This document shows positions 1 through 58,009 of a stretch of 58,009 bases of DNA, piece by piece. Position numbers and translations under genes: made by a program. Origin of the DNA: Phycisphaerae bacterium. GTDB taxonomy: Bacteria; Planctomycetota; Phycisphaerae; Sedimentisphaerales; Anaerobacaceae. Within the stretch, counting starts at the first letter, position 1, and the number at the start of each line of letters is the position of its first letter. The DNA lies in the NCBI GenBank assembly GCA_030619925.1, contig JAUXAL010000013.1, positions 1 to 58,009 on the forward strand, written 5' to 3'. The notes beneath the pieces are model-generated. The model saw only the letters and a program-made list of their open reading frames with translations. It made no database searches and was not told the DNA's origin.

Positions 1-529
1 CGAAGCTGTCCAGTGCCGGGGTCTTGCTTTTTGGCCTCCGACCTATCGTTGGACTCATCTTCATTCCAAGGGCGGCTGGTCCGTCATCCACTCCCGCTCC
101 CAACAGATTCAACACCTCCTGACGCACATCCTCAAGCTTCAGGCCCAGATTCATAAGAACCTGAGCCGCTATCCCTTCACTCTCCCGTAACAGACCCAGC
201 AGGATATGTTCGGTCCCTACATAATTGTGGTTGAGTGACCGGGCCTCTTCGATCGCGTACTCAATAACCTTCTTGGCTCGTGGCGTCTGTGGGAGTTTGC
301 CCATCGTAACCATATCCGGGCCGCTCTTGACCAGCTTTTCTACTTCAAGCCGCAGCTTCTTTATATCCACATCCAGATTCTTCAGAACCGTAGCACCCAC
401 CCCGCTGCCTTCTTTAACCAGGCCCAGCAGGATATGTTCGGTCCCTATGTATTCGTGGTTAAATCGCTGCGCCTCCTGGTTAGCCAGCGCCATAACCTTG
501 CGTGCACGGTCTGTAAAACGCTCAAACAT
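1..529 (-). CDS. clpC: ATP-dependent Clp protease ATP-binding subunit ClpC, N-terminal part (runs off the left edge)
   Basis: Reading the minus strand from ATG at 529 gives a protein beginning MFERFTDRARKVMALANQEA, the start of the ClpC/ClpA N-terminal domain. Two Clp_N repeats are visible, each with the signature YxGTEHILLGL (around residues 27-37 and 102-112), the double-repeat domain that binds adaptors and substrates. The window ends at about residue 176, in the linker before the first AAA+ module, so the ATPase domains are outside. ClpC unfolds proteins and feeds them to ClpP in the cytoplasm. A GGGTGAAAG ribosome-binding site precedes the ATG. A short near-perfect palindrome (GCGCTTAAGCGC core, 582-593) lies about 55 bp upstream and could be an operator, but it is not a CIRCE or CtsR box. 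Identification is firm; ClpC rather than ClpA rests on the doubled N-domain and start sequence. Confidence 0.95.
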   Translation of the reverse strand, partial: MFERFTDRARKVMALANQEAQRFNHEYIGTEHILLGLVKEGSGVGATVLKNLDVDIKKLRLEVEKLVKSGPDMVTMGKLPQTPRAKKVIEYAIEEARSLNHNYVGTEHILLGLLRESEGIAAQVLMNLGLKLEDVRQEVLNLLGAGVDDGPAALGMKMSPTIGRRPKSKTPALDSF

Positions 530-1226
530 CTTTCACCCCAAAATCATTTCCAGAAAGAATTAAAATTTCCTCGTCTCATTGGCGCTTAAGCGCTAAGGCA
601 ATACGAGCGACAAGTATCGAGCCACAAACTATATTATATCATGCTCAGCCCATCTGTCAAACAAACAAAACCTGCCGAATCCTGTTTTTTGGGGCTGGAA
701 GTGCCTACTTTGTTATATGCCTCAAATTGAGACGATGTTCGTTTTTTTTTCGGACTAATGTCCTTCTCTTTTCTTCAGTCTAAAATTTTATCGACAAAAA
801 CAATCGCTGACTTTCCAGTTGCTTGCCTCGTTATAGAGTTTTTCTTTCGCCCTGTCAGAAATCAGAGTGTTCACCTCAGCCATATTGCTTCTAATGGGTC
901 TCTTAACGGCGTCCGAATAAAAACCGCACCCTGGACGCTAAAAAGCCTCTTTGCCATCGATTTATTGACATTACTGGACTAAGTTGGTAGTATTTTGGGG
1001 GATTAACCCTTATTCTGTGTTTTTCAATAGTTAGTGAATGGCAGATAATGACTGTAAAGGAAGAAGGCCTATTTCCTGAACTGAATGCAGCTCGTTACGG
1101 CGAAAACCGCCCACATCGGCCACAATGGATGACAAAATTCAAAGACTAAACACTACTGAAAAACGAGTCAATCCCTTCCCAAATAATCAATTATCAATAA
1201 TCTGAAATAATCAAACGAAACGCCCT
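530..1226. other. Intergenic region between clpC and the ATPase operon
   Basis: About 700 bases without a convincing gene. It holds the upstream region of clpC (leftward) and the 3' end of the ATPase operon (also leftward). The palindrome TTGGCGCTTAAGCGCTAA at 579-596 is the only clear structure. A 33-codon ATG frame at 1048-1149 (MTVKEEGLFPEL..., plus strand) continues open upstream but has no ribosome-binding site and resembles nothing I recognise. A 74-codon plus frame at 758-982 has skewed composition and no ribosome-binding site; I do not regard it as a gene. Confidence 0.5.
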
Positions 1227-4200
1227 CTATTTCTCTGAAATTTCCTCTTCAGTGACGCGCTCAGCCTGCATTTTGTTGCGCCGTTCTTCTATTCGTTTGA
1301 CCACATCCTTAGCTATCTCCATAACCTCAGCCGGCGCTTTCACATCCTCTCCGACAAATAGTCGCAGCCCCGCCACAAGCGGCTCTAATATCTTCGAACT
1401 GGGAGATTCGCACAAGATCTTCAGTGCTTCTTTCCCGACACCACTCACAGACAGCTCAATGAATAGATCAATCGCATCTTCGACCGTCTTTTCCACCAAC
1501 TCCGCATCTTCCGCATATTTTCTTGCATGTTGTAGTGCCTCACGTCCCTTTCCTAACTTACACACAATCGAAGCAAGCGTACCGTGGCAATTTCCATTCT
1601 CCGGTTCTAATCTCACCGCCTCTCTTGCCCATTCTTCAGCTTCCGGTAGCAAATCTGATGGTGCATACTTATAAAACGCCCAGGCAATGTTATTTAGGAG
1701 TGTGGCATTCTCTTGCTCTTGCGCAAGTTTCTCTTGCGCTAACTCGGCCGCCTCCCTCGGTCTACCCAGCTTTGTAAGCAGAAGGACTGTGAGTGCATTT
1801 AGGGCCCAGGCATGTCCCGGATCTATTTCGATGGCCTTACGGAACGCCCTTTCGGCTTCCTCCGGCCGTTCAAGTTTCTCGTGTAGAAGCTGACCGAGTT
1901 TCGCATGTCCCCAGGCCTCCTCCGGCTCTAACTCGATTACCTTGCGGTACGCCATCTCGGCCTCCTCATAGTGTTCAAGTTTCTCGTGTAGAAGCTGACC
2001 AAGCTTCGCATACCCCCAAGCGACCTCCGGCTCCAACTCAGTAGTCTTACCGTAAGCCTTTTCAGCTTCCTCGTATTTTCCAAGCTTATCGTATAGAAAT
2101 TGACCAAAATGTGCCCAAGCCCTCGCATTTTTCTCGTCTATTTCAACAGTCTTTCGGAAAGCCTTCTCGGCCTCCTCGTAACGCTCCGGACACTCCCCTA
2201 GCAGTTCACCAAGATAGCTCCAGACTAAACTACAATCGGAGCCAAGTTCAATCGCTCTTCTGTATGCATCCTCAGCTTCCGCGTAGCTTTTCTCATGCTG
2301 GTGCAGGAACCGACCAAATTTCTCCCAAACCCAGTGATTGTCAGGCGATAATTCTACCGCCTTGTGATATGCCCGCTCCGCCTCCTCGTAGCGGCGAAGT
2401 TTCTCATGGAGGAGCAGGCCAAGCGCAGCCCAGACTCCGCCATCTTTCTCGTTTATCTCGATGACCCTCCGGTACGCATTCTCAGCCTCCTCATAGCGAC
2501 CGAGCCGCTCTTGCAGCAGGTCACCAAGACACCTCCATCCTAAAGGACAATTAGGTTGTAGCTCCACGCCCTTACTGTAGGCCCTCTCAGCCTCCTCATA
2601 CCGTCGAAGATGGATGTGAAGCAACTGACCAAATCGCACCCAAGTACAGTACCGATCCGGTCCCAGTTCAATGGCCTTGCGATAGGCCTCCTCAGCCTCT
2701 GTGTAGCACCCCAACTTTTTATGTAGAACATACCCAAGCCGTTCCCACCCTGCAGCGCTCCCGGGATCTACCTCAGTAACCCGTCGATAAACGCGTTCAG
2801 CTTGTTCAAATTCGCCTGAGTCTTCCAAAGCTCTGCCTTCCTTGAGAGCCTCACGAACATCAGCCTTGGCGCTCTCCACCCCCTGCAACCTTTCGCTTTC
2901 CACGAGACATTTTATCGCATGAGGAGCATCCGCCATCTCAAAGAAATGGTGCGGCACTGCTTCAATAAGCTGCTGCCGGAGTGAGTGACTTCCCATGCTC
3001 TCTAGAATTCCCTCATACGCCAGATAATGTTCCCTACGCAGCACGGGTTCGAGTTCGCACGCTTCTTGTGCAATTCGGCGGCTCAAACTCACCAATTCTT
3101 TCGGTCCGTAGAAAGACACCATAAACCTCACTAATGCCTTGACACGTCTCGATGGTGCCCCGCGCCGGCGCATCAGATAATAAATGTTGTACATACGCTC
3201 AGCGACCTGGTACGACTTTGTGCGTTTATGTCCGTTGGCCAAAACCACGGCTCCTCGTTCCATCAGCCGGCGCAGCAATGAGCTTGTTTTATTGACATTG
3301 AGCCGGGCCAAATTGGCAACTTCTCGTGCTGTCGCTGGCTTCCACAATTCTGCTAGACCTAAATAAACCTTACGCTCTATAGCAGGAAGATTATCTAAGT
3401 GGCTTTTGAAGTATTCGGTGTGCTCATCTACAAGCTGCATAAGGTCGTTCATAAGTTCTTTGAGCGACATTTGAACTGCGAAGGTCGAAACGATAGTGAG
3501 TAATCGCGGGTTCCCACCGGTTAAAATCTGAAGTGGCCGAACACGCTCGTGGTGTTGTTTCTTCCCGGTGACAGAAGTCCATAGTGTTCGACAATCCTCC
3601 TCACCAAGAGGTTCAAGTTCAAGCGTCCTAAATTGCTCAAACATCGCTTTTCCTGAATTCTTAATCTCCGGTTCCAACGCACCCCTTTTTTCCCACCGAA
3701 AATATTGCGTCGCTGTTGCCAGTAGCATAACTCTTGGCTCATTTAGCAACGTGTGCCTAAGTGCCCAACCATCGTTATCGCCTATTTGCTCACCGAGCAA
3801 CATATTGAAGTTCTCCACGACAAGCAGGATGCGTTTGCCCTGATTATCGGCAAAGTCCATTAGTTGCCCAAGCGCGCGTTCCCGTAGTCGGCTTTCATCC
3901 TGTTCGCTGCTCAATTCTCTATATGTCTGCCTCCAGCGGCCCTCACCCGTCTTTTGTCCTAAGTGAAATAAAGCCTCAAGCCAGAATTCGCCGGGGGTTG
4001 TAACCTGGTAGCTCTCTTCCGAGAACACCAACGGATACCAACATTTACTCAAATCCTTATCTGTCCGAACCTCCTCAACTGCTCTCAAGACAAGCATTGT
4101 CTTGCCGGTACCCCGCGGCCCAATCACAAGAACATGTTGATTTGATTTTGTCACGTTCTCTCGAAGGACTTGTACTATTAGCTCAAGCTCTGCATGGCGA

Positions 4201-4271
4201 ACCACGAAAGACCGCACGAGTTCTTCATTTGAAAGAAAGGCAGGATTGTATTTTACTATGCGCTTGCTCAT
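1227..4271 (-). CDS. AAA/STAND-like ATPase with winged-helix region and long TPR array
   Basis: 1014 residues. N-terminal P-loop ATPase: Walker A GPRGTGKT at residues 51-58, hydrophobic strand with VVEN in the Walker B position near 151-154 (the usual DE is replaced by EN), sensor-like MLLATATQ near 180, and an LTGGNPR motif near 250 as in STAND/ORC-like ATPases. Residues about 295-370 look like a winged helix. From about 470 to 900 there are 11-13 TPR units with a 35-residue period (consensus YEEAExAYRKxIELxPxxxWxxLGxLLHEKLxR), one residue longer than the canonical 34. STAND proteins are usually switch-like signal or defence NTPases whose TPRs sense a ligand. The gene starts 3 bases after the stop of the upstream ATPase, with GGAG 8 bases before ATG, so the two are co-translated. 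The exact function cannot be assigned; a role in phage defence or signalling is inference only. Confidence 0.85.
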   Translation of the reverse strand: MSKRIVKYNPAFLSNEELVRSFVVRHAELELIVQVLRENVTKSNQHVLVIGPRGTGKTMLVLRAVEEVRTDKDLSKCWYPLVFSEESYQVTTPGEFWLEALFHLGQKTGEGRWRQTYRELSSEQDESRLRERALGQLMDFADNQGKRILLVVENFNMLLGEQIGDNDGWALRHTLLNEPRVMLLATATQYFRWEKRGALEPEIKNSGKAMFEQFRTLELEPLGEEDCRTLWTSVTGKKQHHERVRPLQILTGGNPRLLTIVSTFAVQMSLKELMNDLMQLVDEHTEYFKSHLDNLPAIERKVYLGLAELWKPATAREVANLARLNVNKTSSLLRRLMERGAVVLANGHKRTKSYQVAERMYNIYYLMRRRGAPSRRVKALVRFMVSFYGPKELVSLSRRIAQEACELEPVLRREHYLAYEGILESMGSHSLRQQLIEAVPHHFFEMADAPHAIKCLVESERLQGVESAKADVREALKEGRALEDSGEFEQAERVYRRVTEVDPGSAAGWERLGYVLHKKLGCYTEAEEAYRKAIELGPDRYCTWVRFGQLLHIHLRRYEEAERAYSKGVELQPNCPLGWRCLGDLLQERLGRYEEAENAYRRVIEINEKDGGVWAALGLLLHEKLRRYEEAERAYHKAVELSPDNHWVWEKFGRFLHQHEKSYAEAEDAYRRAIELGSDCSLVWSYLGELLGECPERYEEAEKAFRKTVEIDEKNARAWAHFGQFLYDKLGKYEEAEKAYGKTTELEPEVAWGYAKLGQLLHEKLEHYEEAEMAYRKVIELEPEEAWGHAKLGQLLHEKLERPEEAERAFRKAIEIDPGHAWALNALTVLLLTKLGRPREAAELAQEKLAQEQENATLLNNIAWAFYKYAPSDLLPEAEEWAREAVRLEPENGNCHGTLASIVCKLGKGREALQHARKYAEDAELVEKTVEDAIDLFIELSVSGVGKEALKILCESPSSKILEPLVAGLRLFVGEDVKAPAEVMEIAKDVVKRIEERRNKMQAERVTEEEISEK

Positions 4272-4274
4272 AAC

Positions 4275-5522
4275 TCAGACTCCTCTCTTCAGGACTGGCG
4301 TAAAGAAACGCCTATATCTGTTTCTCCACCATTCCCGCAGAAGTTTCGACACAAAAACATATCCTTTCTCTCCGCTCTTAAGATAACCATCGTGTTCCAA
4401 AACCCAAATTATCTCCTTTTGAATCTCGCCAACATCCCGCCCTTCAAGCGGATACTCTTTTTGAAAGGCTGCGATTGCCTCATCGCTAAGGAGCCCTGTA
4501 ACAGCAGCCTCGGTTAGCATGTCAAGTGCCAATGCACACAACTCCTTCGGTAAAACTTTCTCCAATCGCTCTTCATAGTGTGTAAGTTCAACGTGTCCTC
4601 TAACGCCGAGCATACCACTCTTGTAAACCTCCGCAACGTCCTGCATCGAACAATGCATATCCCCTCTTTTTACACACCTGTCATAGACATTAGTGAAGAA
4701 CATCTGCACGTGATGAGGAATACAACACCCCAACATCTTGACCATTTCTTCAGGTGCACCTTCATTGAACTCAATTCCATATTCGTTTCCCAGCGCCTTT
4801 ATGCAATTGCTTGCGGTTTCCTCGTCCCATGGGTCAAGTTCGAACGGCACAAAGTTATTAACTGTTGCACTCAACCTGGCCTGATGTAGAATTGGCTCCA
4901 AACCTATGCTCCCTGAAATTACAATTCTTATCTTTCCTTGGTGCTTAATACTGTTTTTACGCAGCCATGACATAAACTCGTTTGTCTGTGCCTTTCCTTC
5001 TACAGTAATATCGTGATCCTCGTCTTTTAGTATGTTATTAACCATTAGCGCTACCTCGTCCAATAAAAGAACCACAGGTCTCTCAGCTCCAGCGAGAATA
5101 TCGAAAAGTTGGTCACCTTTATCTGCCCAATTACCAAGAGTCAAACCCGAACGTAACGTCACACCTAACTCGCTTATTTGGACCGACTCCACCGAATCTG
5201 CCATTTTGGTCAAGACATTGCTGAAGACACCTTTCCCTTTCTCCCAAAGGCTTTTGTGCGGATGAATTTTAAGACTTAACTCCACTATGGCATCAGAGGC
5301 ACTCTGACACTTCTGAAGGTCAACAAAAAGACATATATACCGATCAGCTAACAACTCAGCCACCTCGGCCATAAGGCTCGTCTTTCCCATCCGACGCTGC
5401 GCAACCAATAATACATGTGCCCCGTCATCGATTTTCTGGGCGAAAAGCTCTTTTTCTTTTTCCCTATCCCAAAACCATTCTCCAGTAACAACCTTTCCCT
5501 GACCCATCTTTAGTCTATTCAT
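4275..5522 (-). CDS. AAA ATPase (archaeal-type/STAND-like), first gene of a two-ATPase operon
   Basis: 415 residues. The P-loop AQRRMGKTS lies at residues 41-49 and Walker B LLLDE at 152-156; the SGSIGLEPIL segment near 205 corresponds to sensor 1. These belong to the 'QRRMGKTSL' family of single-domain ATPases with a C-terminal helical/winged-helix part (about residues 320-415). No transmembrane segment. A GAGGGA ribosome-binding site precedes the ATG at 5522. It is transcribed leftward from the strong promoter at 5595-5623 and is followed after 3 bases by the TPR ATPase, so the two products probably act together. An effector domain (nuclease, TIR, protease) is not visible in either protein. 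Family known, biological role unknown. Confidence 0.85.
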   Translation of the reverse strand: MNRLKMGQGKVVTGEWFWDREKEKELFAQKIDDGAHVLLVAQRRMGKTSLMAEVAELLADRYICLFVDLQKCQSASDAIVELSLKIHPHKSLWEKGKGVFSNVLTKMADSVESVQISELGVTLRSGLTLGNWADKGDQLFDILAGAERPVVLLLDEVALMVNNILKDEDHDITVEGKAQTNEFMSWLRKNSIKHQGKIRIVISGSIGLEPILHQARLSATVNNFVPFELDPWDEETASNCIKALGNEYGIEFNEGAPEEMVKMLGCCIPHHVQMFFTNVYDRCVKRGDMHCSMQDVAEVYKSGMLGVRGHVELTHYEERLEKVLPKELCALALDMLTEAAVTGLLSDEAIAAFQKEYPLEGRDVGEIQKEIIWVLEHDGYLKSGEKGYVFVSKLLREWWRNRYRRFFTPVLKRGV

Positions 5523-5548
5523 TTTTGAATCCCTCGCCTGATAATCAC

Positions 5549-5592
5549 CAACATTTCTGTTGCCAACAAGTATGCCACCAACAATTCTGTTG
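5549..5592 (-). promoter_or_regulatory. Tandem dyad operator of the ATPase operon
   Basis: Two 14-bp dyads, CAACATTTCTGTTG (5549-5562) and CAACAATTCTGTTG (5579-5592), lie 30 bp apart. Each has CAACA/TGTTG arms, and both share the same flanking CAC on the left. The distal one begins 2 bp after the -10 box of the promoter, so it covers the expected transcription start. A repressor binding two sites three helical turns apart is the simplest reading; RNA hairpins in the leader are an alternative. Confidence 0.6.
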
Positions 5593-5594
5593 TT

Positions 5595-5623
5595 ATTATC
5601 GCCTGCCTAAACTATTTTGTCAA
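5595..5623 (-). promoter_or_regulatory. Sigma-70-type promoter of the ATPase operon
   Basis: On the minus strand TTGACA (5618-5623) is separated by exactly 17 bases from GATAAT (5595-5600). This is one of the strongest promoter matches in the window and lies about 75 bp before the ATG at 5522. Confidence 0.7.
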
Positions 5624-6243
5624 CATATTTCCGCTATTTTTTATAAAAATATTGATATTTTTTCTGCCGACGAAATCCCCGCCGAAGCAAACGGCTATAA
5701 AATCCGCCAAAGAAACCCCAAAAGTCCTGAGCGCAGCCGAAAGGCCTCCACAATTTTGCATTTTACATTTTAATCTTTAATTTTCCCTCCGCCCCCACAC
5801 TTACCAACCACTCCCCACCCGCCGCAACGTCCGATAATATCTTAGAAGGCACTAAAATCACCTATTCCTCCCAAACTAACAAAATGTTAATTTACAAAAA
5901 GTGCTGGTTTTTACTCATTTTTGTCTAAAAAGCGCGCGTTTTTATGAATTTTTGTTCATTTTTGCTTCATTTTTAGTCATTTTTTGACGTTTTTATCTTA
6001 CCCATCTTGCCCATGCTCCGCAAGTTGACACGGAAACTTCCGTTTTTGGCCCAAAAACAAACATCCACCCGGAAATGAACCTGAAAAAACTGAAAAAAGC
6101 CCAATTTTCTTTAAAATTCCCCCACAGAGTTTCGGAAACTAAATGCCCATTTACCCGATATGTCTCAAGGCAGAATTTGCCCGGAATATCTTGATTTTTT
6201 GGTATGTGTTCTTGTTGCCTTCTGTATCTTAGTGCGTTTCGTC
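5624..6243. other. AT-rich intergenic region
   Basis: About 620 bases with no supported gene. It is clearly richer in A+T than its neighbours and contains several irregular TTCATTTTTG/TCATTTTT words between about 5915 and 5990. Overlapping frames on both strands between 6160 and 6560 are shadows of the small gene that follows. Confidence 0.4.
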
Positions 6244-6507
6244 TTACTTGTTGTCTTCCTCAAGCAACTTTTTGAGATATTCGTTTTCGCGGCGTGTCGC
6301 TTCAAGATCGAAAACCTGGTACTTGATGCATACCCGCAGGTAATCCAGCGATTCCTGCAGACTATTGATACTTTTTTCAAGCTTTTTACGGTTTGCCCGT
6401 GCTTGTTCGGCAAGCTTGGCCAGCTTTCTCTGGTGGGGGTTGGCTGCCTGTCCGAATTCCTTGACCAGTTCGTTAAGTTTGTCTTCAAGGCTTGTCTCGT
6501 CCATCAC
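6244..6507 (-). CDS. Small coiled-coil protein of unknown function
   Basis: 86-87 residues, highly charged and almost entirely helical by composition (KLAKLAEQARANRKKLEKSI, then an LEATRRENEYLKKLLEE tail with heptad-spaced leucines), so a coiled coil is likely. Start is GTG at 6507 or the adjacent ATG at 6504; AGGAGAG lies 6-9 bases upstream, a good ribosome-binding site for either. No domain recognised and no obvious operon partner. Alternative frames over the same bases encode low-complexity peptides and are rejected. Confidence 0.7.
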   Translation of the reverse strand: MMDETSLEDKLNELVKEFGQAANPHQRKLAKLAEQARANRKKLEKSINSLQESLDYLRVCIKYQVFDLEATRRENEYLKKLLEEDNK

Positions 6508-7204
6508 ATTGCTCTCCTCATCAAATGCACTTTCTTTTCAAATCCCCCACCCTATACATAGGGAGTCCCCCACGCCCAATGATTGTAAACAGAGCAAAAC
6601 CCATACCGAAACCCCTAAAAACCGGCTTTTTGCCCAACTTCACCCCTTGCCCCTAAAAACAGCCGACCAGAGGAACTATGTGTGTTGCTCTTAAGTTTTG
6701 TTTCTACTTTCCGAAAGGCAACCCTTATATGGGTTAAAACTATGCGTTGTAAAAAATCAACATTCTGGCTTTGCCTGCATTTTCTCCCTGCGTGTAACGA
6801 CTGTATTAAAAAATAGTTAGATTAATGTTGACTATTGTAAACATCACTGTTGATTTGTAGCGTCAATTGGGCTCAACCAGCCACTAAAATGCAGTCTATG
6901 ACTTAAAATGGTGGGAATCCCCTGAAAATGGCGGAAAATGAGATTTTCCGTAAGCCATTCTCCAAAGATACCGAATAGGGCAACACTTAGCTCGGAAAAT
7001 GCCTACCGGAGACAAGAAATCAAAAATCTGCCTGGTATCTTATGATGATTGAACAGTCATCGTTAGGCCTTTGGTAACAAGAAGTTACGGCGAACTGCGA
7101 TGTGCAAATAATTTGCCTTATCTGCTTGTTCCGCAAAAGGGCGGATAGTTTATTCAACTAACCTAAAGCACCAAGAAAATTTTTAAAAAATCTAAAATTC
7201 TGCG
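6508..7204. other. Intergenic region upstream of the PadR operon
   Basis: About 700 bases without a gene. Small structures seen: CCCTATACATAGGG near 6551-6564 and a perfect 8-bp stem CGGAAAAT/ATTTTCCG with a 3-base loop at 6932-6950. No tRNA-like or recognised riboswitch fold was found. Confidence 0.4.
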
Positions 7205-7239
7205 TTGACTTTTGCAGTATACTGTTATATAGTATACTG
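7205..7239 (+). promoter_or_regulatory. padR promoter with overlapping operator
   Basis: TTGACT (7205-7210), 17 bases, TATAGT (7228-7233). A perfect inverted repeat CAGTATAC-N9-GTATACTG (7215-7239) covers the spacer and the -10 box. PadR repressors typically bind such GTATAC-type dyads in their own promoter, so autorepression is the likely mode. Confidence 0.75.
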
Positions 7240-7290
7240 AAAACAAGCTTAGTGTTGTATACTCTTCGAAAGAGAAAAGAGAGGTGCATC

Positions 7291-7629
7291 TTGAATCTGA
7301 ACAATTGGCAAACTCAACTCCGCAAGGGATTGCTGGACATTGTCGTTCTGAACCTGCTGCAGCACGGCCAGTGTCACGGCTATGAGATGGTCCAGGCCCT
7401 CAAGCAAAGTGCAGGGCTGAATATTCGTGAAGGCAATATCTACCCGATTCTCGCCCGCCTACAAACCGATGGTTTGGTAACAAGTAACTCCGAGTCCTCA
7501 CGGGACGGTCCGCCGAGAAGGTATTTCAAGCTCACCGAACTGGGCCAAAAGACCCTTGCCGATATGAATGCGCATTGGGATCAGATAATTGAAAGTATCC
7601 AACATATCAGGAAAGGAGATCATAAATGA
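7291..7629 (+). CDS. PadR family transcriptional repressor
   Basis: 112 residues from TTG at 7291, which is preceded by AGAGAGGTG and lines up with the usual PadR start; an upstream GTG at 7252 lacks a ribosome-binding site. The winged-helix signature is plain: LRKGLLDIVVLNLLQHGQ, CHGYEMVQALK, then NIYPILARLQTDGLV and the wing RRYFKLTELG. The short C-terminal helix is typical of the small subfamily-2 PadRs that pair with membrane sensor proteins. The stop overlaps the ATG of the next gene by 4 bp (ATGA), so the two are translationally coupled. The dyad at 7215-7239 suggests it represses its own operon. Ligand unknown. Confidence 0.9.
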   Translation: MNLNNWQTQLRKGLLDIVVLNLLQHGQCHGYEMVQALKQSAGLNIREGNIYPILARLQTDGLVTSNSESSRDGPPRRYFKLTELGQKTLADMNAHWDQIIESIQHIRKGDHK

Positions 7630-8795
7630 CCTCAGAAAATAAGGAATGGGATAGTCTCAAAGCTGAATATCTCCGCCAGGTGGCCAAAGCTTTGTCGTCG
7701 GTCAAGCATCCTCGCAGCAAAGAAGTTCTTGAGGACGTACGCTCTCACCTGGACAGACGCTTTGCTGAGCTTGAACCCAAGCAGAAGACCTGGGAAAACT
7801 TCCAAGCTATTATCACTGAAATGGGTCCCGCCTCTGATTATGCCGAACTCCTTGAACCAGATGCTGCCCCACCAAGGGGAAATGTTCGGGGAAAATATCT
7901 GTTATGGGTGGGACTGGCTGCCATCATTGTCATAGTCGTTACAGCGATGATTCTGCTGCCAACGACGATACTTTTATCTGCTAAGGTTAGTGAAGCCGAT
8001 AAAATGGCCTCGGAAGAGCTTGCGAGCAATGGATGGAGGCTATGGCGTGAGCGTAAATTCGGTCAGGCGGAAGAGATATTCAAAAAAGCTGTCCAGGAAG
8101 ACCTAACGCATGCCGACGCCTGGAATGGCCTGGGCTGGTCACAATTCAATCAGGGAAAACCTCTAAATGCCAAAGCCTCCTTTGAGAAATGCCTGGAAAT
8201 GAACCCCGAACACCCTGCAGCCCTTAACGGTCTTGGCTGGATCGCTAAAGGACAGGGTAAGACCGATGAAGCTATCGGTTATTGGCAAAAGGCCATCGAG
8301 GCAGCGCCAAATGCTACCGCAGCCTTGAGCGGCTTGGCCACGACCTATATGGAAATGCAGCAGTATGACAAGGCGGTAGAAGTCTACGAAAAGTGGCTTA
8401 AGGTCGAGCCGAACAATGAGCAAGTCAAAGCAGACCTGGAAAGAGCAGGAAGTCGGCGACCACCAGTTGAACTGACCGACTTGCCGCGTTTGATCGCTGA
8501 ACTGTCAAACCCTAACGCTCCGCGTTTCGAAGCGCTAAATAGAATTATAAAATTGGGAAGTGCCGCAGTTCCCACGCTCATCAAAGAAATGAAAACCAGC
8601 AACAATTGGCAGATACCAAAGGCTTTAGGGGCTATCGGAGACCGACGTGCGACTCTGCCTTTGATTGAGAAGCTGGACAACAGTGACTTCTCGCCAATGC
8701 GCGAAGTGGTTGGCGAAGCACTTGAGAGAATTACAGGTGAAAATTTCGGCGTCTCCAAAGAAAAGTGGCGGAACTGGTGGCAGGAAAACCAGTAG
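7626..8795 (+). CDS. HAAS-domain membrane protein with TPR and HEAT-like repeats
   Basis: 389 residues. The N-terminal 75 residues match the HAAS signalling domain that is commonly encoded beside PadR (pattern YLRQVAKALSS, LEDVRSHLDRRF, EMGPASDYAELL). One transmembrane helix follows at about residues 90-115. The outside part has three to four TPR units (about 130-275: AWNGLGWSQFNQGK, ALNGLGWIAKGQGKTDEAI, and so on) and ends in a HEAT-like stretch (about 290-370: GSAAVPTLIKEM, ALGAIGDRRATLPLIEKL). The coupling with PadR suggests an envelope sensor/anti-regulator pair; known PadR-HAAS partners usually carry other sensor domains, so the TPR-HEAT ectodomain is an uncommon combination. Function inferred from architecture only. 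Confidence 0.85.
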   Translation: MTSENKEWDSLKAEYLRQVAKALSSVKHPRSKEVLEDVRSHLDRRFAELEPKQKTWENFQAIITEMGPASDYAELLEPDAAPPRGNVRGKYLLWVGLAAIIVIVVTAMILLPTTILLSAKVSEADKMASEELASNGWRLWRERKFGQAEEIFKKAVQEDLTHADAWNGLGWSQFNQGKPLNAKASFEKCLEMNPEHPAALNGLGWIAKGQGKTDEAIGYWQKAIEAAPNATAALSGLATTYMEMQQYDKAVEVYEKWLKVEPNNEQVKADLERAGSRRPPVELTDLPRLIAELSNPNAPRFEALNRIIKLGSAAVPTLIKEMKTSNNWQIPKALGAIGDRRATLPLIEKLDNSDFSPMREVVGEALERITGENFGVSKEKWRNWWQENQ

Positions 8796-8889
8796 AAATA
8801 GGAAAAGCCGCTAACACGCTGTTTTGAACTCGCCTCCGATATGTTAGACTTTGCTCGGTTCTCCCAGCACACCCGGATTTGCCTTGGCA

Positions 8890-9067
8890 TTATGCGCTCA
8901 GGTTCATCATCCGGCCAATAAACAAAATGCTCCCCGAATGGTTATTACGAATCGAGAATGAAAATAGATGGTTGGCCCGAGAAACCGGTATCTGGCCCGG
9001 CCCAATCACCGTTAGCCTCACAGGTGCTGCCGCCGCCTCAGTGCCTTCCTCCTTGACGTCAACATAG
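8890..9067 (-). pseudogene. Serpin C-terminal remnant
   Basis: Minus-strand reading from about 9067 to the TAA at 8892-8890 gives KAYVDVKEEGTEAAAAPV..., then SRANHLFSFSIRNNHSGSIL and FIGRMMNLSA. This is the serpin hinge of the reactive-centre loop (EEGTEAAAA) followed by the conserved C-terminal strand (normally FxxxHPFLFxIRDxxTGxILFMGRVxNP). Only about 60 of about 400 serpin residues remain. Upstream the homology stops at a short repeat (CTTCGCAGAGTAGTA, minus strand, 9105-9119). Truncation means no functional inhibitor. Confidence 0.8.
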
Positions 9068-9156
9068 GCCTTGGTTGAGAATGCCCCCAGACGAGTCTGT
9101 ACTACTCTGCGAAGCACAAGCCGGTGCCACGCCGGGTTCCATTAATAGCGCAAAGG

Positions 9157-9190
9157 CCGTTAGAGACCCGAAGGACAAAGTCTCTAACGG
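9157..9190. repeat. Perfect hairpin CCGTTAGAGAC/GTCTCTAACGG
   Basis: An 11-bp perfect inverted repeat with a 12-base loop, between the serpin remnant and the next plus-strand gene. There is no T-run, so it is not an ordinary intrinsic terminator; it looks like a single copy of a mobile palindrome. Confidence 0.6.
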
Positions 9191-9370
9191 AGCAAGCCTC
9201 AATAATATCGCCTCATACCCTCATCCCACACAGATTAATGCGCTGATTACAGCCGATTTGTTGACAATCAGCCGGAAAAAATGGCAGAGCAGAGCCAAAA
9301 ATATCACCCAAAAACAGCCAATTACCCCATGTTTGGCAAAGCAATATTTTTGGCTATTGTTTTTCAGTTC

Positions 9371-9399
9371 TTGACAAAGACACGGCTTTAATATATTAT
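9371..9399 (+). promoter_or_regulatory. Promoter of the 9450 gene
   Basis: TTGACA (9371-9376) with 17 bases to TATTAT (9394-9399), in an A+T-rich stretch that also contains TATAAT at 9397-9402 (20-base spacing). It lies 50-80 bases before the ATG at 9450. Confidence 0.55.
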
Positions 9400-9449
9400 A
9401 ATGTATTGGAGAAAAGCTGCGAAAAAAACATGTTTTCAAGAGGAAGGTT

Positions 9450-10439
9450 ATGGACTCGGGAAAAGACGGTTTCTTACAGCGATTCAAGTGGCACACTGTG
9501 ATTATTTGTGCCGCATTAGTAATCGTGGTTCTGCTCTCGGTCTTTACCGACATCTTCCAGACGGATGAAGCCAATCGATTGCGTCTGCTTGTAATAATGT
9601 TAGGCGTATTGATCATTTTGAGCGCACTTCTGACAATGCTCTCAAGAGTATTTAAGATAGTTGATGCACTTCAGGACTTTAGCGCAAAGCTTAAGGAAGT
9701 CACCGGAGCCATGGAAAAGATACACGCAGGACTGGCGCAAATCGATCGCAGCACCCGTGTCAGCGAAGCGGCCAAGGCCATTGCATTCCGCGATGCAGAC
9801 AAACAGTCTCTGCGAGAGGCCGTTTTTGATAAGCTCCAGCAGCAGGATTTTGATGCGGCCCAAGAAATAATCGATGAAATTGCCAAGCGTCCCGAATACG
9901 AGGAACTGGCTAAGCAACTAAGAACTCAGGCGGAAAAATACCATACCGCGACCGACCAAGAACGGCTAAATCAAGTCATAGCGCATATCGAGAAGCTATT
10001 CGAACACTGTCAGTGGGCCAAAGCAAGTGCCCAGATTGAAGGACTGATCAAGGCTTATCCGGATTCCAAGCAGGCAAAGGCAATGCGACACAAACTATTC
10101 GATAAGAAGCAGCAGCACAAAGGAATACTGCTCGCCGCCTGGGACGATGCCGTAAAACGCCAGGAAACCGACCGCAGCCTGGAGATTCTAAAAGAGCTTG
10201 ACCTGTATCTGACTCCCAATGAAGCATTGGCCTTACAGGAGGCAGCAAGGGATGTTTTCAGAACAAAGCTGCACAACCTCGGCGTCCAATTCGGCATCGC
10301 TGTCACTGAAAGGCGGTGGGCCAATGCGCTGGGCACCGGTCGACAGATCATCAAGGATTTTCCAAACAGCAGGATGTCTGAGGAAATCCGAGAAAAGCTG
10401 GGTGTCTTGAAGCAGAACGTCCAATTGCATGACAGTTAA
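9450..10439 (+). CDS. Two-TM inner-membrane protein with coiled coil and TPR-like cytoplasmic part
   Basis: 329 residues. Two adjacent membrane helices (about residues 16-34 and 45-62) form an N-terminal hairpin. A coiled-coil stretch follows (about 68-105: VDALQDFSAKLKEVTGAMEK). The rest is helical-repeat sequence with TPR-like units, e.g. FEHCQWAKASAQIEGLIKAY and ERRWANALGTGRQIIKDFP. The ATG is preceded by AGAGGAAGG. No enzyme motif. It stands alone with its own promoter, convergent with the ribonucleotide reductase gene. Likely a planctomycete-specific membrane scaffold; the function is unknown. Confidence 0.75.
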   Translation: MDSGKDGFLQRFKWHTVIICAALVIVVLLSVFTDIFQTDEANRLRLLVIMLGVLIILSALLTMLSRVFKIVDALQDFSAKLKEVTGAMEKIHAGLAQIDRSTRVSEAAKAIAFRDADKQSLREAVFDKLQQQDFDAAQEIIDEIAKRPEYEELAKQLRTQAEKYHTATDQERLNQVIAHIEKLFEHCQWAKASAQIEGLIKAYPDSKQAKAMRHKLFDKKQQHKGILLAAWDDAVKRQETDRSLEILKELDLYLTPNEALALQEAARDVFRTKLHNLGVQFGIAVTERRWANALGTGRQIIKDFPNSRMSEEIREKLGVLKQNVQLHDS

Positions 10440-10511
10440 AACCCGGATATTCCCCTCAGCACACCGGGACCGATGATTGAACACTGACAGCTTTTGACTA
10501 TCCGCTATGCG

Positions 10512-12359
10512 CTAATATAGACTCATCGGCTCACGGTCGCGGCTGCCTCGGCGATAAATCGTGATACCTTTGCAACCAAGCTGATAGGTTAATTTATAGG
10601 CCTTATCGACAGCGGCCACCGTAGCTTTTTCGTTGAAATTTATGGTCTTACTGACCGCTGCGTCGCAATGCTCTTGAAAAGCCGCCTGCATTCGAATATG
10701 CCATTGTGGCTTGACATCATAAGCACATCTAAAGACTCTGCGCATTTTGGGCGGAATCTGAGCGATTTCTTGAATACTGCCGGTTTTGATAATCTGTTTT
10801 TCCAGCTTCTTGTTGTAAAAACCGCCCTTTTCGGCCATTTGTTTGAAAATCGGATTTATCTGCAGCATTTTTGAGCCGTTCAATATCTGGCGAACAAACA
10901 CCAGCGAATAGGCCGGCTCAATACCGGAAGAACAGTCCGCAATGATACTTATCGTGCCGGTTGGAGCTATGCACGTAATAGCAGCATTGCGGACCCTTTT
11001 TTTTCTTTTGGCTCGCCAGATACTGTGACTCCAATTCGGAAACGGCCCGCGCAAATTGGCGAGCTCACTGCTGGCCTTGCGTGCGTTACTGCTGATAAAC
11101 TTCATAAGCTCCGAGCCGAATTCGATGCCCTTTCGTGAGTCGTAAGGTATCCCAAGCAGAAACAAGCAATCAGCAAAGCCCATAACGCCTAAGCCGATTT
11201 TGCGATTTCCTTGCGCCAGCCGGACCGTATTCCTGACCGGATAATCGCACACATCAACAATATTGTCGAGAAACCGCACAGCCAATTTAATAGTCTCAGC
11301 CAGCGCCGGCCAGTCTATTTCTGCTTTGCCCTCGACGAAGGACACGAATTTGACAAGATTAATACTGCCTAACGTGCAGGCTTCATAAGGTAACAACGGT
11401 TGTTCGCCACAGGGATTGGTCGCCTCTATTCGGCCCAGCAAAGGAGTCGGATTGTCACGGTTGATTCGGTCAATAAAAACCACACCGGGCTCGCCGGTTC
11501 TATGTGCACACTTAACGATCACTTTCCAGATGTCGCTGACGGTGTAAAATCGGCCTGCTTGCTTAGAGGTGGGCTTGCCTTTAGCCGTCAGCTTATACAA
11601 ATCGTTTATTGTGTAGCTGCCAATATCAATTCGCCGCGGCAATAAATACCTCTGTTGAGTGCGGGGATTTTTTACGATGTGAACAGACCGGCCCGCCTCA
11701 GTCAGTGTTTTCATCCAATCATCAGTAACTTTGACGGAGATATTGAAGTTGGTGAAGGCCTTTAAGTTTTGCTTGGCGTGTAGAAATTTCAGTATGTCCG
11801 GGTGCTCGACACCCATCATACCCATATTTGCACCGCGACGAAAAGCACCCTGCTGAATTGCGTCGGTCGTCTCGGAAAAAACCCGCCAGAAACTTATCGG
11901 CCCCGATGTTGTCCCGCCGCTCGAGGCGACACGGTCGCCGGTCGGCCTTAACTTGTCGAAGGAAAATCCTGTGCCGCCGCCGGCCTTTTGAATCAGAGCC
12001 GTCTGCTTGACCGCCTCGAATATGCCCTCTATACTATCTTCGATCGGCAGCACAAAGCAGGCACTGAGCATTCCGCCCCGTTGCGCGTTCATAAGGGCGG
12101 GAGAGTTGGGCAAAAACTTTAGCGACGCCAGCAAATCGTAATATCTTTTGTGCCAGCCTTTGATTTGGCCGCTATCGGCTCCGTACTTGGCTTCAGCCCC
12201 GGCTATCAGTGACGCTACCCTGCTGAAAAGCTGTGCCGGCGTCTCGATGCACTTTCCCTCGTGGTCTTTGATTAGATATCTGCTTTGCAAGACCTTCAAA
12301 GCATTTTCGCTAAGTACGGGAACGTCTCCGGGTGGTGGATGTATATGGAATTCAGCCAT
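10512..12359 (-). CDS. nrdJ: Adenosylcobalamin-dependent (class II) ribonucleoside-diphosphate reductase
   Basis: 615 residues from ATG at 12359 (GGAG six bases upstream; an upstream in-frame TTG at 12371 is less likely). Conserved class II features: SALMNAQRGGMLSACFVLP-type segment with the first active-site Cys, GGGTGFSFDKLRPTGDRV, GANMGMMGVEHPDI, the catalytic loop NPCGEQPLLPYEACTLGSIN, and IAPTGTISIIADCSSGIEP. It reduces ribonucleotides to deoxyribonucleotides using cobalamin, without an oxygen requirement. The protein ends soon after the barrel (GCKGITIYRRGSRDREP) and lacks the C-terminal CxxC swivel seen in many longer NrdJ proteins. No cobalamin riboswitch was recognised upstream. Confidence 0.93.
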   Translation of the reverse strand: MAEFHIHPPPGDVPVLSENALKVLQSRYLIKDHEGKCIETPAQLFSRVASLIAGAEAKYGADSGQIKGWHKRYYDLLASLKFLPNSPALMNAQRGGMLSACFVLPIEDSIEGIFEAVKQTALIQKAGGGTGFSFDKLRPTGDRVASSGGTTSGPISFWRVFSETTDAIQQGAFRRGANMGMMGVEHPDILKFLHAKQNLKAFTNFNISVKVTDDWMKTLTEAGRSVHIVKNPRTQQRYLLPRRIDIGSYTINDLYKLTAKGKPTSKQAGRFYTVSDIWKVIVKCAHRTGEPGVVFIDRINRDNPTPLLGRIEATNPCGEQPLLPYEACTLGSINLVKFVSFVEGKAEIDWPALAETIKLAVRFLDNIVDVCDYPVRNTVRLAQGNRKIGLGVMGFADCLFLLGIPYDSRKGIEFGSELMKFISSNARKASSELANLRGPFPNWSHSIWRAKRKKRVRNAAITCIAPTGTISIIADCSSGIEPAYSLVFVRQILNGSKMLQINPIFKQMAEKGGFYNKKLEKQIIKTGSIQEIAQIPPKMRRVFRCAYDVKPQWHIRMQAAFQEHCDAAVSKTINFNEKATVAAVDKAYKLTYQLGCKGITIYRRGSRDREPMSLY

Positions 12360-12479
12360 AAAGAACTCCAAGCCTAAAAACGAAAAACGTAAAGGGAAAA
12401 ATGCAAAATCATTATTTAATTCAAAACTTACTTAATTTTGAGTTTTGGACTATGCTTTTGAGTTTTTAGTTTTTACTTT

Positions 12480-12680
12480 TTAGCTTTTTCTGAGCCATCT
12501 AAACCGAAAGACATCGCGAATCCTTTCACTAAATCGGATCCCCAAACGCTGCGTGCTGGTTTTGAACTCCATTTGGTTCAAATCGTCCGTGGTGGGCTTG
12601 GCCGGGGATTTGCCGAACACGGACAACAATCCGGCCGCAAGCAAGCCAAGAAATGAATTTATTTTAGTGCGAATGCGCAT
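12480..12680 (-). CDS. Small secreted or membrane-anchored protein, hypothetical
   Basis: 66 residues. It begins MRIRTKINSFLGLLAAGLLS, a basic n-region plus hydrophobic stretch like a signal peptide or anchor, followed by a charged soluble part. The ribosome-binding site is poor, and the start abuts a low-complexity repeat (12684-12744), which lowers confidence. Located just upstream of nrdJ in the same direction. No family recognised. Confidence 0.45.
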   Translation of the reverse strand: MRIRTKINSFLGLLAAGLLSVFGKSPAKPTTDDLNQMEFKTSTQRLGIRFSERIRDVFRFRWLRKS

Positions 12681-12683
12681 ACT

Positions 12684-12744
12684 CGTGATTCGTAGTTCGT
12701 GTATCGTGGCTCGTTCGGGTCACGATTCACTATTTACGATTCCC
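12684..12744. repeat. Low-complexity 'CGTGATTCGTAGTTCGTG' repeat
   Basis: Degenerate words of the type ATTCGTAGTTCGTG/TATCGTGGC followed by an inverted counterpart CACGATTCAC...TTACGATTC. It belongs to the same style as the copies at 26507, 30169 and 44053. Confidence 0.5.
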
Positions 12745-12754
12745 TATTGTTAAA

Positions 12755-13336
12755 TTATCTCTGCACGGCTAATTTCAAGGAAGTTAATAACTCTTGGCCG
12801 CTCCTGCTTATCTGTTCGGATTTGCCGAATAATTGATGTCTGTCGAGAATCTCCGGCTTGTAATCATAGTATCTCTGCACCGCCTCGATACCGCCTTCAG
12901 CAGCCCCACCGGTTTTGTATTCGCCATCCAAAAGCCATGAGCTTACCTCGTCATCGTACTCAGCGGGATAAATAAGTGCCACCACAAACTTATTGTCGCT
13001 GTACTTGGCCAGATGCACCTTGGCACGGCAGGGCGGAGCATTCTCGACAGCTAAATTAACGAGCTGCTTGAAATCCCTCCCGGCGGTTTCAAGCTCGCTT
13101 GAATAAAAGAGCATCCCGGCCTCGAGCTGGAAGACTTGCGATGGCACACCTTTTAGTTCGAGCTTACCATCAGGGTAAGCCCTGTGTATTTTGTAGACCT
13201 TGCCTTGCTTGTATTTTTCGCTTTCCAGAAGCTCAGCCACTTCTTCAGCGGTGAAGCCCACGCCCACGTGGTCGCCGAAGTCGAAGATGTACAGGCCGAC
13301 ATATCTCTCAGGTTTTTGTAATTCAGGTAGTTTCAT
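12755..13336 (-). CDS. Conserved hypothetical cytoplasmic protein
   Basis: 193 residues, soluble, no signal or membrane segment. The composition is that of a normal globular protein (starts MKLPELQKPERYVGLYIFDF, later FVVALIYPAEYDDEVSSWLL). No catalytic motif or known domain recognised. It lies between tyrS and nrdJ on the same strand, about 130 bases from tyrS, with a repeat in the gap. Real-gene status rests on length and coding-like composition. Confidence 0.7.
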   Translation of the reverse strand: MKLPELQKPERYVGLYIFDFGDHVGVGFTAEEVAELLESEKYKQGKVYKIHRAYPDGKLELKGVPSQVFQLEAGMLFYSSELETAGRDFKQLVNLAVENAPPCRAKVHLAKYSDNKFVVALIYPAEYDDEVSSWLLDGEYKTGGAAEGGIEAVQRYYDYKPEILDRHQLFGKSEQISRSGQELLTSLKLAVQR

Positions 13337-13419
13337 AGCAGCATTATTATAACCACAGATTGCAGAGATTGCACGGATTTTTTGAATACTGACCGGCGGT
13401 GAAACCTCCGGCTAAATAT

Positions 13420-13470
13420 GAGATTGCTTCGCGGAGTTTATCCTTGAGCGAAGCGAAGGGCTCGCAATGA
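13420..13470. repeat. Dispersed GTCATTGCGAG/GCAATCTC repeat copy
   Basis: On the minus strand it reads GTCATTGCGAGCCCTTCGCT...GAAGCAATCTC, a palindromic intergenic repeat type also present at 22276-22443. It directly abuts the stop codon of tyrS. Confidence 0.65.
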
Positions 13471-14682
13471 CTAATTCTGTTTTACTTTCAGTCTTGCAAA
13501 TTTTCGTTTGCCGACTTGCACTACCATACCATCGGCCGGTGCTATTTGCTTGTTAGGGTCATCGATTTTCTCAGCATCAATAGTCACAGCTGCCTGCTTT
13601 ATCATCCGTTTCGCTTCACCGCCGCTCGAGACGAGTTTGCAGGCTAAAAGCAGTTTGCCGGCTGCGATTGGCACAGCGGCTATATCAACTTCTGGTATCT
13701 CATCGGGCAGTTGGCCCTGGGCAAATACCTTGTCGAATTCAGCGGCGGCGGCCTGAGCAATTTCCTTGCCATAGAAGGTAGATACAGTCGCATCGGCCAA
13801 GACTATTTTCGCTTTTTTCGGATGCCACTCCGGGCTTACAAACCGGTCAATTTCTTCATCTGTAAAATCGGTGAGAAGCGTGAAGTAGTTCTCCATCATA
13901 TCATCGGAGATACTCATAACCTTGCCGAACATATCATTCGGCTCATCGGTTACGCCGATGTAATTGCCTTTGGATTTACTCATTTTTTCTTTGCCGTCCA
14001 GGCCAATTAGTATCGGCGTAGTAATTACGACCTGCGGCGGCTGGCCGTAGGCCTTTTGGATATCGCGGCCGATAAGATTGTTAAAGGTCTGGTCTGTGCC
14101 GCCTAACTCGACGTCACTTTCTACCATAACCGAATCATAACCCTGCATCAACGGATACAGAAACTCGTGCGTATAGACATCCACATCCGCTTGCAGACGC
14201 TTTTTGAAAGTATCACGCTGTAGCATCTGGGCGACGGTCTTTTTGGCGGCTATCTGGATAAGCTCCATTAACGTCAGCTTCTCAAGCCATTCGCTGTTGT
14301 ACCTGATTTCGAGTTTATCCTCAGATGTATCGAGGATTTTGCCGGCCTGCTGGAAATATGTTTTGGCATTTTCCTGTATTTGCACGGGCGACAGAATCGG
14401 CCGAGTTGCATTTTGTCCCGTGGGGTCGCCGATTCGTGCGGTGTAGTCACCTATTATAAGAACCGCCTTGTGGCCGAGGTCCTGGAACTGCCGCATCTTT
14501 CGCAATACGACCGTATGGCCGAGGTGTATGTCGGCACTGGTCGGGTCCAGGCCGAGCTTGATTCGCAACTGTCGGGGCGTTTTAGCCGCCTCGGTGAGCT
14601 TCTGGCCCAGCTCGGCCTCGGTAAAGATTTCGACCGTGCCACGTTTTAGTAATTGGATTTGCTCTGCAATTCTTTCAGCCAT
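13471..14682 (-). CDS. tyrS: Tyrosyl-tRNA synthetase
   Basis: 403 residues, the usual TyrRS length. Class I signatures: HLGH at residues 53-56 after GLDPTSADI, and KMSKS in DGKEKMSKSKGNY (about residue 235). A C-terminal S4 RNA-binding domain occupies about residues 340-403 (LVSSGGEAKRMIKQAAVTID). It charges tRNA-Tyr in the cytoplasm. HLGH/KMSKS and the sequence type match the TyrZ-like clade. Promoter at 14721-14749 and an AAAGAAG ribosome-binding site precede it. Confidence 0.96.
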   Translation of the reverse strand: MAERIAEQIQLLKRGTVEIFTEAELGQKLTEAAKTPRQLRIKLGLDPTSADIHLGHTVVLRKMRQFQDLGHKAVLIIGDYTARIGDPTGQNATRPILSPVQIQENAKTYFQQAGKILDTSEDKLEIRYNSEWLEKLTLMELIQIAAKKTVAQMLQRDTFKKRLQADVDVYTHEFLYPLMQGYDSVMVESDVELGGTDQTFNNLIGRDIQKAYGQPPQVVITTPILIGLDGKEKMSKSKGNYIGVTDEPNDMFGKVMSISDDMMENYFTLLTDFTDEEIDRFVSPEWHPKKAKIVLADATVSTFYGKEIAQAAAAEFDKVFAQGQLPDEIPEVDIAAVPIAAGKLLLACKLVSSGGEAKRMIKQAAVTIDAEKIDDPNKQIAPADGMVVQVGKRKFARLKVKQN

Positions 14683-14720
14683 ATACTTCTTTCTGCAAAT
14701 TAAGGTACTTCAAGACAGCG

Positions 14721-14749
14721 ATTATAAAAGAACAGTATAAAATAAGCAA
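14721..14749 (-). promoter_or_regulatory. tyrS promoter
   Basis: Minus strand TTGCTT (14744-14749), 17 bases, TATAAT (14721-14726), about 40 bases before the start codon. No T-box leader was recognised. Confidence 0.6.
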
Positions 14750-14794
14750 GAATCAGAACAACAGCCATATTTAGCCCTGGGTTTTACACAGGGT

Positions 14795-15313
14795 TTACTT
14801 TTTAACCTTGTTTTGTTTTATGTACGATGCGGCGGCAATCACATACGGAATAACAGCCGCAATAAAGAAAGCAACACAGATAGTTTCTATTTGTTCGGCA
14901 CTAACATGCCGGTGATACACCCGCCATAAAGATATTGTTTTGTTTGGCCAAAATATTTTTACGTCAGAGTGATAGGTCGCGTCAATCAAAACGTGCAGCC
15001 ACACGCCCAGGACACCTGAGACGACCATTTTCCGTAAATCGCCTTTGTAAGGTATACGAAATAATTGCATTATCTTTTTGAAGAGATGCCGCAACCGATA
15101 AGCCGCGACACCCCAGAGGGCACCTACTGCCGCCCCTACCAGGAGCGTATGACAATAGCGATGTCTTGGCCATCCGAGATTGAAGAGCATTATAACCAGG
15201 ACCTCAATGTCAACAATCACGTTGGCCAGGACAAAGACAGGGATGTCAATCCACTTTCTAAAAGTAAGCCCGATAAAGCCACTGGGCCCAAAATGATATG
15301 GCGTAAACGGCAT
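14795..15313 (-). CDS. Integral membrane protein, YdjM/DUF4184-like putative hydrolase
   Basis: 172 residues with about four membrane segments (around 20-45, 52-70, 95-115, 140-162). The start MPFTPYHFGPSGFIGLTFRK and the later NLGWPRHRYCHTLLVGA and WLHVLIDATYHSD are the His-rich motifs of the inner-membrane YdjM/DUF4184-type 'metal-dependent hydrolase' families. The histidines could bind a metal at the membrane surface. Substrate unknown. It sits immediately downstream of the DUF5131 gene (gap 6 bases), so it may be in that operon. Family assignment is moderate. Confidence 0.7.
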   Translation of the reverse strand: MPFTPYHFGPSGFIGLTFRKWIDIPVFVLANVIVDIEVLVIMLFNLGWPRHRYCHTLLVGAAVGALWGVAAYRLRHLFKKIMQLFRIPYKGDLRKMVVSGVLGVWLHVLIDATYHSDVKIFWPNKTISLWRVYHRHVSAEQIETICVAFFIAAVIPYVIAAASYIKQNKVKK

Positions 15314-15319
15314 CTGAAT

Positions 15320-16057
15320 CTACACGAGTAGCAATTTCTCCCTGACTACTTTTGGGTAGTTGTCCCAGGTTCTACCTTGTAGGGTCCTTCCTGTTTTTTT
15401 CCTATTTACACCACCCCATTGTTTAAAGAAAAAAGGTATATTATGCTCGTTCTCACATTTTTTCTTAATGTCAAGGACCCATTTTTCCTTCATAGGTCTG
15501 GCACCTGGGCCGGATTCTCCACCTACAATAACCCAATCTATGCCGTCGAATTCTAAATCTGACGCAGGCCCAAGTAAAGGCTCGAGAGAGAGGAATTTTA
15601 TGGCTGCATTGATTGCTCTCAGATCATCGGCTCGATCGACATAATCGTTGTTTTCAATCGTAACCCCCATCCATATATTTTCCGACCACTCCAGTAGTGG
15701 TGCCAGCTCTCGCAGTCGCTCAGACCTCTTTGTAAGAACTTGGAAGGTATGCCGTCTGTTTTTACTCATCACCCCAAAAACATCTTGTATAAATTCGAGT
15801 GGTATTTCTTCATGAAACAAATCGCTCATTGAATTGACGAATACAATCCGTGGTTTTTTCCACTTGTATGGTTCTTCTAACGCTTCTGTTTGCAAAGTAA
15901 CTTTAAAGCCGTTTCTGTATCGCTGTTGCCCCATAGCCCGCAGTCGCTTTGCCATCCTCTCGGCATAGCAGTGCAGGCACCCTGCACTGATCTTAGTGCA
16001 ACCCGTAACAGGATTCCAAGTTGATTCTGTCCATTCTATTGTTGATTGTGTCGCCAT
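15320..16057 (-). CDS. DUF5131 (phage Gp37/Gp68) three-Cys-motif protein
   Basis: 245 residues. Begins with the family hallmark IEWTESTWNPVTGC followed by the three-cysteine motif (Cys20, Cys27, Cys30 in CTKISAGCLHCYAERM), which probably binds an Fe-S cluster in a radical-SAM-like TIM barrel. Later motifs fit the family: FVNSMSDLFHE, FQVLTKRSERL, WMGVTIE, FLSLEPLL, WVIVGGESGPGARPM, FFFKQWGG. These proteins are usually encoded next to TcmP, as here (10 bases between the genes). Reaction unknown; nucleic-acid modification is a reasonable hypothesis. Confidence 0.92.
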   Translation of the reverse strand: MATQSTIEWTESTWNPVTGCTKISAGCLHCYAERMAKRLRAMGQQRYRNGFKVTLQTEALEEPYKWKKPRIVFVNSMSDLFHEEIPLEFIQDVFGVMSKNRRHTFQVLTKRSERLRELAPLLEWSENIWMGVTIENNDYVDRADDLRAINAAIKFLSLEPLLGPASDLEFDGIDWVIVGGESGPGARPMKEKWVLDIKKKCENEHNIPFFFKQWGGVNRKKTGRTLQGRTWDNYPKVVREKLLLV

Positions 16058-16067
16058 AAGCTAAAGA

Positions 16068-17162
16068 TTAGTGAAACTTAACTATCCTATCATCACCAAG
16101 AGTTACTTTTCCTTTTATAACCCGCCTTTCTTCGAAAGGCAGGTCAATCTCTATCTTATCTTCCCTTTCCAGTGCACGCAACGCATCTTTATAGTTCCTT
16201 TTCACAAAACGCGTTCCTCTCTGATGTTTCTCGTATATATCACGAACCTTTAGTTTCTGCCCCTTGAACTTTTGTATAAGTTGCTCTACAAGATCCCTCA
16301 GTGGCTGGCCAAAGTTAAGCGTCAGCTGTTGTTTTGGATCAAAACTGAAAGTTGGCACTCCATCCTTATCTCGTATACTGTATTCGTTCATGATCTCTTT
16401 CATAAGACCGTAACCCAAATGATGCTTCGTCGCGTAGATTAAATAATGGCTGGTTCGATCTCTTCTTCTATCTCGAAAACAAAATGGCAGGGTATATTTA
16501 CCTCCCATTTCCTCCAATGCCTGACAAAGCTCCCTTAGTATTGTCTCCTCGCGCTTATACGGGGACATTGCCTTTGTTTCTACCCGCAGTTTATCAGCTC
16601 GCTGTCTACCAAGTAGCTCATTAATATTTTGGTCCACAGAAGACTTGTGCAGGTCCATGTTTATTCGTTTATAGTTAAAGAACAACAAACATTCAGACGC
16701 CCAGTTTTTTACAGCCACCCTAATCAAATCTAAAGACAGACCCTTATAACCCCAAGGATCCAAGAAGAACAATGTAGGTGGAAGGCTTGTCTCGCCGTAC
16801 TGTTTGGCTATCTCTCTTGAGATTTTTATGCACGAGAACTTCGGAGGTTTTGGCAAATTTGCAATTCCATCCAATTGGTTGACAGCTCTGCGTAAAGATT
16901 CAACGTATTGGACTTTTTGATCATTGAACTCGATTATCAATTTCTGAGCTATCTTGGGGTTTTCAATAGCCTTCTTAAGGATTATAAGTGGAGTAGATTC
17001 CGTACCATCATCATAATAACCCTGCCCAGCAAAAAGATCAACGTACGCAATCTGTTCTGCATGACCGGCAATTATATTGGCCCAAACGTCAAAATATTTA
17101 GCGACAATCTGACTCTTGACCTTTGAGTGTTCGAGCGGCTCTTCAAAAAAATCTTCGCTCAT
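16068..17162 (-). CDS. tcmP: Three-Cys-motif partner protein TcmP
   Basis: 364 residues. The N-terminal half resembles a Rossmann-fold methyltransferase-like domain (YVDLFAGQGYYDDG near residue 40, LFFLDPWGYKGLS near 130), as in the TcmP family, which occurs as the obligate partner of DUF5131/Gp37 proteins. The C-terminal part is charged and may contain a winged helix. AGGGA precedes the ATG at 17162. The pair forms a compact two-gene cassette and is widespread but biochemically uncharacterised; phage-related names come from homologues in phage genomes. Confidence 0.88.
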   Translation of the reverse strand: MSEDFFEEPLEHSKVKSQIVAKYFDVWANIIAGHAEQIAYVDLFAGQGYYDDGTESTPLIILKKAIENPKIAQKLIIEFNDQKVQYVESLRRAVNQLDGIANLPKPPKFSCIKISREIAKQYGETSLPPTLFFLDPWGYKGLSLDLIRVAVKNWASECLLFFNYKRINMDLHKSSVDQNINELLGRQRADKLRVETKAMSPYKREETILRELCQALEEMGGKYTLPFCFRDRRRDRTSHYLIYATKHHLGYGLMKEIMNEYSIRDKDGVPTFSFDPKQQLTLNFGQPLRDLVEQLIQKFKGQKLKVRDIYEKHQRGTRFVKRNYKDALRALEREDKIEIDLPFEERRVIKGKVTLGDDRIVKFH

Positions 17163-17223
17163 TGACTTTCCCTAAAAGAGCAACTTTTTTCTTATCGGCA
17201 ATGCCTTCAAAAACGCTTCAGAA

Positions 17224-18201
17224 TTAGGGTCCGCCCAAGTGCTCGCATTTCTGCAAATAGTTTTGGACATAATCCTGGATCGCTTCTTCAAGCGAGGTAG
17301 TTTCTTGCTTGTAGCCGGCTTTGCGGAGTTTGGTTATATCGGCTTGCGTAAAGTACTGGTATTGGTTGCGGATCGAATCGGGCATTTCGATGTACTCAAT
17401 TTTGGGCTTCCTGCCCATCGCCGCAAAAACCGCTTTTACCAGGTCGTTCCAGGTGCATGCCTTTCCGCTGCCGATATTAAACAGCCCGCTTAGCTGCGAA
17501 TTGTCGTAGAAAAACAAAGTCATATCGACCGCATCTTTGACGTAAATAAAATCCCGCATCTGCCCGCCATCTTTGAATTCGGGTCTGTAAGATTTGAACA
17601 GGCGGACTTTACCGGTGGCGTTTATCTGCTCAAAGGCCTTGACGACAAAACTTTGCATATCGCCCTTGTGATATTCGTTCGGCCCGAAGACATTGAAGTA
17701 TTTCAGGCCCACAATTTTTTTTGACAGCCCGGCCCTGCGTGCCCACAGGTCAAACAGGTGCTTGGAATAGCCGTACATATTCAGGGGCCTGAGTTCATCC
17801 ATTTTTTCAACGTCGTCGCTAAAGCCGGCCGAGCCATCACCATAAGTAGCTGCACTCGAAGCATAGATAAAGCGGATATTATCGGCGGTCGCCCATTGAG
17901 CTAAAAGTTTGCTGTATTCGTAGTTGTTTTTTATGAGGTAGGAGGCATTTGTTTCTGTTGTGTCGGAGCAGGCACCGAGATGGAAGACCGCCTCGGTAGC
18001 CGAATCGAGCCTGTTCTCAACGACCATTTCCAAGAAATCGTCTTTCTCGACATAATCTACAAAGGACAGATTCCGCAGATTCTTCCACTTCCGGTCTGTG
18101 CCAAGCTGGTCGACGACAAGGATGTCGGTGATTTGTCTCTTATTTAGTGCGGCAATTAGTGCTGAGCCGATAAAACCGGCTCCGCCGGTAACTACTATCA
18201 T
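17224..18201 (-). CDS. hldD: ADP-L-glycero-D-manno-heptose-6-epimerase
   Basis: 325 residues, the normal HldD length. Extended SDR: nucleotide-binding TGGAGFIGS (residues 5-13), catalytic YxxxK as MYGYSK (about 139-144), and the HldD-specific DQLGTDRKWKNLRNL, GACSDTTE and KYFNVFGPNEYHKG. It converts ADP-D-glycero- to ADP-L-glycero-manno-heptose for the LPS inner core, which points to a Gram-negative type outer membrane. Solitary here; other heptose genes are not in the window. Confidence 0.96.
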   Translation of the reverse strand: MIVVTGGAGFIGSALIAALNKRQITDILVVDQLGTDRKWKNLRNLSFVDYVEKDDFLEMVVENRLDSATEAVFHLGACSDTTETNASYLIKNNYEYSKLLAQWATADNIRFIYASSAATYGDGSAGFSDDVEKMDELRPLNMYGYSKHLFDLWARRAGLSKKIVGLKYFNVFGPNEYHKGDMQSFVVKAFEQINATGKVRLFKSYRPEFKDGGQMRDFIYVKDAVDMTLFFYDNSQLSGLFNIGSGKACTWNDLVKAVFAAMGRKPKIEYIEMPDSIRNQYQYFTQADITKLRKAGYKQETTSLEEAIQDYVQNYLQKCEHLGGP

Positions 18202-18335
18202 TTTGCAAGTCCCATAATTGGCAGGTTAGTTTTCACAAGCTTAATCTGCCGATCTGAATGTACGGTTCCCATTTTGAAATCTATCGCAAAATGGGGTCCT
18301 TGTCAAATTTTTTAAGCTCTCTGCGCGCATAAAAA

Positions 18336-18357
18336 AGCCGTTCAAAACTGAACGGCT
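18336..18357 (-). terminator. Rho-independent terminator after the 31-residue gene
   Basis: AGCCGTTCA/TGAACGGCT, a perfect 9-bp stem with a 4-base loop, followed on the minus strand by six T residues. It lies 27 bases after the stop of the tiny gene at 18384. Confidence 0.85.
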
Positions 18358-18383
18358 ATAAAAACTAAAGAATCCATACCCGC

Positions 18384-18479
18384 TTAACACAAGGCGATAT
18401 AGCTTGCAATGGCCAGAATCAAAATCCGCCTTTTGTTAAATACAAATGGAAGCCAGGTTTCGTAATAAAATTTCTTCAT
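18384..18479 (-). CDS. 31-residue membrane-type small protein
   Basis: Minus-strand ATG at 18479 to TAA at 18386-18384. The product starts MKKFYYETWLPFVFNKRR and ends ILILAIASYIALC, a short basic/aromatic head and a hydrophobic helix long enough for a small membrane peptide, ending in Cys. It is too short for normal ORF calling, yet it has a full transcription unit: promoter at 18529-18557, a G-run (GGGGGGGA) 7 bases before the ATG, and a terminator at 18336-18357. It lies upstream of hldD in the same direction. It could be a small membrane regulator, a type I toxin-like peptide or a leader peptide. No homologue recognised. Confidence 0.65.
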   Translation of the reverse strand: MKKFYYETWLPFVFNKRRILILAIASYIALC

Positions 18480-18528
18480 CGTCAATCCCCCCCGGAACCG
18501 TCAAATATCATTCTCTTACAATGCAACT

Positions 18529-18557
18529 ATCATAACCGAAATGGGTATTAAAAGCAA
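18529..18557 (-). promoter_or_regulatory. Promoter of the 31-residue gene
   Basis: Minus strand TTGCTT (18552-18557), exactly 17 bases, TATGAT (18529-18534); the start would fall about 43 bases before the ATG. Confidence 0.65.
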
Positions 18558-18694
18558 GAAAAAACGTGATTTTTTAGATGTAAGTGCTTGTTGACGAAGC
18601 ACTTATGTTATAGAAAATGGGCAAATTTTTTACACACCTATAGAATTGATTCCGCCACAGGCGGATCTTCGATATCGATAAATAACCAATTGAT

Positions 18695-19963
18695 TCAGGC
18701 CAACTTGCCGACTGCCTCGGCGACCAGCTCGCCTATCGGCAGATGCTGCGGACAGCGAGCTTCCGCAGTGCTGTAATCGGTGCTGAGCAGTTTGTTTCTT
18801 ACCCTGGCCGGGATTTGAGCGAAAAGCTCTCTCGCTCTATCCTTATCACCGTAGCTGTTGTAGTACATCAAATACCGCATAATATCACTGACATAAGGCA
18901 AATCGGCTAAAGCTGCGTTACAGATTTCCGCGCAGCCGGCACAGTAGCCGCTGCAGGTAGCCTCGGCGTACTGCTTGAAAATCTCTCTATCCGTTTGGGT
19001 CAGTTCGGTCTTATCCAGCACGGCAGCGACGTTTGCGGTCAAGACGGCAACGCTTTCCATCCCAACGCAAGCGCAGCTTATCCTTTCATCTCCCAATACA
19101 AGTTTTATCGTTGCCTGCTCCTGGGCAAAGCCTCGCTGCAGAAGGTGCTCTATCAGCTTTTTATCGGCTGCTGTTTCTAACGCCAGGCGGAACCTGCTAA
19201 TAGTTGTCTTACCGGTAGTCTTCATTGCGATAATGCCGATATTCGCTTCATGGCACGCATCAATGGCGGCCTGCATTTGGGGGTCCTGCATCAACCGGAA
19301 GTTGTAGCTCGTCATCAGCGCATCAATCCAGCCGAGCTTGGCCGCAGCAGTAAGGCATTGGGCCATATTCGAGTGGGTGCTGAAACCAAAAAACCGAATC
19401 AGCTTTCGCTTCTTCGCACTTTCGGCCCACTGCTTTAATTCGTCTGTAAATTGGGCAGGGTCAGATGCTCCGTGCGGAGCATAGTACAAATCAATGTAAT
19501 CGGTCTTCATTCTTTCCAGAGAGAGCTGAAGACGCTCCTCCACCTCCGCGACGGTTCTTGCACGCGAGGCCTTACTGACAAGGAACAATTCCTTCCGGAC
19601 TTCGGGGCTCCTCTCCAGGTATTTTCCTATCCCAAGCTCACTGTTTCCACCTGCATAGTTGTTGGATGTATCCCAGTAGTTAACGCCGTACTTGAGAGTG
19701 CTTCTTAAAATAATCTGGTTGTCAATGAGATTGAACATTGTTCCAAGAGCCAGGCACGGAATTTTGATGCCTGTTTTGCCCAATATTCGTTGGGGAACAT
19801 GTGGGAATTCAGTTTGTTCCGGCTCAATTTCAGCGACAGGTTCAGCAGTATCCGGCTGTTCTTCTTCCTTGCCCTTACATCCGGCAAGAACAGAACCCAA
19901 ACCTGCCGCTCCCATTGTCTTCAAGAAATTCCTTCTATCGATGTTATTCTGTTTCCCTTTCAT
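18695..19963 (-). CDS. Tat-exported lipoprotein aldo/keto reductase, copy 1
   Basis: 422 residues from ATG at 19963 (TTGGAG upstream). Tat signal DRRNFLKTMG, then a lipobox-like LAGC near residue 26 and an acidic linker. Aldo/keto reductase barrel: RILGKTGIKIPCLALGT, catalytic WDTSNNY (Asp and Tyr at normal spacing), YIDLYYAPHG, FFGFSTHS. A C-terminal extension has a cysteine cluster CSGYCAGCAEIC (CxxxCxxCxxxC) typical of the ferredoxin-like tail of planctomycete Tat AKRs. A periplasmic or membrane-attached oxidoreductase, probably for sugar or uronate derivatives. About 60 percent similar by eye to the next gene, so the two arose by tandem duplication. Substrate unknown. Confidence 0.88.
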   Translation of the reverse strand: MKGKQNNIDRRNFLKTMGAAGLGSVLAGCKGKEEEQPDTAEPVAEIEPEQTEFPHVPQRILGKTGIKIPCLALGTMFNLIDNQIILRSTLKYGVNYWDTSNNYAGGNSELGIGKYLERSPEVRKELFLVSKASRARTVAEVEERLQLSLERMKTDYIDLYYAPHGASDPAQFTDELKQWAESAKKRKLIRFFGFSTHSNMAQCLTAAAKLGWIDALMTSYNFRLMQDPQMQAAIDACHEANIGIIAMKTTGKTTISRFRLALETAADKKLIEHLLQRGFAQEQATIKLVLGDERISCACVGMESVAVLTANVAAVLDKTELTQTDREIFKQYAEATCSGYCAGCAEICNAALADLPYVSDIMRYLMYYNSYGDKDRARELFAQIPARVRNKLLSTDYSTAEARCPQHLPIGELVAEAVGKLA

Positions 19964-19999
19964 AGCCTTAAACTCCAAAAGCAATCAATATTTTACGAA

Positions 20000-21271
20000 T
20001 CACGCTAACTTACTTACTGCTTCGGCGACCAGCTCGCTTATCGGCATATGCTGCGGACAGCGAGCTTCGGCGAGAGTATAATCCATATCGAGCAGTTTGT
20101 TTCGTACGCCGGCGGGAATCTGAGCGAAAAGACTTTTTGCTTCGGCCTGCTCACCATAGCTGTTATAGTACATTAAGTACCGCATAATATTACTGACATA
20201 AGGCGCATCGGCTAAGGCCGAGTCACAGATGTATGCACAGCCGGCACAATAACCGCTGCACGTCGCTTTGGCGTATTCCTTGAAAACCTCTATATCCGCG
20301 CGGGTAAGTTTGGTTTTATCGAGTACCGCCGCAACGTCCGAATTTAAAACGCTGACATTCTTCATTCCTACGCAGGCTGAACTAAACCTTTTATCCTCCA
20401 GTACAAGTTTTATCTTTGCCTGCTCTTTGGTAAAACCTCGCTGGAGGAAATGTCTGACAAGTTTTTTGTCCGCCTCGGTTTCAACCTTCTGGCCCATACC
20501 CTGCGTCTTCATAGCGATAAGGCCTATACCGGCTTTATGGCAGGCATCAATGGCGGCCTGCAGTTTGGGGTCCTGCATCAAGTGGAAGTTGTACGGTGTC
20601 ATTATCGCCTCAATCCAGGGCAAGCTGGCCGCGGCGGCAAGGACTATCGCCGAGTTCTCGTGGCTTGTGATGCCGAAAAACCGTATCAGCTTTCGCTTTT
20701 TTGCGCTTTCGGCCCACTTCCTCACCTCGTCCGTCAACCAGGCAGGATTGGGGCATTGATGAAGGCCGTAGTACAAGTCAATGTAGTCGGTGTTCATCCT
20801 TTCCAGAGAAGTCTTGAGCCGTTTTTCGATTTCTTCCGGGGTTTTTGCACCGGATGCCTTGGTAACGAGGAACAGGTTCTTTCGGACCTTTGGATTTTTA
20901 GTAATGAATTTGCCGATACCAAGCTCGCTGTTTCCACCTCCGTAGTTGTATGCGGTATCCCAAAGATTAACGCCGTACTGAAGAGTCTTTCGCAGAAGGA
21001 TTTGGTTGTCAACGTCAACCTGGAATGTCCCGAAAGACAGACACGGAATTTTGATGCCTGTTTTGCCCAATATTCGTTGGGGAACATGTGGGAATTCAGG
21101 TTGTTCCGGCTCAATTTCAGCGACAGGTTCAGCAGTATCCGGCTGTTCTTCTTCCTTGTCCTTGCATCCTGTGAGAGCAACAGTCGTCCCTGCCAAAGCA
21201 GAGCCCAGTCCAGCCGCTCCTACCGTTTTGAGAAAGTTTCTTCTGTCGATTGCATTTTGTTTTTCTTTCAT
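20000..21271 (-). CDS. Tat-exported lipoprotein aldo/keto reductase, copy 2
   Basis: 423 residues from ATG at 21271 (TTGGAG 9 bases upstream). Same architecture as its downstream paralogue: DRRNFLKTVG Tat motif, LTGC lipobox-like site, the shared linker EEEQPDTAEPVAEIEPEQ, a barrel with WDTAYNYGGGNSE, and the tail CSGYCAGCAYIC. A 36-base gap to the next gene suggests one transcript. Nucleotide identity is especially high across the linker and the first barrel motifs, consistent with recent duplication or gene conversion. Confidence 0.88.
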   Translation of the reverse strand: MKEKQNAIDRRNFLKTVGAAGLGSALAGTTVALTGCKDKEEEQPDTAEPVAEIEPEQPEFPHVPQRILGKTGIKIPCLSFGTFQVDVDNQILLRKTLQYGVNLWDTAYNYGGGNSELGIGKFITKNPKVRKNLFLVTKASGAKTPEEIEKRLKTSLERMNTDYIDLYYGLHQCPNPAWLTDEVRKWAESAKKRKLIRFFGITSHENSAIVLAAAASLPWIEAIMTPYNFHLMQDPKLQAAIDACHKAGIGLIAMKTQGMGQKVETEADKKLVRHFLQRGFTKEQAKIKLVLEDKRFSSACVGMKNVSVLNSDVAAVLDKTKLTRADIEVFKEYAKATCSGYCAGCAYICDSALADAPYVSNIMRYLMYYNSYGEQAEAKSLFAQIPAGVRNKLLDMDYTLAEARCPQHMPISELVAEAVSKLA

Positions 21272-21325
21272 CGCATTAAGCTCCAAAATAATAAACACTT
21301 AAATGAACTCTCGCCAAATTTCAAT

Positions 21326-21898
21326 CTAAACTGGGATTTCCCATAAACAACAATAGTATATCCTTTCTGGCAGCTGAGACCCAGAAAAAGTTCCTGACAC
21401 CCTTTTTTCTTCCCGCTCCTTTGATGGGTTTGTGGGCATTTGAAATTGGGTTTGATTGGGTTTGTTTTTTTGGGGCCTGAAGGCGGTTTCATTTTCATAA
21501 TCCTTTTGTGAAAAAGCGTTTGCGTTCATTTTGGGCTTTACAGAAATTGGGGTTGAATTGGGTTTGTTTTTTTGGACTGCGAAAGCGTCGTTTCTTCTGT
21601 AATCCTTTGTTATAAAGACGTTTGTGCTCATTTGGGCTTTTTGGAAATTGGGTTTGATTGGGTTTGAATTGGGTTTGTTTTCACCAAGTGTCCAATTGGA
21701 TTTATTTTCATAAGCCGTCTGTAAATAGATACTTACGTTCATTTGACTTTTTCGGAAATTGGCTTTGTTTTGCATAAAATAGTCAAACTTTTCGTCGTTT
21801 TCTCCGCTATTTCCCGGCTCCGGCTCGCTCCGCCGAGACGAGCGGCCTGATATGACAAAAAAGCCGGATTTGACGGTGTTTTGTAAAACGATAGTCAT
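21326..21898 (-). repeat. NKPN/KDYEN tandem repeat region (open frame, doubtful gene)
   Basis: A 190-codon minus-strand frame made of about four degenerate units of 31-37 codons. Each contains QNKANF or NKPNSNPI-like words, a KAQMNxN word and a KDYEN-like word before a short variable end. On the plus strand the region is G/T-rich with repeated TTGGGTTTG runs. I judge it a non-coding or domesticated repeat rather than a normal protein: composition is extreme (N, K, P, Q), it lacks a ribosome-binding site, and similar peptides are familiar as mass 'hypothetical proteins' in planctomycete assemblies (recollection, not a search). Confidence 0.65.
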
Positions 21899-21932
21899 TG
21901 GGAGGACCCCCGGATTGACGATTGACGATTTG

Positions 21933-21975
21933 CTATCCAGTATTTAGTATCCAGTATCCAGTATCCAGTATTTAG
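21933..21975. repeat. GTATCCA microsatellite-like repeat
   Basis: Five irregular copies of (C/T)AGTATCCAGTATTTAG-type 7-14 bp words in tandem, next to TGACGAT duplications (21914-21929). Confidence 0.75.
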
Positions 21976-22120
21976 ATGCATATTATACCAAATTTCAGGT
22001 TAGATTTCAAGTAAATTTAAACCACGGATTACACGAACGCCGTCCCGAGGATAGTCGAGGGATCTATTAAAATAAGCCACAGAGAGCACAGAGAACGCAG
22101 AGTAATTAATCAATAATCAT

Positions 22121-22225
22121 GTAGGGTGGGCTTTAGCCCACCGATCAAAGCCCGTGACATTCTTGAAGGTGGGGCATCCATTCTCCGTAGCAGAGCTACT
22201 GCGAAGGACGAAAGCCCCACCCTAC
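22121..22225. repeat. 105-bp MITE-like element with terminal inverted repeats
   Basis: Ends GTAGGGTGGG(-)CTTT and AAAGCCCCACCCTAC form an imperfect terminal inverted repeat of about 14 bp. No coding capacity inside. Such GTAGGGTGGGCTTTAGCCCACC ends are a recurrent intergenic type in several bacterial groups. Confidence 0.6.
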
Positions 22226-22275
22226 GCACTTTTTGGGCCACTAAAAGGCGCAAAAAGCACAGATTTGTTCACCTC

Positions 22276-22443
22276 ACTGTCATTCCGAGCCCTTCGCTGC
22301 GCTCAAGGGTAAACCCGCCGTACGTCTGGTGGGTAAACTCCGCGAGGAATCTATTAAAAATGTCATTGCGAGGAGGCCGAAGGCCGACGCGGCAATCTCA
22401 CTCTCTGTCATTCTGAACGGAGCAAAGCGAAGTGAAGAATCTC
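22276..22443. repeat. Cluster of GTCATTCCGAG/GTCATTGCGAG palindromic repeats
   Basis: Three adjacent members: TGTCATTCCGAGCCCTTCGC...CGAGGAATC (22277-22350, with an internal CCCGCCGTACGTCTGGTGGG palindrome at 22314-22333), TGTCATTGCGAGGAGGCCGA...GGCAATCTC (22361-22400) and TGTCATTCTGAACGGAGC...GAAGAATCTCG (22406-22443). Confidence 0.7.
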
Positions 22444-22502
22444 GTTTTGTGTTTTTGAATTTTGAGATAAACAAGGTTTAATAGTTAATTAAACTGTCCC
22501 CC

Positions 22503-22531
22503 ACGTCTAAAAACGCAGAAAATCCCTCGCA
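22503..22531. repeat. AAAACGCAGAAAATCC motif, copy 1
   Basis: ACGTCTAAAAACGCAGAAAA-type sequence followed by TCCCTCGCA. Related copies are at 23191-23212 and 23777-23800, so one copy separates each of the three small membrane-protein genes here. Confidence 0.5.
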
Positions 22532-22539
22532 TCCGCATG

Positions 22540-23073
22540 TTAGTTATCTGCTGCACCTGATTGAGGGGCTGCTATTGGAAGATTTCCTTCCCTAATGGCT
22601 TGAAATGTGTTCTCAATAAGTGGACGAAACTCGGGTGCTGCGTACAAACCCTTTAAGGTATTCATAGTGGCTGCTGCGGGTCCATCGAACGCAAATCTGA
22701 TATTTTCAAAACTGCAATTATTTATACGACAACTACCCTCTCCCCTATAAGCCAATTCCGTATTCCTGAAGTTACAATTCACGAAATGCTTTCCGTCTAC
22801 GAAAATCCGCTGCACACCAAATGACTCACCTTTTATGGTTTGAAGCCCCTTGGGCCGGTTTTTAATCGCTGGCCAAAATATGATAGCCAAAGCAACAACG
22901 AAAAGAATGATTATATACGCGTAGACAGGTAATGTTATGCTCTTAGATAAGAAATCATCATAGAATCTCTTATACCCAAAGATGATACTCATGAGTCCAC
23001 CAAATAATGTGATTATAAACATTACTAATATAATTATTGGATTATTCTGAAGAAATCGGATTAAGGCTTCCAT
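22540..23073 (-). CDS. Two-TM protein with pentapeptide-like 'VDGKxFxNCxF' domain
   Basis: 177 residues. Two membrane helices (about 12-33 and 48-68) are followed by a soluble domain starting near residue 85: RIFVDGKHFVNCNFRNTELA, INNCSFENIRFAFDGPAA, TLKGLY. The repeating NCxF pattern resembles a short pentapeptide-type beta-helix and recurs in many uncharacterised bacterial proteins. AAAGGGAG precedes the ATG and a clear promoter lies at 23116-23145. Monocistronic, function unknown. Confidence 0.75.
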   Translation of the reverse strand: MEALIRFLQNNPIIILVMFIITLFGGLMSIIFGYKRFYDDFLSKSITLPVYAYIIILFVVALAIIFWPAIKNRPKGLQTIKGESFGVQRIFVDGKHFVNCNFRNTELAYRGEGSCRINNCSFENIRFAFDGPAAATMNTLKGLYAAPEFRPLIENTFQAIREGNLPIAAPQSGAADN

Positions 23074-23115
23074 TATTAACTCCCTTTCTACGGGTCCAAT
23101 CCCCGCTTAAATAAA

Positions 23116-23145
23116 ATTATAGGACAGCCGACCAGAGATTGTCAA
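23116..23145 (-). promoter_or_regulatory. Promoter of the 22540-23073 gene
   Basis: Minus strand TTGACA (23140-23145), 18 bases, TATAAT (23116-23121); both boxes match consensus exactly. Confidence 0.75.
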
Positions 23146-23190
23146 GAGGTGATTTTGAAAAGAATGTTGACTGCAAGACAGAGAGGCTAT

Positions 23191-23212
23191 AAAACGCAGA
23201 TAACTCCTCGCA
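23191..23212. repeat. AAAACGCAGAAAATCC motif, copy 2
   Basis: AAAACGCAGATAACTCCTCG followed by CA; a diverged copy of the 22503 motif. Confidence 0.4.
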
Positions 23213-23259
23213 GCTCACTGATGCAATGTATAAACGTTTATAGGCAACAGCTAACCTGC

Positions 23260-23288
23260 TTGAGTTAGCCCTGAATAAATGATAGAAT
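23260..23288 (+). promoter_or_regulatory. Promoter of the 23337 gene
   Basis: TTGAGT (23260-23265), 17 bases, TAGAAT (23283-23288), about 50 bases before the start codon. Confidence 0.55.
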
Positions 23289-23336
23289 CATGGTCAGCTT
23301 ATTAAACCAGGAATCGAGAAAATGCAGGAGTCAAAT

Positions 23337-23720
23337 ATGGAAACATTAATCGGCGTCGTAATTGGTTGTGTAATTGGAAATGTTGTTGCTATAACCATTC
23401 TCGTTGTTGAGCATTGTCGCTGGAGAAAAGAGTTTAAGCTACAATATTTAATAACAGAACGCATACGACGAGAAGAACAGTATGATAAAATAAGAGAACT
23501 TTTGGATAAAGGTCTAAAGGAGGATTTATTTCCTTTTGAATTTATAATGAAAATGCTCATACGCCTCCCTGACGAAGTAACAAACCTTATCAAAAAAGCA
23601 TGGAAAGAATCAGACCTTAGCGACGACAAAGGAAAACAAAAACTATATCGAAGAGTATCGCTCATTTTAGGAAATTATCTTAGCAAAATAGATAAGCAAA
23701 TTGAAAAATTAACACAATAA
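23337..23720 (+). CDS. Small membrane-anchored helical protein, hypothetical
   Basis: 127 residues from ATG at 23337, chosen because AGGAG lies 6 bases before it (an in-frame ATG at 23322 would place that site inside the gene). One N-terminal membrane helix (about 5-25: IGVVIGCVIGNVVAITILVV), then a charged helical cytoplasmic part (WRKEFKLQYLITERIRREEQ). No motif recognised. Own promoter at 23260-23288. Confidence 0.7.
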   Translation: METLIGVVIGCVIGNVVAITILVVEHCRWRKEFKLQYLITERIRREEQYDKIRELLDKGLKEDLFPFEFIMKMLIRLPDEVTNLIKKAWKESDLSDDKGKQKLYRRVSLILGNYLSKIDKQIEKLTQ

Positions 23721-23776
23721 ATAGAGACAAGTAAAAACGGTATTTTTGAACTGAACACAATTTAACTAAATATTAA

Positions 23777-23800
23777 ACGTCCAAAACGCAGAAAATCCTC
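23777..23800. repeat. AAAACGCAGAAAATCC motif, copy 3
   Basis: ACGTCCAAAACGCAGAAAAT followed by CCTC, nearly identical to the 22503 copy. Confidence 0.5.
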
Positions 23801-23959
23801 AAAAACAACGTATTGAATTATTGAATTATTTTTTCTTGCCTTAGCCAACAATCCCCTCCATAATAGAATCAGCAGGTGCGGAAGTTTTCACCATTGATTT
23901 GTAAAAAAGTCCTCCGAATGAGCGGCGGATAAATGTTGTATGTTAGAGAGAAAAATATT

Positions 23960-24472
23960 ATGTGCTGGTTGCTACAAATATTAACTACTGCAATTGGAGC
24001 CTTTCTGGGCTTCGCTTCGGGATTAACTCTCTTCTGGATTAAAGAGTCCGTTGAAAGCAAACAAAAGAAGCAAAAAGCAATAAAGAACTTATTATACGAA
24101 TTTGAGTATAACTTAAGTCTTTTCAAAGATTATAAAAAAAAGATAACCGAATGCATGGAGAGTGTATCAGCAGAGAAACGCAAAGTATACTTAGACCTCG
24201 ATTATGAATTTATGGGTGTCCATTTTGCGAAGAGGTTTTATGACGAAGGCTATTTGTCAGAGTTCCTCGATCAAGAAAGTATGAAACGATGGAATTATTT
24301 CCTATCAAAGCTCTCTCCCGGCAGCGAGCAGCATGTGCTTGACGAGGTAGATAAATGGAGGGAAGGAGCTGGAAGCAAAGTGGAATTGCACGATACCCTA
24401 AAGCATGAGCGGGGCGAGATAGAGTACGCGATTTCAATGATAGAATATTTGAAGACAAGGATACATCTCTGA
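23960..24472 (+). CDS. Membrane-anchored protein, hypothetical
   Basis: 170 residues from ATG at 23960 (GAGAG about 10 bases upstream; an upstream TTG at 23933 is possible). N-terminal membrane helix WLLQILTTAIGAFLGFASGLTLF-like (about residues 3-25), immediately followed by a basic KQKKQKA stretch and a helical domain (YEFEYNLSLFKDYKKKITEC...). The layout, a single TM plus a helical cytoplasmic domain that starts by splitting a short ExKQKKQKAIKNLLYE motif, resembles many orphan sensor-like proteins. No family recognised. Confidence 0.7.
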   Translation: MCWLLQILTTAIGAFLGFASGLTLFWIKESVESKQKKQKAIKNLLYEFEYNLSLFKDYKKKITECMESVSAEKRKVYLDLDYEFMGVHFAKRFYDEGYLSEFLDQESMKRWNYFLSKLSPGSEQHVLDEVDKWREGAGSKVELHDTLKHERGEIEYAISMIEYLKTRIHL

Positions 24473-24788
24473 TTGACAATTTAGTTAGCCACTTATCTTT
24501 GATAATCAACTATTTAAGTAAACATTAAATTTGGAAATACCTTGACACATTCGGCTTCGCTCAGGAATGACAAACAAGCGATTCAATGAAAGATTCCGCT
24601 CCTTGGTGTTTCCGTATTTAGTTAGATAAAATAGCGTAATAGACCGTAAAATTCAAAGAAAAAAAACGTGTTAATCAGTGAAATCTGTGGCTTTAATTCG
24701 TATTTCGTATCTCCCTTCGGCTGCGCTCCCCCCTTCGCTAAAGCTACGGAGGGCAGGCAGGGCAGGCTAAGGAAGCATATCTCGTGGT
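24473..24788. other. Intergenic region with repeat fragments
   Basis: Contains a CATTCGGCTTCGCTCAGGAATGAC fragment (24549-24572, related to the 22276 family), an ATCAGTGAAATCTGTGGCTTT word (related to ACCACAGATTGCA at 13350), and CCTTCGCTAAAGCTACGGAG with a GGCAGGCAGGGCAGGC tract near 24733-24766. No gene supported. Confidence 0.5.
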
Positions 24789-26243
24789 TTATTCTTTGAG
24801 TTCCCGCAAAGCGGGGTCCCTCTTTCCCCCGATGCAAATAAGGTTCGAATAGGTCCGGAGATACATCCTCCCGCCCGCGACGGCGGGGGTGGCGTGGCTT
24901 TTCTCGCCCAAAGGGTTGACCGCCAGCAGCTCGTACACGGGGGCAGCCTTGATCACGACAACCTGGCCCTCAATTGTGATACAGTACAGTTTGCCGTTTA
25001 CCCATACCGGTGAGCCGTAGAACCTCCCGCCGGGCTTTTCACGCCAGAGCTGCTCACCTGTGTTGCTGCGCAGGCAAGAGACATACCCCTTATCATGAAA
25101 CGTAAACAGCAAACCTCCGCTGGCTAAGGAGGTCGGAACGTACGGCGCAGTACTACTGCCGATTGTGTATACCTCTGAAGGTTGGGTAGATTTATCAGTT
25201 TTGCCAGGATTAACGGCGACCAAGCACTTGCCGCTGGAGCCATCACCGCAGGAGCCGATTAACAGTTGGCCTGCAATGACAGGTGAGCTGACCACGCGAC
25301 TGGGGAATACTAATTCGGCTTCCCATACTACCGTCCCCATGCGGGGGTTGACGCTGGTTATGCCATGAGCGCGGCTGGTAAAAATCAACTGTGGCGCATC
25401 TGTTGGCGGTGAGTAAACACACGGTGTCGAGTAGGAGGTTTTGGGGCTGGTTTGCCGCTCCAGTTCCCAGCGTGTCCGGCCGGTCTTACGGTCCACCGCA
25501 ATCCAGGCACTCCGCCCGCCGAAGGCGGCTCTGATCTTATCCGGTGCTGCCGGGCCCTTGCTGCTATCCTCGTGCTCATGGGTAAAAACCACAATGTCGT
25601 TGAAAACGATGGGCGAACCGCCCGGCCCATGCTGGCAATGCACACCGCCGAAAGTGCGCTTCCAAATTTCTCCGCCATCGTGGTCCAGTGCCACCAGGAT
25701 AGTCTCTTCAGGGGTAGGCCAGAGCGTATAGACGTGGTCGGCATCGACGGCCGGCGTGGCGGTCGCATAGCTGTTACGCTGGTTCATACGATACGGGGTA
25801 AGCACGTATTTCTTTTGCCATAACTCCTTGCCATCCGAGGCGCGCAGAGCCAGAATGGTGCCGCGAGCGGTCTTTTGGTCCCCGCTGGTCACGAAGACCT
25901 TGTCTGCCCAGACCACGGGGGAGGAATGACCGCCTCCCGGCAGCGTGACCTTCCAGTTGTAGTCTTTTTCCGTCCATTTGACGGGGATTGTTTTGGCGTG
26001 ACTGATGCCCTGTCCGTTGGGACCCCGGAACCGTGACCATTGCCCCGCTACGGCTTCGGCCTTCCGGGCTACGGCGGGCTTCGCCCCGACGAGCACCGAG
26101 ACGAGCTGCCCCTGCGCCACCGACGCCAACAAAATGCCATATGCTACCACAAGGCCTTTCAGCATTCGGCCGCCCGGCAACGCCGGGCCAGAACAGACCC
26201 GCCTCCGGCGGGTCGGCATCGCCAACCACTTTGGTCCTTTCAT
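24789..26243 (-). CDS. Exported PQQ-binding-like beta-propeller protein
   Basis: About 484 residues. From about residue 70 it is a WD/PQQ-type propeller: WSRFRGPNGQGIS, SSPVVWADKVFVTSGD, GTILALRASDGKELWQKKY, ATPAVDADHVYTLW, VALDHDGGEIWKR, SPIVFNDIVVF, SSPVIAGQLLIGSC, GSPVWVNGKLYCI. The blade pattern is that of planctomycete pyrrolo-quinoline quinone/BamB-like periplasmic proteins. The start is uncertain: a normal signal peptide begins at the Met at 26165 (MLKGLVVAYGILLASVAQGQ). A palindromic element lies just upstream at 26171-26213, and an in-frame ATG at 26243 would add a 26-residue basic leader encoded by that element. Further palindromes lie within (25515-25555) and at the C-terminus (24798-24822). 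First gene of the exported glycan-degradation cluster; exact role unknown. Confidence 0.8.
   Translation of the reverse strand: MKGPKWLAMPTRRRRVCSGPALPGGRMLKGLVVAYGILLASVAQGQLVSVLVGAKPAVARKAEAVAGQWSRFRGPNGQGISHAKTIPVKWTEKDYNWKVTLPGGGHSSPVVWADKVFVTSGDQKTARGTILALRASDGKELWQKKYVLTPYRMNQRNSYATATPAVDADHVYTLWPTPEETILVALDHDGGEIWKRTFGGVHCQHGPGGSPIVFNDIVVFTHEHEDSSKGPAAPDKIRAAFGGRSAWIAVDRKTGRTRWELERQTSPKTSYSTPCVYSPPTDAPQLIFTSRAHGITSVNPRMGTVVWEAELVFPSRVVSSPVIAGQLLIGSCGDGSSGKCLVAVNPGKTDKSTQPSEVYTIGSSTAPYVPTSLASGGLLFTFHDKGYVSCLRSNTGEQLWREKPGGRFYGSPVWVNGKLYCITIEGQVVVIKAAPVYELLAVNPLGEKSHATPAVAGGRMYLRTYSNLICIGGKRDPALRELKE
24798..24822 (-). repeat. GGGACC-type palindrome at the C-terminus of the PQQ gene
   Basis: Minus strand GAGGGACCCCGCTTTGCGGG followed by AACTC. 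It encodes the last residues RDPALREL of the propeller protein. Same family as 37354-37376 and 40291-40315. Confidence 0.65.
25515..25555 (-). repeat. Double-palindrome element inside the PQQ gene (candidate)
   Basis: CCCGCCGAAGGCGG, linker CTCTGATC, then CCGGTGCTGCCGGG, matching the arms and the TGATC linker of the 29138 copy. Translated as part of PDKIRAAFGGRSAW on the minus strand. Confidence 0.5.
26171..26213 (-). repeat. Double-palindrome element at the N-terminus of the PQQ gene
   Basis: Plus strand CCCGGCAACGCCGGG (26173-26187) plus ACCCGCCTCCGGCGGGT (26197-26213), joined by CCAGAACAG. On the minus strand it encodes TRRRRVCSGPALPGGR just before the signal peptide. Confidence 0.7.
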
Positions 26244-26506
26244 CTTTTCTATTAGTAGTTCCCACTTAAAACACTTAGCGACCCCGCACCAATTGTCCCC
26301 CCGTGATACATCCATTCCTGCCATAGGTTTGCAACCGACCGCTCTGGTGCAATTGGTGCGGGGCCGAAAAAGCATTATATCCGGAAATAACCGCTTTTCC
26401 ACAATATTGCAAGTTTATACTGAACCTACAACGCCAACGTTGAGAAATAAGGCAGGGTCTGTTACATTAATACATGTGCTCGCGCATCGAATACAATGAT
26501 ATGAGA

Positions 26507-26572
26507 GTTCATAGTTTGTAGTTCATTGTTCGTTGTTTGTAGTCTATGAACTACGAACTCATAACTATGAAC
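26507..26572. repeat. GTTCATAGTTTGTAGTTCAT low-complexity inverted repeat, copy A
   Basis: GTTCATAGTTTGTAGTTCAT on the left and ATGAACTACGAACTCATAAC...TATGAAC on the right form a long imperfect hairpin. The copy at 30169-30227 is alignable over its whole length. Both lie upstream of plus-strand genes of the glycan cluster. Confidence 0.7.
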
Positions 26573-26596
26573 AAAGAAAGATGAAAGGATGTGAAC

Positions 26597-27616
26597 ATGA
26601 ACAAGATAAAACATGCCATTAAGCTTTGGATGTTGGTATTTGTGGGGCTGACCTGCCTGCTGCCGGGCAGACGGGTGAACGCCGAACCTGGAGTTGTCTT
26701 CAAAGGCGGCAGGGGGCCGGGCAAGGGCAAGCACATAGTTTTTGTCATCGGCGATGACGAATACCGCTCGGAGGATTCGATGCCTATGCTCGCCAAGATA
26801 TTAGCTGTGCATCACGGCTTCAAGTGCACGGCGCTCTTTGCCATCGATAAAGAGAGCGGCGAGATTGACCCGAAGACACTTGACAACATCCCCGGCCTTG
26901 AAGCTCTCAAAACAGCGGATTTGATGGTGATTTTCACTCGTTTCCGTGAACTTCCTGATGAGCAGATGAAATATATCATCGATTACACCAGCTCAGGTAA
27001 GCCGATTGTGGGATTGAGAACCGCAACCCATGCCTTTAGATATCAAAAACGCCTGGACAGTCCCTATGCCAAATACAGTTTTCGAGACAAGGAATTCGAA
27101 GGCGGATATGGGCGTCAGGTTCTGGGCGAAACCTGGGCCGGTCACTATGGACGTCACAAAAAGGAAAGCACACGAGGCCTGGTCGCTAAAGGTATGGAAA
27201 ACCATCCCATAGTCAAAGGCCTTGGAGATATCTGGGGGCCGTCCGATGTTTACGGTATTACCACGCTGACCGGTGACAGCAAGCCGCTGATCATGGGACA
27301 GGTGCTCTCGGGTATGGACCCGAAAGATGAACCTAATCCGGATAAGGAACCGGTGCCCGTAGCCTGGACCAAGACTTACACAGGCGAAAAAGGCAAAACT
27401 GCTCGCGTTTTCACTACCACGATGGGGCATTCGTTCGACTTCAAGAGCGAAGGTTTTCGCCGTCTTCTTGTGAACGCCTGCTATTGGGCAATGGGCATGG
27501 AAGAGAAGATTCCAGCCAAGAGCAAGGTCGATTTTGTTGGCCGGTATAATCCCAATCAGATTGGTATGGGCGGCCACAAAAAAGGCCTGAAACTGTCAGA
27601 CCACAAGCTCCGATGA
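26597..27616 (+). CDS. Exported ThuA-like protein
   Basis: 339 residues from ATG at 26597 (AAAGGA seven bases upstream). Signal peptide about 1-30 (WMLVFVGLTCLLPGRRVNA). ThuA-like domain (glutamine-amidotransferase-like flavodoxin fold): HIVFVIGDDEYRSEDSMPML near the start, LKTADLMVIFTRFRELPDEQ, SGKPIVGLRTATHAF, HPIVKGLGDIWGPSDVYG, VFTTTMGHSFDF. In Planctomycetota such proteins accompany sugar catabolism and sulfatase clusters; the molecular role of the family is poorly defined. Divergent from the PQQ gene, with about 350 bases between them. Confidence 0.87.
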   Translation: MNKIKHAIKLWMLVFVGLTCLLPGRRVNAEPGVVFKGGRGPGKGKHIVFVIGDDEYRSEDSMPMLAKILAVHHGFKCTALFAIDKESGEIDPKTLDNIPGLEALKTADLMVIFTRFRELPDEQMKYIIDYTSSGKPIVGLRTATHAFRYQKRLDSPYAKYSFRDKEFEGGYGRQVLGETWAGHYGRHKKESTRGLVAKGMENHPIVKGLGDIWGPSDVYGITTLTGDSKPLIMGQVLSGMDPKDEPNPDKEPVPVAWTKTYTGEKGKTARVFTTTMGHSFDFKSEGFRRLLVNACYWAMGMEEKIPAKSKVDFVGRYNPNQIGMGGHKKGLKLSDHKLR

Positions 27617-27657
27617 GCCGTAATCCAGCGCTCTGTCAAAGCTGTATCGATGGATTG

Positions 27658-29979
27658 CTATAAGGGTTTGGTAGGCAACATAGGGCGGTCGAAAGTAACA
27701 ACCCGGCCAAGCCGCGGGTCGATGGCCCACACGTCGGATATCTCGGCGCTTCCCAGATGTTTGTCGGAGAATTGTAAGGAAGGTGTCTTTGGCCCTCGTG
27801 CAGCGGAAGAACTTCCGTATCCGTGCAATATGACGGTTTGAACATGCATCCAATTGGCCGGCGTAAACGTCAAGGTCTCACCTGTCTTCAGGCTCACATT
27901 CGGATTGCCTGGGGTAACCGTCAGAAAGACCGGCTCTGTGGGAGGCATCCGCAGTGCAATCCGCATGGCAAGTGTTCCGTCGCTCTGCTTTTGCGGGGCG
28001 GAAATCCATAGGCCGTTGCGGCAGCCGGGGAGCCAGCGTTGGCCACCGAATTCGTAGGCGCCGATGTCGGGTGCCTTGCCCTGGTATCCATCGGTAATTC
28101 CCGGAATCGGCTTGCCGGCGTCGATCAAAGGCGAGCCGGCCTGCGGACGAAAGTCCAGTCCGGCCGGCCCGGCAACGCCGGGCTTGATCATACCCACCTC
28201 CGGTGGGTCAACGAGCATCGGGTCTTTGCCGCGGTAGTTGTTCTCCATACGCCCCAACGGTGGGGCTTCTGTTTTCTGCCAGGAGAACGTTCCCGTGATC
28301 ACCGGCGCACAGTTGTTGGCGATGTACGTGTTGGCGTTCTGTTTTTCAAGCAGATACGGGTGTTGTTTGGGGGCCCAGGGTTTGAATGGCTCGGCACGGC
28401 TGGGGGCGATGATGTCTATCTTCTGGTTACGCAGGCAGGTGTTATTGAAAACACGGTTGTGGTCGCCCTTGACAATGATGCCCTTCTCCCGACAGTTCCA
28501 CGCGACGTTGTGGTGGACGAGGAGGTTGCGGGTCAGGTCGTCGCCGCGAATGCCGTTGCCGCCCCAGTTGAACGCGTTGTGGTCGTGGACCCAGTTGTAG
28601 CGGATGACGGTGCCGGTCAGCTGGATACCGTGAGACTGGATCAGCGCACCGTCGCTCTGCACGAGCCCGGCGTGGTGGATGTAGTTATATTCAACGACCG
28701 ATGGGCCCTTCGAGGGCAGTACGAGTCCCTCCGACGAGCCGATGTTGAACATGGTGCATCGGCGAATAACTGATGTGGCGGACGCTCCCATGTTGACGCC
28801 AAGCCCCCTAATCAGTCCGTGCCAGTCAATATCGTGGAACAGGCAGTTTTCGAGCGTGTTGCTCGCTCCACTCATCGTTACGGCGGGCCCGTCACTATAG
28901 ACCACGCTGCAGCTGCGCATGATGTTGTCGCTGCCATCGGCCAGCGTCAGCGGCGCCGCGTCGAGACCATGCGCCCAGGTGGGGAAACGCAGGTGGCAGC
29001 CGTCGATTATACAGTGATTGCACTCGATGAATCGAAACGTCGCACCGAAAAAATGGAACCCTCGCAGCTCAATGAATTCCCGCTTGTATGCCTCAAAGAC
29101 GTAGTCGCGGACTTTGGCCTCGACGTTGTGCCCAGCGGCCCGCCGAAGGCGGGTTTGATCAGGCCCGGCGTTGCCGGGGTCGCCGTCCGGCGCCCATAGG
29201 TAAAGCGTGCGGCTGTTACGGTCTAAGTACCATTCGGTAGGGATGTCCAGCGCCTCGAGCTTGCCGGAGAGGAAATAGCGGTCGAAGCCCTCCCACTTCC
29301 GTTTCGATTCCAGACGACTGGACAGGTTCCGGTCGTAGGCGAACCGGTCGCTGCCTGCCTGGTGATTGCGGACGGTCCGCCGCCATGTTTGCCACGACCC
29401 AACGTTCAGCGTGGCGGTCGCACCGGTCCAGTCGATGCCCGTTTCGGCCAGAGCAGGGTCCACCATAGTGCCATATGCGCTGCCTTTTCCTGCGGTAGCC
29501 CATACGCTCTTGTCGAAACGCTGGTCGAATCGCATGTTCGGCCAACGGGCCTCTATCATCATCCGCCCATCAACGAATAGTTGGTCAAAAGCTTCAGGCA
29601 CGCGGGTCCTGTAAATATTACCCTTGTGAACGGACCACCGGCTGCGAATCGGCTCGGTCCCGGACAAGGTTACCACCTCACCCGGCCAGGCTTCGAAGCG
29701 GATAGGCCTTTCTTTGCTGCCGGAGCGTTTCGGCCGGACGACCTCGCGATAGACGCCACCTCGCACGTAGCAAGTATCTCCGGCAACCATTTCATCTGCT
29801 GCCTTCTGGATTGTGCGGAATGGTTCTTCTCTGGTACCCGGATTTTTGTCGCTTCCACGAGTTGAGACATAGTATTCTCTTGCCAAAGCTGCCGATGCTA
29901 CTCTGCGAAGTAGCGCTTCGCTACGAAGCACGAGACACAAGCTCATCAAACATCCAACTATTAAGGCAGTGCTTCTCAT
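27658..29979 (-). CDS. Exported right-handed beta-helix protein, polysaccharide lyase-like
   Basis: 773 residues from ATG at 29979 (no clear ribosome-binding site; a TTG 39 bases upstream is the alternative). Signal peptide about 1-25. DUF1565/Pel-type start: YYVSTRGSDKNPGTREEPFR, then TIQKAADEMVAGDTCYVRGG. Parallel beta-helix coils follow from about 310 to 600 (IELRGFHFFGATFRFIECNH, NTLENCLFHDIDWHGL, VVEYNYIHHAG, LLVHHNVAWNCREKGI, NRVFNNTCLRN) and SPLIDAGKPI and DIGAYEFGG close the domain, as in alginate/pectate-lyase-like and chondroitinase B-like proteins. A C-terminal Calx-beta-like segment may follow (LTVTPGNPNVSLKTGETLTF). Three palindromic elements interrupt it in frame (28166-28208, 29138-29179, 29893-29932). 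Substrate unknown; sulfatase neighbours suggest a sulfated polysaccharide. Confidence 0.85.
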   Translation of the reverse strand: MRSTALIVGCLMSLCLVLRSEALLRRVASAALAREYYVSTRGSDKNPGTREEPFRTIQKAADEMVAGDTCYVRGGVYREVVRPKRSGSKERPIRFEAWPGEVVTLSGTEPIRSRWSVHKGNIYRTRVPEAFDQLFVDGRMMIEARWPNMRFDQRFDKSVWATAGKGSAYGTMVDPALAETGIDWTGATATLNVGSWQTWRRTVRNHQAGSDRFAYDRNLSSRLESKRKWEGFDRYFLSGKLEALDIPTEWYLDRNSRTLYLWAPDGDPGNAGPDQTRLRRAAGHNVEAKVRDYVFEAYKREFIELRGFHFFGATFRFIECNHCIIDGCHLRFPTWAHGLDAAPLTLADGSDNIMRSCSVVYSDGPAVTMSGASNTLENCLFHDIDWHGLIRGLGVNMGASATSVIRRCTMFNIGSSEGLVLPSKGPSVVEYNYIHHAGLVQSDGALIQSHGIQLTGTVIRYNWVHDHNAFNWGGNGIRGDDLTRNLLVHHNVAWNCREKGIIVKGDHNRVFNNTCLRNQKIDIIAPSRAEPFKPWAPKQHPYLLEKQNANTYIANNCAPVITGTFSWQKTEAPPLGRMENNYRGKDPMLVDPPEVGMIKPGVAGPAGLDFRPQAGSPLIDAGKPIPGITDGYQGKAPDIGAYEFGGQRWLPGCRNGLWISAPQKQSDGTLAMRIALRMPPTEPVFLTVTPGNPNVSLKTGETLTFTPANWMHVQTVILHGYGSSSAARGPKTPSLQFSDKHLGSAEISDVWAIDPRLGRVVTFDRPMLPTKPL
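28166..28208 (-). repeat. Double-palindrome element inside the beta-helix gene, copy 1
   Basis: CCCGGCAACGCCGGG, linker CTTGATCAT, ACCCACCTCCGGTGGGT. In frame on the minus strand it encodes PEVGMIKPGVAGPA between DPMLVDP and GLDFRPQAGSPLIDAG, segments that normally join directly in this family. Confidence 0.75.
29138..29179 (-). repeat. Double-palindrome element inside the beta-helix gene, copy 2
   Basis: CCCGCCGAAGGCGGG, TTTGATCAGG, CCCGGCGTTGCCGGGG. On the minus strand it encodes GDPGNAGPDQTRLRRAAG between LYLWAPD and HNVEAKVRDYVFE. Confidence 0.75.
29893..29932 (-). repeat. CTACTCTGCGAAG palindrome in the signal-peptide region
   Basis: CTACTCTGCGAAGTAGCGCT followed by TCGCTACGAAGCACGAG. 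A shorter relative, CTACTCTGCGAAGCACAAG, marks the broken end of the serpin remnant near 9108-9122. It encodes the SEALLRRVASAA part of the beta-helix protein's N-terminus. Confidence 0.6.
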
Positions 29980-30168
29980 AGACAATAGGATTATGGCCGT
30001 TTCTTGCAGGAATGTCAATAGAAACGCCGGACTGTTGGGGCGTAGCAGCCACCTTGGAAGACAGATTGACGAAAATTCTTTTCGGAAAAGAGGTGATTGT
30101 GTTTTTAAGGCAGATTTGTTATCCTATTGAAATGCAAGTTCAGCGACCGGCCCTGGCTGGCTTGAATT

Positions 30169-30227
30169 GTTCATTGTTCGTTGTTCGTAGTTCATAGTCG
30201 ATGAACCATGAACTCATAACCATGAAC
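30169..30227. repeat. GTTCATTGTTCGTTGTTCGT low-complexity inverted repeat, copy B
   Basis: Aligns with copy A (26507-26572) through GTTCATTGTTCGTTGTT, then GTAGTtcATAGTC and ATGAACCATGAACTCATAAC. Located 60 bases before the start of the aldo/keto reductase gene. Confidence 0.7.
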
Positions 30228-30287
30228 TGTTAAATGCGGGGCTGAGTTGACTCTGAATCAGAAGTATGTATTCATTAGGAGAGAGCT

Positions 30288-31412
30288 ATGAATCAAAAAC
30301 AAAGCCGAGCAGGCAAAGCCAATAACCTGACCCGGCGCCGGTTTATGCACGATAGTGCGATAGCCGCAGCAGGTCTGGCTGTGGGTCTCGGCGCCGCGGC
30401 CGGCCAAAGCGCCAGTGCCGATGAGGTCATCAGGAAGACCCCCAGCTACAATCCGGACATGGAGTATCGGCGGCTCGGGAAAACCAACCTCTGGGTCTCA
30501 GCCGTGTGCTTAGGCGGACACTGGAAACGCGTCGATAAGATGGTGCCGGGCGTTTTTGCGAGCAAGAAATGGCTGAGCGCAAAGCTCGATAGCGACGGCT
30601 TCAAGAAGAACCGTTGGGATGTAGTTACCAGATGCATCGAATCGGGCATTAACTATGTCGACGCCTGCACATGGCAGGAGGTGGTAACCTACAGCAGAGC
30701 GCTTACAGGCAGGCGCGATAAGATGTACCTCGGCTTCTCATGGTATCAGGAAGAGATGCGGAAGCAAAATTTCCGCACAACCAAGACATTGTTGGGGACC
30801 CTCGATAAGGGAATGCGCGAAGCAAAGCTCGATTACGTGGACGTCTGGCGCATCACAATGCTTTCGCAGAGCGGCAGACACACCGAAGGCGAAGTTGACG
30901 AGATGATGCGTGCCCTTGAGGAGGCCAGGAAGCAGGGCAAGGTTCGTTTCACGGGTCTGTCCTCACACGACCGCAAGCACATCAAATGGATGATCGAGAC
31001 TTACCCGAGTGTGGTTCAGGTCGTCTGCACGCCCTACACCGCCAGGAGTAAGGTGCTGCCCACGGACAGCGTCTTCGACGCGGTCAAAAAGCACGATGTG
31101 GGTGTCTTCGGCATTAAGCCGTTCGCCAACAACTCCCTCTTTAAGGGTGATAGTTCGCCTAACAGCCCCCACGCGGAGCAAGACGACCGGCTGGCGCGTA
31201 TGGCCATCCGCTATATCCTCTGCAACTCGGCCCTAACGGCGCCCATCCCCGGTATGATTAACACCCACCAGGTGGACAACGTCGTAAAGGCCGTCAAAGA
31301 GCGACGCCAGCTCGACGTAGCCGAGGCCGAGGAGCTCGAAAAGGCAATGGATGAGGCGTGGGCCAAGCTGCCGGCCAATTACCAGTGGCTGAAGAACTGG
31401 GAGTACGTATAG
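30288..31412 (+). CDS. Tat-exported aldo/keto reductase-like protein
   Basis: 374 residues; AGGAGAG precedes the ATG. Tat signal LTRRRFMHDSAIAAAGLAVG, with cleavage after ASA near residue 44. AKR fold: MEYRRLGKTNLWVSAVCLGG, GINYVDACTWQEV, KLDYVDVWRITML, GKVRFTGLSSHDRK, VFGIKPFANNSLF, IPGMINTHQVDNV. In the catalytic DxxxxY motif the Tyr position is occupied by Gln (DACTWQ), so classical NADPH-dependent reduction is doubtful; it may have a different or purely binding role, as in some planctomycete AKR-like proteins. It lies in the sulfatase cluster and probably handles released sugars or acts as an envelope oxidoreductase. Confidence 0.85.
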   Translation: MNQKQSRAGKANNLTRRRFMHDSAIAAAGLAVGLGAAAGQSASADEVIRKTPSYNPDMEYRRLGKTNLWVSAVCLGGHWKRVDKMVPGVFASKKWLSAKLDSDGFKKNRWDVVTRCIESGINYVDACTWQEVVTYSRALTGRRDKMYLGFSWYQEEMRKQNFRTTKTLLGTLDKGMREAKLDYVDVWRITMLSQSGRHTEGEVDEMMRALEEARKQGKVRFTGLSSHDRKHIKWMIETYPSVVQVVCTPYTARSKVLPTDSVFDAVKKHDVGVFGIKPFANNSLFKGDSSPNSPHAEQDDRLARMAIRYILCNSALTAPIPGMINTHQVDNVVKAVKERRQLDVAEAEELEKAMDEAWAKLPANYQWLKNWEYV

Positions 31413-31467
31413 CAGCCCGCTGTGCCTGTATGGCGCAGAGTGCCTGCTTAACGATAGCGCTTGAATA

Positions 31468-31644
31468 GACGATGCAGAACGTGAAGGTTACGATAGTGTC
31501 AGCCGACACACCGTGATCGAAGAACTATTCGATATCCAAAACGACCCCATAGAAGCGTTTAACCTCGTCGAAAAACCGCAATGTTCTGATATCCTCGTCT
31601 CACTGCGCAAACTATGTGACGACTGGATTTATAAGGCCAAATGA
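31468..31644 (+). pseudogene. Sulfatase C-terminal remnant
   Basis: A 58-codon plus frame ending at TGA 31642-31644 reads VIEELFDIQNDPIEAFNLVE, then KPQCSDILVSLRKLCDDW. This is the C-terminal signature of type I sulfatases (ELYDLxxDPxExxNLA...L..L...L..W). No start codon, ribosome-binding site or catalytic domain is present. It sits immediately before an intact sulfatase gene, suggesting that a second tandem sulfatase was deleted. Confidence 0.75.
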
Positions 31645-31717
31645 CATACTGCCGGGCCTCCATTCCAGCGCGGCGGGATGGGAACCTGGCAAAAATGGCA
31701 AATAGGAGGTTTTTTCA

Positions 31718-33301
31718 ATGAGCGAAAATCTGAGTCGACGTAACGCTCTTATGGTTATGGGCTTTGGCGCAGCGTCGCTGGCTTGCCCGGTACGTATGGC
31801 TAACGTCAGCGCTGCCAACCCGAAGCGCCCCAACATTTTGTACATAATGTCCGACGACCACGCAGCACATGCTATCGGTGCCTACGGTTCGCGTCTGGCC
31901 AAAGTGGCCCCCACACCAAATATTGACCGTCTGGCGACAGAGGGAATACTGCTGGAAAACGTCTTTTGCACTAATTCGGTTTGTACCCCCAGCAGAGCGA
32001 CTATTCTGACCGGCCAGTATAGTCAGAAAAATGGTGTGCTCGATTTGGGCGGACATCTTGAGCCGGAAAATCAACATCTGCCCAGACTCATCAATCAGGC
32101 GGGATATACAACTGCGATGATTGGAAAGTGGCATCTCAAGAGAGAACCAGCTACTTTTGACTATTATAATGTGCTGCCCGGCCAGGGCTCTTATTTTAAC
32201 CCGATTCTCAGAGAAAAGGGCAAGCCCGCCGTGGGTTGGGCGGGCAAGCCCTGGCCCAACAACGAAAAACGATTCGCAGCATATGATTCTAAACATTCAT
32301 CCGATGTAATAACGGATATCTCGCTGCGATGGTTGCAGAAGCGTGACAAATCCAGGCCGTTCTTTCTGATGCACCATTTCAAGGCACCGCACGATAACTT
32401 TGAAAATGCCGAGCGTCATGACTGGCTCTTTGAGAATATGGATATACCGGAGCCGGAGAGCTTGTGGAAACTGCCAAACTATGGCTCGCAGGCGACCAAG
32501 GGTATGGGAACATCCGTATCCCCGCGGAACAAGAGACGCAATATGGGCATGCATATGAACGTGGACCAAAACCTGCCTTACAAGGAATATACCCATCAGG
32601 CTTATCAGAGGTATCTCAAGAAATACCTGCGCTGCGTCAAGGGCGTCGACGAAAATATTGGACGTCTTCTCGACTACCTCGAAAAGGAAGGCATTCTCGA
32701 TGATACGGTCATCATGTACACCTCCGATCAGGGAATGATGCTCGGCGAACACGATTACATCGACAAACGTTGGATGTACGAGGAGTCGCTGCGTATGCCG
32801 TTCTTGGTTCGTTACCCGAAAATGATCAAAGCCGGCAGCCGGTCGGATGAGATTATTAATAATGTCGATTTTGCCCCTACAATTTTAGAGCTGGCAGGCG
32901 CAGCGACCCCCGGCTACATGCAGGGCCGCAGTTTTGTCCCAATTCTGCGCGGCAAGACACCAGCGGACTGGCCTAAAGCAACCTATTATCGCTACTGGAT
33001 GCACATGGCGCATCACGACAATCCGGCACACTTCGGCGTCCGGACCAAAGATTACAAGTTGATCTTTTTCTATGGGCGGAACTACAAACCCGGCGGGCCG
33101 AAGCCAACCCGCCCGGGATGGGAACTATACAACTTGAAGAAAGATCCGCATGAAATGAGTAATCTCTACGATGACCCGAAGTATGCGATGGTTGTAAGAG
33201 AACTCAAGGCCGAATTGAAGCGACTGAGAGAGAAATTTGGAGAAACGGACCAGAAGTATCCCCACATCCGGAAGATAATCGATGAGTACTGGGAGAAATA
33301 G
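31718..33301 (+). CDS. Tat-exported type I sulfatase
   Basis: 527 residues; AGGAGG precedes the ATG. Tat signal LSRRNALMVMGFGAASLA. Alkaline-phosphatase-like fold: NILYIMSDDHAAHAIGAYG (metal-binding Asp pair), Cys-type formylglycine motif CTPSR at residues 89-93 in SVCTPSRATILTG, GKWHL, HHFKAPHD, YTSDQGMMLGEHDYIDKRWM, and the C-terminal ELYNLKKDPHEMSNL. It hydrolyses sulfate esters of glycans in the periplasm; the Cys must be converted to formylglycine by a maturase not encoded here. The next sulfatase follows after 2 bases. A GC-rich inverted pair GGGCAAGCCC...GGGCAAGCCC (32219-32252) gives the peptide GKPAVGWAGKPW. Confidence 0.93.
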   Translation: MSENLSRRNALMVMGFGAASLACPVRMANVSAANPKRPNILYIMSDDHAAHAIGAYGSRLAKVAPTPNIDRLATEGILLENVFCTNSVCTPSRATILTGQYSQKNGVLDLGGHLEPENQHLPRLINQAGYTTAMIGKWHLKREPATFDYYNVLPGQGSYFNPILREKGKPAVGWAGKPWPNNEKRFAAYDSKHSSDVITDISLRWLQKRDKSRPFFLMHHFKAPHDNFENAERHDWLFENMDIPEPESLWKLPNYGSQATKGMGTSVSPRNKRRNMGMHMNVDQNLPYKEYTHQAYQRYLKKYLRCVKGVDENIGRLLDYLEKEGILDDTVIMYTSDQGMMLGEHDYIDKRWMYEESLRMPFLVRYPKMIKAGSRSDEIINNVDFAPTILELAGAATPGYMQGRSFVPILRGKTPADWPKATYYRYWMHMAHHDNPAHFGVRTKDYKLIFFYGRNYKPGGPKPTRPGWELYNLKKDPHEMSNLYDDPKYAMVVRELKAELKRLREKFGETDQKYPHIRKIIDEYWEK

Positions 33302-33303
33302 AT

Positions 33304-35088
33304 ATGAAAACACGTCGCGGTTTTCTAAAAGCCATAGGTTTAGGAGCGGGTTCGTTGTTGATGCCGGGATGTATGGCCGCTGCGCGGCAGCTTACGCCCA
33401 AGGGTGGGAAACAGTCAAACGTCGTCCTGGTGATGACCGACGACCAGGGCTATGGTGATCTGGCCTGCCACGGCAACCCGGATATTCAAACGCCCAACCT
33501 GAACAAGCTATATATGCAGAGCGTGCGTTTGACGGACTTCCACGTTGGCCCGACATGTTCGCCCACGCGTGCGGCGCTGATGACGGGACGCTACTGTAAC
33601 CGCACAGGCGTGTGGCATACCGTCATGGGTCGATCGCTGCTGCGCAAAGACGAGGTGACAATGGGCGATGTCTTCTCGGGCGCCGGCTATCGCACGGGCA
33701 TCTTTGGCAAGTGGCACCTGGGTGACAACTACCCGTTTAGGCCACAGGACCGCGGGTTTGGCGAAGTGTTAATCCATGGTGGTGGCGGTGTCGGCCAGAC
33801 GCCCGACTACTGGGGTAACGACTACTTCGACGACACATATCTTCACAACGGTAGCAGGAAAAAATTTGAGGGCTACTGTACCGATGTGTGGTTTGATAGG
33901 GCGATGAAATTTATCGAAGCCAATAAAAACAAGCCCTTTTTCTGTTACATACCAACCAACGCGCCACACAGCCCATATAATGTTGCCGACGAATACATTA
34001 AGCCGTACCTTGACAAAGGTTTGCCGGAGAGACAGGCCAGGTTCTACGGTATGATAACCAATATAGACGATAATATGGCCCGCTTGATGCATCGACTGGA
34101 GAAACTGGGTCTGGAGGAAAATACCATTCTGATCTTTATGACCGACAACGGGACCTCGGGCGGCGGCTACAGTGCGGGGATGCGCGGCAAAAAAGGCTCA
34201 GAATACGATGGTGGTCACCGTGTGCCGTGCTTTATCCGCTGGCCCCGCGGCGGTCTGACAGGCCCCGGTGACATTGACCGGCTCACAGCCCACGTTGACC
34301 TGTTGCCGACACTTATCGAGCTGTGCGGGTTAAAGAGACCGCGCGGCGTGAAGTTCGACGGTGACAGTCTTGTACCGTTGTTGATGGGCCGGGATGAGAG
34401 CTGGCCTGCCAGACGGACGGCGGGCTGGCCTGACCGTACGCTGATTACGGACTCTCAACGAATCGAACACCCGGAGAAGTGGCGCAAAAGCGCGGTTATG
34501 ACCGACCGCTGGCGGCTGGTGAATGGCACGGAGCTTTACGACATAAAGGCAGACCCGGGCCAGAAGAACAACATCGCCGACGGAAATCCCAGCGTCGTTG
34601 AAGGGCTGCGCGAAGCTTACGAGGACTGGTGGGCCGATGTTTCAGAGCGTTTCGATGAGGATTGCGAAATCATTATCGGCTCGGCTAAGGAAAATCCGTC
34701 CCGGCTGACCTGTCATGACTGGCACAGTGTGGGGGGGATTCGGCAGGCCCAGTCAAGCCAGGGTGCTGTCGGCCAGGGTGTGCAGGTTAGCGGCTTCTGG
34801 GCGGTGGAAGTGGCCCGCGACGGCGTGTATGAGTTTGCCCTGCGGCGCTGGCCGAAGGAATTGGATGCGCCTATCAACGCAGCGGTTCCCGGCGGCAAGG
34901 CCATCAGCGCGACCAGCGCCAGGCTGAAGATTGCGGACCTGGATGTAACCAAAGCGATTCCAAAGGGGGCTCACGCCGTGACGTTTGGCGTGGGGCTCAA
35001 AGCCGGCAAGAAGCACCTGCAGACATGGCTCACGAGTGATGGAGACGCCTCATGGGGGGCGTATTATGTATACGTGAGACGTTTATAA
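33304..35088 (+). CDS. Tat-exported lipoprotein sulfatase (arylsulfatase A-like)
   Basis: 594 residues, starting 2 bases after the previous stop. Signal TRRGFLKAIGLGAGSLLMPGC combines a Tat motif with a lipobox Cys at 23. Sulfatase core: VVLVMTDDQGYGDLACHGNP, CSPTR at residues 85-89, IFGKWHLGDNYPFRPQDRGF, PTNAPHSPY, IFMTDNGTSGGGY, HRVPCFIRWP, TELYDIKADPGQKNNIA. An extra C-terminal beta domain of about 130 residues follows (from about 455), as in planctomycete arylsulfatases. Residues ARRTAGWP near 370 are a small in-frame insertion caused by a palindrome (34401-34432). Confidence 0.93.
   Translation: MKTRRGFLKAIGLGAGSLLMPGCMAAARQLTPKGGKQSNVVLVMTDDQGYGDLACHGNPDIQTPNLNKLYMQSVRLTDFHVGPTCSPTRAALMTGRYCNRTGVWHTVMGRSLLRKDEVTMGDVFSGAGYRTGIFGKWHLGDNYPFRPQDRGFGEVLIHGGGGVGQTPDYWGNDYFDDTYLHNGSRKKFEGYCTDVWFDRAMKFIEANKNKPFFCYIPTNAPHSPYNVADEYIKPYLDKGLPERQARFYGMITNIDDNMARLMHRLEKLGLEENTILIFMTDNGTSGGGYSAGMRGKKGSEYDGGHRVPCFIRWPRGGLTGPGDIDRLTAHVDLLPTLIELCGLKRPRGVKFDGDSLVPLLMGRDESWPARRTAGWPDRTLITDSQRIEHPEKWRKSAVMTDRWRLVNGTELYDIKADPGQKNNIADGNPSVVEGLREAYEDWWADVSERFDEDCEIIIGSAKENPSRLTCHDWHSVGGIRQAQSSQGAVGQGVQVSGFWAVEVARDGVYEFALRRWPKELDAPINAAVPGGKAISATSARLKIADLDVTKAIPKGAHAVTFGVGLKAGKKHLQTWLTSDGDASWGAYYVYVRRL
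34401..34432 (+). repeat. 24-bp insertion with 8-bp flanking direct repeat in the sulfatase gene
   Basis: CTGGCCTG (34401-34408) is repeated at 34425-34432 around CCAGACGGACGGCGGG. The outer CCTGCC/GGCGGG arms are palindromic. The same CCCGCCGTxCGTCTGG core occurs at 22314-22333 in an intergenic repeat. Confidence 0.65.
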
Positions 35089-35106
35089 TTATAAGAAAGC
35101 GTTTTT

Positions 35107-37233
35107 GTGGAAAGAGATTTTATAAATCGACGTAGTTTTTTGAAGGTGGTCGGCTTAGGTTCGGCATCACTGGCGATATCCACCCTCCATACCAGAGCTA
35201 CTGCAGATGGCGGGCTGGCAAATGGCCAAGGCCTCGGGAAGTTAAGGATATTCAATGGGCAATATCCTCGCGTGTTTTTCTTCCGAAAAGCCGAGAGCCT
35301 GGCTGCCCAGAAAAGTCTGTCCTATGAGCAGTGGGAGAAAACCTTCGAACGACTGATGGGTATCGAAGGAAAAGTGCTGGATGAAGAGGTGCTGGGGCGG
35401 TCAATCCGCAACATCGATTTCTTCACGCGTTTCAAGAAGCGCCACCCGAATCAGCTCGTCCTGCTCCACTTCAATGGCAACGCTCGCGACCCTCGCTATG
35501 AGTCGGACAGGTTCTTCGCGGGGCATTGGATATATTCTAATGGAGCGAAGATTCTCTCCGACGTGCCCGCTGAACATGGCGAGACAGACATCCATGTCGA
35601 TAAGCCGAACCTTTTCAGGTTAAACATGGGCCGCTATCGCGATCGTAACGAGGATGTTGGCCTGTGTATGCTCGATGTTGATGGCAAGCCGAACTGGCAT
35701 GAGAGCGAACAGGTCCAACTGATCTCTATCGATTCCAGGAAGAAGACCATCCGCGTTCGGCGGGGCTGCTACGGCACGGAGCCGCGGGCTTTCGACGCGG
35801 GACGCAGCTATGCCGCGGCTCACATGACCGAAGGCCCGTGGGGCAGGCAAAGCCATCTGCTCTGGTACCACAATTACTCGACGTACTGCCCGCGTGATAA
35901 GAACGGCCTCACGTGTGCCGATATACTGGTTGAGCATTTGGCCAAACTATTTGGGCCGGACGGTGCACTGGCGGCTTTCGACGGGTTGGAGTTCGATGTT
36001 TTGAAGTTCCGCTGCGGCGGAGCTCTGAGAGGACGCGGCGCGGATTGCGATGCCGATGGCGTAATAGACGCTGGCTTCCATGATGGAATCAGTGCCTACG
36101 GCGCCGGCGTGGTTGAGTTCTGCCGGCAGTTGAGAGAACGGCTCGGAGAGCACCGTATCATCCTGGCCGACGGGGCAAGCGTTAACAACCAGCGTGCGTT
36201 CGGTATTCTGAACGGTATCGAAAGCGAGGGTTGGCCGCACTTGAGCGACCATCAGATTCACGATTGGTCCGGCGGTCTCAACCGTCACTTCTTCTGGGAC
36301 AAGAATGGCCGGCAGCCTGTCTTTAACTATGTCAACCACAAATTCAATATGCCCACGGACAAGCCGGGGGTAAGAAAGCAGGCGCAAGTCCCATTCAGCA
36401 TTCACCGTCTTGTCTTTGCCGTTGCCGCCTTCACCAACTCAGCAATATGCTACAGTTACGCTCCCAGGAACGACCCAGACGGTCTGTTCGGCGTATGGGA
36501 TGAGTTCCGTATGGGCACGGCCAATCGTCTCGGCTGGCTCGGCAGGCCGCTCGGCCCGGCGGTGCGAATGGCCACTCGCCAGCCGGATTTATTAGAAGGG
36601 AAAGGATGTCCCATTGACCAAAATCTGGGAAAGCTTTTTCAGGGCGACGGTATGCAATTTCAACGTGTGAAGTCTGGGATGTTAGTTACTACCGAAACAA
36701 AAGTCTCAAAGATGAGTTTTCGATTGATTGATGTACCGACGAATGGGCCTGATTTATTCGTTCTGGTAACCGCACGAGGCGAACCGATGCAGGGCTATCC
36801 GCCGGAAATTGCCCGAATGATGCACGTTGGCCTCAGCACAAAAGGCCGGCCGGCCGAAAGAGACGAACGGTTTATGACCTGGGTCAATGATAAGGATTTC
36901 GATTCGGGCTTTTATTTCTCTGATATTGAGTCAAACCAGGTCGACCTTGAATTCGTTGTAGAAGGTTCCGAGCCCATCTGGATTAGCCGGATTCAGGCCT
37001 ACTCTCACCCGGATGTAATGTATCGGGAGTTTGAGCATGGGCTGGTGGTTGCCAATCCGTCGCCGCGTTCCTATGTATTCGAGTTAGATAAGCTCTTCCC
37101 GGGACAAGCCTTTCAACGCCTGCAGGGCTCTGGCACGCAGGATGTTGTTGCCAACGACGGCTCAGTCGTCGGAGGCAAGCTAAATCTCGGCCCCAAGGAA
37201 GGCCTCTTTCTGATCAGGGGTTCCCAGCGATAA
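35107..37233 (+). CDS. Large Tat-exported protein of unknown function, glycoside-hydrolase-like context
   Basis: 708 residues from GTG at 35107 (weak AAGAAAG ribosome-binding site), 18 bases after the sulfatase stop. Tat signal INRRSFLKVVGLGSASLAIS. The rest is soluble: YPRVFFFRKAESLAAQKSLS, FFTRFKKRHPNQLVLLHFNG, DGLEFDVLKFRCGGALRG, DCDADGVIDAGFHDG, RIILADGASVNNQRAFGILN, HQIHDWSGGLNRHFFWDK. The segment LVLLHFNGNARDP and the Asp/Glu-rich GLEFDV are reminiscent of TIM-barrel glycosidases that treat an unknown substrate, and a beta-sandwich is likely at the C-terminus (from about 500). DCDADGVID looks like a calcium-binding loop. I cannot assign it to a family. Position between sulfatases and the deacetylase suggests a glycan-active enzyme. 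Confidence 0.8.
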   Translation: MERDFINRRSFLKVVGLGSASLAISTLHTRATADGGLANGQGLGKLRIFNGQYPRVFFFRKAESLAAQKSLSYEQWEKTFERLMGIEGKVLDEEVLGRSIRNIDFFTRFKKRHPNQLVLLHFNGNARDPRYESDRFFAGHWIYSNGAKILSDVPAEHGETDIHVDKPNLFRLNMGRYRDRNEDVGLCMLDVDGKPNWHESEQVQLISIDSRKKTIRVRRGCYGTEPRAFDAGRSYAAAHMTEGPWGRQSHLLWYHNYSTYCPRDKNGLTCADILVEHLAKLFGPDGALAAFDGLEFDVLKFRCGGALRGRGADCDADGVIDAGFHDGISAYGAGVVEFCRQLRERLGEHRIILADGASVNNQRAFGILNGIESEGWPHLSDHQIHDWSGGLNRHFFWDKNGRQPVFNYVNHKFNMPTDKPGVRKQAQVPFSIHRLVFAVAAFTNSAICYSYAPRNDPDGLFGVWDEFRMGTANRLGWLGRPLGPAVRMATRQPDLLEGKGCPIDQNLGKLFQGDGMQFQRVKSGMLVTTETKVSKMSFRLIDVPTNGPDLFVLVTARGEPMQGYPPEIARMMHVGLSTKGRPAERDERFMTWVNDKDFDSGFYFSDIESNQVDLEFVVEGSEPIWISRIQAYSHPDVMYREFEHGLVVANPSPRSYVFELDKLFPGQAFQRLQGSGTQDVVANDGSVVGGKLNLGPKEGLFLIRGSQR

Positions 37234-37317
37234 TTGCAAATACGGAAAAGTAACTTTGAACAAGTACGTTATTTACTTATGGCGTTGGTTGCAGGACTTT
37301 AGTAGAAAGGTTCAAAA

Positions 37318-38781
37318 ATGAGATCTAAAAGCAAAATATGCATAGCCAAAAAAGGGACCCTCCTCGGCGGGAACCGACTAACTCGACGCGATTTTTTGAA
37401 GATAACGGCGCTGGCAACGGCAGGTGCCAAGCCCGTTTTCCGCAGCACACCTGCGATGGCTCAGGAAAAGGGAGAGCGACCAACGCAAGCTGGCAGCGTT
37501 ACGGTGCTTAACCCGCAGAATCGTGTCCCGATGAGCTTTATCATCGATGATTCGACCTGCCTGGTGAATATGGCACACTTCGGCATACCGCATTTCGCCG
37601 AGGCCTGGCCTGACAGATACAAGCAGGATTGGCGCAGCCTGCCTCGCGAGATACCGGATTCCTTCGTCCGCAAGTTCGGCGAATGGTGCCGCGAACACAA
37701 GGTCAAGGGCAAATATACCATCGTCCCGTATCCCGCCTGCGTCGGCTGGATGGACCGTGATCTACCCGGCTGGTCGAAGAAGGAGCTTGACGATAGTCTC
37801 AAGCTCGTCCGCGAGTTCATGATGCCGGATTGGGACATCCATCCCGAAATGATCACCCACACCTGGGTCATCAACACCAAGACCGGCCGCCCATACCCGC
37901 AAAGGACCGGCTACTATATAGAGAACGCCGGCTGGAGCCAAGATAAGTCCACCGACGAGCTGGCAGACTATATGGCATACGCCCTGCGAATCCTCAAGAA
38001 CGTCGGGCTCGACTGCGAGGGCATCACCACCCCCGGCGGTTTTGGCAACCAGAATCGGGACAACCTTGCCAAAGCCACCCTCGAATCCTGCCGCGACGTA
38101 TTCAAAGCCGAAATCCCCCATTATTTCCGCCATCTGTTTACAGACGACCGCAGTGTCGCTCCGCGCGTCGAATATGCCTCCGGCCTGACAGGCTCAAATC
38201 CCAAGTGTGTAGTCTCCATCATCGGGTGTACGGGAGACTGGTTCGGCGGCTGGGATGGATTGAGACCCGGTTCGGTCGACCGGTTCATTACCGAAGACCT
38301 CAAGGGCGGGCGGCTGCCGGAGGTCATCGACAAGGGCGAGCCGGCGGTGCTTGTCTGCCATTGGCCTGGCATCTATTACAACGGCGAGGAAGTGGGCTTT
38401 AAGATTTTCAAAGAGGTTGTCCGGAGGATTCATGCTCGTTACGACAACCTGCTCTGGATGAAACTTAGCGAGCTCTCGCGTTATTGGGCCGCCAAGGAGC
38501 TGACGCGGATTGAGAAACAAGGCTCCCGCGTAACGTTCAGTGCTCCGTTTGCCACAACGCGATTTACACTTCAGATTAAAACGACTTCGCAAAACGTACC
38601 TACACTGACTGTGAACAGCCCCGCCGAAGGCGGGCATGATCAGGGCCGGCGCTGCCGGCCTGCTCAGTTGCAACGTGTGAAAAAACTCCTGCAATTAGAG
38701 AGCGGGACATGGCACGCGGACGGTCAGGACGTAACGGTTTGCTTCGACCTGCCCAAGGGCAAATCGACTCTGGTTCTCTGA
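37318..38781 (+). CDS. Tat-exported polysaccharide-deacetylase-like protein
   Basis: 487 residues; AGAAAGG precedes the ATG. Tat signal LTRRDFLKITALATAGAKP, probable cleavage near AMA at 48. The domain from about 70 to 390 has a NodB-like layout: PMSFIIDDSTCLVNMAHFGI (DD pair at the start), VKGKYTIVPYPACVGWMDRD, HPEMITHTWVIN, YALRILKNVGLDCEGITTPG, VLVCHWPGIYYNG. It is likely a carbohydrate-esterase or amidase-like enzyme of the glycan cluster. Two palindromic elements lie inside it (37354-37376 near the N-terminus, 38619-38660 near the C-terminus), the latter giving the odd peptide AEGGHDQGRRCRPA. Exact reaction unknown. Confidence 0.8.
   Translation: MRSKSKICIAKKGTLLGGNRLTRRDFLKITALATAGAKPVFRSTPAMAQEKGERPTQAGSVTVLNPQNRVPMSFIIDDSTCLVNMAHFGIPHFAEAWPDRYKQDWRSLPREIPDSFVRKFGEWCREHKVKGKYTIVPYPACVGWMDRDLPGWSKKELDDSLKLVREFMMPDWDIHPEMITHTWVINTKTGRPYPQRTGYYIENAGWSQDKSTDELADYMAYALRILKNVGLDCEGITTPGGFGNQNRDNLAKATLESCRDVFKAEIPHYFRHLFTDDRSVAPRVEYASGLTGSNPKCVVSIIGCTGDWFGGWDGLRPGSVDRFITEDLKGGRLPEVIDKGEPAVLVCHWPGIYYNGEEVGFKIFKEVVRRIHARYDNLLWMKLSELSRYWAAKELTRIEKQGSRVTFSAPFATTRFTLQIKTTSQNVPTLTVNSPAEGGHDQGRRCRPAQLQRVKKLLQLESGTWHADGQDVTVCFDLPKGKSTLVL
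37354..37376 (+). repeat. GGGACC-type palindrome at the N-terminus of the deacetylase gene
   Basis: GGGACCCTCCTCGGCGGGAA followed by CCG encodes GTLLGGNR directly before the Tat motif. Related to 40291-40315 and 24798-24822. Confidence 0.55.
38619..38660 (+). repeat. Double-palindrome element inside the deacetylase gene
   Basis: CCCGCCGAAGGCGGG (38620-38634), CATGATCAGG, GCCGGCGCTGCCGGC. In frame it encodes PAEGGHDQGRRCRPAQ between NVPTLTVNS and LQRVKKLLQL. Confidence 0.75.
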
Positions 38782-38828
38782 CGAGCAAAAGCTGCTGAGA
38801 GTATGTCCCTCGCAGAGTAAGATCGCGG

Positions 38829-40085
38829 TTAAACGGCGTCGTAGGCTCGTTTGACTTCGTCAGCGATAATCTTTATCCCCCTTGTAACCGTTTCTTCGTC
38901 CTGGGAGTAGTTTACACGGATACACTCGTTTTTGTGCTGCCATTGCTCTTTAAGTCCTGGGAAGAAATAGTGGCCGGGGACAATCAGAACCCCTCTTTTT
39001 TTGAGTCGTTCATAAAGTTCAGCGTTCGTAATAGGCAATCCCCTAAACCACAGCCATAAGAAGATCGCACCTTCGGGCTTGTGTATGTGAAAATCAATTC
39101 CGTTCAGCTCCTCGATGAGAAGCTTCACGGCCTCGGCAGCCTTTTTCCGGTAGAAGGGTTTAATAACGTCTCGGCTCAAACGAAGGATGTCACCGGTGCG
39201 AACCAGGCTGGTCGTCAGGGCTGCACCTATGCTACCTGGAGCAAGGCTCATGACGGCGTTGACATGTGAAACCATAGCGATAACTTCTTCGTTGGCGATG
39301 ACAATTCCCGTACGTGCAGCCGGCAGGCCAAGTTTGGAAAGGCTCATACATACAATTGTGTGTTCGTTCCATACTGGTTTGACCTTTGTGAAGATGATAT
39401 TTGGAAACGGTGTACCATAGGCATTATCGATAATCAGTGGAATGTTATTTGCGCGGGCAAGAGCACTGATTTTTTCAATTTCGGAGTCCGTTAGAACATT
39501 GCCCGTGGGATTGGTAGGCCGAGATACACAAATAGCACCGATTTCATCAGTAACGCTAATCTGGTCAAAGTCAACGTAGTATTTGAAGATGTGCTCATCG
39601 ATATGCTTGATATGAGGTTTGCCGGCTACGAACAAATCATCTGATAGGCCGACATCGCAATAGCCGATATATTCAGGCGCAAGCGGCAATAGGATTTTTT
39701 TGTTCGCTCGGCCTTCAAAGGCACCAGCAAAGATGTTGAAAAGAATGAAAAACGCCGACTGGCTGCCATTGGTCAGGGCAACATTTTTGTGTTTTATGGC
39801 CCAGCCGAATTCGCTGTTCAGTAGTGTGCAAATTGCCTCGATAAATTCCTTGTTGCCCTGAGGCGGGTCATAATTTCCAATGACCCGCTCAAACGCGCCA
39901 TCATCCTCAAGAAGCCTCGATATGCTCTCTCGAAAATACTGCTGAACCTTGGGAATGTGAGCAGGGTTGCCTCCGCCGAGCATCAGCATGTCCTGATTCT
40001 TCGTAAGAGCAGTGCTCAAATCGTCCATCAGTTGGCCGATGCCGGAGGCCATCGCAATCTTCTTGGCAAACTTGGATACTTTCAC
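38829..40085 (-). CDS. avtA: Valine--pyruvate aminotransferase
   Basis: 418 residues, the usual AvtA length. Class I/II PLP aminotransferase: MLGGGNPAHIPKVQQYF, NYDPPQGNKEFIEAICTLLN, ALTNGSQSAFFILFN, SRPTNPTGNVLTD (PLP phosphate/Asn region), DNAYGTPFPNI, and the PLP-lysine in CMSLSKLGLPAARTGI. It transfers the amino group between valine and pyruvate in branched-chain amino acid metabolism. Convergent with the glycan cluster and unrelated to it in function. Confidence 0.92.
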   Translation of the reverse strand: MKVSKFAKKIAMASGIGQLMDDLSTALTKNQDMLMLGGGNPAHIPKVQQYFRESISRLLEDDGAFERVIGNYDPPQGNKEFIEAICTLLNSEFGWAIKHKNVALTNGSQSAFFILFNIFAGAFEGRANKKILLPLAPEYIGYCDVGLSDDLFVAGKPHIKHIDEHIFKYYVDFDQISVTDEIGAICVSRPTNPTGNVLTDSEIEKISALARANNIPLIIDNAYGTPFPNIIFTKVKPVWNEHTIVCMSLSKLGLPAARTGIVIANEEVIAMVSHVNAVMSLAPGSIGAALTTSLVRTGDILRLSRDVIKPFYRKKAAEAVKLLIEELNGIDFHIHKPEGAIFLWLWFRGLPITNAELYERLKKRGVLIVPGHYFFPGLKEQWQHKNECIRVNYSQDEETVTRGIKIIADEVKRAYDAV

Positions 40086-40179
40086 TGTCTTAATTGTTTA
40101 AACTAATACCCTGTTATGTGTCAAATGATAAGTTAGTACTTGTGAAAAATACCACTGGAAGATTCAGATTTGGTTTGAG

Positions 40180-40204
40180 AATCTTGACTGTCGTCAGACA
40201 AGTT
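40180..40204. repeat. 25-bp palindromic repeat, intergenic copy
   Basis: AATCTTGACTGTCGTCAGAC followed by AAGTT; identical over 25 bases to 56684-56708. The core CTTGaCTG-TCGT-CAGaCAAG is a dyad. Confidence 0.85.
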
Positions 40205-40236
40205 TGGCTTTTTTTCGTGCCAAGTCAATGTCGCCA

Positions 40237-40280
40237 GGGCCGGCAGCGCCGGCCCTGATCATGCCCGCCTTCGGCGGGCC
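40237..40280. repeat. Double-palindrome element, intergenic copy
   Basis: GGGCCGGCAGCGCCGGCCC, TGATCAT, GCCCGCCTTCGGCGGGC: the cleanest copy of the family. Followed directly by a GGGACC-type palindrome (40291-40315). Confidence 0.8.
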
Positions 40281-40290
40281 AGCGTGCGTG

Positions 40291-40315
40291 GAGGGACCCC
40301 GCCTTGCGGGAACCG
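40291..40315. repeat. GGGACC-type palindrome, intergenic copy
   Basis: GAGGGACCCCGCCTTGCGGG followed by AACCG, with a CCCGC/GCGGG stem. The remainder of the 440-base gap (40086-40527) upstream of gspE has no gene. Confidence 0.65.
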
Positions 40316-40527
40316 ATTGTGGGTTTTTGCTGATAAAAACCATTTTTTTGTAACAAAACGGCATTCTCAAGCGTCTGATATGGTAGTTATGGGTCTCGCT
40401 GCACACGAAAATAATCGTGTGCCTGAGCGTATTTGGTGCGGAGTAGACATAAGCTCTTTGTTTATGGGGACTTGTGATTTTAAGGGAATATTGTTCTTGA
40501 GGCAGCCGGACAGGAGTGAACTCGCGG

Positions 40528-42234
40528 ATGAATAAGAAGAAGTTAGGGCAGTTACTTTGTGAAAAAAGGTATTTGGATGAGTCTAACCTTGAATTCGCGC
40601 TTGCGGAACAAAAGATTGAGCATCGGCGTTTGGGCCAGATTTTGTTAGAGCTTGGCTATGTAACGCAAGCTCAGTTAAATGAAGCACTTGCGATTCAGGT
40701 GGGGATAGAGAGGATAGATTTGACCGATGTTTCAGTAAGCGGTGAAATCGTTGCCCTTGTGCCGGCAGAACTGGTCAGCAAATACAGTATTTTGCCGTTA
40801 CGGCAGGAAGACAGCCGATTGGCCGTGGCGATGACGGATCCGTTTCAGCCGCGGGTCATTGAGGATTTGCGGCTGGTAACCGGCTGCTCGGTGCGGCGGT
40901 ATTACGCTGACCCGATAGAGATGGAAAATGCGATAATGAGATTTTACGGCAGCAATGTCGCAAGAATGCTGGATAACCTTGTTCCGGCTGAACAGCGGAC
41001 AGAAACTGATGAGTTAGACAACGGAGACTACTCGCCTGCCAAGCTGCATGAGCTGGCGAGAGAGCCGTCTTTAGTTAATCTTGTGAATCTGATAATACTG
41101 GAAGCGATTGAGGTTCGTGCGAGTGATATTCACATCGAGCCGTTTGAGCATCAGGTAAAGATAAAGTACAGACTTGACGGTATGCTTGTGGAGAAGACGC
41201 CTTCGTCGAAGCGACTTCAGGCGGCGATCATTTCGCGAATTAAGATTATGGCGGACATGAACATTGCCGAACGATTTGTGCCGCAGGATGGGCATATCGA
41301 ATTTGCCGGTAAAAACGGCAGGGTTGATATTCGTGTCTCGACCGTCCCCACGGTACACGGCGAAGCTGTTCAGTTGAGGCTTCTGGACAGGACGACATCA
41401 TTGATAGGGCTCGAAGATTTGGGAATGAACGCTCAGTGTCTCAAAGGTTTCGATCAATGTCTGCATAAGAATCACGGGATTGTACTTGTTACCGGCCCGA
41501 CCGGCTGCGGAAAGACAACAACGCTTTATGCGGCGTTAAATAGGATATACTCGCCGTCTGTGAAAATGATAACGATAGAGGACCCTGTCGAATATCAGCT
41601 TGAAGGTATTAACCAGATGCCGGTCAATCCGAAAAGGGGGCTTACCTTTGCCACGGGCCTGCGGCATATACTCCGTCACGACCCGGACATTGTGATGGTG
41701 GGGGAGATCCGAGACCGAGAAACCGCTAATATAGCAATTCGCGCGGCGTTGACCGGACACCTCGTTTTCTCGACACTTCACACTAACGATGCATCTGGGG
41801 CAATTACAAGACTGATTGATATGGGCGTTGAGCCGTTCCTCTTGGCCAGTTCACTTGAAGCGGTGTTAGCTGAAAGGCTGATTCGTAAGATTTGTCCAAA
41901 CTGCAAAGAGCCGTACAAGCCGGACGAAAATCTAATCAGGAGCTTAAATGGCTCACTAAAGATTGAATCTGGTACGAAGTTTTATCATGGTGCTGGTTGT
42001 AATGAGTGCGGCCAGACGGGCATGAGCGGGAGGACGGGCATATTTGAGCTGCTTAGGATAACCAGCAAAGTGCGGGAATTGATAGCGGCAAAACCGACGA
42101 CCGACCAGATCGTAAAGGCGGCCCCGGCGGATCATATAACTATGGAGCACGATGGTATTGCCAAAGTATTAGAAGGTATCACAACTCCTGAGGAGGTTAT
42201 TAGGGTCGCAAAGAGTATTGGTGAGGAAGAATGA
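40528..42234 (+). CDS. gspE: Type II secretion ATPase GspE
   Basis: 568 residues from ATG at 40528 (AGGAG 11 bases upstream; an earlier GTG at 40516 overlaps that site). N-terminal MshEN/GspE-N domain (KKLGQLLCEKRYLDESNLEF, GQILLELGYV), then the secretion ATPase: Walker A GPTGCGKT at 323-330, Asp box ITIEDPVEYQLEGINQ, Walker B DPDIVMVGEIRDRETA, His box FSTLHTNDA, and a tetracysteine zinc motif CPNC...CNEC near 455-495. It powers pseudopilus assembly from the cytoplasm. First gene of an operon that runs to gspD. Confidence 0.96.
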   Translation: MNKKKLGQLLCEKRYLDESNLEFALAEQKIEHRRLGQILLELGYVTQAQLNEALAIQVGIERIDLTDVSVSGEIVALVPAELVSKYSILPLRQEDSRLAVAMTDPFQPRVIEDLRLVTGCSVRRYYADPIEMENAIMRFYGSNVARMLDNLVPAEQRTETDELDNGDYSPAKLHELAREPSLVNLVNLIILEAIEVRASDIHIEPFEHQVKIKYRLDGMLVEKTPSSKRLQAAIISRIKIMADMNIAERFVPQDGHIEFAGKNGRVDIRVSTVPTVHGEAVQLRLLDRTTSLIGLEDLGMNAQCLKGFDQCLHKNHGIVLVTGPTGCGKTTTLYAALNRIYSPSVKMITIEDPVEYQLEGINQMPVNPKRGLTFATGLRHILRHDPDIVMVGEIRDRETANIAIRAALTGHLVFSTLHTNDASGAITRLIDMGVEPFLLASSLEAVLAERLIRKICPNCKEPYKPDENLIRSLNGSLKIESGTKFYHGAGCNECGQTGMSGRTGIFELLRITSKVRELIAAKPTTDQIVKAAPADHITMEHDGIAKVLEGITTPEEVIRVAKSIGEEE

Positions 42235-42271
42235 ATCGTCCTGCGATATACGAATTATGTGAGGCTTAATT

Positions 42272-43534
42272 TTGGGCCAGTTTTCTTACAAAGCAGTTGA
42301 CAGAGGTGGCGGACACGTTAGGGGAACTATAGAGGCCTCTGACCGCAGAAGTGCTGTTGTTGCCCTGGCTAATAAGGGTCAGTTCGTAACAGATTTGGCC
42401 GAAGCGGCTCAGACGCCGGGCGTCAACGGTGGCGAGAAGGCGGCGCTGGACCTGTCCAGGTTTGTGAGGTTTGGTTCGCGAAGAGTTAGCAGCAAAGACG
42501 TTCTGGCCATGACCACGCAGTTGAGCACGGCTTTGCGAGCGGGACTTCCACTGCTCAACGGGCTTGAGCTTATTCGTGAACAGCAGCACAAGGTGGCGAT
42601 GAAAGAAATGATGGGTCAACTTGTGAATGCGGTCAGTTCCGGGCAGTCACTTTCGGAGGCTATGGCTGAGCACGAGAAGGTTTTCAGCCCGTTGTATCTG
42701 TCAATGATAAGAGTCGGTGAGACAGGGGGAATCCTCGATGAGACATCGGCTCAGCTGGCAGGAATATTGAGTAGGGATGAGAAGATAAAAACAAATATGA
42801 AAAATGCCTCGGCGTATCCTATCTTCGTTTTGTGCGTCGGCCTTGCGTCGGTGGTTATCATAATAACATGGATATTGCCGACTATAATAGGAACGATAGG
42901 CGAGAGCGGTGTGTTACTGCCCTGGCCGACAAGAATGCTATTAGGAATGAGCGAATTTACGAAAGCTTTACTTACGAAGGTGTACGGATGGATTATTCTC
43001 GTTCTGATTGGGGCGGGGCTGTATTACCTGATAAGGTGGACGAGAACTGAGGGCAAAATCAAGTGGGATACTTTTAAGCTGAGAATACCTGTGTTAGGTT
43101 CGGTTTTGCGGACGATAGCGGTGGGCAGATTTGCAAGGACACTTGGAGCGCTGACCAAAGGAGGCGTTATAATTTTGGAGGCCCTTAGTGTTGTTCGTGA
43201 TACGCTCGGTAATGAATTATTGGGCAGGGAAATCGATGCCGTGGCTGAAAAGGTCAAGCGTGGTGAATCGTTGGCCGAGCCGTTAAGTGAGTCGGGATAT
43301 TTTCCGCCCCTGCTTGTGCAAATTGTCTCGATAGGAGAACAGACAGGCAAGCTCGATGAATTGCTGCTCAATGCCGCTGATACTTTCGATACTGAGGCGG
43401 ACTCGGCGATAAACAGATTTATGGCGATTTTCCCGGCGCTCTTGATATTGCTATTGGCTTTAGTAATAGGGTTCATAATAGTGGCAACTCTGCTGCCAAT
43501 CGTTGTAATGACTGTCGGCGGAGGGGTGCTTTGA
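42272..43534 (+). CDS. gspF: Type II secretion inner-membrane platform protein GspF
   Basis: 420 residues from TTG at 42272 (GAGG seven bases upstream). T2SSF domains are duplicated: LAMTTQLSTALRAGLPLLNG...GETGGILDE and FARTLGALTKGGVIILEAL...GEQTGKLDE. Three membrane helices (about 185-212, 238-255, 385-412). It forms the platform on which the pseudopilus is built, in contact with GspE and GspL. Confidence 0.95.
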   Translation: MGQFSYKAVDRGGGHVRGTIEASDRRSAVVALANKGQFVTDLAEAAQTPGVNGGEKAALDLSRFVRFGSRRVSSKDVLAMTTQLSTALRAGLPLLNGLELIREQQHKVAMKEMMGQLVNAVSSGQSLSEAMAEHEKVFSPLYLSMIRVGETGGILDETSAQLAGILSRDEKIKTNMKNASAYPIFVLCVGLASVVIIITWILPTIIGTIGESGVLLPWPTRMLLGMSEFTKALLTKVYGWIILVLIGAGLYYLIRWTRTEGKIKWDTFKLRIPVLGSVLRTIAVGRFARTLGALTKGGVIILEALSVVRDTLGNELLGREIDAVAEKVKRGESLAEPLSESGYFPPLLVQIVSIGEQTGKLDELLLNAADTFDTEADSAINRFMAIFPALLILLLALVIGFIIVATLLPIVVMTVGGGVL

Positions 43535-43619
43535 CGGTAATTAACGGTTCGCCATTCGCGGCTCGAACCATGATTCGCGAAATGCGATTTATAAAACAGC
43601 TTGTATGAAAGGTGGTCAA

Positions 43620-44048
43620 ATGAAGCGGAAGAAGGAGAAAAGGAAGGCATTCACGCTGATAGAATTGCTTGTAGTGATTATTATTTTAGGGCTGCTTGCA
43701 GGATTTGTTGCGCCGAAAATGTTTAAGCATGTCAGCAAGGCCAAGTGGGACCTGGCAAAACCCAAGATGGCAATTATCGAAGATGCGATCGAGAGATTTT
43801 GTCTTGATTGCGGGCGATATCCGGATGACTCGGAGGGACTTGATGCGCTGCTTGTTCCGCCTGCGGACCTTGAGGAAAAGTGGAACGGACGATATCTAAA
43901 GCCAAGTCAGTTGGTCGATCCATGGGACAATCCGTATATCTATGTTGCAGAAGGTGAAATCAATCCGGGCAGTTACGATTTAATAAGCTTCGGAGCCGAC
44001 GGCGTAGAAGGCGGCGAAGGTGACTACACAGATATATACAACGATTAA
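43620..44048 (+). CDS. gspG: Major pseudopilin GspG
   Basis: 142 residues from ATG at 43620 (AAAGGTGG upstream). Class III signal KRKAFTLIELLVVIIILGLL with Glu5 present, but the residue before the cleavage point is Ala instead of the near-universal Gly. C-terminal GspG features: FCLDCGRYPDDSEGLDALL, WNGRYLKPSQLVDPWDNPY, and a calcium-binding end FGADGVEGGEGDYTDI. It polymerises into the pseudopilus that pushes substrates through the secretin. Confidence 0.94.
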   Translation: MKRKKEKRKAFTLIELLVVIIILGLLAGFVAPKMFKHVSKAKWDLAKPKMAIIEDAIERFCLDCGRYPDDSEGLDALLVPPADLEEKWNGRYLKPSQLVDPWDNPYIYVAEGEINPGSYDLISFGADGVEGGEGDYTDIYND

Positions 44049-44052
44049 ATCT

Positions 44053-44092
44053 GTTCGTAGTTCGTAGTCTATGAATTATCAACTATGAGCTC
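44053..44092. repeat. GTTCGTAGTTCGTAGTCTAT low-complexity repeat, copy C
   Basis: GTTCGTAGTTCGTAGTCTAT then GAATTATCAACTATGAGCTC; same word type and inverted layout as copies A and B, here between gspG and gspH. Confidence 0.6.
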
Positions 44093-44107
44093 AAGTGGGT
44101 CCTTATT

Positions 44108-44719
44108 GTGGAAGTGCAAAGGCAAAAGTTGAAACTAAAGGTCAAAGCGAAGCGATGCGGCTTTACCCTTGCGGAAATGCTGGCGGTGGTAATTATCATA
44201 TCGCTTCTCGCAGGCCTTGGTGGCGGCATTTATGTGGGGACATATAAGAAAATGCTGGTCGAAAAAGCGGCACGCCACTTTGTGCTTACAGCCAAATATG
44301 CAAGGATAATGGCGATTGAGAAACAGAGACGGTACGAGATACAATTGGACGTAGCCAATAACGCATTTTACTTAGCTACCACGCAATGGGATGAAGATAC
44401 CGAGCAAACAGAGCAGATAGTTGTGAAGGACTCTTATTGCAAGCCGGTGGAATTCGAGGGTGATGTTAAGTTCGAGGACGTTCAAATCACGCCGACTGGT
44501 TTGGAGACAACGACCGAGGACGACGAGCAGCAGGCAATAGTTTTTTTGCCGAACGGCACCGCACAGTCAGCGGTAATTCAGGTCGGTGACGGCAAAACCC
44601 ATTATACGATAAGTATCAGCACTGCCACCGGCAAGGCAAAAATGTATTTCGGCGCGGTTGAAGACGTGAAAACTGGTACCGGTGTGAGAATTGGTGCCAT
44701 TGATCTGGACGCAGAATGA
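44108..44719 (+). CDS. gspH: Pseudopilin GspH-like
   Basis: 203 residues from GTG at 44108 (weak ribosome-binding site). Prepilin motif RCGFTLAEMLAVVIIISLLA with cleavage after Gly and Glu5 present. The long C-terminal domain (FVLTAKYARIMAIEKQRRYE, later LPNGTAQSAVIQVG) resembles the GspH minor pseudopilin. Its stop overlaps the start of gspI by 4 bp (ATGA). Confidence 0.82.
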   Translation: MEVQRQKLKLKVKAKRCGFTLAEMLAVVIIISLLAGLGGGIYVGTYKKMLVEKAARHFVLTAKYARIMAIEKQRRYEIQLDVANNAFYLATTQWDEDTEQTEQIVVKDSYCKPVEFEGDVKFEDVQITPTGLETTTEDDEQQAIVFLPNGTAQSAVIQVGDGKTHYTISISTATGKAKMYFGAVEDVKTGTGVRIGAIDLDAE

Positions 44720-45141
44720 TGGTGTGGGCAAAAAGAAACAACAGAGGTTTTACTCTGGTTGAGACGGTCACTGCGAGTGCTATCCTTTGCGGAGCCGTTT
44801 TGACAGTGGGAGCAATCAGCACAAGGTCCCTTAGCGGAACAAGACTTAACAGGCGATATGAAATGGCAACAGCATTGATTGATAAGCAGCTTAGTTTGAT
44901 TGACTATGTCGGCATCGATGAATTCATCGAATTAGGACAAATGGAAGGGGTCTTCGAAGAGTCTGAGCTAGAGTATCGCTGGGAAGTTGTTACTGAATAC
45001 CAGGATATTGATAGTCTCTATCTGGTGACTATAACGGTTGGCTGGGTTGAGCACAATCGTCCTTATAGTATTTCGGCCGATACCATGCTCGACGGGATAA
45101 GTGTGTTTATCGAGGTTGAAATTGAAGCCGGGCAAGAGTGA
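44716..45141 (+). CDS. gspI: Minor pseudopilin GspI-like
   Basis: 141 residues. Prepilin motif NRGFTLVETVTASAILCGAV with Glu5. Residues 45-65 (LNRRYEMATALIDKQL) match the GspI pattern of a short helix after the N-terminal stalk. Overlaps gspH by 4 bp and gspJ by 4 bp. It forms the pseudopilus tip with GspJ and GspK. Confidence 0.82.
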   Translation: MMVWAKRNNRGFTLVETVTASAILCGAVLTVGAISTRSLSGTRLNRRYEMATALIDKQLSLIDYVGIDEFIELGQMEGVFEESELEYRWEVVTEYQDIDSLYLVTITVGWVEHNRPYSISADTMLDGISVFIEVEIEAGQE

Positions 45142-45806
45142 TTAAGAAGATGAATTCGAGAAAAACAGGATTTACGTTGGTAGAAGTGTTGGTGGCATCG
45201 ACTATAGGAACGTTCGTTGCGTTGGTGGCGGTGGGAACATTGAGGGCTATTACGGCGAGTTCTGAGATGGTGGAGTATAGCATTAGCGCTGCTGCTGAGG
45301 TGAGGTTTGCATCGAATATGATCGCAAGGGACCTTGTGAATCTGTACCGTGACGAGAATAGAAAAAATACTAAATTGATCGGGATGGTTGAAGAATCAGA
45401 GCAGGGCAGTATTAGTTATCTGGTCTTTTACACTGTCAGCAGAGCAAAGGCCAGAATTGGCCAGCCGGAAGGCGATGTATATGAAGTGGAATATTGTCTG
45501 CTAAAGGATGAAGAAGAGTCAGTGTTAATGAGGCGATTGTGGCCAAATCCCAATGAAGAAGATGAACCGGGCGGAATACTGACGGCCATCGCCGAAGATA
45601 TTGATATTTTCGAGGTCAGATTCTTTGACGGGGAAGAATGGTCCAGTGAATGGCCGGAGGAGATGGAGATTTTGCCTCAGTTGATTGAGGTAAACATAGT
45701 GGCAAAAGTGCCGAGCCGAGGAGAACCGGCTATGGAATCCTTTATTGTGAATTTCATCAGATCTGCAGTCGGTTCGGCCGTTACTTCGGAGAGCGATGAC
45801 CAATAG
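45138..45806 (+). CDS. gspJ: Minor pseudopilin GspJ-like
   Basis: 222 residues from GTG at 45138 (overlapping the gspI stop; an ATG at 45150 is the alternative). Prepilin motif RKTGFTLVEVLVASTIGTFV. The globular part RFASNMIARDLVNLYRDENR, YEVEYCLLKDEEESVLMRRL and IDIFEVRFFDG is typical for GspJ tip pseudopilins. Confidence 0.85.
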   Translation: MIKKMNSRKTGFTLVEVLVASTIGTFVALVAVGTLRAITASSEMVEYSISAAAEVRFASNMIARDLVNLYRDENRKNTKLIGMVEESEQGSISYLVFYTVSRAKARIGQPEGDVYEVEYCLLKDEEESVLMRRLWPNPNEEDEPGGILTAIAEDIDIFEVRFFDGEEWSSEWPEEMEILPQLIEVNIVAKVPSRGEPAMESFIVNFIRSAVGSAVTSESDDQ

Positions 45807-45850
45807 AGAAGTGCCGGTACTAATACCGGTATGACCGGATAAGAAACAAA

Positions 45851-47131
45851 GTGAAAGAATCGGGGAGCGAAAGTTTAGCTGAAAGAATGGGTACTGATGG
45901 TGACAAAAAGGGGCTTGTTCTTGTAGCAGTGTTGTGGGTAGTAGTGGTGCTTACGATCATTGTTGCGGTCCTGGGGCGCAAAAGTCGGCTCGATACAAAG
46001 GTTTGCTTCGCCAGGATAGAGGGGCTTAGGTGCAAGTGGGCTTGTCGCGCAGGGATAGAGACAGCGATTGGGGTGCTCAACGAGGACACAAGGGAAAGTG
46101 ACTGCCTGACGGACCTGTGGAGTGATAACGACGAAGATTTTAATGATATTCTGTTAGAGAGGTGCTCGTTTACGACCCGGGTCATTGATGAGGCGAGTAA
46201 ATTAAATGTGAATGCTGCTACCAAAGGGCAACTTTTGGAGTTGCCGGAGATGCTCGAAGAAATTGCAGATGCGATAATCGACTGGCGGGACGAAAATGAT
46301 ACGCCGAGCGAGGGAGGTGTCGAAAGCGGATATTATGAGGAGATGCCGTTTGGATATATGGCCCGGAACGGTCCTTTCAGGACAATACGCGAGCTGCTGT
46401 TGGTCAAGGATGTTATGGAAGAGTTTTTCTATGGAGAAGACACGAACTTCAACGGCCAATTAGACTACAATGAGAGAGACGGCGACAAAAGCCCACCCGC
46501 CGATGACGGAGATAGTGAGCTGGATCTGGGATGGATTGCGTACCTGACGTGCTACTCCTATGACAACAACAAAGATGCCAGCGGGAATCAGAGGGTTAAT
46601 ATCAATGAGGGTAGTGCGAAGCAGCTGGAAAAGTCTCTGGGCATAAGGAACGATAAGGCCGAGTTGATTGTGAAGAATCGTGGGGATGGATACAAAAGCA
46701 TTGGCGATTTGATAAGTCCTCTGGGTTTGCCAACGTTTTCTCAGATAGCGGACAGAATAACGATAAGTAGTGAGGAAAAATTGCCGGGAAAAGTAAACGT
46801 CAATACGGCTCCGGAGGTTGTTCTGGCCGCTTTGCTGGGTGGTGACGACACGGCTTACCAAATTGCCGAGAATATAATCACCTATAGAGAGAGTTTGATG
46901 TATGGGATCGAAAGCATTGGAGAGCTGATGCAAGTGGGGTCGATGAACATCGATGCTTTCAAGAACATTGCGGGTTCTATAACTACGCGGTCTGATGTTT
47001 TTACAATTCGTTGTGTTGCGACGGCCGACAGAAACGGCTTTGCTGGAGCAACATTGGAGACAGAAGCGGTGGTGGATAGGAGTTCGACACCTTGTAAGAT
47101 ACTCTACTGGTATCAGGGGACAAGTAATTGA
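45851..47131 (+). CDS. gspK: Minor pseudopilin GspK with EF-hand-like insertion
   Basis: 426 residues from GTG at 45851 (an ATG at 45887 is possible). The class III signal DKKGLVLVAVLWVVVVLTII lacks Glu5, as expected for the tip protein GspK. SAM-like helix-hairpin domain: NVNAATKGQLLELP, IADAIIDWRDEND, GPFRTIRELLLV, then RVNINEGSAKQLEKSLG and VNVNTAPEVVLAALLG. Between them is a canonical EF-hand loop DTNFNGQLDYNE (residues about 199-210) followed by an acidic stretch, which would bind calcium. It caps the pseudopilus. Confidence 0.9.
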   Translation: MKESGSESLAERMGTDGDKKGLVLVAVLWVVVVLTIIVAVLGRKSRLDTKVCFARIEGLRCKWACRAGIETAIGVLNEDTRESDCLTDLWSDNDEDFNDILLERCSFTTRVIDEASKLNVNAATKGQLLELPEMLEEIADAIIDWRDENDTPSEGGVESGYYEEMPFGYMARNGPFRTIRELLLVKDVMEEFFYGEDTNFNGQLDYNERDGDKSPPADDGDSELDLGWIAYLTCYSYDNNKDASGNQRVNINEGSAKQLEKSLGIRNDKAELIVKNRGDGYKSIGDLISPLGLPTFSQIADRITISSEEKLPGKVNVNTAPEVVLAALLGGDDTAYQIAENIITYRESLMYGIESIGELMQVGSMNIDAFKNIAGSITTRSDVFTIRCVATADRNGFAGATLETEAVVDRSSTPCKILYWYQGTSN

Positions 47132-47184
47132 TCATTGATTATTCTCTGGGCTGTCTGTGGCCTATGTAGTGAAAGTTGAACGAA

Positions 47185-48642
47185 ATGAATAATGACAAGA
47201 TAAATATGAAGACCCCGCTGTCCGTGATAGCAATGGCACAAGAGGAAAGCCGGTTCAAAGCTGTAGAGCTTCGAAGAAAGGGCGGGGCCTTTGAAGTGCT
47301 CTGGACAAAGAGCAGCAAAGGCACCGATGCGGACTGGCGGCTTTTTGCAGCCGAGTGTGGCTTGTCCGTTGAGCCAGCAGCGCATGTAGATGTCGATGGT
47401 AACAGGATAGTTGTGGTTGGCTTTAATTCGGCAGCGGTGGCTTTTTATCGCATTGGTGTGCCTGCGGTGGGAGAAGAAGAGACCGCAGCGATAGTCAAAT
47501 TACAGGCTGAGACCCAGCTACCCTTGCCGGCCGAGCAAATGGAGCTGGCCTGGCGGGTCGGCCAGATGCGGAACGGGCAAGTGGCCGTCACCATGGCAGC
47601 GGCAAGAAGAGAACAGCTGCAAGGATTTGTAGAAAATGTGTGTGATTTTGAGCCGACAAAAATACTATTAGACTGCGAGGGGATAATAGAAGCATGGAGA
47701 GCGCTCTTTTCCGCAGAGGAAAAAGACACTGTGGTTGTCAGTATGGCAGCGCGAAATACGCAGGTTTGTCTGGCTGAGGACGGGCGATTGAGCAATGCTG
47801 TGGTCCTGGATATGGGGACAGAGGATTTGGCGGAACAAACGGAGACTATCGAAAGATTTGTCCAGGATATGAGGAGTGTGTTGGACTTGTTTGGTTATGC
47901 CGAGCCAGCGAAATTGCCGGTTTTTGTGCTGTCGGACGGCAGTGCTGCGTACGTAGGTATAGTTTCTTCTCTTAGGTCGGCAGGATTGAATGCCAGAGCA
48001 GCCTTGCCGGACATTAAGAAATTAAGGGCGCAGACGGAACTTCAGGTTGAAGAGGCCTACGAATACCGTGTGCCGATAGGTCTTGCGCTTATGGCACTTG
48101 AGGGGCGCACGAACGAGCTTAATATTTTTGAGCGTCTGTACCAACCGGCCAAGAAGGAGGAGAAGAGGCATTGGTTGTATTCACCAAAGGTGACATGCGC
48201 GATTGCATCGGTGATGCTGGTCCTGCTGGTTGTCGTCTCTTATGCAGTGGATGTGGCCAGTCCGGGTGCAATCGAAAAGCGTTTGGAGGCGTCCCTTTCG
48301 GATACAGATATGAATATGCTAATGCAGCGGCAAAAACTAATCAAAACGATTGCATTGCAAAGGCCCGATTTGCTTGACCTTTTAAATCAAGTGGTCGAAA
48401 GCGGTGATAGAGGGATAAAGCTGGAGAGTTTGTATTTTAAGAAGGGCCAGCTGGTGACCATAAACGGCCAGGCACCCGGCAATGAGCAGCTATACAAATT
48501 TGAGAAAAGTCTACAGGACAGAACCAGTATAAAAGACGTGAAGATGACCTCGACCAGAGACACCAGAAGCTCGACCAGAGACACCAGAGGTAGGGGGCTC
48601 CGCTTCACTATAACTTTTCATTACAGGAATTTTACCAAATAG
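47185..48642 (+). CDS. gspL: GspL/PilM-PilN-like assembly protein
   Basis: 485 residues from ATG at 47185. The N-terminal part has an actin-like PilM/GspL fold (SVIAMAQEESRFKAVELRRK; AAIVKLQAETQLPLPAEQME; FEPTKILLDCEGIIEAWRAL; LRSAGLNARAALPDIKKL), a single membrane helix is near 335-355 (VTCAIASVMLVLLVVVSYAV), and the C-terminal periplasmic part resembles PilN. It links GspE to the inner-membrane platform. Near the end a 21-bp tandem duplication (48549-48590) encodes two STRDTR units. Confidence 0.85.
   Translation: MNNDKINMKTPLSVIAMAQEESRFKAVELRRKGGAFEVLWTKSSKGTDADWRLFAAECGLSVEPAAHVDVDGNRIVVVGFNSAAVAFYRIGVPAVGEEETAAIVKLQAETQLPLPAEQMELAWRVGQMRNGQVAVTMAAARREQLQGFVENVCDFEPTKILLDCEGIIEAWRALFSAEEKDTVVVSMAARNTQVCLAEDGRLSNAVVLDMGTEDLAEQTETIERFVQDMRSVLDLFGYAEPAKLPVFVLSDGSAAYVGIVSSLRSAGLNARAALPDIKKLRAQTELQVEEAYEYRVPIGLALMALEGRTNELNIFERLYQPAKKEEKRHWLYSPKVTCAIASVMLVLLVVVSYAVDVASPGAIEKRLEASLSDTDMNMLMQRQKLIKTIALQRPDLLDLLNQVVESGDRGIKLESLYFKKGQLVTINGQAPGNEQLYKFEKSLQDRTSIKDVKMTSTRDTRSSTRDTRGRGLRFTITFHYRNFTK
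48549..48590 (+). repeat. 21-bp tandem duplication in gspL
   Basis: CTCGACCAGAGACACCAGA(A/G)G twice in tandem with one mismatch, encoding STRDTRS and STRDTRG. Confidence 0.9.
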
Positions 48643-48657
48643 AGAATTAGAGAAGCT

Positions 48658-49176
48658 ATGATAGAAAAATTAAGCCAAAAAGATATACGGATGTTGAAGA
48701 TTGGTGCTGTGTGTGTAGCAGCTATCCTGGTGTTTGTGTTTGCATCAAAGTGGCTTGACCACTGGACACAGGCGAGAAAATCGCTTGCTGAGCTGCAGGA
48801 CAAATTAGAGCTTCTCGATGTGGGCAAGGCTAAGCAAGCAGGCTTGATGTCAATTGTGCCTGCGTTCGAGATGCCCCAGAAGGAAGAGACGCAAAAGTTT
48901 CTGTTCAGAGATAAGCTTAACGAACAACTAAAGAAGGCGGGAATAAGTAGCAAGCCTCTGCAGGTTGTGTCGACCGTAAAATCTCCGCAGGCCGGGTATA
49001 AGCTATTGCGTTTGAAATGCAGCGCCAAATGCAGGTTCGGGCAGGTGCTCGATTTGCTTGCCAGCCTGAAAGAGAATCCTTATCTGGTCGGCATCGAGGA
49101 AATGCGTATAAAGTGCGATTCAAAAAAGCCGCAGGAAGTAGACTTGGATCTGACGGTGTCAACATTTGTGAGGTGA
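48658..49176 (+). CDS. gspM: GspM/PilO-like inner-membrane protein
   Basis: 172 residues. Short cytoplasmic start (MIEKLSQKDIRMLKIGAV), one membrane helix (about 14-33), a coiled coil (WTQARKSLAELQDKLELLDV) and a ferredoxin-like periplasmic domain, the layout of GspM/PilO. Sequence families here are weak; identification depends on operon position after gspL. Gap of 3 bases to the next gene. Confidence 0.78.
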   Translation: MIEKLSQKDIRMLKIGAVCVAAILVFVFASKWLDHWTQARKSLAELQDKLELLDVGKAKQAGLMSIVPAFEMPQKEETQKFLFRDKLNEQLKKAGISSKPLQVVSTVKSPQAGYKLLRLKCSAKCRFGQVLDLLASLKENPYLVGIEEMRIKCDSKKPQEVDLDLTVSTFVR

Positions 49177-49179
49177 GAA

Positions 49180-49971
49180 ATGCAGATTATGAAACTTGAT
49201 TATCTTAATTATCTGAAAGAAAAGAAAGAGGTTGTATCAGTTGTGCTGCTTGGGGTTTCAGCATTTTTGGCAGTTTTAATTTTGATTAAGGTAGGGAGCT
49301 TCTTTGCGGCCTCGGCCAGGGCAGAGCGCTTAGTTAAGATGGCTATTGCGCAAAATAACACGGATGCCAAAGATATGGAAAAGCATCTTGCCAAATCCAA
49401 AGCGATTGCCAGCGAGTTAAAGAGGGAAAATTTGTTTGCGCCGCCTCCACCGAAGCAACATCCTATTAAAGAAGTATGGGGTATCTTCGGTGATGAGGTG
49501 CTGATAAAAAACAAATGGTACAAAGTCGGTGACACGGTAGGAGACGCGAAAATTGTGGCAATCGGACCTACTTCGGTCAAGATCGAGTGGGACGGAAAGG
49601 AAAAAGTCTTTGCCCCTATTGATGCGGTGGTTGCTTCGGCGCCCAGTGGGCCGAAGCGTGCAGTACCAGCAAAGGAAGTAGCCAAGGCCGGTGCCGAGAC
49701 GGTCTCGGTTCAGCTCGAGGTAAGGCCAATGTTTGGCCGTGGAGACAGAGGGCGGGGCGGCCCGGGAGGTGGGCCAGGATTCGGGGGGGGATTCGATGGG
49801 ATGAGGGAAAGATTCCAGAATATGTCTGAGGCAGAAAGGCAAAGACTTGTGGCCGAAATGCGCGAAAGAAGAGAGAGATTCCAGAATATGTCTGAGGCGG
49901 AAAGAGAACGATTTAGAGCCGAGATGCGCGAAAGATTTGGCGGCGGACGGCCGTCAGGTGGCAGACGGTGA
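49180..49971 (+). CDS. GspC/PilP-like protein with RERFxNMSExER tail
   Basis: 263 residues; GAGGTG five bases before the ATG. One membrane helix (about 19-41), then a GspC homology-region-like domain at about 95-150: IKEVWGIFGDEVLIKNKWYK, VGDTVGDAKIVAIGPTSVKI, a fold that docks on the secretin. The C-terminal 70 residues are Gly/Arg-rich (RGRGGPGGGPGFGGGFDG) and contain two units RERFQNMSEAERxRxxAEMR. The same units occur in the next gene, the Hint protein. GspC orthologues normally lack such a tail. Confidence 0.78.
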   Translation: MQIMKLDYLNYLKEKKEVVSVVLLGVSAFLAVLILIKVGSFFAASARAERLVKMAIAQNNTDAKDMEKHLAKSKAIASELKRENLFAPPPPKQHPIKEVWGIFGDEVLIKNKWYKVGDTVGDAKIVAIGPTSVKIEWDGKEKVFAPIDAVVASAPSGPKRAVPAKEVAKAGAETVSVQLEVRPMFGRGDRGRGGPGGGPGFGGGFDGMRERFQNMSEAERQRLVAEMRERRERFQNMSEAERERFRAEMRERFGGGRPSGGRR

Positions 49972-49998
49972 TAAACCGATTGAAGTGAGGTCAGTAAA

Positions 49999-51012
49999 AT
50001 GAAACAGTCAGGAACAACAACAGTATTTGTAATAGTCTGTGTTGCGGTGCTTCTTGGATCTTGGGGGATTGGTCTATGCATCAGGCAAGTCAGGTTCCGC
50101 AGCGCCGGCATCGAATCCAAAGCAGGTTCCGAGCCCGAGATGAGCGCCGAGATACAAAAGCCAGGTGAGGCAGTTGAGGCTGAAAGAGAACCCGCCGAGA
50201 TGGCTCAATTTCGGCCCGAGAGAAGACCGATGCCTGGCGGTGAAGGCAGAAGGCCGTTCGGCGATCTTTCTGAAGAACAAAGAGAAAGGATGAGGGAGCG
50301 ATTTGAAAATATGTCTGAGGAAGAAAGGCAAAAGTTTAGGCCCCAAATGCGTGGAAGATTTGGCGGTCGACGGCCACAAGGCGGTGATAGATTTGGCGAT
50401 CTCTCTGAAGAAGAAAGGGCCGAAAGAGAGAGCATGAGAGAGAGATTGGAGAATATGTCTGAGGAGGAAAGGGAAGAATTTAGAGTTCAAATGCGCGAAA
50501 GATTTGGCGGTCGACGGCCGCAAGGTGACGGAGAAGGTGGCAGACGGCGACCAGGTGCCAGACGCCGGCCAGGTGACAGCGGTGGCGGCGCACCTCCACC
50601 GAAGGGCAGAGCCTGCTTTGTTGCTGAGACCCCTGTGTGGGTAGACGGCAAGCTCGTACAAATTTCTAAAGTCACCACGGGCCAGACAGTCGGCAAGAAG
50701 TTCTGTGGGTCATCGTCTCTGGAGCAGGTTCAGGAGCACGAGGGAACGTTCGAGTGTCGTGACATAGCGCTCGAGAGCGGAAATACCATCGGCGTTGTCG
50801 ATGCACACTGCTTCATGCTCGATTCCGGACGATGGATCGCGGCACAGAACTTGACAAGCGGCCTAAGATTGAAAACGCTGACCGGCACTGTCGGTATCAA
50901 AAGCGTTACAAAAAGAGCCGTGCCTTATACCGGCAAAGTCTACAATCTGAAGGTTAAAAGCTCAGACCAGTACATGGTAGGCAAAGATGTGGTAATCGTG
51001 CGTGATTATTGA
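49999..51012 (+). CDS. Membrane-anchored Hint (Hedgehog/intein) domain protein in the T2SS operon
   Basis: 337 residues. One N-terminal membrane helix (about 6-28), a stalk of two to three charged units RERFENMSEEERQKFRPQMR with FGGRRPQG spacers (about 85-175), an Arg/Gly/Pro linker (176-203), then a Hint domain from 206 to the end. Hint evidence: block A ACFVAETPVWVDG with Cys206, block B VVDAHCFMLDSGRWIAAQNL with His270, and terminal block VYNLKVKSSDQYMVGKDVVI. It ends in VRDY, without the His-Asn of splicing inteins and without an extein. That predicts Hedgehog-like N-S shift and self-cleavage or thioester formation at Ala205/Cys206, not protein splicing. It lies between the GspC-like gene and the secretin, in the same transcript. 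No described T2SS component has this domain, to my knowledge. Confidence 0.82.
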   Translation: MKQSGTTTVFVIVCVAVLLGSWGIGLCIRQVRFRSAGIESKAGSEPEMSAEIQKPGEAVEAEREPAEMAQFRPERRPMPGGEGRRPFGDLSEEQRERMRERFENMSEEERQKFRPQMRGRFGGRRPQGGDRFGDLSEEERAERESMRERLENMSEEEREEFRVQMRERFGGRRPQGDGEGGRRRPGARRRPGDSGGGAPPPKGRACFVAETPVWVDGKLVQISKVTTGQTVGKKFCGSSSLEQVQEHEGTFECRDIALESGNTIGVVDAHCFMLDSGRWIAAQNLTSGLRLKTLTGTVGIKSVTKRAVPYTGKVYNLKVKSSDQYMVGKDVVIVRDY

Positions 51013-51023
51013 TGCGGTGCTTC

Positions 51024-51058
51024 GGTGCGTGTTCGATCTGCTCATAGAACACCGCACC
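51024..51058 (+). terminator. Hairpin between the Hint gene and gspD
   Basis: GGTGCG-TGTTC pairs with GAACACCGCACC (one bulge) around a 12-base loop. No T-run follows; it may be an attenuator or an mRNA-processing/stability element rather than a true terminator. Confidence 0.4.
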
Positions 51059-51124
51059 GGCCCGTAGCGCCGACCAGGCGGAAGACAGTAAGAGAATAAT
51101 TGGATTTAGAATGAGGTGAATAAA

Positions 51125-54100
51125 ATGGAACGGTCAAAATTAAAAATATCGATAGTAGTTGGTCTCGCAGCGGTTCTTATTATCTGGAGGGTTGGCTTTT
51201 ACCCCCCAGTGCCTGAACAAGCAGAAAAGCCAGGTGAAACCGAAGTAGCTACCAAACCCGGTAAACCTGGTGAGGTTCAAAAGCCAGGTGACGCAAACGA
51301 GCCTATGGTGGCCTTTGACGTTGATAAACCCGGAAGATTAGCTGATGTTAATGAGCCCGGAAGATTAGCTGCCGTTAGGGAGCCGAAGAAGCCTGTTGAG
51401 CCAAATGAGCCGATGGAATTTGTGAACCTCAAAAATGTGGAGATGAAAACCATTATTGAGAAGCTTGCAGATTGGACCGGTAAGGTGATTATTCCCGCCG
51501 ATGAGTCTATGAAACAAAGAGTGACCATATACGCGCCGGGTAAGTTGCCGAGAAGTAAGGCTCTTTCGCAGATTTACAGTGCGCTGCGTATGAAGGGCTA
51601 CGTTGCCGAACATACCGATGACACGATTTATCTCAAACCTATTGCCGATCAAAAATTCGGCGAGGTTCCCACGATACTTGCTGATTATCCTCTGGCGAAG
51701 ATCGAAAATAAAGACCAGGTGGTTCAAAAGTTCTTTAAGTTAAGGAACTACAGTCCTTCGCAGATGGGCGAGATTATTGTGCCGTTGATCGGCGAGTACG
51801 GCTATGTGACCGCTGATGAAAGCACCAGCAGTTTGTTGGTGATTGATACGGTTACGAATCTGATGCGTATTGGTCGGATTATCGAACAGTTTGATGCGGT
51901 CAAAGCCGAGCAAACCGTGACGGAGATTTTTCAAGTCTATAATGGTGACCCTTCTGAGATTGTTGAGTTGTTGGAGACACTATTAAGTGAGGGCAGTTTA
52001 AGCAGGTCAAGGGGTTCCGGCTTCAGGGGTCCCGGCGGAGGCCGTGGGCCCGGTTCTTCGTCAAGACCTAGTCCTACGAGCAGTACTTCATCCAAAAAAA
52101 GCAGTACCAAGGGTGCGGCAACTTCGATCACGGTCGGGACAACCCAGGCGCCGATCGTACTTATCCCGGAACCGAAGCACAATTGGATTATTGCAAAAGC
52201 ATCACCTGAGGATATAAAGATAATTGGCGAGTGGATTAAGAAGCTTGACAAGCCGGTTTCAACAGTACTTGTTGATTATCCGCTTGCGAGCATTGAAAAC
52301 AAGAATCAGGTAGTTCAGAAGTTCTTTAAGTTAGAGAACTTCAGTCCCCAGCAGATGGGTCAGGTCATTGGACCTTTGCTCGGCGAGTCCGGCTATTTAA
52401 GTGCTGAGGAAAGTACCGGCACTCTGTTGGTGATTGACACGGTTGAGAATCTGATGCGCATCGAGATGATTATCGCACAGTTTGATGTTCCCGAAGCTGA
52501 GCAAACCGTGACGGATATTTTTGAGATTTATAATGGTGACCCTTCTGAGATTGTTCAGTTGTTGAGGATGCTTCTAAGTGCCGACGGTACCGGTGGAAGC
52601 GGTCTCGGCCGAAGCAGTAGCAGTCGAAGCAGTTACGGTCGAAGCAGTTCCAGTCGAAGCAGTTCCAGTCGAAGTAGTTACGGTCGAGGCGGCATGTCCT
52701 GGTCTCCGTCGAGATATGGTTCCAGGACCGGGTCGTCGTCTTCGGTCGTCGTTGGGACCAGCCAGTTCCCGATTGTGCTTATCCCGGAGCCGAAGCGCAA
52801 GTGGATTATTGCAAGGGCATCGGCTGAAGATATGAAGCGGATTGCCGAGTGGATAGAGAAGCTCGACCAGAAAGAGCCGATCGAACAAGAATACGAAACA
52901 ATTTCAATAGGATATGCTGATGTCAGCGAACTGGCGGGCCGTCTTAACGAGGCGCTGCAGCAGATGCCGGGAAGCGAATTACAGGCGAGTGTTCTTATTC
53001 AGCCATTGGTCCAGGCAAGGCAGATTGTGATCTTCGGCAGAGCGGATATGCGCGAAATGGTCAAGAAGCTTATTGCAGAAGTTGATATTCCTGCGGGTAT
53101 GTTTGAAACAAGGGTTTTCAAATTGAAATACGCTGACCCTGATGAGATCAAGGAGAACCTCGAAGGTCTTTACGAACAAGAAGCCGGTAGTTTTCGTAGT
53201 TACGGTATTTCAAGGTCATCATATAGCTCACGCACGGTTGAATCTCAGGAAACAGTAAAAGTAATATCATTTTCGACGATGCAGCAGGTAACTGTGATTG
53301 CCTCGCCTGAGAATATGCTCAAGATCGCTGAGCAGATAGTCGAATGGGACATTCCGCTCGATGTGGCTAAAGTAAAGCCGAGAATAATTGAATTGCGTAA
53401 TTCCGATCCGATTGAGATGGCTGATTTGCTGACTACGCTTTTCAGCGAAGAAAGCAGTAGAGGCATGTCGATCTTCGATATTTTGTTCGGCACAGGTACT
53501 GAGGAAAAGGCAAAAATTGTCGGGCCGCTCTATGGCCAATTGACCTTTGAAGATGTGCCGGGGACAAAGAAGATTATCGTAATAAGCAAGATTCCCGAGG
53601 CATACGATGTTATTGAGGAGTTGATACGTGACCTTGACAAGCAGGAGATGGGCGAAGTGCCCAAGGTCGTAACGCTCAAGTACGCAAACCCGGAAGACCT
53701 CAGCGAACGTCTAAATGCCATGTTCTGCGAGGCGGGAACGTCGGCCGTGATTGTGCGTAGCGAAACGGGCCTGAGCGAGTACTCGATGGAAGAATCAGAG
53801 AACACAAGCTCCGGGGACAGCACTACCAGCCAAAACCAATATACGCCATGGTGGTCAGGGTCCGGCGCTCGCACCGGCATCGGTGAAGAGATGCCGATCA
53901 GCAACGTTATAGGCAGGATACGCTTCGTTCCAGAGCCCCGCATCAAAGCTATTCTTGTTCTTGCCCCTCCGGAGTTTATGCCGGAGATAGAAAAGCTGAT
54001 TGAACAACTCGACATACCCGGCAAACAGGTGTTGGTAAAGGCGATAATTGTAGAAGTTACTCACAGTAGTATGACCTCTCTTGGCGTACAATTGGCGACG

Positions 54101-54868
54101 AACCAGGAGGCGTTTGGTGCTCTGGAAGAAAATGCAATCACTGCACTCGGCCAGCTTGCCCTTCTTGCAACCCACGGCTCAATAACATCTAATCAGGGTG
54201 TTACTACAGGAACAGGGACAATACTTGATGTAGGGACGAATGTCTATGGCCTGATTGATTTCTTAGTTAAGAAAACTAATGCAAGGATTCTCAATCAACA
54301 GACACTGTGGACAGAAGACAACGAAGAAGCGAGTTTCTTCAAGGGTGAGAAAATTGCATTCATGACAAGCGTTCAAGCCGCGACGGGTGTAGCTGGGGCC
54401 ACGCAGAATTTCGAATTTGAGAAAGTAGGTATGACTCTCGCGGTCAGGCCAAGTATTACTCCCGAAAACAACGTGGACATGATTATAAATATTTTGATGT
54501 CGCAGCTTACCATAGAACTTGTGAACAACCAACCGGTTAGGACCGAGATGGAGACAAAAACCAATATGATAGTAAAGGACGGCCAAACAGTTATGCTCGG
54601 CGGCATCCTCTTCCAGGAAGACAGGGTTATCGAACGAAAGGTTCCGCTATTTGGTGATGTACCTGTGGTTGGCGGCCTGTTCCGCCACAACGAAACTATG
54701 GCAGCCAACAATGAAATGCTCGTGTTTATTACACCATACGTAATAGATGATCCCAGCAATCTACCTCCTGAAACAATAGAGGAAATAGAACGTCCAAAGG
54801 AAAAGCTGAAAAACATCCGAGAACAGTTAGAAACCACTATGGAAAAGCTTGAGCGGGAGCTTCCGTGA
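51125..54868 (+). CDS. gspD: Type II secretion secretin GspD with duplicated N-domains
   Basis: 1247 residues from ATG at 51125 (GAGGTG six bases upstream). Membrane/signal segment about 4-22, then a Pro/Lys linker with KPGE words. N0 domain FVNLKNVEMKTIIEKLADWT. NolW-type domains follow: unit VVQKFFKLRNYSPSQMGEII...TDIFEIYNGDPSEIVQLL occurs twice (about 195-385 and 395-580), each followed by a low-complexity Ser/Gly/Arg segment and IVLIPEPKxxWIIAxASxED. The secretin barrel lies at about 980-1220: VYGLIDFLVKKTNARILNQQ, KVGMTLAVRPSITPENNVDM, VKDGQTVMLGGIL, VPLFGDVPVVGGLFRHNE. Twice the length of usual GspD (about 650-700). It forms the outer-membrane channel. Confidence 0.93.
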   Translation: MERSKLKISIVVGLAAVLIIWRVGFYPPVPEQAEKPGETEVATKPGKPGEVQKPGDANEPMVAFDVDKPGRLADVNEPGRLAAVREPKKPVEPNEPMEFVNLKNVEMKTIIEKLADWTGKVIIPADESMKQRVTIYAPGKLPRSKALSQIYSALRMKGYVAEHTDDTIYLKPIADQKFGEVPTILADYPLAKIENKDQVVQKFFKLRNYSPSQMGEIIVPLIGEYGYVTADESTSSLLVIDTVTNLMRIGRIIEQFDAVKAEQTVTEIFQVYNGDPSEIVELLETLLSEGSLSRSRGSGFRGPGGGRGPGSSSRPSPTSSTSSKKSSTKGAATSITVGTTQAPIVLIPEPKHNWIIAKASPEDIKIIGEWIKKLDKPVSTVLVDYPLASIENKNQVVQKFFKLENFSPQQMGQVIGPLLGESGYLSAEESTGTLLVIDTVENLMRIEMIIAQFDVPEAEQTVTDIFEIYNGDPSEIVQLLRMLLSADGTGGSGLGRSSSSRSSYGRSSSSRSSSSRSSYGRGGMSWSPSRYGSRTGSSSSVVVGTSQFPIVLIPEPKRKWIIARASAEDMKRIAEWIEKLDQKEPIEQEYETISIGYADVSELAGRLNEALQQMPGSELQASVLIQPLVQARQIVIFGRADMREMVKKLIAEVDIPAGMFETRVFKLKYADPDEIKENLEGLYEQEAGSFRSYGISRSSYSSRTVESQETVKVISFSTMQQVTVIASPENMLKIAEQIVEWDIPLDVAKVKPRIIELRNSDPIEMADLLTTLFSEESSRGMSIFDILFGTGTEEKAKIVGPLYGQLTFEDVPGTKKIIVISKIPEAYDVIEELIRDLDKQEMGEVPKVVTLKYANPEDLSERLNAMFCEAGTSAVIVRSETGLSEYSMEESENTSSGDSTTSQNQYTPWWSGSGARTGIGEEMPISNVIGRIRFVPEPRIKAILVLAPPEFMPEIEKLIEQLDIPGKQVLVKAIIVEVTHSSMTSLGVQLATNQEAFGALEENAITALGQLALLATHGSITSNQGVTTGTGTILDVGTNVYGLIDFLVKKTNARILNQQTLWTEDNEEASFFKGEKIAFMTSVQAATGVAGATQNFEFEKVGMTLAVRPSITPENNVDMIINILMSQLTIELVNNQPVRTEMETKTNMIVKDGQTVMLGGILFQEDRVIERKVPLFGDVPVVGGLFRHNETMAANNEMLVFITPYVIDDPSNLPPETIEEIERPKEKLKNIREQLETTMEKLERELP
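52609..52692 (+). repeat. 15-bp tandem repeat in gspD
   Basis: Five to six units of TCGAAGCAGTTCCAG or TCGAAGCAGTTACGG, encoding SSSSR/SSYGR pentapeptides in the second low-complexity segment. Confidence 0.9.
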
Positions 54869-54874
54869 GTTAAG

Positions 54875-55015
54875 CCTGCCCCTGCGAAAGCAGGGGGCAA
54901 CGCCGGCCTTGATCCGGCCGAAGGCCGGTACGATCCAGTCCAGCCCGACGAAGTCGGGTCTGATCCGGTCCAGGCCTTCGGCCTGGTCGCTCTGGCCCGC
55001 CTTCGGCGGGGGCGT
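54875..55015. repeat. Cluster of GC-rich palindromes after gspD
   Basis: Head-to-tail stem-loops joined by GATC-containing linkers: CCTGCCCCTGCGAAAGCAGG, GATCCGGCCGAAGGCCGG, CCCGACGAAGTCGGG, CCAGGCCTTCGGCCTGG, CCCGCCTTCGGCGGG. The last belongs to the double-palindrome family. It could end transcription of the T2SS operon. The rest of the 489-base gap to the next gene (to 55357) holds no gene. Confidence 0.8.
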
Positions 55016-55357
55016 CTTTTGGTTGCTCAAGCGTCTTGCCTGTCTCGGCTTGCGCGAGCCAAGACGGGCGGGAAATTTTACCCATCCTTTTGGTGGTGCT
55101 CGTTTTCATCGCGAAATTAGACACGGATTCACAGACCCAGGTTAGAACGCCTGAGTGTGAAAACTCGCAATGTCCCCTCATCAAAAGTCCCACCGGAAAA
55201 TCCGGCCGCACTCATTCCGAACGGAGCTGCAAAAACTCTTTGACAGGATAGCACCTGATAGAGCATAATTCCAAAGTTCGGAATTTCCCGTGTTTGGGAT
55301 AGATATTGTAAGCGGTGCACCTGGAAAATAGGAAATACCCACCGGAGTAAACGATAA

Positions 55358-56734
55358 ATGGATGCTTATTGCTTGAGACCGGATGAGTTGACTGATTTAA
55401 CCATCGAGAAACTCGGCCCACCGACGATAGATTCTCCCCTGATACAGGGTAAGCGTCATTTTACTGATGATCACGAGAAGATTCTCTTGTATTCACATTC
55501 TGAAAATCTGAAAGAGTACGAAAATTCGGACAAGCAGCTTCCGATGTTCGAGAGGGCGGGGGCCCGCCGAAAGATATTCTTTGACCCCAAGAAACTAAAC
55601 TGCGGCATAGTTACTTGTGGAGGATTGTGTCCCGGTCTCAATGATGTGATACGGACCATCACCCTCAGTCTGATCTGGCAGTACGGCGTTAAGAAAGTTC
55701 TTGGCTTGCGATATGGATACGCAGGGTTATCCTCGGACGCTCCACAGAAACCTCTTCCGTTAACGCCGGAATTGGTGAATGATATCCACCTTAAAGGTGG
55801 GGACATTTTATCGTCTTCCCGTGGGCCCCAAGACGTTGATGATATGGTTGATAATCTGGAAAAGATGGGGATTGGCTTATTATTCACCATCGGTGGAGAC
55901 GGAACACTGCGAGGGGCACTGGAGCTTACCAAAGCGATAAAAAAAAGAGGGTTAAGAATTTCGGTAATTGGCATCCCGAAAACAATTGACAATGACATCT
56001 CCGGTATAGAGCAGTCTTTTGGCTTCTCAACGGCTGTTGAGGCGGCGCGTTTAGCAATTTGCGGCGCACACGAAGAAGCCAGAGGTGCCTGGAATGGTGT
56101 GGGATTAGTTAAACTAATGGGCAGGGGTTCAGGTTTTATCGCTGCTTATGCCACCTTAGCCAATAGCGATGTGAACTTCTGTTTTATCCCGGAGGTGCCC
56201 TTTGTTCTGGAGGGGGAACATGGGTTCTTACATTCCCTGGAAAAACGATTGGATGAAAAACATCACGCACTTATCGTAGTAGCCGAAGGTGTAGGCCGAG
56301 GCTTGACCGAGAAAAAAGGTACTCAAAAGAAGGACGTTTCCGGTAATATTGTGCGTGAGGACATCGGTCTTTTACTGAAGAAAAGAATCACGGAATATTT
56401 CCAAGCCAAGAGAAAGCCGTTATCTCTGAAATATATAGACCCCAGTTACATGATTCGCAGCTTACCCGCCGATTCCAACGATTCGGCGTTTTGCGTAATG
56501 CTTGGACAAAATGCCGTACATGCCGGCATGTCGGGCCGAACAAATATGGTAATAGGCTACTGGAATCAATACTTTGTCCATATCCCCATATCGCTTACTA
56601 TCCTGAAGAGGAAAAAAGTTGACCCTAATGGCCATTTATGGCAGACTGTTTTGGAAACAACCGGCCAAGCACATTCTGTTAGAAATCTTGACTGTCGTCA
56701 GACAAGTTCCAAAGAGTATAAGGATATGGGTTAA
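55358..56734 (+). CDS. 6-phosphofructokinase (plant/trypanosome-type ATP-PFK clade)
   Basis: 458 residues. PFK signatures: CGIVTCGGLCPGLNDVIRTI, LGLRYGYAG, FTIGGDGTLRGA (GGDGT, residues 179-183), IGIPKTIDNDISG (207-213), KLMGRGSGFIAA, PEVPFVLEG. PKTIDND is the PPi/plant-type version of the loop, while Gly in GGDGT (instead of GGDD) fits ATP as phosphoryl donor. It phosphorylates fructose 6-phosphate in glycolysis. The last 15 or so codons (NLDCRQTSSKEYKDMG) are formed by a 25-bp repeat shared with 40180, so the natural C-terminus may have been replaced. Confidence 0.92.
   Translation: MDAYCLRPDELTDLTIEKLGPPTIDSPLIQGKRHFTDDHEKILLYSHSENLKEYENSDKQLPMFERAGARRKIFFDPKKLNCGIVTCGGLCPGLNDVIRTITLSLIWQYGVKKVLGLRYGYAGLSSDAPQKPLPLTPELVNDIHLKGGDILSSSRGPQDVDDMVDNLEKMGIGLLFTIGGDGTLRGALELTKAIKKRGLRISVIGIPKTIDNDISGIEQSFGFSTAVEAARLAICGAHEEARGAWNGVGLVKLMGRGSGFIAAYATLANSDVNFCFIPEVPFVLEGEHGFLHSLEKRLDEKHHALIVVAEGVGRGLTEKKGTQKKDVSGNIVREDIGLLLKKRITEYFQAKRKPLSLKYIDPSYMIRSLPADSNDSAFCVMLGQNAVHAGMSGRTNMVIGYWNQYFVHIPISLTILKRKKVDPNGHLWQTVLETTGQAHSVRNLDCRQTSSKEYKDMG
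56684..56708 (+). repeat. 25-bp palindromic repeat at the 3' end of the phosphofructokinase gene
   Basis: Identical to 40180-40204. Supplies the codons for the last residues before the stop at 56732-56734. Confidence 0.85.
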
Positions 56735-56843
56735 TGGGCTTGGCCATCATGCGGAAAAGGGAAGATTTTTCGCGGTTCACAAAAACTAACGCAGAAATGA
56801 CTTATTGGGGTACCTGATACAATATAAGTTGAGTGTTGGGCTA

Positions 56844-58009
56844 ATGAATTCAGAGCAATTGGAAAAATACACCTCTGCGATAACGCTTTCGGACATGGAA
56901 ATCTTTGTGTTTCCGGAGCTGATGTATAGTCTGGTTCTGGCTGATATTATGAGTCCGATTATCTGGCAGTGGCGAGAGCTGGAGTCTTTCAAGAAGCTGC
57001 AGGGCAAAAGCAGCTATAAAAAATTGATGCGGCTCAAGCAATTCATAATTGATGAGTTTGAGTTTAATCTCGACCTTGAAACCTGGGGACTGACCGGCAA
57101 AGCTAAAGAGCTCAAACGGTTTGAGAAGTTCATCTCGCCGGGTGATGTCGCCAAAAGCAATGCTCTATTTGGCTACGAGGGTGACAAATATTATTTTGAT
57201 GTGGATATCAGAAAGCACTTTGGGCTGGATAAGTACGACAGTGACATGATCCCATATTGGAAGACAGAAACAATCGAGGCTATGAATGCCTTTCGGTACA
57301 GAGAAGGCTATACAAAATGGGCGGGGGAGTGCGTCTCATTATCGGCTTTGTACGCGGCAGCGGCGTTTATCGTATGCGGAATACCTCTGGAAGATATCTA
57401 TATGATACTCACCCCGCTTCACTCACAGAATTTCATCGACATACAGGACGGCGTTCTGACCAACAACAGAAGGCTCGTTACCAAAACAATGTGGTTCAAC
57501 GGCACCGCTATTTCCAATAAGGCCCAGCGGGCATTGCGAAATGAAAACGTTGCAATCGTGGCCCATCCATCCGGCTATGTGCATTGTTTGTATGATGATG
57601 CGACGATAGATAAAGGAGTTTACCAATATTTTGCCAAGAAACTAAGTTCATATTTGTCAACAGAATTAACACTGCTTATCTTTGCAAGTTTTTTGCGAGT
57701 CAATAGAGACTATCAGAAATTTTTTCAGGTCTGTCGCCGGTGCCACGGCCAGGCACAGTTTTTAAAGGCGGAAGTCCTATTCCATTATGAGCACAGCAGT
57801 AATTACAGAATAGCCGACAAAACTTTTGATAAACTGCTCGCCGAGGTTTCAGATGAGGATTTTGTTCCGTATCAGCTCCCGGGTAGAATTCGATGTGACG
57901 AGCTTGATGAATTTATAAAAAAGGAAAAGGTTAGCTTGAGAAACCCAGCGGGCAAAATGGCCTTGAGGAAATATATTGAACCGGTAATACCTGATGCGCA
58001 GCAATTTGT
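56844..58009 (+). CDS. Unknown protein with possible transglutaminase/papain-like core (runs off the right edge)
   Basis: 388 codons from ATG at 56844, open to the end of the window. The ribosome-binding site is weak. The middle contains YTKWAGECVSLSALYAAAAF, then GIPLEDIYMILTPLHSQNFI and DIQDGVLTNNRRLVTKTMWF. The Cys in GEC(V)S, the His in PLHSQNF and the following Asp have the order and spacing of a transglutaminase/papain-like Cys-His-Asp triad. That fold call is inference, and the family is otherwise uncharacterised. A later RVNRDYQKFFQVCRRCHGQA carries a CxxC. No signal peptide; probably cytoplasmic. No operon partner visible. Confidence 0.75.
   Translation, partial: MNSEQLEKYTSAITLSDMEIFVFPELMYSLVLADIMSPIIWQWRELESFKKLQGKSSYKKLMRLKQFIIDEFEFNLDLETWGLTGKAKELKRFEKFISPGDVAKSNALFGYEGDKYYFDVDIRKHFGLDKYDSDMIPYWKTETIEAMNAFRYREGYTKWAGECVSLSALYAAAAFIVCGIPLEDIYMILTPLHSQNFIDIQDGVLTNNRRLVTKTMWFNGTAISNKAQRALRNENVAIVAHPSGYVHCLYDDATIDKGVYQYFAKKLSSYLSTELTLLIFASFLRVNRDYQKFFQVCRRCHGQAQFLKAEVLFHYEHSSNYRIADKTFDKLLAEVSDEDFVPYQLPGRIRCDELDEFIKKEKVSLRNPAGKMALRKYIEPVIPDAQQF

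Follow-up and report, generated by a model that had tools for sequence, protein, structure and literature searches.

Hint domains are known as inteins, as the tails of Hedgehog proteins and as the cutters of pretoxins. In the window, by which we mean the whole analysed stretch of 58,009 nucleotides, the gene between a GspC-like gene and the secretin gene of a type II secretion system (T2SS) encodes a stalk protein that ends in such a domain. The question raised by this locus is whether the Hint domain is a part of the secretion machinery or a guest on one of its proteins, and what it may do there. What emerges beyond this locus is that Phycisphaerae have a transferable Hint module at protein C-termini, here on a T2SS stalk. 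In the openly licensed PMC literature we found neither a description of such a module nor, in agreement with an earlier note on this DNA, a described T2SS subunit with a Hint domain.

The Hint domain and its place in the operon

The T2SS genes of the window are arranged as follows:

40516..42234, + strand: GspE-like ATPase
42272..43534, + strand: GspF-like protein
45851..47131, + strand: GspK-like protein
47176..48642, + strand: GspL/PilM-PilN-like protein (PilN 23.9 bits against a cut-off of 22.8; pilM below its cut-off)
48658..49176, + strand: GspM-like protein (profile matches below the cut-offs)
49180..49971, + strand: GspC-like protein (NF041515, E 1e-4, far under its cut-off)
49999..50595, + strand: carrier part of the stalk protein, aa 1-199, with an N-terminal hydrophobic anchor followed by charged FENMSEEER/GGRR repeats
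51116..54868, + strand: secretin GspD

The stalk is a protein of the T2SS operon, its gene being conserved between gspC and gspD. The C-terminus of the GspC-like protein has repeats of the FQNMSEAER/RERFGG type in common with the stalk, and several relatives have a tandem pair of GspC-like genes (L091, L173, L175, L177 and L179). Given the common repeats and the tandem genes, the GspC-like protein and the stalk may interact.

The C-terminal part of the same open reading frame comprises:

50596..50613, + strand: conserved junction PPKGRA ahead of the catalytic Cys, aa 200-205
50614..51012, + strand: Hint domain, aa 206-337, including the stop
50614..50616, + strand: Cys206, predicted thioester nucleophile (47/47 family rows, 5/5 outgroup rows)
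50797..50799, + strand: Val267, where the block-B TxxH has its Thr (in 47 family rows V 32, A 13, I 1 and T 1; outgroup T 5/5)
50806..50808, + strand: His270, the block-B His (47/47 family rows)
51001..51009, + strand: Arg335-Asp336-Tyr337, with Arg-Asp replacing His-Asn, then one aromatic residue and the stop (D 47/47, R 42/47; outgroup H-N 5/5)

The earlier note had read the C-terminus as a Hint domain with Cys206 and His270 intact but without the terminal His-Asn, and this reading is borne out. Structure prediction gives the horseshoe Hint topology for the C-terminal domain with high confidence, a profile search yielded PDB matches for Hint, and both residues are present in every one of the 47 rows. 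A phmmer search of the whole protein against the PDB gave no match. PT-HINT (PF07591) scored 21.0 bits with the full-length protein and 24.5 bits with the domain alone, below the Pfam gathering score of 27.7; the relative L124 exceeds that score with 29.2 bits. A chance match to Hint was considered and rejected on the strength of fold prediction and profile.

The residue counts refer to an alignment (A2) made without L115 (a run of N) and L094 (truncated), in which the 47 family rows are at least 42% identical to the window, except for L134 with 28%, and five PT-HINT rows form the outgroup. Over all 52 rows, with identities to the window down to 23%, just four columns never change: Cys206, Phe207, His270 and Asn316. 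Asp336 is likewise unchanged in the 47 family rows. The count for the block-B His was taken from the alignment column, a regular expression having caught 35 of 48. The N-terminal Cys/Ser and the block-B His by which the Hint superfamily is recognised are present in 47/47 rows each, together with the predicted horseshoe fold; the block-B Thr, which is usual but not strictly defining in the superfamily, is missing, with Val in the window and Thr in 1/47. Ahead of Cys206, the KGR of the junction is nearly fixed in a set of 120 proteins (K202 119/120, G203 118/120, R204 118/120) and looser in the broader 47-row set (K 44/47, G 32/47, R 43/47). At the other end, Arg-Asp plus one residue forms the C-terminus in 240/240 listed matches (the best 120 of 862 and the best 120 of 293). 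Because the residues of the N-terminal step are kept except for Thr, while a fixed Arg-Asp stands where the residues for Asn cyclisation and splicing would be, we read the changed active-site end as something other than decay. In this Hint subfamily, which occurs on many kinds of probably exported protein, Arg-Asp, an aromatic residue and the stop have taken the place of His-Asn.

Stalk genes with and without the Hint module

The earlier note had also linked the chemistry of the Hint domain to secretion. That the domain is part of the working of this T2SS is not supported by the relatives. At 21 loci of 19 genomes, the slot between gspC and gspD holds a Hintless stalk of 150-218 aa in 13 cases, four of which (L179, L180, L183 and L184) rest on weak matches with E 1e-4 to 1e-7. 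Stalk and Hint occur together in one (L091 of genome G546), the slot of L178 holds an unlabelled 167-aa ORF, L182 and L187 are without a stalk, and L174, L185, L186 and L188 are uninformative. The stalks of five further genomes (L219-L223) are Hintless as well; the pattern used for Hintless alleles did not catch L170, and L224 and L225 stood outside the analysis. Among 120 listed stalk homologues of 311 found, the Hint is present in 17 and absent in 103. Genomes G774 and G772 have Hintless stalks though they encode other Hint proteins, and the nearest Hintless stalk is 88-89% identical to that of the window (89% over 197 aa), with the C-terminal end GARRRENDLE. Within one genus, g275, the allele of G546 has the Hint and those of G774 and G791-G794 are without it. 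In the survey of related T2SS operons suggested by the note, the gene is thus mostly found and its Hint mostly not. Since relatives have Hintless stalks and the same module ends many non-T2SS proteins, the Hint is probably a portable module that has come to rest on a protein of the T2SS. Stalks that occur naturally in both forms, Hint-bearing and Hintless, are a ready-made experiment on the effect of a terminal Hint on its carrier.

At the DNA level, the following elements were distinguished around the Hint:

50545..50564, + strand: left copy of an imperfect direct repeat of ~20 bp flanking the insert, in a repeat-rich region (matches overlap on L219)
50565..51067, + strand: putative inserted module that comprises a Gly/Pro linker, the coding sequence of the Hint with its stop, and a 3′ stem-loop (about 20 bp of uncertainty at the ends)
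50582..51150, + strand: block near-identical to the same place in G546
51013..51066, + strand: 3′ stem-loop carried with the Hint (-27 kcal/mol, z -3.92)
51068..51109, + strand: stretch beyond the present ORF that reads RRPGGRQ*ENNWI*, a putative remnant of the 3′ end of the ancestral stalk

In the Hintless alleles that were aligned, no more than about 40 bp separate the stalk stop from the gspD start, and the stop is just ahead of the gspD ribosome-binding site. The window and L091 have instead the linker, the Hint, its stop and the stem-loop region, and only then the stretch that we read as the leftover of an old stalk end, RRPGGRRQENN*; at the same position L091 has RRSGERQ*ENNWI*. The match of this stretch to Hintless ends was reached in 0/2000 shuffles for each of L219, L221 and L222, in 23/2000 for L220 and in 14/2000 for L173. 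The left and right matches to the empty allele L219 overlap by about 20 bp (L219 positions 114-134); such repeats may or may not be a target-site duplication, the surrounding DNA being repeat-rich. The Hint thus apparently came to the stalk gene as a DNA insertion of ~500 bp with its own stop and 3′ stem-loop. Insertion rather than deletion, as well as the mode of DNA movement, is what we infer from the sequences: a Hintless ancestor is favoured because the Hintless form occurs in more distant genera, and single events may run either way, since deletion between the repeats could turn a filled allele Hintless. In GC content the module is unremarkable.

When the stem-loop DNA was searched for in the window's own genome, the only other match lay immediately downstream of a prepilin-Hint gene (C121:6231-6280); G546 has it in the same two settings. 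G757 gave a marginal match (E 0.09), at none of its Hint loci, and four other genomes gave none. This recurrence points to a prepilin-Hint gene as the source of the module. Judged by eye, 3′ DNA resembling that of the window also stands behind L092, L105 and L117. Folding of the 3′ regions of five genes gave z-scores of -3.92 and -4.25 for two and weak ones of -1.1 to -1.2 for three, which does not support a common 3′ fold. The capture by the stalk would be old, considering that dS is 0.94-1.52 in comparisons with five Hints on prepilins or DUF4190 proteins from G000 and G546.

The window and G546 belong to two different genera, and yet their alignment is 95-100% identical per 60 columns over 50639-51118, through the stop and the intergenic DNA, fading by about 51150. 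Identity is 88% in the two lines that hold the block edges and 37-83% in the lines outside. Between the two, dS is 0.09 for the Hint, against 0.76 for GspL, 0.76 for GspM, 0.92 for GspC (second copy of L091), 0.92 for the stalk computed without the Hint and 0.85 for GspD, which argues for a recent passage between genera. In dN/dS, the Hint (0.13-0.22) does not clearly fall below the flanking genes (0.17-0.29). In 1275 of 1275 pairs among 51 Hint-bearing stalks, the Hint is more alike than the stalk. A tree of stalks (36 Hint-bearing ones, of 58 by a looser pattern, 100 of the 103 Hintless and seven loci), drawn from low-complexity sequence with a short search, has 19 changes of Hint presence, 10 of them forced by starred branches; on the Hint tree, the stalk Hints form nearly one group, with 2 changes. 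Both fit the filled allele having spread through homologous exchange and possibly having been lost at times. An assembly or binning artefact was rejected in view of the 58 Hint-bearing stalks found by pattern among 343 proteins, and of the presence of the block in two genomes with a flanking dS of 0.76-0.92. One Hint-bearing stalk, P0066, is named as from a Candidatus Zixiibacteriota MAG (2.6 Mb contig), by either inter-phylum transfer or a misnamed bin.

The module on other carriers

With residues 190-337 as query, 862 of 980 candidate proteins of about 185-590 aa matched at E<=0.01; the best 120 of them are stalk proteins, prepilins and zinc-ribbon/DUF4190 proteins. A second query, itself a long carrier, matched 293 proteins at E<=0.001, nearly all of the 120 listed being annotated PF08480, often together with beta-helix models. 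Whole genomes matched at E<=0.001 in 24/392 of a phylum sample, 32/398 of a class sample and 20/100 near relatives, counts that include weak pretoxin-type matches. Below 1e-15, all genome matches come from the window's own taxonomic family, except for one in G651, from another family of the class. This locus (L134:6001-12273) encodes an RHS-repeat protein of 2091 aa with a Hint of the same type and the end VVRDW plus stop, a possible link between pretoxin Hints and the Phycisphaerae Hint module.

Of 48 loci with E<=1e-15, the window not counted, 20 encode prepilins and 1 a stalk; the other 27 include FGE-type, PQQ, VIT-VWA, LRR, subtilase and beta-helix proteins. Under a lenient test, in which every start codon in the first 150 was tried, 43 of the 44 carriers whose N-terminus is complete have a hydrophobic N-terminal segment, and the Hint carriers of these bacteria are likely exported proteins. 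The window's own genome has four Hint genes: besides that of the stalk, there is one for a DUF4190 protein and a tandem pair for prepilins. Eight genomes have a prepilin-Hint locus with common neighbours: L109 (4958-8376), L090, L097, L099, L106, L110, L119 and L132. The recurring neighbours of Hint genes are the surroundings of such orthologous loci (up to 11 loci) and Hintless prepilins. No common processing enzyme was seen among the neighbours, in a weak test of 15 neighbour groups that included spurious reverse-strand ORFs.

A common origin of the Hint across carriers is indicated by the similar 3′ DNA, by the carrier-label changes on the Hint tree and by the module edges in the paralogues of G653. 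On the best Hint tree, built from few columns, the carrier label (L094 left out) changes 15 times against a shuffled mean of 36.5; starred branches force changes to at least 6 for prepilins and at least 5 for other exported proteins. Genome G653 has four carriers, all different, with one module: identity is 55-95% per 60 columns within it and 33-55% behind the stop, and at the front edge it goes down to 28-53% in comparison with the prepilin carrier. The three non-prepilin carriers also have part of the preceding YWRIDE region in common, with up to 72%.

Known systems and possible functions

Mini-inteins without a homing endonuclease show presence/absence polymorphism at one site in close relatives and low dS across divergent hosts. 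The module is like them in both respects; unlike them, it is terminal rather than internal, has neither the Asn nor a +1 nucleophile, and brings its own stop and 3′ stem-loop. The T9SS CTD and PEP-CTERM are C-terminal sorting tags. They, too, are single C-terminal modules found on many carriers and on a secretion-system protein, but here the tag is itself folded like an autoprocessing enzyme, and in principle a sortase is not needed. The T9SS CTD is described in PMC5121618.

Set against bacterial intein-like (BIL) domains of types A and B and PT-HINT (PF07591), the module ends in Arg-Asp, one aromatic and the stop rather than in His-Asn with a variable or toxin part downstream, has lost the Thr of TxxH, is found on carriers other than toxins and travels with its 3′ stem-loop. 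According to PMC7765530, type A BILs are defined by a C-terminal His-Asn, for which the module has Arg-Asp, and type B BILs lack the C-terminal motif. Type B is otherwise recognised by intein motifs and N-terminal cleavage; compared by description only, the motif pattern of the module fits in part (Thr lost). The toxin part behind the Hint of PT-HINT polymorphic toxins is absent, one residue following Asp336. Where inteins have a C-terminal Asn (or Gln/Asp) plus a +1 nucleophile, the module has Asp, Tyr and the stop; according to PMC7664689, Asp alone could serve as the C-terminal residue of an intein, but the +1 residue of the module is no nucleophile. The same source states that the Hints of Hog domains use only the first step. 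Hedgehog Hog has a sterol-recognition region behind the Hint, whereas the ORF here ends at residue 337 without one; the module also differs in being bacterial and in having Asp at the terminal Asn position. Burglin (2008) reported a divergent C-terminal Hint-like domain in Myxococcus, Stigmatella, Reinekea and others, some with signal peptides (PMC2362128). Compared by description only, those proteins are likewise bacterial with a C-terminal Hint-like domain; they are from other taxa and have a constant upstream region, unlike the module.

We favour, with a probability of roughly 60%, that the Hint module was inserted into the stalk gene and that the Hint cuts itself off the stalk via a Cys206 thioester. 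Judging from its N-terminal anchor and the T2SS context, the stalk would be held in the inner membrane and would expose its C-terminus on the non-cytoplasmic side. There the Hint, whose fold is predicted with high confidence, would fold, and His270, going by the invariant residues, would drive the N-S acyl shift of the Ala205-Cys206 bond. Attack of a nucleophile on the thioester, be it water or an envelope amine or alcohol, would then leave a stalk ending in ...PPPKGRA and let the Hint go. C-terminal cleavage and splicing are not expected, because Arg-Asp replaces His-Asn and only one residue follows. Processing would leave a stalk much like the Hintless orthologues, and the insertion would for that reason be tolerated in the way of a mini-intein, which fits the patchy presence of the Hint and its recent passage between genera. 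Self-removal appears most likely since it uses the kept residues and explains related stalks with and without Hint; a Hint that cleaves itself off its carrier, as is likely, would be a transferable, self-removing protein tag. The block-B Thr helps the acyl shift in inteins, and its absence from 46/47 rows counts against self-cleavage; moreover, disulfides formed outside the cytoplasm by the conserved extra cysteines (Cys253, 43/47) could obstruct the site. Plain N-terminal cleavage does not explain the KGR ahead of Cys, the invariant Asp336 or the terminal aromatic.

The main rival, and the bolder reading, is transfer to an acceptor. Hedgehog passes its C-terminus to cholesterol, and the Hint might similarly pass the carrier C-terminus to a lipid or envelope amine, anchoring carriers and tethering the stalk to the envelope. 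We give such a covalent sorting tag about one chance in four, although its placement at the extreme C-terminus of many kinds of proteins, mostly with a hydrophobic N-terminal segment and including the beta-helix, FGE-type, VIT/VWA, subtilase and PQQ kinds, would suit it, as would the KGR and an invariant Asp336 that might activate a nucleophile. A region like that for sterol recognition is absent, the domain ending one residue past Asp336, the weak neighbour test found no partner gene, and a patchy presence among close relatives would be unexpected of an anchor that alters where the stalk ends up. A somewhat wider formulation, which we put forward tentatively, is a mobile Hedgehog-like C-terminal unit (Hint with Cys/His/Asp site, stop and stem-loop) at the 3′ ends of exported-protein genes that sorts carriers covalently, by release or by thioester hand-over to an envelope acceptor; this would be sortase-free sorting by intein chemistry, with the tag also on a T2SS component. 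If carriers are indeed released or attached via a thioester, the module would be a bacterial counterpart of Hedgehog processing acting on many proteins at once.

The lost Thr and His-Asn, and a dN/dS like that of the neighbours, would suit a Hint without catalysis that is retained for binding, as an adaptor or receptor in the periplasm, with Cys206 and His270 in a structural role; we consider this rather unlikely, given that these are two of only four invariant columns. Least credible, and very improbable, is a dedicated T2SS device in which the Hint processes secretion substrates or the apparatus. The conserved operon position of the stalk gene and the many prepilin-like carriers speak for it, but the natural Hintless alleles, including those of G774 and G772, have already weakened it, and a T2SS-specific subunit was rejected on the same counts (13/21 loci and five more genomes).

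Besides Cys253, a Cys271 adjoining the block-B His occurs in 18/47 rows, and a disulfide could gate the Hint active site after export. In five family rows, L124 (4286-7828), L125, L126 and L128 of G653 and L133 of G670, the end reads LDC or VDC and is followed by a short tail, of 14 residues of the CSKKTWEILEEARK type in G653 and of 7 residues in L133; their carriers are beta-helix, subtilase and prepilin proteins. With Asp-Cys at the junction, these members might even splice or transfer.
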